DNA from: Bacteroidota bacterium
Lineage (GTDB): Bacteria; Bacteroidota; Bacteroidia; Bacteroidales; VadinHA17
Assembly (NCBI GenBank): GCA_029552825.1
Contig: JAKPDL010000200.1
Span: forward strand, 1 to 40,620
Reading direction: 5' to 3'
DNA length: 40,620 bases
Program-made: the position numbers and the translations under genes
Shown: positions 1 to 40,620 of the stretch, piece by piece
Numbering within the stretch: position 1 is the stretch's first letter
Layout of the letters: each line of letters starts with the position of its first letter
The notes under the pieces: model-generated
The model's input: only the letters and a program-made list of their open reading frames with translations
What the model was told of the DNA's origin: nothing
Databases searched by the model: none

Positions 1-108
1 ATGGAACCTCTCTGGATATGGGAAAAAGAAAACGCTCCGAAGGAAGAGGAGCATGCTCCTCTTCCTTCGGATACTTCTCTAAGTGTCAAAAAATTAATCG
101 TGGCTTAA
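1..108 (+). CDS. possible 3' end of an upstream gene (partial)
   Basis: Frame 1 is open from the first base of the window to a TAA at 106-108, giving a charged C-terminal-like stretch that ends SLSVKKLIVA. The stop is followed directly by an ATG at 109, as in tightly coupled genes. Against it, the segment contains a 36-nt perfect palindrome, which is unusual inside coding DNA, and 35 codons are too few to recognise a family. It may be chance. Confidence 0.18.
   Translation: MEPLWIWEKENAPKEEEHAPLPSDTSLSVKKLIVA
36..71. repeat. 36-nt perfect palindrome (terminator-like hairpin)
   Basis: Bases 36-71 are identical to their own reverse complement, centred on GCATGC, so either strand's RNA can fold into an almost loop-free hairpin with arms such as CGAAGGAAGAGGAGC. 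On the minus strand the hairpin is followed by a T-rich run (complement of 22-34); on the plus strand the following bases are only mildly T-rich. It could be a terminator or a small dispersed palindromic repeat. Confidence 0.5.
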
Positions 109-581
109 ATGATTTTACAGAAAAAAAGTTGCACAACTTTATCCTGTCAATTGCTATCCTTTATTTATCATGTTCAAAGGAAAAGAACGATGTTATACCA
201 GATGTTTACGTTGATTTTTACATCAGTCTGGATGACCCTGAATTTCTTTCACTTAACGCACCAACTAATTCTGTAATTGTGACTTACAAAACAAATAATC
301 TTGGAGCTCCTGCTGCCGGTTATGATTCGAATGGTATTATAATTTACAGGGCAGATGAAACACAATTTTATGCTTACGACAGAACATGCCCTTACGATTT
401 TGCAGTTAACAATCTAAGTATAAAGGTCAATATTGATGGAATTTATGCTGTTTGTCCGCAATGCAGAACGTCGTATGCTCTTCCTGCTGGTGGTTCACCC
501 GCCTCAGGGCCGGGTAGATATCCTCTGAAAAATTATAAAACTTCCTTCAACGGAATTAATGTCCATGTATGGAACCACTGA
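109..581 (+). CDS. Rieske-fold lipoprotein with altered cluster ligands; start disrupted by an A-tract frameshift
   Basis: The reading frame that runs to the stop at 579-581 encodes a Rieske-like beta domain: DRTCPYDF, then VCPQCRTSY, then the GPGRYPLKNY strand typical of the C-terminal part of this fold. Canonical Rieske proteins bind [2Fe-2S] through CxH and CxxH; here both His positions are different (CPY and CPQC), so a normal cluster is unlikely. The N-terminus carries a lipobox-like LSIAILYLSC. The frame is open back to an ATG at 18, but that start adds 37 odd residues across a palindrome. An ATG at 109 would give a normal Lys-rich signal peptide, MILQKKKLHNFILS, only if the A7 run at 121-127 had one more A. 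I infer a frameshift (real, phase-variable or a sequencing error); alternatives are TTG at 129 or ATG at 18. Its function is unknown; surface localisation is inferred from the lipobox. Confidence 0.6.
125..140 (+). repeat. short repeat, copy 1 (AAAGTTGCACAACTTT)
   Basis: This 16-mer, with stem AAAGTT/AACTTT, occurs again on the minus strand at 35077-35092. The similarity extends outward: both copies fit CAGnnnAAAAGTTGCACAACTTTnnCCTGT in spaced form (positions 118-146 here). It overlaps the signal-peptide region of the Rieske-like lipoprotein. Confidence 0.45.
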
Positions 582-595
582 AATTTATTTCAGTG
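576..595. terminator. bidirectional terminator between convergent genes
   Basis: CACTGAAA (576-583) and TTTCAGTG (588-595) form an 8-bp stem with a 4-base loop. It overlaps the stop codon of the lipoprotein gene and lies just beyond the stop of the convergent ahcY. The position suggests a shared terminator; there is no long T-run. Confidence 0.5.
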
Positions 596-599
596 TCTA

Positions 600-2015
600 T
601 TAATACCTGTAATGGTCTGGTTTGAAAGGGCCTTCTTTACTGACTCCAATATATTTAGCCTGTTTGTCAGTGAGTTTTGTCAGTTTAACACCAAGTTGTT
701 CAAGGTGAAGGCGGGCAACCTCTTCATCGAGGTGTTTGGGCAGCCGGTAAACACCAACCTTGTAATTCTTTTTCCAGAGCTCAATCTGTGCGAGGGTCTG
801 GTTGGTGAATGAGTTGCTCATCACAAACGATGGGTGACCTGTGGCACAGCCGAGGTTAACGAGCCTTCCTTCAGCAAGAAGATATATTGCATGCCCGTCA
901 GGGAAAACATATTTGTCAACCTGTGGTTTTATGTTTATTTTCTTGATTCCTTTATAGCTGTTCAGTTTGTCAACCTGAATTTCGTTATCGAAATGACCGA
1001 TGTTACAAACAATAGCCTGGTCTTTCATCTTCTCCATATGCTCAATTGTTATAACATCGCAATTGCCCGTTGCTGTAACGTAGATATTGCCTTCGTCGAG
1101 AGTATCCTCAACGGTTTTAACTTCAAAACCTTCCATTGCAGCCTGCAAGGCGCATATTGGATCTATCTCAGTCACAATCACACGGGCACCGTACGCTCTC
1201 ATTGATTTTGCACACCCTTTGCCTACGTCTCCGTAACCACACACAACCACAACCTTGCCTGCTATCATAACGTCCATTGCTCTTTTGAGTCCGTCGGCAA
1301 GTGATTCGCGGCATCCATAAAGGTTGTCAAACTTCGATTTTGTAACCGAGTCGTTTACATTTATTGCCGGAACAAGAAGTTCACCTTTCTCCAGCATCTG
1401 GTAGAGGCGGTGCACACCTGTGGTTGTTTCTTCCGAAATACCCTTCAGTTCAGTAACTACCCTGTGCCACTTGTGTGGGTCTTCAGAATATATTTTTTTC
1501 AGCGTCTGAAGTATAACTTCTTCTTCCCTGCTTTCAGGTGTTTTATCGAGTATTGAAGGATCTTTTTCGGCTTTATAGCCGAGATGTACCATCAGAGTGG
1601 CATCACCACCGTCGTCTACAATCAGTGTGGGTCCCTTTCCGTCGGGGAACGAGAGTGCCTGAGCTGTGCACCACCAGTAATCTTCAAGAGTTTCACCTTT
1701 CCATGCAAAAACAGGTATGCCTCTGGCAGCAATGGCTGCAGCAGCATGATCCTGCGTTGAGAAAATGTTGCAGCTTGCCCATCTCACCTCAGCGCCAAGC
1801 TCTACAAGTGTTTCGATCAGCACAGCTGTCTGAATGGTCATATGCAGTGAGCCGGTTATCCTTGCCCCTTTAAGAGGCTTCTCAGCCGCATACTTCCTGC
1901 GTACAGCCAGCAGGCCGGGCATCTCTTTTTCGGCAATCTCAATCTCCTTCCGGCCAAAATCGGCCAGTGAAATATCTTTAACTTTATAAGGAAGAGTTTC
2001 TGTAAGAACGTTCAT
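600..2015 (-). CDS. ahcY: adenosylhomocysteinase (S-adenosylhomocysteine hydrolase)
   Basis: This 471-residue cytosolic enzyme hydrolyses S-adenosylhomocysteine to adenosine and homocysteine, relieving inhibition of methyltransferases and feeding the methionine cycle. The family signatures are all visible: substrate-domain segments [16 protein letters not shown] and [14 protein letters not shown], the NAD-binding Rossmann loop [14 protein letters not shown], and the invariant C-terminus KPDHYRY that closes over NAD of the neighbouring subunit. The length and the start [22 protein letters not shown] fit the family. It lies upstream of and convergent to the lipoprotein gene, and follows ribF on the same strand. 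A promoter box is just upstream. No SAH riboswitch is evident in the very short leader. Confidence 0.97.
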
Positions 2016-2042
2016 GATTTAATATATTTATATACCAGAATG

Positions 2043-2050
2043 CAAAGATA
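2043..2050 (-). promoter_or_regulatory. Bacteroidetes -7 promoter box of ahcY
   Basis: The minus strand reads TATCTTTG, a perfect match to the Bacteroidetes TAnnTTTG element, 28 bp before the ahcY ATG. No good TTTG is seen 19-21 bp upstream. Confidence 0.5.
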
Positions 2051-2066
2051 ATAAAATTCGGCATAC

Positions 2067-2999
2067 TTATTTTTTCAGAAGACGCAAAGCTTCCTGACGA
2101 TCGAGTTCAATGCGGTGTGAAAGTTCAGAAATAGTGTCAAAAACCATCTCATCGCGGATACGATACCTGAAAACTGCACAAACTTTCTCGCCATAAATAT
2201 TTCCTTCAAAATCAAATATATTCACTTCCACAGATTTAATATTCTGATCCCTGTTGACGGTAGGGTTGTATCCAATACTCATAACTCCGTAATATTTTTT
2301 GTCTTTCAGATATATTTCAACCGCATAGACTCCGTTCCCGGGAATAAGTTTATCGGGGTAATCAGGTTTAATGTTTGCAGTGGGAAAACCTATTTTTCTT
2401 CCCAGCTTTCGTCCTTCTATTATTGTTCCGTTCATGAAATAATCATAACCAAGAAGATTATTGGCTTCCTCTATTCTACCTGTGAGCAGAGCCTCCCTTA
2501 CTGCAGAAGAACTAACTATAATACCGCCGATTTTTACAGGTTCAAGAACCTCATAACTAATTCCATAGTTGTCTGCTATACTTCTTATGGTTTCCTTGTC
2601 TCCTTCTGCCATTCTTCCGAAATGATGACTGAATCCGGCCACAAAGTGTTTGGTGCCTATTTTGCCGCAAAGAATTTTTTCGAAAAAATCTGCAGCACTC
2701 ATCAAACTAAGATCTCTGTCAAAATTAATTAGAACAACATGATCTATTCCGCACTTTTCTATAAGCGATATTTTCTCCTCAATACCTGTAAGAAGCTGTA
2801 TTGCCTGAGAGTTCTGATTAAGTACCTGGCGCGGGTGAGGATGAAAAGTGACAACAACAGTTTCACCCTTTAATTCAGCAGCCCGTTTTTTAATCTGTTC
2901 AATAACAACCCGATGGCCACGATGCACACCATCGAAGATACCGGTTGTTACCACTGGATTTCTGAATTTCAGATCATTGTATCCATAATGAACTTTCAC
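2067..2999 (-). CDS. ribF: bifunctional riboflavin kinase / FAD synthetase
   Basis: The protein phosphorylates riboflavin to FMN and adenylylates FMN to FAD in the cytosol. The N-terminal FAD-synthetase half carries the nucleotidyltransferase motif TTGIFDGVHRGHR; the C-terminal flavokinase half shows GRKLGRKIGFPTANI and the strand NGVYAVEIY. The frame is open to an ATG at 3068, but I prefer the GTG at 2997-2999 (MKVHYGYNDLKFRNPVVT...). Homologues begin this way, and a perfect -7 promoter box lies between the two starts, so an ATG at 3068 would not be on the transcript. That gives about 310 residues, usual for the family. It is divergent from glgB. Confidence 0.93.
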   Translation of the reverse strand: MKVHYGYNDLKFRNPVVTTGIFDGVHRGHRVVIEQIKKRAAELKGETVVVTFHPHPRQVLNQNSQAIQLLTGIEEKISLIEKCGIDHVVLINFDRDLSLMSAADFFEKILCGKIGTKHFVAGFSHHFGRMAEGDKETIRSIADNYGISYEVLEPVKIGGIIVSSSAVREALLTGRIEEANNLLGYDYFMNGTIIEGRKLGRKIGFPTANIKPDYPDKLIPGNGVYAVEIYLKDKKYYGVMSIGYNPTVNRDQNIKSVEVNIFDFEGNIYGEKVCAVFRYRIRDEMVFDTISELSHRIELDRQEALRLLKK

Positions 3000-3017
3000 C
3001 GCATTAAAATTTACGGG

Positions 3018-3025
3018 CAAAATTA
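3018..3025 (-). promoter_or_regulatory. -7 promoter box of ribF
   Basis: The minus strand reads TAATTTTG, matching TAnnTTTG. It lies 19 bp before the GTG start and inside the longer open frame, which argues for the internal GTG start. Confidence 0.45.
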
Positions 3026-3126
3026 ATAAAGTGCCTGTATTATTACCGATTATAAAACGGAAAAACAAGGCTTCAGCTTCAAATGTGAATCATTTTTTTA
3101 TACTTTAGCTGAATAACTCTGCCTGT

Positions 3127-5169
3127 ATGAAAGAATCAGGTTTTTATCTTATCGATCCCTGGCTGAAACCCTATGAAAGGATAATTGAGAGCAGGTATCT
3201 GAAATGTATAACCAGGGAAATTGAGCTTGCAGGGGAGAGACCGTTGGCGGAGTTTGCATCAGGACATCATTATTATGGGCTCCACCGTAACGGAAGCAAC
3301 TGGGTTTTCAGGGAATGGGCGCCTGGAGCAGAAGCAATATATCTGACCGGGACATTCAGCAACTGGAAAGATAGTACCGATTACAGACTGAAGAGGATTA
3401 ATACTGAAGGCGACTGGGAAATTGTACTTCCCGCGGATGCCCTCAGCCATGGTACCCTTTATAAGCTCTCCGTTCACTGGAAAGGAGGAAAGGGTGAAAG
3501 AATTCCTTCTTATGCCACAAGAGTGGTTCAGGATGAAAAAACAAAGATATTCAGTGCTCAGGTATGGATTCCTGAGGAACCTTACAGGTGGAAAAATAAT
3601 TCTTTTAAGCCTTCAGGGTCCGTTCCATTGATTTATGAAGCTCATGTGGGTATGTCGTCGGAAGAGGAAAAAATAAGCACTTTCAGAGAATTTGCCGATA
3701 ATATTATCCCATATATTGCCGATACCGGATACAACACCATACAGTTGATGGCTATTCAGGAGCATCCGTTTTACGGCTCTTTCGGTTATCATGTTGCAAA
3801 TTTCTTTGCTGTCTCCTCACGGTTCGGCACACCCGACGACCTGAAATATCTAATCGACACAGCACACGGTTACGGACTTGCTGTTATAATGGATCTTGTT
3901 CATTCCCATAGTGTTAAAAACATCAATGAAGGTCTGGGGCTTTTCGATGGAACTCCTTCCCAGTATTTTCATACCGGCCCGAGAAGAGAACATATTGCAT
4001 GGGATTCACTCTGTTTCGATTATGGAAAAGATAAAGTACTCCATTTTCTGCTTTCAAACTGCCGATACTGGCTTGAAGAGTACAGATTCGATGGTTTCAG
4101 GTTCGATGGCGTAACAAGCATGATTTATTATGATCATGGCCTGGGGAAGAATTTTGTTTCTTACGATGACTATTTCAATGGCAATCAGGATGAAGATGCG
4201 CTTGTTTACCTATATCTTGCAAACAAGGTAATTCACGATTTCAAACCTGAAGCCATCACCATTGCCGAGGAAATGAGCGGTATGCCGGGCATTGCATCAT
4301 CAACCTCATCTAAAGGTTATGGTTTCGATTACCGTCTTTCAATGGGCGTTCCCGACTTCTGGATCAAGCTTGTCAAGGATACTTTTGATGAATACTGGGA
4401 CATGGGTCAATTGATGCATGAACTCACACAACATCGCCCCGAAGAAAAAGTTATATCATACTGCGAGTCGCACGACCAGGCACTTGTTGGAGATAAAACC
4501 CTTATTTTCAGAATGATCGATGCTGATATGTATTATGGTATGACTAAAGAGTTTCATAGCCTTACTGTTGACAGGGGGATTGCTCTCCACAAAATGATAA
4601 GACTTATAACTTTTGCAACTGCTGGTGGTGGGTATTTAAACTTCATGGGCAATGAGTTCGGGCATCCCGAATGGATTGATTTTCCTAGGGAAGGTAACAA
4701 CTGGAGTTACAAATATGCCAGAAGGCAGTGGAGTCTTGTTAAAAATCAAAATCTTAAATATTCCCAGCTGGCTGAATTTGACAGGCAGATGTTGAAACTG
4801 CAGACAGAGGGAAGAGTACTGGAAAATCCTTCCGTTATCAGAATAATAGAAAACTCAAATGATAAAATAATTGCATTCATGCGAGGTGATTATCTATTCG
4901 TATTTAATTTTCATCCCGTGTTATCTTACACAGATTACGGGATACCTGTAACAGGAAAATTCAAGGTTGTGCTCGATTCTGATGATCCTGCTTTTGGCGG
5001 ATTTAACAGAATTGACAGGTCAATTATTTACAAGTCGATTAAAAAAAGTGTAAGGCTCTCTATTAATGAGCCTTACAGATTGTATCTCTATCTTCCTTCA
5101 CGTACAGCCCTTGTATTTAAGAAAGAGCCTGTAAAAAGAGTAACTGATATTTTAGTCAATCCAGCGTAA
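3127..5169 (+). CDS. glgB: 1,4-alpha-glucan branching enzyme (GH13_8 type)
   Basis: This 680-residue cytosolic enzyme makes alpha-1,6 branches in glycogen. An N-terminal CBM48/E-set domain (about 50-150: HHYYGLHRNGSNWVFREWAPGAEAIYL) precedes the GH13 barrel. The nucleophile is D327 in YRFDGFRFDGVTSMIYYDHG, the acid/base is E381 in IAEEMSGMPG, and the third acid is D450 in CESHDQAL. The FDGVTSM(I/L)Y form is typical of the eukaryote-like GH13_8 branch rather than E. coli GlgB. It is divergent from ribF and converges on the synthase-phosphorylase gene, whose coding sequence it overlaps by 18 bases at the 3' ends. With the minus-strand cluster it completes a glycogen synthesis/degradation locus. 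Confidence 0.96.
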   Translation: MKESGFYLIDPWLKPYERIIESRYLKCITREIELAGERPLAEFASGHHYYGLHRNGSNWVFREWAPGAEAIYLTGTFSNWKDSTDYRLKRINTEGDWEIVLPADALSHGTLYKLSVHWKGGKGERIPSYATRVVQDEKTKIFSAQVWIPEEPYRWKNNSFKPSGSVPLIYEAHVGMSSEEEKISTFREFADNIIPYIADTGYNTIQLMAIQEHPFYGSFGYHVANFFAVSSRFGTPDDLKYLIDTAHGYGLAVIMDLVHSHSVKNINEGLGLFDGTPSQYFHTGPRREHIAWDSLCFDYGKDKVLHFLLSNCRYWLEEYRFDGFRFDGVTSMIYYDHGLGKNFVSYDDYFNGNQDEDALVYLYLANKVIHDFKPEAITIAEEMSGMPGIASSTSSKGYGFDYRLSMGVPDFWIKLVKDTFDEYWDMGQLMHELTQHRPEEKVISYCESHDQALVGDKTLIFRMIDADMYYGMTKEFHSLTVDRGIALHKMIRLITFATAGGGYLNFMGNEFGHPEWIDFPREGNNWSYKYARRQWSLVKNQNLKYSQLAEFDRQMLKLQTEGRVLENPSVIRIIENSNDKIIAFMRGDYLFVFNFHPVLSYTDYGIPVTGKFKVVLDSDDPAFGGFNRIDRSIIYKSIKKSVRLSINEPYRLYLYLPSRTALVFKKEPVKRVTDILVNPA

Positions 5170-8100
5170 AAGGTGAAAATCCTGTTTGTGCGGAAGGTCT
5201 TTATGTTTGGGGAATATTCGTATTCCGTAAAAGAAAGAGCCTGCCTTTTCTGGTACAATATGTGCCCTGTAAAGACATTTTCCTCCTTTACGGCTAACAA
5301 GTGAAAACTCGCGACTTGTAATGAATTCGTATTCTCCCTTCTGAGTCATCTGGGTTATTACCAGTTCAACTCCCAGATTTTCTACGGGAATACTGTTTAT
5401 ATTAAGCAGAATTTCAGCTTTGTAATCCTTTCCTGAACGATAAATTTTTTCGGGAGGTTTCTCAAATTTAAAATTCAGAACTTCAATTTTGTCCCACTCC
5501 TCTATCATTTTTTTCTTCCATGCAGCAAGTTCTCTGGCTTTTTCAAAGTTATTGGCAACTATTTTTTTGTTCCTTTCCCAGAGTTTTATGTAGTACTTTT
5601 CGAAATAATCGTCGATTTGTCTTTTCATAGTAAACTCCGGTGCAATACGCGCCATTGAGTTTTTGATATAGCTCACCCATTCAACAGGTATTCCCTGTTC
5701 ATTAAATGAATAATATGCAGGGATTATTTCATATTCAAGCATATTATAGATTGTTTCCGCATCGACGTCATCCTGCAGATCCTGGTTTTCAAAAGTACGT
5801 TTTTTAGGTAAGGCCCAACCTGCGTATGCCCTGTAGCCTTCGACCCACCAGCCGTCAAGCACGCTGAAGTGCAGTGTTCCATTCATTACTGCCTTCTCTC
5901 CACTTGTTCCCGATGCTTCAAGTGGCCTTGTTGGAGTATTAAGCCATACATCCACACCTCTGATGAGTTGTTTTGCAAGCTCAAGGTCATAATTTTCGAG
6001 AAATATGATCTTACCTGTGAACTGAGGCATCTGTGATATCTCGAATATTCTTCTTATCAGCTCCTGTCCGCCTCCATCATTCGGATGGGCTTTGCCTGCG
6101 TATATAAACTGTACAGGCCTGTCGGGATTGTTAACAATCTTTTCCAGCCTGTTGAGATCCTTGAACAGCAGGTAGGCCCTCTTATATGTTGCAAACCTCC
6201 TTGCAAATCCAATTGTAAGGGCATTTTCATTCAGATGGGTGCTTACATTTAAAAGCGTTCTGGGGCTCACATGGAGCTCAATCATCTCCGACTGTAGCTT
6301 TTTTCTTATGTTTACAAAGAGGGCTTTTTTCAGTCCTTTCTTAATCTCGTAAATCCGGCTGTCGTCAACTTCATAAATCTTCTCCCACATCTTTCTGTCG
6401 GTCTGGTCGAAATCTTCCTTTCCGGTTATCTCCCGGTACAGGTTGTACCATTCCGGTGCAAGCCATGTACGGTAATGGACACCGTTTGTAACATGTCCTA
6501 TGAACAGTTCTTCCTTCAGGTAACCGGGCCAGAGTTTTTTGAACATATCGCGGCTAACCTCCCCATGAAGTTTGGAAACACCATTAACTTCCTGCGACAT
6601 ACGGGTAGCAAGAAAACTCATATTGAATTTTCTGTCGGAATCTGATTCACACCTTCCGAGCGACATCAGTTTTTCCCATGTAATGTTAAGACGTGTATGA
6701 TAATGGGAGATATATTTACGCAGCAGGTCTTCGTCAAAGGCATCATGTCCTGCCGGGACCGGAGTATGTGTGGTAAAGAGTGTTGAAGAACGAACAACTT
6801 CAATCGCCTCATCGAAAGTCAGATGGTAATCATTTATAAGGACTCTCAGCCTTTCAAGGCTTATAAATGCTGAATGTCCTTCATTGCTGTGGAAGATATC
6901 CGGTTTTATGCCCATTGCCGTCAGAGCCCTTACTCCTCCAATACCGAGTACAAGTTCTTGCTTGAGTCTGTTCTCATTATCACCTCCGTAGAGATGGTGG
7001 GTAACAGTTCTGTCTTCAGGTATATTCTCGTCAAAATCTGTATCAAGAAGGAACAGGCTTACTTTTCCAACTTTTGCTTCCCATACTCTGACTTTTACCG
7101 TTCGGCCAGGCCATGCCAGTGAAACAGTAAGATGGTTGCCCTCATTGTCTTTAACCGGATTTACTGGCAGGTGGCTGAATTCTTCGGCTTCATAAACCGC
7201 TATCTGTTCTCCCCGCGGACCAAGTTTCTGTTTAAAATAACCATAACGGTATAAAAGTCCTATTCCTATGATATTCAGGTTTGAATCGCTTGCCTCCTTA
7301 AGATAATCGCCTGCAAGGACTCCAAGGCCCCCTGAGTATATTTTCAGGCATTGGTGTATACCAAATTCCATACTGAAGTACGCAACAGATGGTTTGGTTT
7401 TATCTTCAGGGCGGTCCATATATTCCCTGAATATCCGATAAACTGTATTTAACTCCCTGAGGAAATCTTCATCTTCTTCAAGAACAAGAAGCCGTTTATA
7501 ATCAATCTGTTCAAGGAGCCTCTTGGGATTATGTCCCACACTCTCCCAAACCGTCGGATCCATCCTTCTGAAAAGGTTCTCTGCCCTTGAATTCCACGAC
7601 CACCATAGATTTGTTGACAGCTCTTTCAATGCTGCCAGTTTCTCAGGAACATCACTCTGAACATATATATCTTTCCATACCGGTACCTGGTGAGGTTTCT
7701 TTATTTCAAGCACAGGAGCCTCTACCATTTTTATAAACTCACGCGGTTCGTTCCTGCGTTCAAAGCTTACCGTCAATGCCCTGTCGTATGCCGTGAAATA
7801 ATGCTTTACAAAACTATCCCACATCAATGTCTTCGAAATTTCATAAGCTTTGTTCCTGGCTTCTGCAATTTCCTGCTCTCCTAGTGTGGCAAATTCGGAA
7901 ATAAAAGAGCATATGGATGAAATTACTTCTGGTTCATTCTCATCGGTTCTGTTTATTATTCTTATGCTTTTTCCCGTATCGCTGAAATTCTCCTTAACCC
8001 ACAATCCGAAACCCGAAAGGGTGGTTGTGAGGGTGGGTATACGGAACATCATGCTTTCCAGTGGCGTGTAACCCCATGGCTCATAATAGGAGGGAAATGC

Positions 8101-9375
8101 TGTAAGATCGAATCCTATAAGAAGATCGTAATACGACATGTTGAATATACCGTCATTACCATTAAGGTACGACGGAACGAAGACTACCTTTACTCTGTTC
8201 TTCTGGTCATTTGTCAGGCCGTTGCTCTTTATCCTGTTCAGTATAGCATCTGGCTCCGGATAATGAAGGCTATGGGTCAGATAGATGTCACCAGAAGGAA
8301 CCGGACCATTATTATATAGAAAATCTATAATATCTTGCCGTGGACCTTTATGATATGCTGGAACTAGTATAAATCCTATGCATTCTTTTTGTATTTCAGC
8401 TTTTCTGTTGATCTCACCCAGGGAGTCAATAAAAATGTCTATGCCCTTGTTTCTGAATTCATACCTCCCGCTTGTAGCCACAAGCATTGCATCTGGCGAT
8501 GGCGTATAACCAAGCACCGCCTGTGCAACTCTGAAAAGCATCTCCCTTGCTTTTTGCCTTTTTTCATTAAAAACATCAGGGCCGGGTACAAATGAATTTT
8601 CGAAGCCGTTTGGAGTTATAAGGTCAACTTTCTTACCAAGAAAATGAGCGCATTCTCTTGAGGTAAGTTCACTAACAGTTGTAAATACGTCTGCTTCAGC
8701 AGCAGTTATTTTTTCAAGCGACTGTTTTGCTATGACATTGAACTCACGTGCCACATTCACCGGATTGTAATCCGTCATTTTTCCGTAAAGCGGTCTGTTG
8801 TTGCCTGCAATACACCTTCCCAGTACAGTTGCATGTGTTGTAAATGCTGTTGCCACCCAGGGCGCATGCTTTTTAAGATAAAGAACACCTGTTCCAGTCA
8901 TCCATTCATGAAACTGGGCAACGATATCATGATGTTCATGATAGAAATTGGTAAAACTTTCTATTACTTTTCCTGCTGCATATCCGAAAAGTGCAGGTTC
9001 AACATAATCCCACTGCCCTGTAATACTGTCGAGTTTGTATGTTTCCCAGAAGCGTGCGAAAATTTCGTTTTGCTGACCAAAAAAAGGTGTAAAATCAAGT
9101 AAAAAGACAATAGGCCTACCAGCAATGTTCCACCTTCCGGTCCTTACCTTCAGACCTTCAGATATTGCCCTGTTTTTCCAGTCAATAAACATCGAATCAT
9201 CAGGAATGAACTCAGGGTTGGTGCTATCTTCCCTCCATACGTCAGGACCTATTAAAATGTAATTGTCACCAAGTTCATTTACAATGTTCAGAGCTTTGGT
9301 TGAAATTACAGTATGTATCCCTCCAACCTTGTTGCATACCTCCCAGCTTGTTTCAAAAAGAAATCCAACTTTCAT
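5152..9375 (-). CDS. glycogen synthase (GT3-like) fused to alpha-glucan phosphorylase (GT35)
   Basis: One uninterrupted 1407-residue frame joins two enzymes. Residues 1 to about 545 form a GT3-type glycogen synthase: MKVGFLFETSWEVCNKVGGI at the N-terminus and YYEPWGYTPLESMMFRIPTL near 430, the hallmark of the eukaryotic/GT3 acceptor-donor site. From about 575 a DUF3417-type N-cap (LKELSTNLWWSWNSRAENLF) leads into a short-type glycogen/maltodextrin phosphorylase with the PLP motif SGTSGEKAVMNGTLHF; the PLP lysine is K1161. GT3 enzymes generally use UDP-glucose, which fits the absence of glgC nearby (inference). The protein would thus carry both polymer-building and phosphorolytic sites. It is last in the minus-strand glycogen operon, 38 bp after the GH57 gene, and overlaps glgB tail to tail. 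Confidence 0.93.
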   Translation of the reverse strand: MKVGFLFETSWEVCNKVGGIHTVISTKALNIVNELGDNYILIGPDVWREDSTNPEFIPDDSMFIDWKNRAISEGLKVRTGRWNIAGRPIVFLLDFTPFFGQQNEIFARFWETYKLDSITGQWDYVEPALFGYAAGKVIESFTNFYHEHHDIVAQFHEWMTGTGVLYLKKHAPWVATAFTTHATVLGRCIAGNNRPLYGKMTDYNPVNVAREFNVIAKQSLEKITAAEADVFTTVSELTSRECAHFLGKKVDLITPNGFENSFVPGPDVFNEKRQKAREMLFRVAQAVLGYTPSPDAMLVATSGRYEFRNKGIDIFIDSLGEINRKAEIQKECIGFILVPAYHKGPRQDIIDFLYNNGPVPSGDIYLTHSLHYPEPDAILNRIKSNGLTNDQKNRVKVVFVPSYLNGNDGIFNMSYYDLLIGFDLTAFPSYYEPWGYTPLESMMFRIPTLTTTLSGFGLWVKENFSDTGKSIRIINRTDENEPEVISSICSFISEFATLGEQEIAEARNKAYEISKTLMWDSFVKHYFTAYDRALTVSFERRNEPREFIKMVEAPVLEIKKPHQVPVWKDIYVQSDVPEKLAALKELSTNLWWSWNSRAENLFRRMDPTVWESVGHNPKRLLEQIDYKRLLVLEEDEDFLRELNTVYRIFREYMDRPEDKTKPSVAYFSMEFGIHQCLKIYSGGLGVLAGDYLKEASDSNLNIIGIGLLYRYGYFKQKLGPRGEQIAVYEAEEFSHLPVNPVKDNEGNHLTVSLAWPGRTVKVRVWEAKVGKVSLFLLDTDFDENIPEDRTVTHHLYGGDNENRLKQELVLGIGGVRALTAMGIKPDIFHSNEGHSAFISLERLRVLINDYHLTFDEAIEVVRSSTLFTTHTPVPAGHDAFDEDLLRKYISHYHTRLNITWEKLMSLGRCESDSDRKFNMSFLATRMSQEVNGVSKLHGEVSRDMFKKLWPGYLKEELFIGHVTNGVHYRTWLAPEWYNLYREITGKEDFDQTDRKMWEKIYEVDDSRIYEIKKGLKKALFVNIRKKLQSEMIELHVSPRTLLNVSTHLNENALTIGFARRFATYKRAYLLFKDLNRLEKIVNNPDRPVQFIYAGKAHPNDGGGQELIRRIFEISQMPQFTGKIIFLENYDLELAKQLIRGVDVWLNTPTRPLEASGTSGEKAVMNGTLHFSVLDGWWVEGYRAYAGWALPKKRTFENQDLQDDVDAETIYNMLEYEIIPAYYSFNEQGIPVEWVSYIKNSMARIAPEFTMKRQIDDYFEKYYIKLWERNKKIVANNFEKARELAAWKKKMIEEWDKIEVLNFKFEKPPEKIYRSGKDYKAEILLNINSIPVENLGVELVITQMTQKGEYEFITSREFSLVSRKGGKCLYRAHIVPEKAGSFFYGIRIFPKHKDLPHKQDFHLLRWID

Positions 9376-9413
9376 AAAGAATTATTTTAAAAATATTTGA
9401 TTTAATGGTGAGA

Positions 9414-10973
9414 TTATTTTTTTGATTTTGCGGATGATGTTTTCTTTTTTGAGGCTTTTCCGGCAGTTTTTCTGGAGGTAGCCTTCTTTCCTTTCGATTC
9501 TGACTTTTTCAGTTTTGTCTTTTTGACTACCTCGGCAGCCAGCTCAACCAGACTCTTTTCTCCTGTCTTGCTTTTCTTCTGTTTTGTTTTTACTTTCTTT
9601 TCGGCCTTCTCCTTTGTCTCCTTTTTTGAGCTGGCTTTTGTTTTTTTACCTGATAACTTTTCAAGTTTCTTCTTAAGAGTCTCAATTTCTTTTGCCTGCT
9701 TTGCTATTATTTCATCTTGTGCCCGAAGTTGAGAATCGTATTTAAGTATTTCAATTTCGTGTTCTGTAGCTGGGCACATTCTGTTAATTCTTATCTCAAA
9801 ATCGCTGAGTATATTCATATAATTCATAAACGCCTCATAAGGACTCTCGTAAGGATTAAAGTAGGCATGGACTATACCATCGGAAAAGAATTTTGTACAC
9901 ATATAATAAAAATGATCGCTTGCCTGAAGGTATGTCCAGTCTTTCTTTATCTGTTCATATTCGCACTTATTGACCCTGTCAGTGAGTTCATACAATTTCT
10001 CAAATGCAGCATTCTGGAGTTCATTACCCAGCCATGCAGTAAGGTCTCTTTCCTCATCTGCCCATGATATAGGAGTCGGAATATTTATAGCAGCAACGGG
10101 CTGAAGGTTATTCGCCACTTCTGATGGAGTCATGAATTTAAAAGGTGTTCTTTTCATTATTGCTGCCGGCAGATGGTATAAAAAATCGAAAATACCAGAT
10201 TCCTTAGGGTTATGTTCACCAAAAGTTTCGTAATCAATAAAAATATTTATAATCTCACTTTTCGGAGCCAGCTTGTTAATCCATGAAGCGTATTTATCTG
10301 CTGTAAGAGGCCACTCGTTCCATGTGCGGTTCGAAAATCTGAATGCAATGTCATCGCTCAGGACAAAATTTCTCAGCAGAACTTTAAGCCGGGGGTTGAT
10401 TGTGTTACAATACAGATAATTCGGGCTTTTCCAACCCAGAACATGTTTTGCACCCTCGGTAAGGACAGCTTTAAATCCCATATCTGCAACCCACGAACCT
10501 ATCTGATCGGAATAAATCATTTCGGTATTTCTGAATACCTGAGGTTCAATTCCGAAATACTCTTTTATTAACTGCCTGTGATTGTTCACCTGGCGTTCAA
10601 ATTCAGCCCTGTTGCTCAGTGATGCCAGTGAATGAGCTTCAGTCTCAGCCAGGAACTCAACACAGCCAGTTTCGGCAAGTCTTTTGAAAGAATCAATAAC
10701 TTCAGGAGCATAAAGTCTGAACTGATCGAGAGCTATACCGGTAATTGAAAACGAGACTTTAAATTTATTCTTGTTTTTTGAAATCAGATCAAGTATGATA
10801 TTGTTTGCCGGAAGGTAACATCTTTCAGCCACCTTTCGCATTATAGACTCATTGGTATAATCATCATAGTAATAGTGGTCAATCCCGAGGTCAAAAAACC
10901 GGTAACGTTTAAGTCTGAAAGGCTGGTGCACCTCAAAGAAGAAGCATATTGCCTTTTTTGCTGCTGCACTCAT
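9414..10973 (-). CDS. GH57-family alpha-glucan enzyme (alpha-amylase-like) with a Lys-rich tail
   Basis: The 519-residue protein has the GH57 conserved regions: HQP (H16), EFLAETEAHSL (about 106-116), FRNTEMIYSD with the probable nucleophile E151, and FIDYETFGEHN with the probable acid/base D248. It probably cuts or transfers alpha-1,4-glucans in the cytosol; no signal peptide is seen. Residues about 412-441 form a heptad-like coiled coil (DEIIAKQAKEIETLKKKLEK). The last 77 residues (443-519) hold 31 lysines with Ala, Ser and Thr, resembling histone-H1-like tails. Such a tail is not part of the GH57 catalytic unit. It sits in the glycogen operon 5 bp after the GT4 gene. Whether it acts as amylase, 4-alpha-glucanotransferase or branching enzyme cannot be decided from sequence alone. 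Confidence 0.9.
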   Translation of the reverse strand: MSAAAKKAICFFFEVHQPFRLKRYRFFDLGIDHYYYDDYTNESIMRKVAERCYLPANNIILDLISKNKNKFKVSFSITGIALDQFRLYAPEVIDSFKRLAETGCVEFLAETEAHSLASLSNRAEFERQVNNHRQLIKEYFGIEPQVFRNTEMIYSDQIGSWVADMGFKAVLTEGAKHVLGWKSPNYLYCNTINPRLKVLLRNFVLSDDIAFRFSNRTWNEWPLTADKYASWINKLAPKSEIINIFIDYETFGEHNPKESGIFDFLYHLPAAIMKRTPFKFMTPSEVANNLQPVAAINIPTPISWADEERDLTAWLGNELQNAAFEKLYELTDRVNKCEYEQIKKDWTYLQASDHFYYMCTKFFSDGIVHAYFNPYESPYEAFMNYMNILSDFEIRINRMCPATEHEIEILKYDSQLRAQDEIIAKQAKEIETLKKKLEKLSGKKTKASSKKETKEKAEKKVKTKQKKSKTGEKSLVELAAEVVKKTKLKKSESKGKKATSRKTAGKASKKKTSSAKSKK

Positions 10974-10978
10974 ATCTG

Positions 10979-12280
10979 TTATTGTTTATGTTTCGAAATC
11001 ACCTCTTCATAAATCTGGCGGACATGACGGGCTGAATTTTCCCATCTTATCCTTATTACTTCATCCCTGCCATTTTTGATAAATTCTCCTGACAGGGCAG
11101 GATATGTAAGGATGCCATAAATTGCATCGGCCATCGCATCGATATCCCAGAAATCGACCTTAACGGCATGTTTTAGAATCTCTGCCACTCCCGACTGTTT
11201 ACTTATTATTACTGGCACATTCGACATCATTGCCTCGAGGGGAGAAATTCCAAAAGGCTCCGAGACAGATGGCATTATATACACATCGCTCATTGCCAGC
11301 ATGGTAAAGACATCCTTTCCTCTCAGAAACCCCGTAAAATGGAGCCTATCAGTAATCTTCAACGATGCTGCTCTTCTTATCATCCTTTCCATCAGGTCGC
11401 CCGAACCAGCCATTACAAATCTTACATTCTTCATCTTTTTCAGAACCTTATTTGCTACTTCAATAAAATATTCTGGTCCCTTCTGCAGTGTTATCCTGCC
11501 CAGGAAAGTCACGACCTTTTCATCGAACCCTTTTCTTACATGTAGATGCTCTGCAACGTCAACAGGTTCTACAGCATTGTAGACTGTTTCAACTTTTTCT
11601 GGATTGATATTGTACTTGGATATTACTATATCCCTGGTACGGTTGCTCACAGTAATAATCTTTGCTGCTGCATCCATTCCGCGCTTCTCGATGTTATAAA
11701 CATCGGGATTGACGTTTCCCCCGCTTCTGTCGAACTCAGTTGCATGAACATGAATCACAAGAGGTTTACCCGATACTTCCATTGCAGAAATACCTGCCGG
11801 ATAAGCCAGCCAGTCGTGAGCATGTATAATATCGAATTCTAGTTCAGAGGCAAGAACAGCAGCAACTATTGAGTATTTGTAAATTTCATCAAGCAGGTTT
11901 CCATTATACCTTCCGGTAAAATCAATTTTGCCTTCCTGGTTTGTATGTACGAGGATACTCTTCTGCAATTCCTCCCTCTTCTTTGTAAGTTTCCAGAACT
12001 CTTCAGGGTCGGTATAAGGGATTATTTCTGACTGCACCTCGTATGTTGTTATTTCTCGCTTTAAACCGTGGTAATATACCCGGCGGTAGGCCACAGGTAT
12101 ATTGTTAGCTCCTATGAGCCTGACGGCCGACTGGTCCTCATCACCCCATGCTTTTGGAACAACAAATATTACCTCCGTATCTTTCAGGGAGACAATGCCT
12201 TTAGTAAGGCCATAGCTTGCCGTACCAAGGCCACCGGAGATATGGGGCGGAAATTCCCAGCCAAACATTAAAACACGCAT
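10979..12280 (-). CDS. GT4-family glycosyltransferase, glycogen-synthase-like
   Basis: A GT-B glycosyltransferase of 433 residues. The N-terminal domain begins MRVLMFGWEFPPHISGGLGT, with the Gly-rich loop that contacts the donor phosphate. The C-terminal domain has KVVTFLGRITLQKGPEYFIE and the donor-site E-x7-E motif SVSEPFGISPLEAMMSNVPV. It lies between the debranching enzyme and the GH57 gene with gaps of 11 and 5 bp, so it is co-transcribed with glycogen genes and probably transfers glucose in alpha-glucan or maltodextrin metabolism. The donor nucleotide (ADP- or UDP-glucose) is not evident. It acts in the cytosol; no membrane segment is seen. Confidence 0.9.
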   Translation of the reverse strand: MRVLMFGWEFPPHISGGLGTASYGLTKGIVSLKDTEVIFVVPKAWGDEDQSAVRLIGANNIPVAYRRVYYHGLKREITTYEVQSEIIPYTDPEEFWKLTKKREELQKSILVHTNQEGKIDFTGRYNGNLLDEIYKYSIVAAVLASELEFDIIHAHDWLAYPAGISAMEVSGKPLVIHVHATEFDRSGGNVNPDVYNIEKRGMDAAAKIITVSNRTRDIVISKYNINPEKVETVYNAVEPVDVAEHLHVRKGFDEKVVTFLGRITLQKGPEYFIEVANKVLKKMKNVRFVMAGSGDLMERMIRRAASLKITDRLHFTGFLRGKDVFTMLAMSDVYIMPSVSEPFGISPLEAMMSNVPVIISKQSGVAEILKHAVKVDFWDIDAMADAIYGILTYPALSGEFIKNGRDEVIRIRWENSARHVRQIYEEVISKHKQ

Positions 12281-12291
12281 AACAACACCTT

Positions 12292-14241
12292 TTATTCGTC
12301 AGGATATTTAGTTTCAAGAATATTAATAATTCTCAAAATTTCACCAACGCTCCATGCCTGTGAAATTGCACCCCTTGCAGTATGCGGAGGGTCTCCGTCA
12401 TAAATCTCAGAAATGGTACTCACACCATGCTCATTCATCACCTCTTCAAATCCATAAACAAGATTTTTAACCTTTTGCACGCCCTGTCGATTATAAACTT
12501 TCAGCCATCCTTCGCAAAAAGGTCCTAAAAGCCAGGGCCATGCCGTACCCTGATGGTAAGCCATATCACGCTGTTCCTGGTTCCCTGTGTAAACACCCTT
12601 GTAATACTGGTTACGGGGCGAAAGGGTTCTCAGGCCGCGGGGAGTAACAAGTTGTTTGTCTACAACATCCAGAACCTTCTTCATTTGCTCAGTGGACAGC
12701 ATCGAGTACGGGAGCGAAACAGCAATGACCATATTGGGCCTGATAAACATATTTGCACCTTCTTCGTCGTTGACATAGTCGGCCAGGTATCCAGCCTCCT
12801 CATTCCAGAAAATTTCAATAAACGACTTTCTTATAAGCTCCGGAAGGTGGCGGTATTTCTCAATAAACTCATTATCATTGTTTTTTTCTGCCATCTCAAG
12901 AGCAAAACATATTGCATTATACCACAGGGCATTAATTTCAACATCATATCCCTTTCTCTGAGTTACCGGCTCACCATTAACAACGGCATCCATCCAGGTA
13001 ATAGCTTTCCCGGGAGCATCCCAGTAAATGAGCCCGTTTTCACGCATGTGAATATTGAAATCAGTACCGTTAATATAGGAGCTTATAATTGATTTCGCTG
13101 TTTCACCGTATTTGCTCCATACATTTTTACCGCCCTGTTTCACATAATTCTGAAGAGCCCAGAAGAACCACAAGGGTGCATCAACTGAATTATAAGCTGC
13201 ACAATCATCGCCGCACGTATTGGGGAAAAGACCATTTTTCAACCTTTTTATCATTGTATCAAATACATCTTCATATAACTCAAGTTTGTGCTTTGCAAGT
13301 GCAAGCCCCGGCAATGATATAAAGGTATCACGCCCCCATGCTCCAAACCATGGATATCCAGCAATGATCAGTGTCATCCCTTTTCTTCTTTCAATAAACT
13401 GTTGTGCAGCATTCTGCAAACAATTTTTGAAACTGCTTCTCGGTATCTTAGCTTTTACTGTTTTTGTAAACTTTATTTTAAAACCTGCAGGTTTTTCTTC
13501 AGAGGTAGTTGCTGAAAAGACTATGCTGTCACCTTCTTTTGCTTCAACTTCAAAAAATCCCGGTGTAAAAAGATCCTCGGAATATTCATAACCTCTTTTC
13601 TGTTCCTCTATGTATTCGACTCCATAATACCAGTCGGGTACAGGTATAAACTCCGCTTTTTCCGAAAGCTGCATATGAAGCCATGGGAAGCCTTCGTAAA
13701 GCCTTATTTTTATTCCATTCTTTATATATTCAACTTTTGTATTTGCAATCATGTTGGCATGCGTAAGATCGTGGATGCTTCTGAAGGCCAGAAAAGGACG
13801 TATCTGCAGTTTCATCGGCTCTGAAGCCTCAACAATAGTGTATCTTACAAGAAACTGCTCCTCGTAATGAACCAACAATTTCTCCTCCTTTAGTTTTACC
13901 CCTCCCACCCTGTATGTTGTTGCCGGGATAACTTCTGTGTCAAAATCCTCAAGATATTTATGCCCCTTGGGGTTATAATAATCACCTTTATATTTTCTGA
14001 TTCCAATATTGAATGAGGCATCGTTATTAACTACAATAACATCGAGAGATGAAAGCAGAACATGCCTTTCCCCACCAAATGTGTCAACAGGACAGACAAG
14101 CAACCCGTGATACTTACGTGTATTGCAGTTAACAATCGTTGTGGACGAATAACTTCCAGCCCTGTTTGTCCTCAAAATCTCACGGCTTAGAGAATATTCA
14201 AGATTAACCAGTTTTGCTTTGTCGAACTTAATATATCCCAT
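12292..14241 (-). CDS. glycogen debranching enzyme (amylo-alpha-1,6-glucosidase, GH133)
   Basis: At 649 residues this matches the archaeal/bacterial GDE family. An N-terminal domain starts with LSREILRTNRAGSYSSTTIVNCNTRKYHGLL, followed by an (alpha/alpha)6 barrel containing WFGAWGRDTFISLPGL, NGLFPNTCGDDCAAYNSVDA, and the C-terminal ISEIYDGDPPHTARGAISQAWSVGE. The enzyme removes alpha-1,6 branch stubs so that phosphorylase can continue. It is the first gene of the four-gene minus-strand glycogen operon; the 190-bp region upstream is shared with the divergent thioredoxin-lipoprotein gene. No clean TAnnTTTG box is seen for this direction, only near matches. Confidence 0.94.
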   Translation of the reverse strand: MGYIKFDKAKLVNLEYSLSREILRTNRAGSYSSTTIVNCNTRKYHGLLVCPVDTFGGERHVLLSSLDVIVVNNDASFNIGIRKYKGDYYNPKGHKYLEDFDTEVIPATTYRVGGVKLKEEKLLVHYEEQFLVRYTIVEASEPMKLQIRPFLAFRSIHDLTHANMIANTKVEYIKNGIKIRLYEGFPWLHMQLSEKAEFIPVPDWYYGVEYIEEQKRGYEYSEDLFTPGFFEVEAKEGDSIVFSATTSEEKPAGFKIKFTKTVKAKIPRSSFKNCLQNAAQQFIERRKGMTLIIAGYPWFGAWGRDTFISLPGLALAKHKLELYEDVFDTMIKRLKNGLFPNTCGDDCAAYNSVDAPLWFFWALQNYVKQGGKNVWSKYGETAKSIISSYINGTDFNIHMRENGLIYWDAPGKAITWMDAVVNGEPVTQRKGYDVEINALWYNAICFALEMAEKNNDNEFIEKYRHLPELIRKSFIEIFWNEEAGYLADYVNDEEGANMFIRPNMVIAVSLPYSMLSTEQMKKVLDVVDKQLVTPRGLRTLSPRNQYYKGVYTGNQEQRDMAYHQGTAWPWLLGPFCEGWLKVYNRQGVQKVKNLVYGFEEVMNEHGVSTISEIYDGDPPHTARGAISQAWSVGEILRIINILETKYPDE

Positions 14242-14362
14242 AAAATTTAAATATACTTTTAACTCTTTTAAGATAATTCTTTTTATTTTAACTCCAAAAT
14301 CACCGGTGGCAAATTATCATAAACCTGTGAAAAATAATGCATTTATTAATTTTATCAAATAC

Positions 14363-14393
14363 TTTCAGGCAATAAAAAGAAAGAATATCTTTG
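14363..14393 (+). promoter_or_regulatory. Bacteroidetes promoter of the TlpA-lpxH operon
   Basis: TTTC at 14363-14366 (one mismatch to TTTG), a 19-bp spacer and a perfect TATCTTTG at 14386-14393 match the -33/-7 consensus. The start codon is 39 bp further on. Confidence 0.65.
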
Positions 14394-14431
14394 CAAACAA
14401 TTAAATTTTCAAAAGTAATACAAATATCAAC

Positions 14432-15583
14432 ATGAGAAAGTATATTCCTTTAATACTGGTTGTTTTATTTTCAGGTTGCAGCAATAACAGTGTAACAATT
14501 TCAGGAAAACTCGAGAATGCTCCTGAGGGTGAGTATCTTTACCTTGCCGAAATAAAAGAAACTGCAGTTGAGAACGTGGATTCTGTGAAACTCGAAAAAA
14601 ACGGAAATTTTTCCTTTAAAAGAGAGATAGATATACCGGCCTTTTATCTTTTAAAACAGTCTAATGGAAATTTCTTTACTCTACTGGCTGGGCCCGGTGA
14701 AAAAATTGAGGTAAAAGCTGTCTATAACAGGTTAAACGAACCTGTTTCCGTAAAGGGTTCCGAAGGGACAGACAAGCTTCTCGAATATAACAAGGTTCTT
14801 AAAAGTACAACTGAAAAGTTGCGGAATCTTTCAGAAATATATAGAGAAAATGCAAGTAGTCCTGACCTGCCAAAAGTTGTTGAGACTATCGACAGCACTG
14901 CCAGGGTTTACCTGTCGGAGATAAACAGTTATACCAAAAAGTTTATTGATGACAACACGGGATCTCTTGTTACGCTTATTGCTCTTTACCAGCAGGTCGC
15001 TCCAAGGGCCTATGTACTTGACCCTGTTAAAGATATAAACTATTTCATTAAGGTTGATTCCGTTCTTTACAGGCGTTATCCCGCTTCCGGACCGGTAAGG
15101 GCGCTTCACGAGCAGGTAGCAGCCCTCGTTGAGGGTGTAACATCTTCAGGTGGAACATTGCTGACACCTGGTAACGAAGCCCCTGATTTTACTCTTCCCT
15201 CGCCCGACGGGCAAATGATATCTCTTTCATCAACAAGGGGTAAAGTTGTACTACTCGACTTCTGGGCTGCATGGTGCGGACCATGCCGGTTAGAAAATCC
15301 AAATCTTGTCAGAGCATATGAAAAATACCACAACAAGGGCTTTGAAATATTTCAGGTCTCTCTCGATCGTACCCGTGAAGCATGGCTCAAGGGAATAGAG
15401 GAAGACAAACTCGGAAAATGGATACATGTAAGTGACCTGAAATACTGGGAATCATCAGTGGTATCACTATATCACATTGAACAAATCCCCAATAACTATC
15501 TGCTCGACAGGGACGGGAAAATAATAGCCGTTAACCTCAGGGGTGAAGACCTTCAGTCGAAACTTGCTGAAATATTTCAGTGA
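14432..15583 (+). CDS. TlpA-like thioredoxin lipoprotein with N-terminal DUF4369 domain
   Basis: This envelope thiol-disulfide oxidoreductase has a lipoprotein signal MRKYIPLILVVLFSGC (lipid Cys C16). A DUF4369-like beta domain (VTISGKLENAPEGEYLYLAE...) occupies roughly residues 20-115, and a TlpA/AhpC-type thioredoxin domain runs from about 245. The active site is WCGPC (C282, C285) within LLDFWAAWCGPCRLENP, so it is redox competent. Proteins of this architecture are abundant in Bacteroidetes and are thought to reduce or isomerise exported proteins. It is first in a three-gene + strand run with a paralogue and lpxH, 34 bp before the paralogue, and has its own promoter. Confidence 0.92.
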   Translation: MRKYIPLILVVLFSGCSNNSVTISGKLENAPEGEYLYLAEIKETAVENVDSVKLEKNGNFSFKREIDIPAFYLLKQSNGNFFTLLAGPGEKIEVKAVYNRLNEPVSVKGSEGTDKLLEYNKVLKSTTEKLRNLSEIYRENASSPDLPKVVETIDSTARVYLSEINSYTKKFIDDNTGSLVTLIALYQQVAPRAYVLDPVKDINYFIKVDSVLYRRYPASGPVRALHEQVAALVEGVTSSGGTLLTPGNEAPDFTLPSPDGQMISLSSTRGKVVLLDFWAAWCGPCRLENPNLVRAYEKYHNKGFEIFQVSLDRTREAWLKGIEEDKLGKWIHVSDLKYWESSVVSLYHIEQIPNNYLLDRDGKIIAVNLRGEDLQSKLAEIFQ

Positions 15584-15617
15584 TAAATAATTTTAAAATC
15601 AGAATCAGACGCTATCA

Positions 15618-16814
15618 ATGAAAAAGCAAGGAAAAACCTCAGGCATCATAAAATACAAACACCTTTACATGGTATTCTTCCTGCTTTTAGCAGCTTTTTC
15701 ATGCAAAGAAAGCCAGAAAATAATTATAGAAGGTAAGCTCGAAAAACCCGAAAAAGGATATATTTTCATCAACAGAATAGATATCAACACTCCCGTTCCG
15801 GTTGATTCAGTAAAAATAAAGAGAAACGGTTCTTTCAGGTTAAGAATAAATGCAACACTGCCTGAGTTTTACCAGGTCGGCAAAACAGGCAAAGGGTTTA
15901 TAACTATACTTGCAGAGCCCGGGGAAAAAATCAGCATCAATTTCCGCTCAGAGTTTCTCTCGCGGGATTATACAGTTAAAGGTTCACCGGGAACACAGAA
16001 GCTGATGGTGCTCGATTCAGCACTGGCAGTAACACAAAGAAAAATCGATTCCCTGAATGCAGAATATAACAAAGCTTACGGCAAACCCGGTTTTGAGTCG
16101 ATAGAAAAAGAGATCAACGATGCATATTTAAAGCTTCTGAAGGATCAGAGAATGTTCAACATCTCCTTCATTCTTAAAAACCTGAATTCATTTGCCTCTA
16201 TAAAAGCCCTTTATCAGCGTTTTGACGACCAGACATATGTACTTTACGATCCACGCGATATTCAGTTTCTGAAAATTGTATCCGATACTCTCAACTATCA
16301 TTATCCTAAATCGAAGCAGGCAAGGGCTCTGAAAGCCAATTTCGAGCAGGAAAAAGAAAAACTGATGATGAGTCAGATAGAAGAGCTTGCAAAAAAAGCT
16401 CCCGAAAGGAAACTTGACCCCGAGTTAAAAGACATTAACGGGAAAAGAGTAGCTCTGTCATCACTCAGGGGTAAATATGTTCTGCTTGCCTTCTGGTCGG
16501 CTGCATCATCCGATTGCATTGCTGAAAACCTTGAGCTTAAAACCCTTTATAACAAGTATAAAAGTAAAGGATTTGAGATTTACCAGATTAACCTGGATCT
16601 GAACGAGGATACATGGAAAAAAGCCGTACAATTTGATGAACTTCCCTGGATAAGTGTAAGGGAAGACGACCCGACAAATCCGGTGAATGCAATGATATAC
16701 AATGTAAGGATTTTACCTGCAAACTATCTCTACAGCCCGGATGGCGAGATAATTGCATCAAATCTTCATGGCAAGCAACTCCAACTAAAACTCCAGCAGA
16801 TTTTTGGATATTAA
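15618..16814 (+). CDS. paralogous DUF4369-thioredoxin lipoprotein with degenerate active site
   Basis: The 398-residue protein aligns along its length with the preceding gene: lipobox LLLAAFSC (C29), DUF4369-like domain (IIIEGKLEKPEKGYIFINRI), matching helices (SFASIKALYQRFDDQTYVLYDP against SLVTLIALYQQVAPRAYVLDP), then the thioredoxin fold. The active site WCGPC has become ASSDC (residues 296-300): only C300 remains and the reactive N-terminal Cys is Ser297. It therefore cannot run a normal dithiol cycle; it may bind substrates, act as a chaperone or assist its neighbour. Its last 11 bases overlap the longest possible frame of lpxH. The tandem arrangement indicates a local duplication followed by divergence. 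Confidence 0.9.
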   Translation: MKKQGKTSGIIKYKHLYMVFFLLLAAFSCKESQKIIIEGKLEKPEKGYIFINRIDINTPVPVDSVKIKRNGSFRLRINATLPEFYQVGKTGKGFITILAEPGEKISINFRSEFLSRDYTVKGSPGTQKLMVLDSALAVTQRKIDSLNAEYNKAYGKPGFESIEKEINDAYLKLLKDQRMFNISFILKNLNSFASIKALYQRFDDQTYVLYDPRDIQFLKIVSDTLNYHYPKSKQARALKANFEQEKEKLMMSQIEELAKKAPERKLDPELKDINGKRVALSSLRGKYVLLAFWSAASSDCIAENLELKTLYNKYKSKGFEIYQINLDLNEDTWKKAVQFDELPWISVREDDPTNPVNAMIYNVRILPANYLYSPDGEIIASNLHGKQLQLKLQQIFGY

Positions 16815-16824
16815 CTTCAATAAA

Positions 16825-17565
16825 GTGGCAGGGGAGAAAATATTCTTTGCATCGGACTTTCATCTCGGGCTAGGGGCCGGGACCGACACTGCCGGAAGGG
16901 AAAGAAAAGTGGTCGAATGGCTTGATGAAATTGCTCCATCGGCAAAGGAAATATATCTTCTGGGTGATGTGTTTGATTTCTGGTGGGAATACAGATATGT
17001 GGTTCCCCGCGGATTTACAAGGTTTCTGGGAACAATTTCATTTATTACTGATTCGGGTATACCCGTACATCTTTTTGCCGGGAATCACGATATGTGGATT
17101 GGAAAATATCTTGAGAACGAATGCGGTGTTATAACTCATCATGAGCCTCTCATTACAGAGTTTGACGGTAAAAAATTCTATCTTGCCCATGGGGAAGGGT
17201 TAGGGTCAGACCATAAAGCTTTCAAACTACTTTTACGTATTTTCCGCAACCGACCCCTTCAAAAGCTCTATTCCGCCCTGCACCCCCGCATAGGTATGGG
17301 CTTCGGTCACTGGTGGTCAAAAAACAGCAGGCTTGGCAAAGGTATTTCGCTGGAATTTATGGGAGAAGAAAAAGAAGATCTTATAAGGTATTCAAAAGAT
17401 TTACTGGAAAAAGAAAAGATAGACTACTTCATTTATGGTCACCGGCATCTTACTTTAAAACATGTTCTTGGCAACGGCTCAACGGTCATGATCCTGGGCG
17501 ACTGGATACAGCAGCCAAATTATGCTGAATGGGATGGTGTGACCCTGACTCTGAAATATTATTAA
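16825..17565 (+). CDS. lpxH: UDP-2,3-diacylglucosamine diphosphatase-like metallophosphoesterase
   Basis: LpxH cleaves UDP-2,3-diacylglucosamine to lipid X and UMP at the inner face of the cytoplasmic membrane, in lipid A synthesis. The metal-binding motifs are present in order: FFASDFHLG, LLGDVFDFWWE, FAGNHDMW, HGEGLGSDHKAF and GHRH. DFWWEY is characteristic of the LpxH branch among calcineurin-like phosphatases. The frame opens at a TTG (16804) overlapping the previous gene, but the GTG at 16825 gives MAGEKIFFASDFHLG, which starts where family members start; neither has an obvious ribosome site. It ends 3 bp from the convergent SiaB-like gene. The role in lipid A is family knowledge; no other lpx gene is in the window. 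Confidence 0.88.
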   Translation: MAGEKIFFASDFHLGLGAGTDTAGRERKVVEWLDEIAPSAKEIYLLGDVFDFWWEYRYVVPRGFTRFLGTISFITDSGIPVHLFAGNHDMWIGKYLENECGVITHHEPLITEFDGKKFYLAHGEGLGSDHKAFKLLLRIFRNRPLQKLYSALHPRIGMGFGHWWSKNSRLGKGISLEFMGEEKEDLIRYSKDLLEKEKIDYFIYGHRHLTLKHVLGNGSTVMILGDWIQQPNYAEWDGVTLTLKYY

Positions 17566-17568
17566 GAA

Positions 17569-18684
17569 TCAATTTTCAGAGACCCTCACCGATAGAGTGA
17601 AGTATGAATATATTTCATTTACCGGTTCAAAATAATAATCGAGTCTGCCATCTGATTTTCTGGCCATTTCAATTAACCCCAGATTACCTGTACTATCTGA
17701 AGAAACACGCTGGCTACGCAGTGACTCCTTCATAAGGTTCTTAAGTGCTTCCCTGTCGCAACTGTTAATTGCATCGAGTTTTTCTTTGAGCTGAATTATC
17801 TTTTCATTTTCAATCAGATTGCCTGTGGTAATCACATAATCTTTGTTATTCTCGAGTCTTATTAAAACTACTGGCATTCCGAATTTCTCAGCCATATTTG
17901 CAGGAGCACTGTGTTTGGCAATATTGTCGAGTGCTTCTACCAGTATACCGAAAACTTTTCTCCTGACTGAAGATTTTATACTTTTCTCCGTGAGCCCTGT
18001 TTCTGTAAAGGAAAGGACTTCTTTGCTTACATCAGTAGAAAAATGGCCAGACCATATCAGGTGAATGTTATTGAGTGACATGAGCTTTTCAATCTGCACC
18101 ACGGCTTCACTTTCAAACCTGGTCATTGGTATTCTGTCACTTAAGCCGGTGCCGCTTGAATCAACTGTCTTGCTCAAAATGAAATAGGAATAATTATCAT
18201 CAATTTTAATAAAGTCATAATCGAGCCTGTTACCTGTTTTTTTTGCCATTTCAATCAATCCGAGGCCGGCTCCTCCTTTGCTGCTGAATTCGGTAGTATT
18301 CAGCATCTCGCGGTACACCTTCCTTATCTCCGAAGCATTAAGGTTGTTAATTGCATCGAGCCTGGCTTTCAGGTTTGGAATCTGTGAATTTTCTATAACA
18401 TTGCCTGTTGTAACAGTGTAGCCTTCGTATGTTTTTGAGTATATAACCAGCGACATTTCGGCAAACTGGTCTTGTTTGCTGTGGCGTGAAACATTCTGCA
18501 GGCTCTCAAGCACAAACATAAAGAGTCTTTTTCTTCCCTGAAAGCCGAACTCAGAACTCTCCATTTCCTTTTCAAGAAGTGTGAGAAGGGAGGTGGTGTT
18601 TTCACTTGTCACCACTCCACGGTAAGCAAACATCAGACGACTTTCCGTCATCTTTTCCCTAATATGCCTGATAAGATTATTCAT
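17569..18684 (-). CDS. tandemly duplicated SiaB-family (HATPase-like) protein
   Basis: The 371 residues form two homologous halves, about 1-175 and 190-371, each resembling a complete SiaB-family protein (normally about 180-190 residues). Repeat 1 has an N-box-like E60-xxx-N64-xxx-H68 (FVLESLQNVSRHSK), TTGNVIENSQIPNLKARLDAI, and GGAGLGLIEMAKKTG. Repeat 2 has E250-xxx-N254-xxx-H258 (LVEALDNIAKHSA), TTGNLIENEKIIQLKEKLDAI, and TGNLGLIEMARKSDG. SiaB of Pseudomonas is a GHKL-type kinase that phosphorylates the STAS-like SiaC in a partner switch controlling cyclic-di-GMP. No SiaC, phosphatase or diguanylate cyclase lies in the window. It has its own promoter downstream of yifB. Kinase activity is inferred, not shown. 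Confidence 0.8.
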   Translation of the reverse strand: MNNLIRHIREKMTESRLMFAYRGVVTSENTTSLLTLLEKEMESSEFGFQGRKRLFMFVLESLQNVSRHSKQDQFAEMSLVIYSKTYEGYTVTTGNVIENSQIPNLKARLDAINNLNASEIRKVYREMLNTTEFSSKGGAGLGLIEMAKKTGNRLDYDFIKIDDNYSYFILSKTVDSSGTGLSDRIPMTRFESEAVVQIEKLMSLNNIHLIWSGHFSTDVSKEVLSFTETGLTEKSIKSSVRRKVFGILVEALDNIAKHSAPANMAEKFGMPVVLIRLENNKDYVITTGNLIENEKIIQLKEKLDAINSCDREALKNLMKESLRSQRVSSDSTGNLGLIEMARKSDGRLDYYFEPVNEIYSYFTLSVRVSEN

Positions 18685-18711
18685 CAGGTGTCAGCAGAAA
18701 ATTTTACAGAA

Positions 18712-18742
18712 TAAATTTAGGAATAAACATTGATTTAACAAA
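18712..18742 (-). promoter_or_regulatory. promoter of the SiaB-like gene
   Basis: On the minus strand TTTG (18739-18742), a 19-bp spacer and TAAATTTA (18712-18719, one mismatch to TAnnTTTG) lie 28 bp before the ATG. This suggests transcription independent of yifB. Confidence 0.45.
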
Positions 18743-18765
18743 AAAGGCAGAAAAATATACTGATT

Positions 18766-20304
18766 TTATCCGGCCCATCCTTCCCTGTCGAGGTTTCTGT
18801 AGTTAATAGCTTCTGATATATGGCTTGCCTGAATGTTCTCTGATTCGTCAAGGTCTGCTATAGTGCGTGCCACTTTTAAAATCCGGTCATAAGCTCTTGC
18901 AGAGAGCCCTCTTATGTCCATGGCGGTTTTCAGCAGTCGGCTTCCTGCTTCATCGAGGTAGCAATATTTTCTCTGGAGTGAAGGTGTCATCTGAGAATTT
19001 GTATAGATACCCGAAATATTCTCAAATCTTTTTGCCTGTATGGCACGGGCTTTTATCACCCTCTCCCTGATTTTTTCAGAATTCTCGGTCGAAACGTTTC
19101 CTGAAAGTTTATCATATTTTACCGGTATGACTTCAATATGAATGTCTATACGGTCGAGAAGTGGACCGGAAATTCTGCTGAGGTACTTTTGAATCATTGC
19201 TGCCGAGCAGGTGCAATTCTTTTCAGGATGATTATGAAAGCCGCAGGGGCACGGGTTCATGGATGCTACCAGCATAAAATTGGCCGGATAATCTACTGTG
19301 AATCTGGCTCTGGATATTGTAATCACTCTATCCTCAAGTGGTTGTCTTAAAACTTCCAGGACGCTTCTTTTGAATTCTGGCAATTCATCCAGGAAGAGCA
19401 CCCCGTTATGGGCGAGAGATATTTCACCAGGCTGTGGGAAAGTGCCTCCGCCGACAAGTGCAACATCGGATATTGTATGGTGGGGTGAGCGGAAAGGGCG
19501 GCGGGTCATAAGTGAAACATTATCGTCTATTTTACCCGCTACAGAGTGAATTTTTGTGGTTTCCAGAGCTTCCTCCAGCATCAGGGGTGGTATTATGGTG
19601 GGAAGGCGGCGAGCAAGCATTGTTTTACCTGCTCCCGGAGGCCCGACCATTATAACATTATGGTTTCCTGCAGCAGCCACTTCCAGCGCCCTCTTGACAC
19701 TCTCCTGCCCCTTTACATCGGAGAAATCAACATCATACTTATTTGCCTCACGGTTGAAAAGTTCATTCAGGTCCACCTTCACCGGTTCGAATCTCTTCCT
19801 TCCATTAAAGAAATCTATCACATCAGCCAGTGAACTCATTCCATAGACATCTATACCGTTAACAACTGCAGCCTCCATTGCATTTTTCAACGGGACAATC
19901 ACTCCCTTGAAGCCTTCATCCCTGGCTCTGATGGCTATAGGGAGCACCCCCCTTACAGGCTGAAGGGTGCCGTCGAGTGAGAGTTCTCCCATCATGATAA
20001 ACGAGTCGAGAAGGCCATTTGAGATCTTTTCGTCGGCTGCAAGGATTCCAGCAGCAAGTGGCAGGTCGTATGCCGAGCCCTCTTTCCGGATATCAGCCGG
20101 AGCCATATTTATAACCACCTGCTTGCCTGGCCAGTGAAACCCCAAAGCCCTGAGAGCCGATTCTATTCTCTGCTGGCTCTCCTTAACTGCTACATCGGGA
20201 AGCCCTACCAGAAAGAACCTTATTCCGCGGGATACGTTAACCTCAATGGTAACAGTAACGGCATCTATGCCGGTTACCGCACTAGCAAATGTTTTTACCA
20301 GCAT
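18766..20304 (-). CDS. YifB/ComM-family Mg-chelatase-like AAA+ ATPase
   Basis: Domains in order: an N-terminal ChlI-like domain (MLVKTFASAVTGIDAVTVTIEVN...VVINMAPADIRKEGSAYDLPLA), an AAA+ core with Walker A VGPPGAGKTMLARRLP, the family segment RPFRSPHHTISDVALVGGG, Walker B NGVLFLDELPEF, a Cys-rich MNPCPCGFHNHPEKNCTC insert, and a C-terminal helical domain (IRGLSARAYDRILKVARTIADL). ComM is a hexameric helicase that promotes branch migration during natural transformation; other homologues have no assigned role. The open frame extends to an ATG at 20349, but a perfect -7 box overlaps that point, so the start at 20304 is preferred (about 512 residues, family-typical). Confidence 0.93.
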   Translation of the reverse strand: MLVKTFASAVTGIDAVTVTIEVNVSRGIRFFLVGLPDVAVKESQQRIESALRALGFHWPGKQVVINMAPADIRKEGSAYDLPLAAGILAADEKISNGLLDSFIMMGELSLDGTLQPVRGVLPIAIRARDEGFKGVIVPLKNAMEAAVVNGIDVYGMSSLADVIDFFNGRKRFEPVKVDLNELFNREANKYDVDFSDVKGQESVKRALEVAAAGNHNVIMVGPPGAGKTMLARRLPTIIPPLMLEEALETTKIHSVAGKIDDNVSLMTRRPFRSPHHTISDVALVGGGTFPQPGEISLAHNGVLFLDELPEFKRSVLEVLRQPLEDRVITISRARFTVDYPANFMLVASMNPCPCGFHNHPEKNCTCSAAMIQKYLSRISGPLLDRIDIHIEVIPVKYDKLSGNVSTENSEKIRERVIKARAIQAKRFENISGIYTNSQMTPSLQRKYCYLDEAGSRLLKTAMDIRGLSARAYDRILKVARTIADLDESENIQASHISEAINYRNLDREGWAG

Positions 20305-20346
20305 GTTTAAGCACTTTAGAGGAAATGCATAACAAATATAGGAAAA

Positions 20347-20354
20347 CAAAGATA
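20347..20354 (-). promoter_or_regulatory. -7 promoter box of yifB
   Basis: The minus strand reads TATCTTTG, a perfect TAnnTTTG, 42 bp before the preferred ATG. The upstream T-rich DNA is also the T-tract of the glnB terminator, so promoter and terminator are packed together. Confidence 0.5.
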
Positions 20355-20360
20355 AAAGAC

Positions 20361-20412
20361 AAAAAATAAAAGAAAAAAGGAAGATCCGTTAATTGAACTT
20401 ACCGGATCTTCC
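20361..20412 (-). terminator. rho-independent terminator of the amtB-glnB operon
   Basis: GGAAGATCCG (20379-20388) and CGGATCTTCC (20403-20412) form a perfect 10-bp stem with a 14-base loop. On the minus strand it is followed by a long T-rich run (complement of 20361-20378). It lies 24 bp past the glnB stop. Confidence 0.85.
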
Positions 20413-20436
20413 ATCCTAACCTAACCAGCCTATGAG

Positions 20437-20784
20437 TCAAATTGCTGAAGGACCTCTCTCACCTGTCCTTATTCTTATACAATCTTCAAGAGGAATGACA
20501 AAAATTTTCCCATCACCTGAAGAACCTTGCGGGCCATTTGTCTTTGCCGCTTTCAATATTGTTTGTATTGCTTTTTCAACCGATTCGTCATTCACGGCAA
20601 TTTCAATCCTGATCTTCGGTATAAGATCGGGTATAATTGTAAGACCCCTATACATTTCCTCAATTCTCTGTCTGCCATTTCCTGAAACAAGACTAACTGT
20701 GATCCTGTTAATCCCTGCCTCTATAAGGGCTTCTCTGACCTTGTCCAGCTGGACTTCTCTAATTATTGCAGTTATTAATTTCAT
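20437..20784 (-). CDS. P-II family nitrogen regulator without the uridylylatable Tyr
   Basis: A 115-residue trimeric P-II signal protein, expected to bind ATP/ADP and 2-oxoglutarate and to gate AmtB. Typical elements are MKLITAIIREVQLDKVREALIEAG at the N-terminus, Q39 in GNGRQR, and the B-loop SSGDGKIFVIPLEDCIRIRTGE. Against the E. coli T-loop ([21 protein letters not shown]) this one reads RQRIEEMYRGLTIIPDLIPK: one residue shorter, and the position of Tyr51 is Ile50. Uridylylation at that site is thus impossible. It directly follows amtB (23 bp) in the same operon, the usual glnK-amtB pairing though with amtB first, and is closed by a strong terminator. Confidence 0.93.
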   Translation of the reverse strand: MKLITAIIREVQLDKVREALIEAGINRITVSLVSGNGRQRIEEMYRGLTIIPDLIPKIRIEIAVNDESVEKAIQTILKAAKTNGPQGSSGDGKIFVIPLEDCIRIRTGERGPSAI

Positions 20785-20807
20785 GTTATGATATTTTAAA
20801 ATTTTAA

Positions 20808-22142
20808 TCAGCTTGGGTTAACCATTCCATAACCTCTTTCTCCATGGTAAGATCTGTCGAGTCCGGCCATTTCATCTTCTTCGTCAGATCTTATTTTCAT
20901 TACTTTGTTTAGTACGTAAATTATTACCAAAGTCATTATGGCAGCATAGGCTATTGCCACTCCGACAGCAATGGACTGGACTCCGAGCTGGTTCCAGATT
21001 GTCCATGAACCTGTGTGTGATACCTTTGCCGCATCAGCCATCCACGAAGGTCTGATAAAGAAAGTGAGCAGCAGGGCACCTGTAATTCCTCCGACACCGT
21101 GTATCCCGAAAACATCGAGACTGTCATCATAACCGAGTTTATTTTTAATTTGTATTGCCGTGTAGCAAAAGAGTGTAGCAAACAAACCAATAAATAATGC
21201 CCCGTAAGGCTGTACCACACCTGCTGCAGGTGTAACAGCAACCAAACCTGCGAGTATACCGCTTGCAAAGCCTAATGCTGTGGTTTTCCCCTTATGAATA
21301 CCTTCAATAACGATCCATGTAAGTGCACCTGAGGCTGCTGCTATTTGTGTTGCTGTCAGGGCCTGGGCAGTGCTTAACCCGCTCGAAATACTGCTGCCTG
21401 CATTGAATCCAAACCAGCCTACCCAAAGCAGGCCTGCACCAAGCATGGTTATAACCAGGTTGTTAGGTCGAATCACCTGATATGGATATCCCCTTCTGGA
21501 ACCAAGATATATTGCAGCAACCAGTCCGCTTACTCCTGAAGAAATGTGAACTACAGTTCCTCCTGCGAAGTCAATGGCCCCCTTGGCCCCAAGGTTAAAA
21601 AGGAAACCGTCGGAAGCCCACACCCAGTGACATAACGGATCATATACTAGAAGACTCCAGATCGCTATGAAGAAGCAGTATGCCTTAAAAGATATCCTTT
21701 CGGCAAAAGCTCCTGCAATGAGTGCCGGTGTAATAATTGCAAACTTTCCCTGGAACATGGTAAAAACATATTCAGGTATACCGGCATCAAGTATATTTGA
21801 GTCGATTCCTTTAAGAAAGAAATAGTCTTTATTCCATCCGAAGAAACCACCCAAAACGTTTCTTCCAAAGCTCAAAGAATAACCGGCAACCATCCAAAGG
21901 ACAGTTATTATTCCCATAGCGGCAAAACTGTGCATCATTGTGCCCAGTACATTCTTCGATCTTACCAGTCCGCCATAGAACAATGCAAGGCCGGGGACCA
22001 TTAAAAGTACAAGTGCGGTTGATGTAAGCATCCATGCAGTTGATCCGGTATCAATCGGTGCGCTCTCTGCTGCCATCAAAACAGAGGAACCGAATAAACC
22101 TGACAGGAGAATTGTAAAAATCCTTTTAATGTTTAAATTCAT
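20808..22142 (-). CDS. amtB: AmtB-family ammonium transporter
   Basis: An inner-membrane trimeric ammonium channel/transporter. It has a cleavable-looking signal peptide (MNLNIKRIFTILLSGLFGSSVLMAAESA) and then about 11 membrane segments. Family motifs include ALFYGGLVRSKNVLGTMMHSF, PLCHWVWASDGFL carrying the first pore histidine, AIDFAGGTVVHISSGVSGLVAA, and DVFGIHGVGGITGALL with the second pore histidine. The open frame extends 13 codons further (to 22181), but the promoter's predicted transcript start lies near 22172, so the ATG at 22142 is chosen. It is followed by the P-II gene, which probably plugs its cytoplasmic exit under nitrogen sufficiency (family knowledge). Confidence 0.95.
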   Translation of the reverse strand: MNLNIKRIFTILLSGLFGSSVLMAAESAPIDTGSTAWMLTSTALVLLMVPGLALFYGGLVRSKNVLGTMMHSFAAMGIITVLWMVAGYSLSFGRNVLGGFFGWNKDYFFLKGIDSNILDAGIPEYVFTMFQGKFAIITPALIAGAFAERISFKAYCFFIAIWSLLVYDPLCHWVWASDGFLFNLGAKGAIDFAGGTVVHISSGVSGLVAAIYLGSRRGYPYQVIRPNNLVITMLGAGLLWVGWFGFNAGSSISSGLSTAQALTATQIAAASGALTWIVIEGIHKGKTTALGFASGILAGLVAVTPAAGVVQPYGALFIGLFATLFCYTAIQIKNKLGYDDSLDVFGIHGVGGITGALLLTFFIRPSWMADAAKVSHTGSWTIWNQLGVQSIAVGVAIAYAAIMTLVIIYVLNKVMKIRSDEEDEMAGLDRSYHGERGYGMVNPS

Positions 22143-22178
22143 AATCATTTTTAAAACATTTTTTATTTTTTCACAGGA

Positions 22179-22210
22179 CAAACCTATATAAATTTTATAT
22201 ATTATCCAAA
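22179..22210 (-). promoter_or_regulatory. promoter of amtB-glnB
   Basis: On the minus strand TTTG (22207-22210), a 20-bp spacer and TAGGTTTG (22179-22186) match the Bacteroidetes -33/-7 consensus perfectly. Two C-tract elements lie upstream, near -66 and -119 of the predicted start. Confidence 0.75.
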
Positions 22211-22234
22211 TATTTTTATTATTTTTTAAATACC

Positions 22235-22300
22235 ACCCCCTTTTTTACATATATCTATATCATTATTTTATATTTTTTTAATATTACTCCCCCCTTTTTT
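22235..22300. promoter_or_regulatory. two C5-6/T6 elements upstream of amtB, 53 bp apart
   Basis: ACCCCCTTTTTTA begins at 22235 and CTCCCCCCTTTTTTA at 22287; the C-runs start at 22236 and 22289. The surrounding DNA is almost pure A/T, so the C-runs stand out. Their spacing equals about five helical turns, and the same spacing recurs upstream of the neighbouring porin gene. They may be activator or repressor sites; this is inference from position and repetition. Confidence 0.4.
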
Positions 22301-22307
22301 ATAGTAT

Positions 22308-22318
22308 ACACCTGGTGT
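22308..22318. promoter_or_regulatory. small inverted repeat ACACC-T-GGTGT
   Basis: A perfect 5+1+5 inverted repeat upstream of amtB, next to the distal C-tract element. It could be an operator half-site pair, but a repeat this short can arise by chance. Confidence 0.2.
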
Positions 22319-22359
22319 TTTCTATATTTATTTTCCCGTATAAAGACTATTTTTATTAT

Positions 22360-22390
22360 ATTTAAATAAAAAAAGCCGCATATGCGGCTT
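22360..22390 (-). terminator. terminator of the porin-like gene
   Basis: AAGCCGCATATGCGGCTT (22373-22390) is a perfect 18-nt palindrome. On the minus strand it is followed by TTTTTATTTAAA, 21 bp after the gene's stop. This separates the porin transcript from amtB. Confidence 0.8.
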
Positions 22391-22411
22391 CATTCCGGTC
22401 ATTATTTCTCA

Positions 22412-23113
22412 CTAACGAATTGTGAACCCGAATAACAGAAACATTATTTTTCTATCAGGATTAATAACAACCTGTGCGTTTACTGGTAGGGTAAATTTTT
22501 CTGAAATATGGATTTCTTTCTCTGTTCCCAGTCCCAGATTGCAAATTCTGATCTTGTTTTTTTCGTCGGCAGGCAGAGACGTATACCACCCTGATCCTGC
22601 ACCAAGGAATAAATACAAAAGATCGAAGGAATAGCGTACTTCAGCATATAAATCAGATCCTGCCGAACCGGCACCGCCAGCCTTGTTAATAATATAATTT
22701 GCAGAAAGATTAAGGCCGCCCTTTGAAAAACCAGTGTTTATTTCAAATGCGTGACTACCGGTACCCTCTGAATAATCGAAATAATTCAACCCCGGGTAAT
22801 AATAATCTGTCATCCCAAGTCTGAATCCTGCCGGCAACTCAATTGCGAACCAAATATCGGACTCCCTGTACTCATTAAAATCAAACGATCCCCACGCTCC
22901 TGCAGTAAAGATGCCAGCATTTAATGTAAGCGAAGGCTGTATCGATGGACCTGAGCCATATTGGGTACCTCTCCACACGTAACTACTGTAGAAATCTGCA
23001 GCTGCTGTTAAGGATACCGTTCTATGCTCCTGGGCAAATCCTTCAATACAGTAAAAAAGATAAATCATAATCAATAATAAAACTTCTTTTTCAGTGTTCT
23101 TTTTCATTTTCAT
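22412..23113 (-). CDS. TorF/Gcw_chp-like outer-membrane beta-barrel protein
   Basis: The 233-residue protein has a signal peptide (LLLIMIYLFYCIEGFAQ) and then amphipathic beta strands ending in an aromatic/hydrophobic C-terminal strand (KIMFLLFGFTIR). The start of the mature part, LTAAADFYSSYVWRGTQYGSGPSIQPSLTLN, followed by FTAGAWGSFDFNEY, resembles the TorF-like putative porin family (Gcw_chp), in which DYxxRG-type strands and AGxWGS are conserved. Its position next to amtB and P-II, sharing upstream elements with them, suggests a role in uptake of ammonium or another nitrogen source across the outer membrane; this is inferred from context. It starts at ATG 23113 or two codons later. No consensus promoter is seen. 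Confidence 0.7.
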   Translation of the reverse strand: MKMKKNTEKEVLLLIMIYLFYCIEGFAQEHRTVSLTAAADFYSSYVWRGTQYGSGPSIQPSLTLNAGIFTAGAWGSFDFNEYRESDIWFAIELPAGFRLGMTDYYYPGLNYFDYSEGTGSHAFEINTGFSKGGLNLSANYIINKAGGAGSAGSDLYAEVRYSFDLLYLFLGAGSGWYTSLPADEKNKIRICNLGLGTEKEIHISEKFTLPVNAQVVINPDRKIMFLLFGFTIR

Positions 23114-23413
23114 GGTTTAAATTTTAAATATTTCGCGATAAAAATAATAATAAAAATATATATTTTAATATTTAACCCCCATTTTTTAAATGTAATATTA
23201 ATTTTTTTATATATTTTTATTACATTATCCCCTATAATAAGGGGGTATATAATAAATTTATTTACTTTTTTATTTTATTACCCCCAATGATAGTATGATA
23301 AAAAGAAAATTTATTGCAGACATATTTATGACTGACAACCTAATTGTTTTTATGGCGGGGAAGTAAAGGAGGAAGTTACAAAGACTTATTCCAATAAAAT
23401 AAACCTTTTTCTA
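23114..23413. promoter_or_regulatory. AT-rich intergenic region with three phased C/G-tract elements
   Basis: This 300-bp gene-free stretch is almost only A and T except for CCCCC at 23176-23180 (AACCCCCATTTTTTAAA), CCCC...GGGGG at 23229-23245 (an inverted pair around TATAATAA) and CCCCC at 23281-23285. The C-runs start 53 and 52 bp apart, the same phase as in front of amtB. No ORF, tRNA or convincing TAnnTTTG promoter is visible. Probably a control region for the porin gene. Confidence 0.45.
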
Positions 23414-24142
23414 TCAGAGATTTAAAAAACCGTATATTGTAATCCAGAAGCCACCTGCAATAAAGCTGTCAAACCTGTCGAGGAAACCACCATGCCATGG
23501 GATAATGTTTATAAAATCCTTTACACCATATTTCCTTTTGTATAATGAAGCTGAAGCATCTCCGATAAATCCAAAAAGTGCCAGCCCGGCTCCAAGAAAA
23601 AATGTTTCCCGGAAATCAGGGTGATTCAGACTATTGAGCAGAAATGCACTTGCCACAGCAACAACCGTCCCGCCAATGAATCCTTCAAAAGTCTTTCCTG
23701 GACTAATTCGGGGCAATATTTTTCTTTTACCCAGCAGTTCTCCGGTAATCTGGCTGAAGCTATCAAAAGCCGATACAATCATGAAAGAATACAAAACCAG
23801 ATGCCAGTCGTTCATCATGCTGAAATACAGAAACCCTGCTGAGAGAACACAGTAATACAAAATAGAAAGAATAAAGAAGCATTTCTGTTTATACCCCGAT
23901 TTTATAAATAATCTTAAAAGCTCATAAAAACCTTCAATAACAATTATAACCGACAGGAATCTGAAAACAACAGGTTTTACAACAATACTGAAAAAAACCA
24001 GATTGAAAATCAAAAAATATATAATTGTCTTCATCCAGCTTTCATGAACCCTGTCTATCTCTTTCTTACTGTTAATAAAAAAGAAACATATAAAGCCCAG
24101 AAGGAAGTAAGCAAGAACAATAGCATAAATTGTTATAATCAT
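23414..24142 (-). CDS. cdsA: phosphatidate cytidylyltransferase (CDP-diacylglycerol synthase)
   Basis: An inner-membrane enzyme that makes CDP-diacylglycerol from phosphatidate and CTP, the precursor of all phospholipids here. The CTP_transf_1 signature is complete: SLYKRKYGVKDFINIIPWHGGFLDRFDS near the C-terminus, with the upstream catalytic segment PRISPGKTFEGFIGGT. There are several hydrophobic helices, starting with MIITIYAIVLAYFLLGFICFFF. At 242 residues it is slightly short but typical of Bacteroidetes. It is last in a three-gene run with a TauE-like permease and a CDP-alcohol phosphatidyltransferase that would use its product. Confidence 0.93.
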   Translation of the reverse strand: MIITIYAIVLAYFLLGFICFFFINSKKEIDRVHESWMKTIIYFLIFNLVFFSIVVKPVVFRFLSVIIVIEGFYELLRLFIKSGYKQKCFFILSILYYCVLSAGFLYFSMMNDWHLVLYSFMIVSAFDSFSQITGELLGKRKILPRISPGKTFEGFIGGTVVAVASAFLLNSLNHPDFRETFFLGAGLALFGFIGDASASLYKRKYGVKDFINIIPWHGGFLDRFDSFIAGGFWITIYGFLNL

Positions 24143-24164
24143 TCCGGTTTGAATAAAGTATATA

Positions 24165-24962
24165 TTAACTGATAACCATTATTATTCCAAAAGCAATCAT
24201 TGCCACTGCATACCATTTCCTGATGTGGTATTCTGCATTTCCTATTCTTATTCCTGCCAGTTTTCCAGGACCTGTCAAAGCACCGATAACCGAACCTGCT
24301 GTAAGAAAAAATATAAGGGTCAAATCTATTTGACCAACCATAAAATGAGCAGCCAGTGCAGAAACTGTATTAACGAATGCAATCATAAGTGAAGTTCCCA
24401 CAACTATTTTCACAGGTATTCTTATAGAGAATAGTCCGGCAAGCACCGGTGCGGTGCCACTGGTTCCGAATGTACCTGTTATGACCCCGGCCAGAAAACC
24501 AAAGAACGAACCTTTTGTAACTTTTCCTTTAACAGTTACTTCAGGCAATTGAATTCCCTGTTCTTCGGCCCTTTTTTTCTTAATATTTCCAAACATCATA
24601 ATTATACCAAGCAGTGCAGAATAAACTCCAAAGCTTATTTTAAGATGTTCTGATGACATAAGTTTGGTTAGAAATGCTCCGGCAAAGGCTCCAAGGATGC
24701 CTGTTATGATAAATATTAATCCCAGCTGCAGGTCAATGTTACCGTATTTATAATGCCCCAGTGTACCAACAAGGCAGATAGGAAGAGTGGCTGAAAGTGA
24801 AGTTGTGATGGCAACATGTGCCGGTATTCTGAAGAGAAGTATCAAAATAGCAATAAAACAAAACCCACCGCCACCGCCTATGAAAGATGCAAGAAACCCA
24901 ATTACAAATCCGATGATTATCAGCCAGAGATAACTTAATTCAAATGCAGAATGAAATATCAT
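24165..24962 (-). CDS. TauE/SafE-family membrane permease
   Basis: The 265-residue protein has about 8 hydrophobic segments and the repeated TauE/SafE pattern: IGFVIGFLASFIGGGGGFCFIAILILL in the first half and GFLAGVITGTFGTSGTAPVLAGL in the second, each with the Gly-rich turn of the family. Members export sulfite, sulfoacetate or other small organic anions, but substrates are mostly unknown. It overlaps the phosphatidyltransferase gene by ATGA (24959-24962), so translation is probably coupled. Sulfur export is conceivable because cysteine genes lie upstream, but they belong to another transcript; the substrate is unassigned. Confidence 0.85.
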   Translation of the reverse strand: MIFHSAFELSYLWLIIIGFVIGFLASFIGGGGGFCFIAILILLFRIPAHVAITTSLSATLPICLVGTLGHYKYGNIDLQLGLIFIITGILGAFAGAFLTKLMSSEHLKISFGVYSALLGIIMMFGNIKKKRAEEQGIQLPEVTVKGKVTKGSFFGFLAGVITGTFGTSGTAPVLAGLFSIRIPVKIVVGTSLMIAFVNTVSALAAHFMVGQIDLTLIFFLTAGSVIGALTGPGKLAGIRIGNAEYHIRKWYAVAMIAFGIIMVIS

Positions 24963-25558
24963 AATTGTGTTTTTGCCTGAAAATCTTTTTTTCGTTCTCT
25001 GATAACCCAGTACAAACCTTTCACGTTGGATCTCATCTCACTAATAATAAGCTGAATAACAATGCTCTCCACTGCCCCGATTATTCCAAGAATTATTACA
25101 GTGTAATAAATTAAAGGAATTAAGCCAACTGTAAAAAGGCATATCATAAAAACACCCTGCACATAGCCGTTAATTTTCGTTGCATAAAGATGCAAGCTCG
25201 GAAACCTTTTGAATTTCACCAGTGAAAGGGCCACTGTTATAATCAGCAGCCCAATATAAACGGAAAGACTTACTATATAAGGCATTAAATCCTTAAGTTT
25301 AAAAACAAAAATCCCGGTAAATGCGAGAATATATGTTAGGTTATCAGCTATGGAATCGAGTCTGGCCCCGAATTCTGTTTCCATTTTAAATTTTCTTGCT
25401 ATATAGCCGTCGATAGCATCGCTCAGCAGGTTAATTATCAGAAAAACCACAAACAATTTTTCATTCTTTGTCAATATAAAGAAAAGAATGACTGGAAAAG
25501 CCAGTAAACGGTAGAAAGTTATAATATTTGGTATTGTCCAGATTTTCTGCTTCTCCAT
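24959..25558 (-). CDS. CDP-alcohol phosphatidyltransferase family protein
   Basis: An integral membrane enzyme of 199 residues with the CDP-OH signature DAIDGYIARKFKMETEFGARLDSIAD, matching D-G-x2-A-R-x8-G-x3-D-x3-D including the metal-binding aspartates. It condenses a CDP-activated lipid with an alcohol acceptor (glycerol-3-phosphate in PgsA, serine or inositol in others). The N-terminus QKIWTIPNIITFYRLLAFPVILFF resembles PgsA (IPNxLTxxRxxxxP), so a phosphatidylglycerophosphate-synthase-like role is the best guess. Being in one operon with cdsA, which supplies CDP-diacylglycerol, supports a phospholipid role. A 25-codon ORF ends 5 bp upstream. Confidence 0.88.
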   Translation of the reverse strand: MEKQKIWTIPNIITFYRLLAFPVILFFILTKNEKLFVVFLIINLLSDAIDGYIARKFKMETEFGARLDSIADNLTYILAFTGIFVFKLKDLMPYIVSLSVYIGLLIITVALSLVKFKRFPSLHLYATKINGYVQGVFMICLFTVGLIPLIYYTVIILGIIGAVESIVIQLIISEMRSNVKGLYWVIRERKKDFQAKTQL

Positions 25559-25563
25559 AGGAC

Positions 25564-25641
25564 TTATATTAACCGTGCATTTTGATCACGGATATTTTTA
25601 CAGGCAATAATTCCTGCAACAATCTCCTCCAATTTAGTCAT
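25564..25641 (-). pseudogene. 25-codon ORF, possible sigma-factor N-terminal remnant or leader ORF
   Basis: ATG at 25641 to TAA at 25564, beginning MTKLEEIVAGIIACKNIRDQ. The helix pattern resembles the first helix of ECF sigma factors, which would normally continue into ALYKxY; here it stops after five more residues (NARLI). It lies directly upstream of the phosphatidyltransferase gene. Too short to be sure that it is coding. Confidence 0.22.
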
Positions 25642-25765
25642 TTATGGAATATAAGCAAAATAATATCTGAACTTTCATTTTTCCTGCGTTTTTATATGAA
25701 TTTCTGACTGCCAGAAAATAATATTTTCGAAGTTAACAATATAAAAGCGCCAAGGAGGTAAAGCC

Positions 25766-26683
25766 TCAATCATAATTCCATAAATCATCCAGGCTTAAAT
25801 ATCTTTCACCGGAGTCATAGGCAAAGCAAATTATTCGTAAAGTGCCAGAAGCTTCCTCAGCGAGAATCTTTACTGCATGAAGTGAGGCTCCTGTGGATAT
25901 CCCGACAAACAATCCTTCCCTGCGGGCTGCTTCTCTCGCCATCTCATATGCATCCTCATTTCTCACCTGTATAATTCTGTCAATTATTTCTTTATTACAG
26001 TTTTTCGGGACAAATCCGGCACCAATACCCTGTATTTTATGAGGTCCAGGATTGCCACCACTGAGTACAGGGGAATCTGCAGGTTCTACAGCAATTATTT
26101 TAAGTGAAAGGAATTCACCTTTGAGTATCCTTCCAACCCCGCTGATGTGTCCGCCTGTTCCAACGCCTGCTACCATAAAATCAAAACCTTCAGGGAAATC
26201 AGATAATATTTCCGTTGCTGTAGTTTTTGAATGAATATCAGGATTCGCTTTGTTTTCAAACTGCATCGGCATCCATGCGCCTTTTATATCAGCCATTATT
26301 TCCATGGCTTTTTCAACTGCTCCCCGCATTCCATTTTCAGGGGGAGTGATAACAACCTCTGCACCAAATGCCCTGAGAATCTTTCTCCTTTCAACACTCA
26401 TCGATGCGGGCATTACCAGAATTACTCTGTAGCCTTTCCCTGCCCCGACCATTGCTAGACCAATGCCCGTGTTACCGGATGTTGGCTCAACAATAGTTCC
26501 ACCCGGAATTAATTTGCCCGATTTTTCAGCATCCTCGATCATCGCAGCTGCAATACGGTCTTTAATACTCCCACCTGGATTCCTTCTTTCATCCTTTATC
26601 CAGACCTCATGTCCGGGGAAAAGTGCTGAAAGCCTTATATGGGGTGTATTCCCTATTGTATCAATAATATTATAAAACTTCAT
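25766..26683 (-). CDS. cysteine synthase (O-acetylserine sulfhydrylase, CysK/CysM family)
   Basis: A PLP enzyme of 305 residues converting O-acetylserine and sulfide to cysteine in the cytosol. The PLP lysine is K41 in RRNPGGSIKDRIA. VEPTSGNTGIGLAMVGAGKGY is the substrate-binding TSGNTG loop, and MVAGVGTGGHISGVGRILKG is the phosphate-binding Gly loop. A cystathionine beta-synthase-like variant is not excluded, but the length and the neighbouring serine acetyltransferase gene, overlapped by ATGA at 26680-26683, point to cysteine synthesis. It is the last gene of the trp-cys run. CysK and CysM cannot be separated with confidence. Confidence 0.93.
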   Translation of the reverse strand: MKFYNIIDTIGNTPHIRLSALFPGHEVWIKDERRNPGGSIKDRIAAAMIEDAEKSGKLIPGGTIVEPTSGNTGIGLAMVGAGKGYRVILVMPASMSVERRKILRAFGAEVVITPPENGMRGAVEKAMEIMADIKGAWMPMQFENKANPDIHSKTTATEILSDFPEGFDFMVAGVGTGGHISGVGRILKGEFLSLKIIAVEPADSPVLSGGNPGPHKIQGIGAGFVPKNCNKEIIDRIIQVRNEDAYEMAREAARREGLFVGISTGASLHAVKILAEEASGTLRIICFAYDSGERYLSLDDLWNYD

Positions 26684-27474
26684 TTTTTATGATTTTTATT
26701 GTTCCTATCTCTGATCTTCATCACATTCTCATGGTAAACAAGCGAATAAGGAGGCACAGAAGAGGTAAGCCAAACGTTACCCCCAATTATGCTGTCGTGC
26801 CCGATTACTGTTTCACCTCCCAGAATAGTGCTGCCTGCATAAATAACAACATCATCCTCAATGGTCGGGTGACGTTTTTTACCCGCCATATCTTTGCTAA
26901 CGCTCAGAGCTCCAATTGTTACTCCCTGATAAAGCTTCACTCTTCTGCCGATAACAGATGTTTCACCTATCACAACCCCGGTTCCGTGGTCAATAAAAAA
27001 GGGTGAATCGATGGTGGCTTTCGGGTGAATGTCTATACCTGTCAGTGAATGAGCATATTCGGTCATAATTCTCGGTATGAGAGGCACTTCAAGCAATGCA
27101 AGCTTGTTTGCAAGCCTGTAAACAAGGATTGCATAAAACCCGGGATATGTAATTATCACTTCATCTAACGACGTTGCAGCCGGGTCTCCTTCCATTATAA
27201 AGCTTGCATCGGCATCAACCTGTTGTTTGATACCATTCAACGCATCCATAAACCGGTCAGCGATAATTTCAGGAGGCTGAGCAAGATTTGCCCTGACAGA
27301 TGAAAGAATGCGGCAGAGTGAACCTTTTACTTTTCGTGGTGAACGGCATGGGTTATCCATCTCGGCAAGAACAGGATACAGAAATGTTGTTACATTTCGG
27401 ATGAATTCTATTATCATCTTTTTTGAAGGGAACCTTTCATCTTTTCTGCAAATGAAATGTCTGAGCAGTTTCAT
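26680..27474 (-). CDS. cysE: serine O-acetyltransferase
   Basis: A 264-residue enzyme that acetylates serine from acetyl-CoA to give O-acetylserine, the substrate of the next gene. An alpha-helical N-terminal domain is followed by a left-handed beta-helix of hexapeptide repeats with the diagnostic ALTGIDIHPKA-like segment (here SLTGIDIHPKATID), FFIDHGTGVVIGETSVIG, QGVTIGALS and KKRHPTIEDDVVIYAGSTILGG. The C-terminus is NKNHKK rather than a terminal Ile, the residue by which CysE docks into CysK in well-studied cysteine synthase complexes, so that complex may not form in the usual way. It lies 34 bp after trpA with no promoter of good quality between, hence probably part of the trp operon. Confidence 0.93.
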   Translation of the reverse strand: MKLLRHFICRKDERFPSKKMIIEFIRNVTTFLYPVLAEMDNPCRSPRKVKGSLCRILSSVRANLAQPPEIIADRFMDALNGIKQQVDADASFIMEGDPAATSLDEVIITYPGFYAILVYRLANKLALLEVPLIPRIMTEYAHSLTGIDIHPKATIDSPFFIDHGTGVVIGETSVIGRRVKLYQGVTIGALSVSKDMAGKKRHPTIEDDVVIYAGSTILGGETVIGHDSIIGGNVWLTSSVPPYSLVYHENVMKIRDRNNKNHKK

Positions 27475-27508
27475 AATAAAAATTAGTTTAACAATCTGGA
27501 ATATTGCT

Positions 27509-28291
27509 TCATTCTTTCTTTAAGTCCTTCACAAATTTTTTGATATTCTCGTCACTATATCCTTCCTTTTCAAGCATTTTTATAAAAGCGCTTCCAACAA
27601 TTGCACCGTTTGCATATCTGCACGCCTCTGCAAAAGTTTCATTTGATGATATACCGAATCCAATCATGAGAGGATGGGTCAGATTCATACCAGCCACTCT
27701 TTCAAAATAGGCTTTCTGCTCATCATTGAAACCCTGCTTAACACCTGTGACTGATGAAGAAGAAACCATATAAATGAATCCGTCGGTGATGCTGTCAATG
27801 AGTCTTATGCGTTCGGCCTCAGTACTGGGAGATATCAAAAGTATGTTATAAAGTCCGTACTTTCTGAATATTTCTCGGTATTGTTCCGTATAAATTTCCG
27901 GTGGAAGGTCGGGCAGAATAATTCCATCTATGCCTGTTACAGAACAACTCCTGCAAAAATTCTCCATCCCAAATTTTAACACTGGATTGAGATATCCCAT
28001 AAGAAGCAGTGGTATATTCACAGAACTTCGTATACTCTCAAGTTGGTGGAATAATAACCTAAGGCTCATGCCGTTTTTCAATGCATTACTGCTGCTTTTC
28101 TGTATAACCGGTCCGTCGGCAAGGGGGTCTGAAAAGGGGATACCTATTTCAATCATATCTACACCTGCTCGAACCAGGCTATTTATTATACCTGCTGTTG
28201 AGTCAACCTCAGGATATCCTGCTGTAAAATACACCGAAAGGATATTCTTTTTTCCCGAATGAAATAGTTTATCTATACGGTTCATTTTCAC
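27509..28291 (-). CDS. trpA: tryptophan synthase alpha subunit
   Basis: A TIM-barrel enzyme of 260 residues that cleaves indole-3-glycerol phosphate and channels indole to TrpB. Recognisable segments are YFTAGYPEVDSTAGII, MIEIGIPFSDPLADGPVIQKSS with the catalytic Glu in IEIG and Asp in PLADGP, GIDGIILPDLPPE and the phosphate site MIGFGISSNETF / GAIVGSAFIK. It starts within the trpB stop (ATGA overlap 28288-28291), as expected for a subunit pair. Confidence 0.97.
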   Translation of the reverse strand: MKMNRIDKLFHSGKKNILSVYFTAGYPEVDSTAGIINSLVRAGVDMIEIGIPFSDPLADGPVIQKSSSNALKNGMSLRLLFHQLESIRSSVNIPLLLMGYLNPVLKFGMENFCRSCSVTGIDGIILPDLPPEIYTEQYREIFRKYGLYNILLISPSTEAERIRLIDSITDGFIYMVSSSSVTGVKQGFNDEQKAYFERVAGMNLTHPLMIGFGISSNETFAEACRYANGAIVGSAFIKMLEKEGYSDENIKKFVKDLKKE

Positions 28292-29502
28292 ATATTTATA
28301 TTAACCGGTGTTTTACACGATCTATTTTCAAGATATTTAATATAGGATGCCATATCTTTATCGCCTCTTCCAGAAAGGATTACAACTACTATATCGTTTT
28401 CACTGAATTTAATTTTCCCCAGTGCTGCCAGGGCATGGGCAGGTTCGAGTGCCGGGATGATTCCTTCAAATCTCATAAGCCTGAATGCGGCCTCCAGGGC
28501 TTCATCGTCGGTGGCATATTCAAATTTGACTCTGCCGGTTTTGCCCAGCCATGCCAGCTGTGGTCCTATGCCAGGATAATCAAGCCCTGCTGATATGGAA
28601 TAAGGTTCGGTTATCTGTCCGTCATCATTTTGCATGAGTATAGTCCTGCTGCCATGAATTATACCCGGTGTGCCCTCAGTAATTGTTGCAGCAGTCATGC
28701 CTGTTCCGATCCCTTTCCCTGCGGCTTCCACAGCAACAAGTTTTACATCATGATTATCCAGGTAATGATAAAAAGAGCCCGCAGCGTTGCTGCCTCCTCC
28801 TACACATGCAATAATAAAGTCGGGATAGTTCCTCCCGACGTGTTCCTGTAGCTGAAATATAAGCTCTTCACTTATTACCGATTGGAGTCTTGAAACAAGG
28901 TCGGGGTACGGATGCGGGCCAACCACTGATCCAATAAGATAATAAGTGTCGGCGGGATTGCTGATCCAGTCACGTATAGCCTCATTAGTGGCATCTTTTA
29001 GTGTCATATTGCCACTTTCGACAGGAATTACTTCCGCTCCGAGCATTCTCATCCTCAATACGTTGGGAGCCTGCCTCTCCACGTCGAGCTTCCCCATATA
29101 AACCACACACTTAAGTCCCATGAGTGCACACACTGTAGCAGTTGCAACCCCATGTTGCCCTGCACCGGTTTCGGCAATAATCCTTGTTTTACCCAGACGC
29201 TTTGCTATCAGTATCTGACCAATAGTGTTATTAATCTTGTGAGCACCAGTATGGTTCAGGTCTTCACGCTTAAGATATATCTGTGTGCCATAATGTTCCG
29301 ACAACCTCCTGGCAAAATAAAGAGGTGAAGGCCTCCCTGCATAGTTTTTAAGGAAATACTTGAATTCCTTTCTAAAATCTTCACTTTCAATTATCCTCAG
29401 ATAATTTTCCTGCAATTCCCTGATATTTGCATAAAGCATCTCCGGGATAAAGGCTCCGCCGAATTCACCGTAAAAACCTTTCCCGTCAACATTGTATCTC
29501 AT
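28288..29502 (-). CDS. trpB: tryptophan synthase beta subunit
   Basis: The PLP subunit that joins indole and serine to tryptophan. Motifs are GKGFYGEFGGAFIPEM, KREDLNHTGAHKINNTIGQ with the PLP lysine, AETGAGQHGVATATVCALMG, the phosphate loop CVGGGSNAAGSFY, and GLDYPGIGPQLAWL. The frame is open to 29538, overlapping trpF, but the ATG at 29502 gives MRYNVDGKGFYGEFGG as in homologues (404 residues); a 17-base overlap with trpF remains and suggests coupling. Confidence 0.97.
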   Translation of the reverse strand: MRYNVDGKGFYGEFGGAFIPEMLYANIRELQENYLRIIESEDFRKEFKYFLKNYAGRPSPLYFARRLSEHYGTQIYLKREDLNHTGAHKINNTIGQILIAKRLGKTRIIAETGAGQHGVATATVCALMGLKCVVYMGKLDVERQAPNVLRMRMLGAEVIPVESGNMTLKDATNEAIRDWISNPADTYYLIGSVVGPHPYPDLVSRLQSVISEELIFQLQEHVGRNYPDFIIACVGGGSNAAGSFYHYLDNHDVKLVAVEAAGKGIGTGMTAATITEGTPGIIHGSRTILMQNDDGQITEPYSISAGLDYPGIGPQLAWLGKTGRVKFEYATDDEALEAAFRLMRFEGIIPALEPAHALAALGKIKFSENDIVVVILSGRGDKDMASYIKYLENRSCKTPVNINM

Positions 29503-30124
29503 ATTTGATTTTTTTAATAAATACTTCCACTTTTTCAAAATCTTTTATTCCCGGGGAGATTTCAAACCGGCTATTAATGTCGACACCAAAGAACATGTCG
29601 TTTTTGATTTTTCCCAGTTCCTGAACATCACCGGGACCTATGCCTCCGCTCAGGAAAAAAGGTTTTTGAAGGCTGAGGCCGTTGAGAATATCCCAGTTGA
29701 ACTTTTTTCCACTTCCACCATAGAGTCTGCCCCCAGTGTCAAAAAGGAAATAATCGCACACATCACTGTATGCATTTACATGATTTAAATCAATCTTATT
29801 TCCAACTCTGAAAACTTTTATAACCTGCAGACCTGATGCTTTTATTTTCCCACAATAACTAAGATCTTCGTTGCCATGAAGCTGGATAATTCCAATACCT
29901 AAAGATTTAGCTGTCTCAATAATTTTATCATGTTCCTCATCCACAAAAACCCCTACCCTGCCTATGGTATCCGGTATGCTGCCGAAAATATTTCTGTCAG
30001 GGTTTTTGCCAATATACCTTGGAGACTCTGTGGAAAAGATAAAACCTGCAAAGTCGATCCCGGTTTCGCAAATCTTTTTTACGTTTTCGGGGTCCTTCAG
30101 TCCACATACTTTTACTTTAATCAT
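29486..30124 (-). CDS. trpF: phosphoribosylanthranilate isomerase
   Basis: Third step after anthranilate in tryptophan synthesis, an Amadori rearrangement on a TIM barrel. The family start MIKVKVCGLKDPENVKKI contains the catalytic Cys of KVCGL(K/T); FAGFIFSTESPRYIG, VGVFVDEEHDKI, IIQLHGNED, YFLFDTGG and FFLSGGIGPGDVQEL follow in order. The frame opens at 30145 but the ATG at 30124 fits the family. It lies 33 bp after trpC from this start, and its end overlaps trpB. Confidence 0.95.
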   Translation of the reverse strand: MIKVKVCGLKDPENVKKICETGIDFAGFIFSTESPRYIGKNPDRNIFGSIPDTIGRVGVFVDEEHDKIIETAKSLGIGIIQLHGNEDLSYCGKIKASGLQVIKVFRVGNKIDLNHVNAYSDVCDYFLFDTGGRLYGGSGKKFNWDILNGLSLQKPFFLSGGIGPGDVQELGKIKNDMFFGVDINSRFEISPGIKDFEKVEVFIKKIKYEIQC

Positions 30125-30157
30125 CTCAAATCCCTTTCTGGACAATTCATGTCAGTT

Positions 30158-30943
30158 CTATTCTTTTACCATTTTAACGAATTCCTTAAAAGCTTTCACC
30201 GGATCGGGTCTTGACATGAATGCTTCGCCAATCAGAAACCCGTCGTACCCGGCTTTTATAAGATCTTTCAGCACTTCGGGTGATGAAATGCCACTTTCGG
30301 AAATTTTTACAAAACCTTCAGGTATTTTACCTGCAAGTTTGAAGGATGTATTTGTATCAACTTCAAGTGTTAAAAGATTGCGGTTATTTACCCCTATAAT
30401 GTTTACATATTCATTAACCTTATCAAGTTCTGCTTCGGAGTGAATCTCAAGGACCACTTCCAGACCTGTCTTTCTTGCCGTCCGGGCAAGCCGGTACACT
30501 TCATTAGTCTCCAGCAATGAGGCAATAAGCAGTATAGCATCTGCCCCTGAATATTTAGCCTCATAAATCTGGATCTCATCAATTACAAAATCTTTCTGAA
30601 GGATCGGAAGTCCTGTAGAAAGTCGTACCATCGAAATATCACCTATTGATCCACCGAAATACTTTTTCTCTGTCAGGATTGATAGTCCTGCTGCACCCCC
30701 CTCTTCATAACCTTTCACAACATCGGCTATTTTTGCCTGGTGGTTAAGAACTCCTTTCGAAGGCGACATCCTTTTAAACTCGGCTATAATTCCTGGTGTC
30801 GGACTATTTTTAAGGGCGTCGGAAAGAGAAACAATCTCTCTGCCGATTCTTTTGCGCTTCTCATAATCAGTTGCGGAAATCAGTCTCTTCATCTGAGCGA
30901 TTTCCTGTTTTTTCATTTCAGCTATCTGTTCCAGAAAATTCAT
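30158..30943 (-). CDS. trpC: indole-3-glycerol-phosphate synthase
   Basis: A TIM-barrel enzyme of 261 residues that cyclises the carboxyphenylamino-ribulose intermediate. Motifs are IIAEFKRMSPSKGVLN with the catalytic Lys (I-A-E-x-K-x-x-S-P-S), AAGLSILTEKKYFGGS, LPILQKDFVIDEIQIYEAKYSGADAILLI, VLEIHSEAEL, GVNNRNLLTLEVD and VKISESGISSPEVL. It overlaps the trpD stop by ATGA. It is a separate gene, not fused to trpF as in E. coli. Confidence 0.97.
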   Translation of the reverse strand: MNFLEQIAEMKKQEIAQMKRLISATDYEKRKRIGREIVSLSDALKNSPTPGIIAEFKRMSPSKGVLNHQAKIADVVKGYEEGGAAGLSILTEKKYFGGSIGDISMVRLSTGLPILQKDFVIDEIQIYEAKYSGADAILLIASLLETNEVYRLARTARKTGLEVVLEIHSEAELDKVNEYVNIIGVNNRNLLTLEVDTNTSFKLAGKIPEGFVKISESGISSPEVLKDLIKAGYDGFLIGEAFMSRPDPVKAFKEFVKMVKE

Positions 30944-31986
30944 TGTTGCATCTTTATTAATGTGTTAAATGAATCAAGTGCTTTTCTGTTGAAAAGTGAA
31001 TCTTCAGCCATTTTCCTGCACTCATCAGGTGATTTTTCAGGAAAGCAGCATCTTATTGCAAGCTGGGAATTAGCCAGAACCACATTATTCTGAGCTTCAG
31101 AACCATTACCTTCAAGAATTCTGGTGAAAATATCAGCCGATTCAGCTACTGTCCTGCCTCCAGCCAGTTCCATGGGTTGAACTGCTTCATATCCCAGTTC
31201 ATCAGGAGCTAATATTTGTTCCCTACCATTGAAGATGTATCTGAAAGGTGCGGTAAGTGAAACTTCGTCGTAACCGTCGAGGCTGTGGACAACTGCATAA
31301 CTGACATCTGTTTCCTGATAAAGATAATTATACAACCTGGCAAGCTCCAGGCTGTAAACTCCAACCAGTTGGCGTCTGGGCAATGACGGGTTGACCGTTG
31401 GCCCCAGCATGTTGAAGAAAGTCTTAACCTTAAGAGCTCTGCGCACCGGAGCAACAGTTTTCATTGCGGGGTTGAACAAGGGTGCATGCAGAAAACAAAG
31501 GCCAGCCCGCTCAAGCTCCCGCTTTAGCTTGCCGGTATCGGTCGAAAACTTATATCCAAAATGTTCAAGGATATTTGATGATCCGCATGCCGAAGTCACT
31601 CCGTAATTACCATGTTTTGCAACCTTTATTCCGGCTCCAGCAAGAACGAAAGCGGTAAGTGTTGATATATTAAATGTTTCCTTGTTATCACCGCCTGTGC
31701 CGCATACATCAATGGTATCAAACTCTGAAAGATCAACCCTGTTGCACAGATTAAGCAGGGCATTGCGGAAGCCTGACAGCTCTTCAACAGTGATGCTGCG
31801 CATCAGATAAACAGTAATGAATGCAGCAATTTCAGCTTCGGAATATTTGCCGCCTGCTATGTTAATCATAACCTCTTCAGCCTCCGGGCGGCTGAGAGTT
31901 TTGTGCTCAAAGAGATAGTTTAATATCTTCCTCATAAATGTATCGTATAAATTTTCAATATGTTTAACAAATTCATAATCTGTCAT
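30940..31986 (-). CDS. trpD: anthranilate phosphoribosyltransferase
   Basis: Transfers phosphoribose from PRPP to anthranilate. The signature DTIDVCGTGGDNKETFNIST is the PRPP pyrophosphate site; KHGNYGVTSACGSSNILEHFG and FLHAPLFNPAMKTVAPVRRALKVKTFFNMLGPTVNP follow. The ATG at 31986 overlaps the trpG stop as ATGA, like other junctions in this operon. An internal ATG at 31935 gives MRKILNYLFEHKTLSRPEAE, where many homologues begin, so the start is uncertain by 17 codons. It is a stand-alone enzyme, not fused to the amidotransferase. Confidence 0.96.
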   Translation of the reverse strand: MTDYEFVKHIENLYDTFMRKILNYLFEHKTLSRPEAEEVMINIAGGKYSEAEIAAFITVYLMRSITVEELSGFRNALLNLCNRVDLSEFDTIDVCGTGGDNKETFNISTLTAFVLAGAGIKVAKHGNYGVTSACGSSNILEHFGYKFSTDTGKLKRELERAGLCFLHAPLFNPAMKTVAPVRRALKVKTFFNMLGPTVNPSLPRRQLVGVYSLELARLYNYLYQETDVSYAVVHSLDGYDEVSLTAPFRYIFNGREQILAPDELGYEAVQPMELAGGRTVAESADIFTRILEGNGSEAQNNVVLANSQLAIRCCFPEKSPDECRKMAEDSLFNRKALDSFNTLIKMQQ

Positions 31987-32558
31987 TTATGTATCTCAAG
32001 CCAGTTCCTGATTATATTCATTCCGTATTCAGTCATTACTGATTCGGGATGGAACTGAAGCCCCCTGACATTATATTCGACATGACTTATGCCCATTATG
32101 ATGCCGTTGTCATCCTCGCAGGTTATTCTGAAGCAGGCAGGCAGATGTTTTCGTGAGACTACCCATGAATGGTATCTTCCGGCCATAAAAATTGGTGGTA
32201 TATTTTTGAAAAGAGGTTCATCAGGAGTCTTCACTTTAACCGGTGCCGAGATGCCGTGGTACACAGTGCTTAGGTTGAGCAGTTTGCCTCCAAAAGCCTC
32301 ACAAATAGCCTGATGTCCGAGGCATATCCCGAGTATACTTTTTTCAGCAGCCCACCTTTTAATCAGCTCAAGACAGATACCTGCTTCAGAAGGGATTCCC
32401 GGGCCCGGCGAAATAAGAATCCTGTCATACCTGCCGGCATCTTCAACAGTGATTTCATCGTTTCTGAATACATCGGGCCTTTCACCAGATATCTTTTCGA
32501 CATAATGAATAAGGTTATAAGCAAACGAATCGTAATTATCAATGACAACTGTTTTCAT
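31983..32558 (-). CDS. trpG: anthranilate synthase amidotransferase subunit
   Basis: A class I glutamine amidotransferase of 191 residues supplying ammonia to TrpE. It has the oxyanion segment ILISPGPGIPSEAG, the nucleophile Cys in ILGICLGHQAICEAFGG, and the His-Glu of the triad in LQFHPESVMTEYG. It could in principle also serve PabB, as in some bacteria, but the operon context supports TrpG. It overlaps trpE and trpD by ATGA at both ends. Confidence 0.96.
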   Translation of the reverse strand: MKTVVIDNYDSFAYNLIHYVEKISGERPDVFRNDEITVEDAGRYDRILISPGPGIPSEAGICLELIKRWAAEKSILGICLGHQAICEAFGGKLLNLSTVYHGISAPVKVKTPDEPLFKNIPPIFMAGRYHSWVVSRKHLPACFRITCEDDNGIIMGISHVEYNVRGLQFHPESVMTEYGMNIIRNWLEIHK

Positions 32559-33967
32559 TTTATTTCCTCCGCCGTTTTAACTGCATGTTTTAGAGCGTCG
32601 AGTTTATTATTTACTTCCTGGAGTTCCTTCTCCTCGTCGGAGCCAGCAACTATTCCAGCACCAGCCTGATAAAAGAGCCTGTTACCCATGCTCAGAAAAG
32701 TCCTGATCATGATTGCATGGTTAAGTACACCCCTGAAGTCAATGAATCCTATCGCACCTCCGTAATACCCTCTTTTCTGGTTTTCATATCTGTCTATCAG
32801 CTGCATTGCCATATGTTTCGGTGCTCCGGTTAGTGTGCCAGCAGGGAAAGTGGCAGCCAGCATCTCAGCCATGGTAGTACCTTCCCTGAGTTCCCCCGAA
32901 ACAGATGAAACAAGGTGTATAACATGTGAATAGAACTGAACTTCCCTGAGATTTTCGACCGTTACATTTCCTGCATGCCGGCTCAGATCGTTGCGGGCAA
33001 GATCAACAAGCATGATATGTTCAGCATTCTCTTTCTGGTCATATCCGAGGCGTTCAGCCATCATCTTATCGGCCTCATCGTTGCCGGTACGACGGTAAGT
33101 GCCTGCTATGGGATTGATATAAGCTTTCCCCCGGTTTATTTTAAGATGTGCCTCGGGGGAAGAGCCGAAGATTTTATAATTACCGTAATCAAAATAGAAC
33201 AGATAAGGCGACGGATTTATAGACCTGAGGGTTCTATATACATTAAATTCATCTCCTTTAAAATCAACTGAATACTGACGCGACAGAACAACCTGGAAAA
33301 CATCTCCCCGGTAGCAGTGCTCCTTGCCTTTTTTTACTATTTGTTTATATTGCTCGTCGGTGATGTTGCTCTTCTCATGACCTGTTGTTCTGAACCTGTA
33401 AATGGCAAAATTTCTGTTCCTGAGAAGGTCCTCGATATTTCCCGCTTCACTTGAATTATCACCGTTAATCTGGTTTTCTATAATATAGAGAATGTTCTGA
33501 TGGTGATTTACAGCAATAATATATTTATAAAAATCATATCGTACATGTGGTATCCGGCAATCGGTATTTTCTGGTGCCTGGAGTCTTATTTTTTCAACAT
33601 ACTGAACAGCATCATACGACATATATCCGAAAATTCCGTTTACAGGAATTTCGTTGTCGGTTTCTGTCAGAGTGAATGACTCAAAGAATGAGGAGAACCT
33701 TTGCAGAAAATCTTGCGGAGATGTTATTAAATGATTCAATATGGTTCCGTCGGGATATATTTCCTTGATTTTTCCGTTATCGGCTACAAAGCCGGCAACA
33801 GGTTTAAGGCAAATGAAGGAATAGCTGTTTTCTGTACCATGGTAATCGGAACTTTCGAGCAGAAGTGAATTGGGGAAGATATCCCTCAGTCTCAGATAGA
33901 TGCTTACCGGCGTTATTGTATCGGCAAGCAGTTTTCTGCATGTCGTTCTGATGTAAAATTTTTTCAT
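32555..33967 (-). CDS. trpE: anthranilate synthase component I
   Basis: The chorismate-using subunit of 470 residues, first structural gene of the operon. The N-terminal regulatory domain has SLLLESS (35-40), the motif that forms the tryptophan feedback pocket, so allosteric inhibition is expected. The catalytic part shows KGKEHCYRGDVFQVVLSRQYS, SSPEAHLKI, NPIAGTYRRTGNDEADK, DLARNDLSRHAG and AATFPAGTLTGAPKHMAMQLIDRYE. Its ATG lies about 400 bases after the predicted transcription start, leaving a long leader with a Trp/Cys-rich small ORF and a hairpin. Both attenuation and feedback therefore look likely. Confidence 0.97.
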   Translation of the reverse strand: MKKFYIRTTCRKLLADTITPVSIYLRLRDIFPNSLLLESSDYHGTENSYSFICLKPVAGFVADNGKIKEIYPDGTILNHLITSPQDFLQRFSSFFESFTLTETDNEIPVNGIFGYMSYDAVQYVEKIRLQAPENTDCRIPHVRYDFYKYIIAVNHHQNILYIIENQINGDNSSEAGNIEDLLRNRNFAIYRFRTTGHEKSNITDEQYKQIVKKGKEHCYRGDVFQVVLSRQYSVDFKGDEFNVYRTLRSINPSPYLFYFDYGNYKIFGSSPEAHLKINRGKAYINPIAGTYRRTGNDEADKMMAERLGYDQKENAEHIMLVDLARNDLSRHAGNVTVENLREVQFYSHVIHLVSSVSGELREGTTMAEMLAATFPAGTLTGAPKHMAMQLIDRYENQKRGYYGGAIGFIDFRGVLNHAIMIRTFLSMGNRLFYQAGAGIVAGSDEEKELQEVNNKLDALKHAVKTAEEIK

Positions 33968-34224
33968 TTGTAATTACTTTTATATTTTTTTGATTATCTG
34001 TTTTTTCCTTTTCAACTTTACTTACCTCCATCTTTACCTTAAGGGCTATCTAAAAAGCCTCTTATTGTTTTCACCCCTGAATCCCCTCCTTTACTATTGA
34101 AAAGCCGGACAGGCCCTGAGAGGTGACTTATTGATATATAATATTTTTAGTTTTTGTGTTTTCATTGTACTTACCTAATAAACATCTTTTTTGACAGTCC
34201 CATGTAGTATGAGTATTTTAAACA
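33968..34224 (-). other. distal part of the trp leader, no recognised element
   Basis: About 257 bases lie between the leader hairpin and the trpE ATG. They contain small ATG/GTG-started ORFs (for example 34094-34165, beginning MKTQKLKILYINK) and a purine-rich AAAGGAGGGG stretch at about 34084-34093, but no strong hairpin and no good promoter match. This is longer than an attenuator needs, so a second control element or an unrecognised small gene is possible. Confidence 0.3.
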
Positions 34225-34258
34225 ACAGCGGCCTGCCGTGAGTACGGCAGGCCGCTGT
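34225..34258 (-). terminator. trp-cys operon attenuator hairpin
   Basis: ACAGCGGCCTGCCGT (34225-34239) pairs perfectly with ACGGCAGGCCGCTGT (34244-34258): a 15-bp GC-rich stem with a 4-base loop in otherwise AT-rich DNA. On the minus strand it is followed by TGTTTAAAA, a modest U-stretch. It lies 36 bp after the stop of the leader ORF and before trpE. The loop region (34237-34244) is complementary over 8 bases to 34292-34299, which includes the leader stop codon, offering an alternative, termination-preventing pairing. Confidence 0.65.
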
Positions 34259-34294
34259 CAAAATCCTTTAAACTTTACAAACGGGTGTACCTAC

Positions 34295-34354
34295 TCACGT
34301 GGTTCCGGGAACCATTGAGCAACACCAGCACCAGTTTGTAAATAATACTTTCAT
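34295..34354 (-). CDS. trp-cys operon leader peptide (19 residues, W-C-W-C-C)
   Basis: ATG at 34354 to TGA at 34295-34297 encodes MKVLFTNWCWCCSMVPGTT. Codons 8-12 are TGG TGC TGG TGT TGC: two Trp and three Cys, the two rarest residues in most proteins, in a row. It starts about 18 bp after the -7 box of a perfect promoter and precedes a terminator-like hairpin, the arrangement of classical amino-acid leader peptides. The codons lie in the 5' strand of a possible stem: 34334-34342 is complementary to 34274-34282 over 9 bp, and 34322-34326 to 34284-34288 over 5 bp. The downstream operon makes both tryptophan and cysteine. That the peptide is translated and that ribosome stalling controls readthrough are inferences. 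Confidence 0.8.
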   Translation of the reverse strand: MKVLFTNWCWCCSMVPGTT

Positions 34355-34371
34355 CCTGAAACTAAATCGAG

Positions 34372-34402
34372 CAAATGTAAATAATATTTTTAAAAAATCA
34401 AA
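34372..34402 (-). promoter_or_regulatory. promoter of the trp-cys operon
   Basis: On the minus strand TTTG (34399-34402), exactly 19 bp, then TACATTTG (34372-34379): a perfect match to the Bacteroidetes -33/-7 consensus. The predicted start is about 10 bases before the leader-peptide ATG. Confidence 0.8.
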
Positions 34403-34618
34403 TTTTTCTTTTACTTTTTTAAATAATAAGCGCATTTTATTATTATAGACTATGTTATTCGTAATTTTGTTAAATAATATTTTTTATTATATCAAAGTCC
34501 TAATCTTCCGTTTGAGGTAAAATGATATATATTATTATAGGCCGTTCCACCACAATGCAGAATATCTTGCAGATAAAAATATTTCAGATTTTAAACTCTT
34601 TATTTTCTGAATTTTCTT
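34403..34618. other. AT-rich intergenic stretch
   Basis: Between the trp promoter and the fucosidase remnant I see no ORF with coding character, RNA gene, strong hairpin or repeat. Confidence 0.5.
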
Positions 34619-35023
34619 TTACCTCAGACAATTTCTTATTCTGAACACCCACGCATAACTGCATGGCATATTTGCCGGTGTTATGACGGGTGGTATTATT
34701 GTAAGGCGTCCTGCTGAAAATGAAAACTTTATTTTTCCTGTATATCCCGGCATCTCAACACCTGAAGGATTCGACACGCCGCTAATGGTAATGGGCTTAT
34801 CCTGCCATTTAGTAATTATCAGATAGAGGTCATTGCCTTTTCTGGTAAAAAATTGTGTCGTCTCGTTTGTGACTGCAGGTGCCTTCTCCCATTTACGCGT
34901 ACCGTAAATAGCTTCACCGTTAACTTTTAGCCAGTTACCGATATCAAGCAGCCTTTGCTGCATTATCTCAGGAATGCGTCTGTCGGAGGTCGGAACTATT
35001 TTTAAAAACAGGTTGCCTTCAAG
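34619..35023 (-). pseudogene. C-terminal remnant of a GH29 alpha-L-fucosidase
   Basis: The longest ATG frame (34963-34619) encodes QRLLDIGNWLKVNGEAIYGT, the strongly conserved segment after the catalytic barrel of GH29 alpha-L-fucosidases. Reading upstream in the same frame to 35023 gives GNLFLKIVPTSDRRIPEIM, recognisable as the family's GGNLLLNxGPTxDGxIP with several conserved residues altered. A TAG at 35024-35026 closes the frame, and no barrel or catalytic residues are present. About 134 codons survive of an enzyme normally above 400, so it is a decayed fragment, probably of a former glycan-degradation gene. Confidence 0.75.
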
Positions 35024-35076
35024 CTACTTTATATTAATATGTACAAGCTCCGCTAAAATTTTTAAGGCCACAGGGC

Positions 35077-35092
35077 AAAGTTGTGCAACTTT
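35077..35092 (-). repeat. short repeat, copy 2 (AAAGTTGCACAACTTT)
   Basis: Minus-strand copy of the element at 125-140, with flanking similarity (CAG before, CCTGT after, at equal spacing). It lies between the fucosidase remnant and the aminotransferase stop. It could be the trace of a small mobile element or a dispersed intergenic repeat. Confidence 0.45.
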
Positions 35093-35123
35093 TAAACTGC
35101 TTGTCTATTTATACCAGGAAGAA

Positions 35124-36383
35124 TTATTTGATCTCTTTAAGTGCCTTTACCAGCACATCAAGTTCCTCAGTTGTCGTAAACACATTTGGTGTTATGCGGC
35201 AGCCATGAACTCCGGCTCCATCTATTGGGGCTGTATATATTCTATACTTTTTGAAAAGGATATCAGCCAGTTCAGCCGGTTTCATGCCCCTGACTCCGAC
35301 AGTCGCAATACCGCACGAACGAGCAGGGTCAGAAGGTGTGTACATTTCAATATGTGGCAAAACCCTTACTCTGTCGCTCCAGTAATGCTGAAGGTACCTC
35401 AGACGGGCCTCCTTACGCTCCGGTCCAAGCATAAGATAAAATTCTATAGCGTCCTCAACAGTCAGGTCGGTGTGAACAGGATGGGTGCCAGTATGGTTCA
35501 GCCTTGAAATATCATCCGGCTTGTCTTCAACAGGCGCCATCAGGGGCCATATTTTGCTGATATGCTCCCTTTTCACCCAGAGTAGTCCTGCTCCAAGCGG
35601 CACACTCATCCACTTGTGCAGGCTGCTGCCGAAATAGTCACATCCGAGCTCAGGGATCGTAAACCTTATGTGCCCGAAAGTGTGTGCACCATCAACCATC
35701 ACCTCAACACCCCGGCTGTGTGCCATATCGCATATCTTTCTTACAGGCAGTATATGACCGGTAATGTTGATCATATGGCATATCATCAATAGCTTTGTTT
35801 TACCGGTTATAGCATTTGCATAAAGATTCACAATTTCATCATCCGACCCCGGGTCATGCGGTACAGAGACAACTTTATTAACCACTCCATATCGCTTAGC
35901 AACCTGCTTGAACATAGTAAGCATTGTGGGATAATCCTGCTCTGCCATTACGGCTTCATCGCCTTCTTTCCATGGATAACCACTAATAATGATATCAAGC
36001 GATTCGGTAGTGTTACGTGTTATGATAAGTTCATCAGCCTGACAGCCGGCTATCGCAGCAAGCTTTGCCGCCATAGCCTTCTTGTTGTCGAACTGAACAG
36101 TCCGCATATAATATGAGCCCTGGTAATTTACATCCCGAACATGCCTTATAAACCTTTCAAGAGTCTGCTCTGGTATTATATTGTAATATCCGTTTTCAAG
36201 GTTGATGATATCAGGATTAAGCCGGTAACCTTTCCGAACCTCAAGCCAGAAATCTTCATTGCGTGCCAGTTCACCGGCAGGCACATCAGCATATTTATCA
36301 ATCATTTCAATAAAAATTTTGTTCGACATAATAGCACCCATTCCCAGAATACCCGCTCTTTTTATGAAATCCCTTTTGCGCAT
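35124..36383 (-). CDS. class V aminotransferase (isopenicillin N epimerase-like), exported
   Basis: A fold-type I PLP enzyme of about 419 residues. The PLP lysine is K257 in DYFGSSLHKWMSVPLGAGLLW; EVMVDGAHTFGHI supplies the Asp that pairs with the PLP nitrogen; ITRNTTESLDIIISG binds the phosphate. The nearest described relatives are isopenicillin-N-epimerase-like and cysteine-desulfurase-like proteins, but the substrate is not predictable. The N-terminus MRKRDFIKRAGILGMGAIM resembles a Tat-type signal (KRDFIK before a Gly/Ala-rich hydrophobic stretch), suggesting export. The frame is open to 36434, but the ATG at 36383 places this signal at the very start. It is downstream of the Gfo/Idh gene, separated by about 157 bp. 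Confidence 0.85.
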   Translation of the reverse strand: MRKRDFIKRAGILGMGAIMSNKIFIEMIDKYADVPAGELARNEDFWLEVRKGYRLNPDIINLENGYYNIIPEQTLERFIRHVRDVNYQGSYYMRTVQFDNKKAMAAKLAAIAGCQADELIITRNTTESLDIIISGYPWKEGDEAVMAEQDYPTMLTMFKQVAKRYGVVNKVVSVPHDPGSDDEIVNLYANAITGKTKLLMICHMINITGHILPVRKICDMAHSRGVEVMVDGAHTFGHIRFTIPELGCDYFGSSLHKWMSVPLGAGLLWVKREHISKIWPLMAPVEDKPDDISRLNHTGTHPVHTDLTVEDAIEFYLMLGPERKEARLRYLQHYWSDRVRVLPHIEMYTPSDPARSCGIATVGVRGMKPAELADILFKKYRIYTAPIDGAGVHGCRITPNVFTTTEELDVLVKALKEIK

Positions 36384-36540
36384 GAATTTATTTCTCAATA
36401 AAAAAAATTTATTCCTATATGTTCTTTTGGGCAAATCTTAATTTACTTTATGGAAAAGGGATGTTACTTACTACAAAGAACCCTGAGGAGTTCGACAAAG
36501 AAGTCTGTAATAAATTATTTTTCTGCCAGTTTCGATTCGC

Positions 36541-37734
36541 TTATTTTTTTATTCGCTCCACAATTTTGCCCGTTGCCTTTTCCTTAAGGATAATCTTTAC
36601 CGTACCGTCGGGCAATATCTCTTCCTTGACAAAAATATGATCTCTATCGTATTCTCTTATTTCAGCGATTGGTTTGGCCTTTTCCTGTCCCCTCCACACT
36701 TTCAGATTTACAGGCTCCCATTTTTTCGATTTTGCCGAGCGGTAGCAAGCATCCATAATTTCGTTCACTATATATCCGTCGTAAAAAGTCTCCGCAGGCT
36801 CTTTTTTATTCTCAAAAGCCCTGAACATATCAGCAAACATGTGGTTATAGCCGAGTTCTGTCACTTCATCGCCTACCGGGAATATCCATCCTTTTTCCGA
36901 TTCTGCTTTTTCAGCAACATATCCTTTTTTGCCTCCTGCCGTGAAGATTTCGATTCCTGTGCGCAGGAAGTTATTCACCCATATTGTTCCCTCGGTTCCC
37001 ATAACCTCATCGCGAAGGTCCATCCCGCCCCGGAAGCTCCAGCTAACCTCAAACTGTCCAATGGCACCGTTTTCGTAACGTACCCAGCCGAGTGAGTTGT
37101 CTTCTGCGTCTATCGGTTTTACAAGAGTATCGGCTGTACTGATAACCTCTACAGGCCTGATATCCTTGCCGATGTAATTGCGTGCTATCTCGATGCAGTG
37201 GCATCCCATGTCGAGAAGTACGCCACCTCCTGAGATCTCTTTGGTCCAGAACCAGTCGCTGTGTGGGCCCGGGTGTGTCTCTCGAGAGCGCACCCAGATA
37301 ATTTGCCCGAGTGAGCCCTGCCTCACAGCTTCCAGCCCCTTCAGAGTCTTAGGAGTGTAAACAAGGTCTTCAAGGTAACCATGAAAGACCCCTGCCTTTT
37401 CAACTGCTTCAAGCATTTCATAAGCTTCTGCTGCGTTGCGTCCCAGAGGCTTGGTACACAGCACACCCTTACCAGCCTCAGCAGCAAGCTTTACTGCCTC
37501 CAGGTGAAGATTGTTTGGCAGACCAACCACAACAAGCTCAGCCTCCGGATCATTTACCGCTTCTTTAAGTGAAGTGGCCCATCGCGGAATGCCATGCTTA
37601 ATCGCAAAAACTTTTGCCCTCGACTCATCACGGTCGCCTACAATCACAACACGGTCGCGACTGCGTAAGCCATGAAGGGAATGGGTATAAAAATCGCCGA
37701 TAAAACCGGCACCAAGCATTGCAAGTTTTGCCAT
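36541..37734 (-). CDS. Gfo/Idh/MocA-family oxidoreductase
   Basis: An NAD(P)-dependent sugar or cyclitol oxidoreductase of 397 residues. The N-terminal Rossmann domain has [57 protein letters not shown] carries the conserved cofactor/catalytic Lys of the EKP-like motif (here TKP); the C-terminal domain has [21 protein letters not shown] with the catalytic His region. The Glu of the usual EKP is Thr here, as in some branches. No signal peptide is seen. The substrate is unassigned. The C-terminal extension (about 365-397) is charged and may be an addition to the fold. Confidence 0.88.
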
Positions 37735-37765
37735 AACTTTCTTTTTTAACAGTTTCTTTAATTAT

Positions 37766-37773
37766 CAAAATTA
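37766..37773 (-). promoter_or_regulatory. -7 promoter box of the Gfo/Idh gene
   Basis: The minus strand reads TAATTTTG, matching TAnnTTTG, 31 bp before the ATG. No TTTG is seen at the expected upstream distance. Confidence 0.4.
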
Positions 37774-37881
37774 AAAAATTGGCATAAAAAATCCTTAACG
37801 GAACAATTAAATCAATAAGTAACGCATAAGGCTTAATGTAATATAATAAGTATCTCATTTAGGCTGAAAGCTAAAAATAGT

Positions 37882-37912
37882 TTTCTGATTTTAATTATAA
37901 CTGGTAACTTGC
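37882..37912 (+). promoter_or_regulatory. promoter of the HerA-like gene (variant -7 box)
   Basis: TTTC (37882-37885), a 19-bp spacer and TAACTTGC (37905-37912). The same TAACTTGC box after a 19-bp spacer precedes the aldolase gene, so this may be a recurring one-base-shorter variant of TAnnTTTG. Confidence 0.4.
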
Positions 37913-37939
37913 GTACAGAATAATAAAAAATCACTTCCT

Positions 37940-39538
37940 ATGAGTTCTACAGAAAAATTTTCAGCATCAATAAATGAGGGGTATTTATGTAAAGGTGAAA
38001 GCATAGTTCTTGGAACAGCTATGCTGAACGGCGAAGTGGTTCAGGGGGCACATGTCAGGATCCCCCTTAAAACCATGAACCGTCATGGTCTGATTGCCGG
38101 AGCTACCGGCACAGGAAAGACTAAAACCCTTCAGGTGATTGCCGAACAGTTATCGGAAAAAGGTGTTCCTGTACTTCTAATGGATGTAAAGAGTGATCTT
38201 AGCGGAATAGCAATGCCCGGAGAAGAAAAACCATTCATAACTGAACGTCACTCCAAATTAGGCATTCCATGGTCACCTCAGGGCTATCCTGTAGAGCTTC
38301 TTACCCTTTCGCAGCAGGATGGCGTGCGGTTAAGGGCAACCGTATCAGAATTCGGACCGGTGCTGTTATCACGAATACTCAACCTTAACGACACCCAGGC
38401 AGGTGTGATGGCTGTCATATTCAAATACTGCGACGATAACGGACTGGCACTACTCGACCTCAAAGATCTGAAGCAAGTTATTCAGTTCATGACAGGCGAA
38501 GGTAAGGATGAAGTTGAAAAAGCTTACGGAAGAATTTCGACTTCTACAACAGGGATAATACTAAGGAAGATACTTGAACTTGAGCAACAGGGTGCAGAGC
38601 TGTTTTTCGGAGAGCTTTCATTCGATATAAGAGATCTGTTGCGCCGTGACAAAAATGGCTACGGGTATATTAACATAGTGAGAGTAACAGATATACAGGA
38701 CAGACCCAAGCTCTTCTCCACTTTTATGCTGTCGCTCCTTGCTGAAATTTATAATACAATGCCTGAAATAGGTGATGCCGAAAAACCAGAACTTGTAATG
38801 TTCATTGATGAAGCTCATCTGATTTTCAATCAGGCAAGCAAAGAATTACTTGACCAGATTGAAAACATAGTAAAACTGATAAGGTCGAAAGGCATAGGAG
38901 TCTTTTTCGTAACGCAGAACCCGACCGATATTCCCCAGGATGTTCTCGCCCAGCTCGGGCTTAAGATACAGCATGCACTGAGGGCATTTACAGCTGCCGA
39001 CCGTAAGGCTATAAAACTCACGGCAGAAAATTATCCTTTATCAGAATTTTATGAAACTGACGAAGTGATAATGTCACTCGGCATTGGTGAAGCACTTGTT
39101 ACTGCTTTGAATGAAAAAGGTATTCCCACACCGCTTGCAGCTGTTATGCTTAGAGCTCCGCGCAGCAGGATGGATATTCTGACTCCTTCAGAGATATCAG
39201 CAATCAACAGGTCATCTGAACTTGTAAGAAAATATTTTCAGGTGATTGACCGTGAAAGCGCCTACGAAATTCTTGGAAGGAAAGTCGCGATGCTTGAGAA
39301 GGAGCGTGCCGATGAGGAGGCAAGGAGAGCATGGGAAAAGCAGAGGGAGGCAGAGTGGAAGGCTCAGAGACAGAGAGAGGTTGATTGGTCGCGCGGGGCG
39401 GGCCGGACTTCAAGACAATATTCTGGCAGAAGAACCTATTCTTCAAGGAAAAGAAGCACAGTTCCGCCAGCAGTGAAAGTTCTCACCAGCGCTACATTTA
39501 TACGCGGTGTATTTGGAATACTGAAAAAAATGATTTAG
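37940..39538 (+). CDS. HerA-like (DUF853) ATPase
   Basis: A 532-residue P-loop ATPase of the HerA/FtsK superfamily, DUF853 type. Walker A is GATGTGKT (54-61) in HGLIAGATGTGKTKTLQV; Walker B is VMFIDEAHLIF (about 285-295); the arginine-bearing segment GIGVFFVTQNPTDIPQDVLAQLG follows as in HerA-like helicases. HerA of archaea is a DNA translocase working with NurA; the DUF853 bacterial branch has no settled role. The C-terminus from about 440 is a long charged helix (EKERADEEARRAWEKQREAE) and an Arg/Ser-rich linker, ending in a hydrophobic patch. No nuclease gene is adjacent, so this is not an evident defence system. Confidence 0.9.
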   Translation: MSSTEKFSASINEGYLCKGESIVLGTAMLNGEVVQGAHVRIPLKTMNRHGLIAGATGTGKTKTLQVIAEQLSEKGVPVLLMDVKSDLSGIAMPGEEKPFITERHSKLGIPWSPQGYPVELLTLSQQDGVRLRATVSEFGPVLLSRILNLNDTQAGVMAVIFKYCDDNGLALLDLKDLKQVIQFMTGEGKDEVEKAYGRISTSTTGIILRKILELEQQGAELFFGELSFDIRDLLRRDKNGYGYINIVRVTDIQDRPKLFSTFMLSLLAEIYNTMPEIGDAEKPELVMFIDEAHLIFNQASKELLDQIENIVKLIRSKGIGVFFVTQNPTDIPQDVLAQLGLKIQHALRAFTAADRKAIKLTAENYPLSEFYETDEVIMSLGIGEALVTALNEKGIPTPLAAVMLRAPRSRMDILTPSEISAINRSSELVRKYFQVIDRESAYEILGRKVAMLEKERADEEARRAWEKQREAEWKAQRQREVDWSRGAGRTSRQYSGRRTYSSRKRSTVPPAVKVLTSATFIRGVFGILKKMI

Positions 39539-39547
39539 AATCTTCCC

Positions 39548-39562
39548 CCTTCATGATGAAGG
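39548..39562. terminator. weak bidirectional hairpin between convergent genes
   Basis: CCTTCATGATGAAGG: a 7-bp stem with minimal loop, between the HerA-like stop and the aldolase stop. No long T-run, so only a tentative terminator. Confidence 0.35.
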
Positions 39563-39572
39563 TTGAGAGGGA

Positions 39573-40544
39573 TCACGCTTTTCCTGCGCTACCCAGAACG
39601 TTTATTATCTTATGCTTGTAGAGTTCCTTCAGTTTTTCACGTGCCGGACCAAGGTAATTTCTCGGATCAAATTCTGATGGCTTCTCGTAAAAAACTTTAC
39701 GTATTGCTGCAGTAACAGCAAGGCGTCCGTCAGAGTCGATGTTTATCTTGCATACTGCCGATGATGCTGCCCTGCGCAACTGTTCCTCGGGCACTCCTGC
39801 AGTATTCTCCAGTTTGCCTCCGTAACGGTTAATCTCATCAACTATTTCCTGAGGAACCGAAGATGCACCGTGCAAAACAATCGGAAAACCGGGTAGCCTT
39901 TTCTCAACTTCTTCAAGAATGTCAAAACGCAAAGGAGGAACCGTCTCCCCGGGCTTTAACTTGAACTTGTAAGCTCCATGTGAAGTACCAATTGATATTG
40001 CCAGCGAATCAACACCGGTACGGCTTACAAAATCTTCCACCTCCTCCGGGCGTGTATAATGCGTGTGTTCTGACGACACCTCATCTTCTATACCTGCCAG
40101 CACACCCAGTTCGCCCTCAACTGTAACATCATACTGGTGGGCAAAATCGACAACCTGCCTGGTAAGTTTAACGTTCTCTTCATAAGGCAAATGCGAACCG
40201 TCAATCATTACTGAAGAAAAACCTGTCTCAATACACGATTTGCACAGTTCAAAAGAGTCACCATGGTCGAGATGAAGAACTATAGGGATTGCATATCCAA
40301 GTTCCTTAGCATACTCTACTGCACCCTTGGCAAGATACTGCAGAAGCGTCTGATTGGCATATTTCCTCGCTCCCTTCGATACCTGAAGGATAACGGGTGA
40401 TTTCGTTTCCACACAGGCAGATATAATAGCCTGAAGCTGTTCGAGATTGTTGAAATTAAACGCCGGAATGGCATATCCTCCTGCCATTGCCTTTTTAAAT
40501 AGTTCTCTTGAATTAACCAGTCCTAATTCCTTATAATGTGTCAT
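39573..40544 (-). CDS. fbaA: class II fructose-bisphosphate aldolase
   Basis: A zinc-dependent TIM-barrel aldolase of 323 residues, cleaving fructose-1,6-bisphosphate in glycolysis and forming it in gluconeogenesis. Motifs are YAIPAFNFNNLEQLQAII, the zinc/catalytic HLDHGDSFELCKSCIETGFSSVMIDGSHLPYEENV, GELGVLAGIEDEV, SIGTSHGAYKF, VLHGASSVP with another zinc His, and KINIDSDGRLAVTAAIRK. It is convergent with the HerA-like gene. Other sugar-phosphate aldolases (tagatose type) share the fold, but the length and long loop fit the fructose type. Confidence 0.92.
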   Translation of the reverse strand: MTHYKELGLVNSRELFKKAMAGGYAIPAFNFNNLEQLQAIISACVETKSPVILQVSKGARKYANQTLLQYLAKGAVEYAKELGYAIPIVLHLDHGDSFELCKSCIETGFSSVMIDGSHLPYEENVKLTRQVVDFAHQYDVTVEGELGVLAGIEDEVSSEHTHYTRPEEVEDFVSRTGVDSLAISIGTSHGAYKFKLKPGETVPPLRFDILEEVEKRLPGFPIVLHGASSVPQEIVDEINRYGGKLENTAGVPEEQLRRAASSAVCKINIDSDGRLAVTAAIRKVFYEKPSEFDPRNYLGPAREKLKELYKHKIINVLGSAGKA

Positions 40545-40571
40545 GGTACTTTATTGTTTTAAAAACGGAGT

Positions 40572-40602
40572 GCAAGTTACCTATTTAGTTTATTGCTTCA
40601 AA
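40572..40602 (-). promoter_or_regulatory. promoter of the aldolase gene
   Basis: On the minus strand TTTG (40599-40602), a 19-bp spacer and TAACTTGC (40572-40579), 27 bp before the ATG. The -33 element is perfect; the -7 box is the same variant seen before the HerA-like gene. Confidence 0.5.
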
Positions 40603-40620
40603 GTTTTTAACGATTTTTAT

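Follow-up and report, generated by a model that had tools for sequence, protein, structure and literature searches.

The window analysed here is a 40,620-nt stretch of DNA from a Bacteroidota bacterium (Bacteroidales, VadinHA17; assembly GCA_029552825.1, contig JAKPDL010000200.1). Its minus strand encodes trpE (32555..33967), trpG (31983..32558), trpD (30940..31986), trpC (30158..30943), trpF (29486..30145), trpB (28288..29538), trpA (27509..28291), the serine acetyltransferase gene cysE (26680..27474), and the cysteine synthase A gene cysK (25766..26683). Genes were identified by family search, and trpE, trpF, and cysE fall below the curated cut-off of the best model. NCBIfam matches bear out the order trpE-G-D-C-F-B-A-cysE-cysK given in the original prediction. 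A 34-bp gap separates trpA from cysE, and cysE shares 4 bp with cysK.

A 19-codon leader ORF, MKVLFTNWCWCCSMVPGTT with stop codon TGA, lies upstream of trpE on the minus strand (34354..34295) and was aligned with 26 other leaders of the same clade. Codons 8–12 are TGG TGC TGG TGT TGC in a row (Trp Cys Trp Cys Cys; 34319..34333, minus strand), exactly as first read. Short ORFs (ATG start, 10–40 codons) were counted in shuffled sequence. One short ORF with five Trp or Cys residues in five codons occurs in the window; dinucleotide shuffling produced none, with the window shuffled 40 times and the intergenic stretch 2000 times. ORFs with four of five arise at 0.225 per shuffle of the window and 0.003 per shuffle of the intergenic stretch. 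Trp and Cys make up 1.3% and 1.0% of residues in 17 window proteins, and the run in the leader ORF is beyond chance expectation.

The leader ORF is preceded by TTTG-N19-TAcaTTTG (34402-34372, minus strand), with a −33 element TTTG (34399..34402) and a −7 element TAcaTTTG (34372..34379), which we take to agree with the Bacteroidota promoter consensus. The pattern TTTG-N18-21-TAnnTTTG is found upstream of 24 of the 27 aligned same-clade leaders and matches 3 of 5400 mononucleotide shuffles. The promoter claimed ahead of the ORF holds as one of Bacteroidota type. A generic promoter scan was rejected because it seeks sigma-70 hexamers, which are unsuited to the phylum.

Between the leader ORF and trpE lies the 15-bp intrinsic terminator hairpin that had been predicted there (34225..34258, minus strand), with a 4-nt ACTC loop and a weak T-tract, TTGTTTAAA, directly after it (34217..34224, minus strand). 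The hairpin was not listed by a generic terminator scan of the window; its T-tract is poor. A 159-bp dispersed MITE-like repeat with inverted ends of the GGGNCTGTCTAAAAAG type separates terminator and trpE (34201-34043, minus strand). Elsewhere in this genome it gives 17 more match rows, of which five are near full length and some are pieces of one copy, and by eye it is absent from the sister genome G016.

Trp leaders in relatives

Within the genus, 32 of 62 genomes gave a TrpE match at E ≤ 1e-100; within the family, 49 of 117 did so at E ≤ 1e-150. The other 30 genus genomes, among them 16 of 37 good-quality ones, show none at the genus threshold, and many of them may be auxotrophic for Trp or encode a different TrpE. 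A leader with a Trp run precedes trpE in all 27 cases with upstream DNA in the window's TrpE clade within the genus. The 27-leader alignment comprises the window, 25 leaders from 24 other genomes, and the named locus L033 ("Zod"). Genome G061 was omitted because its contig begins inside trpE, and G023, G001, G015, G029, G008, and G082 were omitted as genus members with more distant TrpE; leaders of these six (L145-L150) read WWW and then Q or R. Conservation of the ORF in close relatives, which the original prediction had offered for checking, was found: leaders have 19 codons in 25 of the 27 cases, 18 in Zod, and 22 in G076. Two of the 27 leaders come from one genome, G067, which is listed with 5% contamination and has two trpE copies (C122 and C516; L127 and L128) with differing leaders that both read NWCWWL.

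Named Bacteroidota loci were sampled as the best 80 of 591 from one contig scan. A loose script picked up a Trp-run leader ahead of trpE in 73 of these 80, with at least L099 doubtful, and most of these leaders read WWW.

RNA structure and the Bacteroid-trp family

Four further elements on the minus strand were placed around the leader ORF and terminator. Region 1, TTTACAAACTGGTG (34329..34342), is the putative 5′ side of a protector stem and region 2, CACCCGTTTGTAAA (34274..34287), its partner; both are suggested by a weak alignment to Rfam family RF01692 and some covariation. The predicted antiterminator pairs a 5′ side, CGTGAGTA (34292..34299), which overlaps the stop codon, with a 3′ side, TACTCACG (34237..34244), which lies in the terminator loop and the first bases of the terminator 3′ arm. 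Conserved pairing and folding point to this second helix.

Pairing was scored across the 27 leaders. The terminator is paired in 99.1% of cells and covaries, with double changes in 7 of 12 pairs (22 cells) and 0 of 500 shuffles scoring as high. The lower region 1:2 stem is 83.6% paired with seven doubly changed cells, again with 0 of 500 shuffles as high; slid by two columns it is 66–68% paired and has a nearly equal covariation score because the stretch is A/T-rich. The antiterminator GTGAG:CTCAC is paired in 94.4% of cells versus 22–73% when slid, and its covariation is not beyond shuffles in this alignment. In 26 of the 27 leaders the stop codon is TGA with a G after it (34297-34294 in the window). 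This stretch is complementary to the loop of the terminator, a hint that the context of the stop codon belongs to the switch.

Leaders were folded with a ribosome mask reaching from 18 nt before to 12 nt past the first base of the A-site codon. With the A-site at each of codons 8–12 of the window leader, the antiterminator forms with P=1.0. Mean antiterminator probability for stalls at codons 8–12 is at least 0.5 in 23 of 27 leaders, and in 22 and 23 of 27 with 10- and 14-nt footprints; such stalls do not favor the antiterminator on average in four (G067a, G005, G025, and G076). A probability of zero with the ribosome at the stop codon results from masking of the site and is no test. In the equilibrium fold the antiterminator forms without a ribosome in 7 of 27 leaders, the window included, and the protector stem would therefore have to act kinetically. 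In another run, which used longer pairing sites on four leaders, three behaved much as above and G025 gave mixed results. In that run the window kept its antiterminator for A-site codons 2–15, so the control window is not specific to Trp and Cys codons; these are set apart within the stall range by the rarity of both amino acids. The Cys codons lie inside the predicted stall window, and a stall at Cys is predicted to equal one at Trp.

The Bacteroid-trp leader RNA appears in a table of Weinberg et al. 2010 (PMC2864571). No Rfam match was found in the window at gathering thresholds. RF01692 aligns in register with the window leader (34377-34246) at 22.6 bits and E 6.7, well short of its 49-bit cut-off. 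At E ≤ 0.05 it matched 1 of 15 loci, the same-genus G018/L014, which scores 64.9 bits, above the cut-off, and belongs to the same clade with a leader alignable to that of the window. At its own search settings RF01692 matched 9 of 119 genomes of the order, 7 of them over the cut-off, and neither the window genome (G000) nor G030 was among them. The window leader shares the Bacteroid-trp placement ahead of Bacteroidota trp genes, with Trp codons in a short ORF and a protector stem in register. It differs in its sub-threshold score, in Cys codons standing in place of Trp codons, and in a trp operon that runs on into cysE-cysK. By comparison, the window leader appears to be a relative of the Bacteroid-trp leader. 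The best weak Rfam match, RF_site6 (32.1 bits, cut-off 90), was dismissed as a polymerase frameshift element whose sole stem falls on the terminator hairpin.

Control codons and operon content

Of the 27 leaders, 14 have Cys at codon 9, nine have Arg, and four have Trp (G075, G018, G021, and Zod). Cys9 is written TGT or TGC and Arg9 always CGT, and every one of the 27 has G in the middle of this codon. Cys at both codons 11 and 12 is confined to the window genome and its sister G016, whose Trp/Cys runs differ by one silent change. Cys11 alone occurs in Zod, which is among neither the linked nor the settled unlinked cases below; codon 11 elsewhere is Trp, Gln (G011), Leu or Ser (G079 and G004), or Arg (G065).

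In 5 of the 27 cases trpA is followed by cysE-cysK on the same strand. The runs are WCWCC in G000 and G016, WCWWF in G030 and G074, and WCWQ in G011. Absence of linkage is settled in 12 cases, seven with Arg9 (G017, G062, G019, G065, G005, G032, and G076) and five with Cys9 (G024, G025, G028, G071, and G079); contigs end before linkage is visible in the remaining 10. G024 has just 521 bp after trpA, yet no CysE match in its whole genome, and G071 has trpA and trpE on separate contigs that were taken as one gene set. G079 is a part-exception: right after trpA (L143) it has a reductase-like ORF, named by eye as pyrroline-5-carboxylate-reductase-like, and a distant cysK-like ORF (41% identity), perhaps an independent case of a cys gene being joined to trp. 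For two contig-end cases with Cys9, G004 and G012, a genome-wide search at E ≤ 1e-10 found no CysE. Same-strand cysE or cysK was absent from all 60 of the 80 named loci whose sequence extends 8 kb or more beyond the start of trpE. A search of the order for this CysE subtype at E ≤ 1e-95, with other CysE types outside its scope, gave matches in 3 of 295 genomes, each a member of the window's genus.

Cys9 is present in 5 of 5 linked leaders versus 5 of 12 settled unlinked leaders (one-sided Fisher ~0.04, by hand, uncorrected for kinship). A midpoint-rooted TrpE tree with 34 rows requires linkage to have changed twice, once for G000/G016/G030/G074 and once for G011, as forced by starred branches; the starred sister of G011 is the unlinked G076. 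Cys9 falls on both sides of deep forks, including the branch G024/G025/G079/G004. The original prediction had offered as a check of dual sensing that Trp/Cys codons be kept only in leaders whose trp genes are linked to cysE/cysK. The check did not bear this out: Cys9 stands in five unlinked operons, and linked G011 lacks extra Cys codons. Only the Cys11-Cys12 pair is confined to linked operons. An origin of Cys9 through cysE-cysK is contradicted, since it occurs without the linkage, and these comparisons indicate that Cys9 predates linkage or is independent of it. The Cys11-Cys12 pair is compatible with fitting to cysE-cysK, but its presence in two sister genomes makes it a single evolutionary event.

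Genes beside the Arg9 leaders were inspected in seven operons (L126, L129, L130, L133, L134, L135, and L141). The ORF after trpA is presumably ammonium-transporter-like in all seven, and the next ORF in five of them we take to be P-II-like. The order in G011 (L138) is presumably trp-cysE-cysK-amt; amt was named by family search in the window only and by signature elsewhere. Arginine genes were sought beside WRWW leaders, and none was found after trpA in the seven operons where visible.

Upstream regions of 28 same-genus cysE genes were scanned for runs of TGY, and no common pattern of Cys leaders ahead of stand-alone cysE-cysK was found; these regions were therefore not counted as support for Cys sensing. 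Three consecutive TGY triplets occur in L175 and L220, with no Cys-rich short ORF in L175, and L163, L168, and L183 have ORFs with a few Cys codons. The only strongly Cys-rich short ATG ORF among the 28 regions is MQHSKIYNILTCNNILCCYCCCCIC in G026 (L177), with eight Cys about 200 nt upstream of a stand-alone cysE-cysK. No terminator-like hairpin accompanies it in a scan of 25 regions for ORF and hairpin.

Sixteen leaders were taken from other genera of the family. Cys directly precedes the Trp run (TCWWW) in 6 of the 16, all of genus g185, and a seventh g185 leader reads TYWWW. Five of the six g185 Cys leaders have more than 8 kb downstream of trpE with no cysE or cysK. The leader of G376 (L215) reads SWCWCLW, and its trpA, on another contig than the leader, is convergent with a CysE match; a WCWC leader therefore exists in a genome whose cysE is not co-transcribed with trpA. 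In G369, with leader RWWGWWTW, cysE and cysK face the trp operon. The cysE gene adjoins trpA on the opposite strand in both genomes (L214 in G369, together with cysK; L218/L222 in G376), and the trp-cysEK neighborhood may therefore predate the joint operon. Cys in or beside the Trp run was seen in 2 of 72 other named-locus leaders besides L033, one of them doubtful.

Attenuation and amino-acid sensing

The window leader is probably a Bacteroidota-type trp leader that attenuates transcription by way of the translating ribosome and has Cys codons in its control window. Given its anatomy, its relatives and their conserved Trp leaders, and the covarying terminator, the reading as a Trp attenuator appears well supported by comparative sequence. 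We infer the following course from the predicted antiterminator. With ample charged tRNA the ribosome would reach the stop codon and cover the GTGAG stretch, which would block the antiterminator and let the terminator hairpin halt RNA polymerase before trpE. A stall in codons 8–12 would mask region 1 and leave GTGAG free to pair with the CTCAC of the terminator loop; RNA polymerase would then read on into trp-cysEK. Because three Cys codons lie inside the control window, Cys-tRNA shortage would be expected to relieve termination too, and in this model Cys starvation may well do so. Single-base changes are the probable origin of the Cys codons, in a Trp run for codons 9 and 11 and in a Phe codon for codon 12.

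Leaders of the enterobacterial trp operon combine a leader peptide with Trp codons, alternative hairpins, and a terminator, and the Arg codon after the run in E. coli provides a response to Arg. The window leader resembles trpL in these parts, with the antiterminator among its hairpins a predicted one; trpL is not known to have Cys codons. We know of no previously described trp leader with Cys codons, as the original prediction held. The thr leader reads Thr and Ile, and the ilv leader reads Ile, Val, and Leu. Like the window leader, these have mixed control codons matching several products, but their amino acids share one pathway and Trp and Cys do not.

Literature searches for a joint Trp/Cys leader returned none in any title or abstract among the matches listed. 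In Rhodobacterales, the cysS leader uORFC-8-2 is a short ORF that contains Cys codons in tandem and precedes a terminator stem (PMC8632094); it differs from the window leader in reading Cys only, in preceding cysS, and in its alphaproteobacterial host. Actinobacterial leader peptides have runs of Cys codons before cys genes, with no conserved terminator hairpin reported in the portion consulted (PMC1262725), and differ from the window leader on that count and in reading Cys only. Leader-peptide attenuation has been suggested before amino-acid operons of a flavobacterium (PMC9723704), and short ORFs reminiscent of leader peptides have been suggested in Bacteroides thetaiotaomicron (PMC7366714).

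What the Cys codons do was weighed among three readings. They may be near-neutral replacements in a plain Trp attenuator with no notable regulatory effect, which we hold tentatively as a possibility short of probable. Trp is replaced in the aligned runs by C, R, S, G, H, Q, and L, of which C, R, S, G, and L are by eye one base from TGG, and Cys codons have no firm tie to operon content. However, a row of five codons for rare amino acids is not expected by chance, and a ribosome stalled at Cys is predicted to act as at Trp.

The original prediction proposed a dual Trp/Cys attenuator, and the part of it that stands is an attenuator-type leader, widespread before trpE in the phylum, with Cys codons in the predicted stall window. 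As a sensor fitted to its operon, it would have had its Cys codons selected because cysE and cysK joined trp, so that starvation for either amino acid induces both pathways. We regard this as rather doubtful. The double Cys confined to linked operons, the higher share of Cys9 among linked leaders, the run kept between G000 and G016, and the position of Cys stalls in the control window argue for it. Moreover, 2 of 7 single changes of TGG to a sense codon and 1 of 8 non-silent changes of the Phe codon give Cys, and both codons would end as Cys by chance in ~4% of cases if each changed once, from Trp and Phe. Cys9 in unlinked operons, WCWQ in the separate linked lineage G011, WCWWF in linked G030 and G074, and WCWC in G376 with its convergent cysE argue against it. 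So do Arg9 in seven operons with an ammonium-transporter-like rather than an arginine gene after trpA, the change of codon 11 to C, Q, L or S, and R across lineages, Cys in L033, and the single origin of the double Cys. In its narrower form, Trp and Cys would be read together through Cys11-Cys12 selected after cysE-cysK joined, atop an older Cys codon, and we judge this version unlikely as well.

Genus-wide cross-pathway control, with Cys9 kept so that trp responds to Cys (or sulfur or serine) shortage whatever genes follow, seems less likely still: Cys9 occurs on several branches with both of its codons and Cys precedes the Trp run in six of seven g185 leaders, five of them shown without cysE/cysK, but codon 9 is Arg or Trp in the other same-clade leaders, its invariant middle G also fits an RNA constraint, and Cys in or beside the run is rare in the other named loci.

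Leaders of the genus offer natural variants that read WCWCC, WCWWF, WCWQ, WCWWL, WRWWL, and WWWWL, with and without cysEK. If dual sensing is false, the locus is a caution against inferring operon products from non-Trp codons in a Trp run. If it is true, a single peptide would tie together two pathways that have only serine in common, an attenuator would have changed its codons after its operon gained new genes, and this would be the first leader known to us that joins two unrelated amino-acid pathways.
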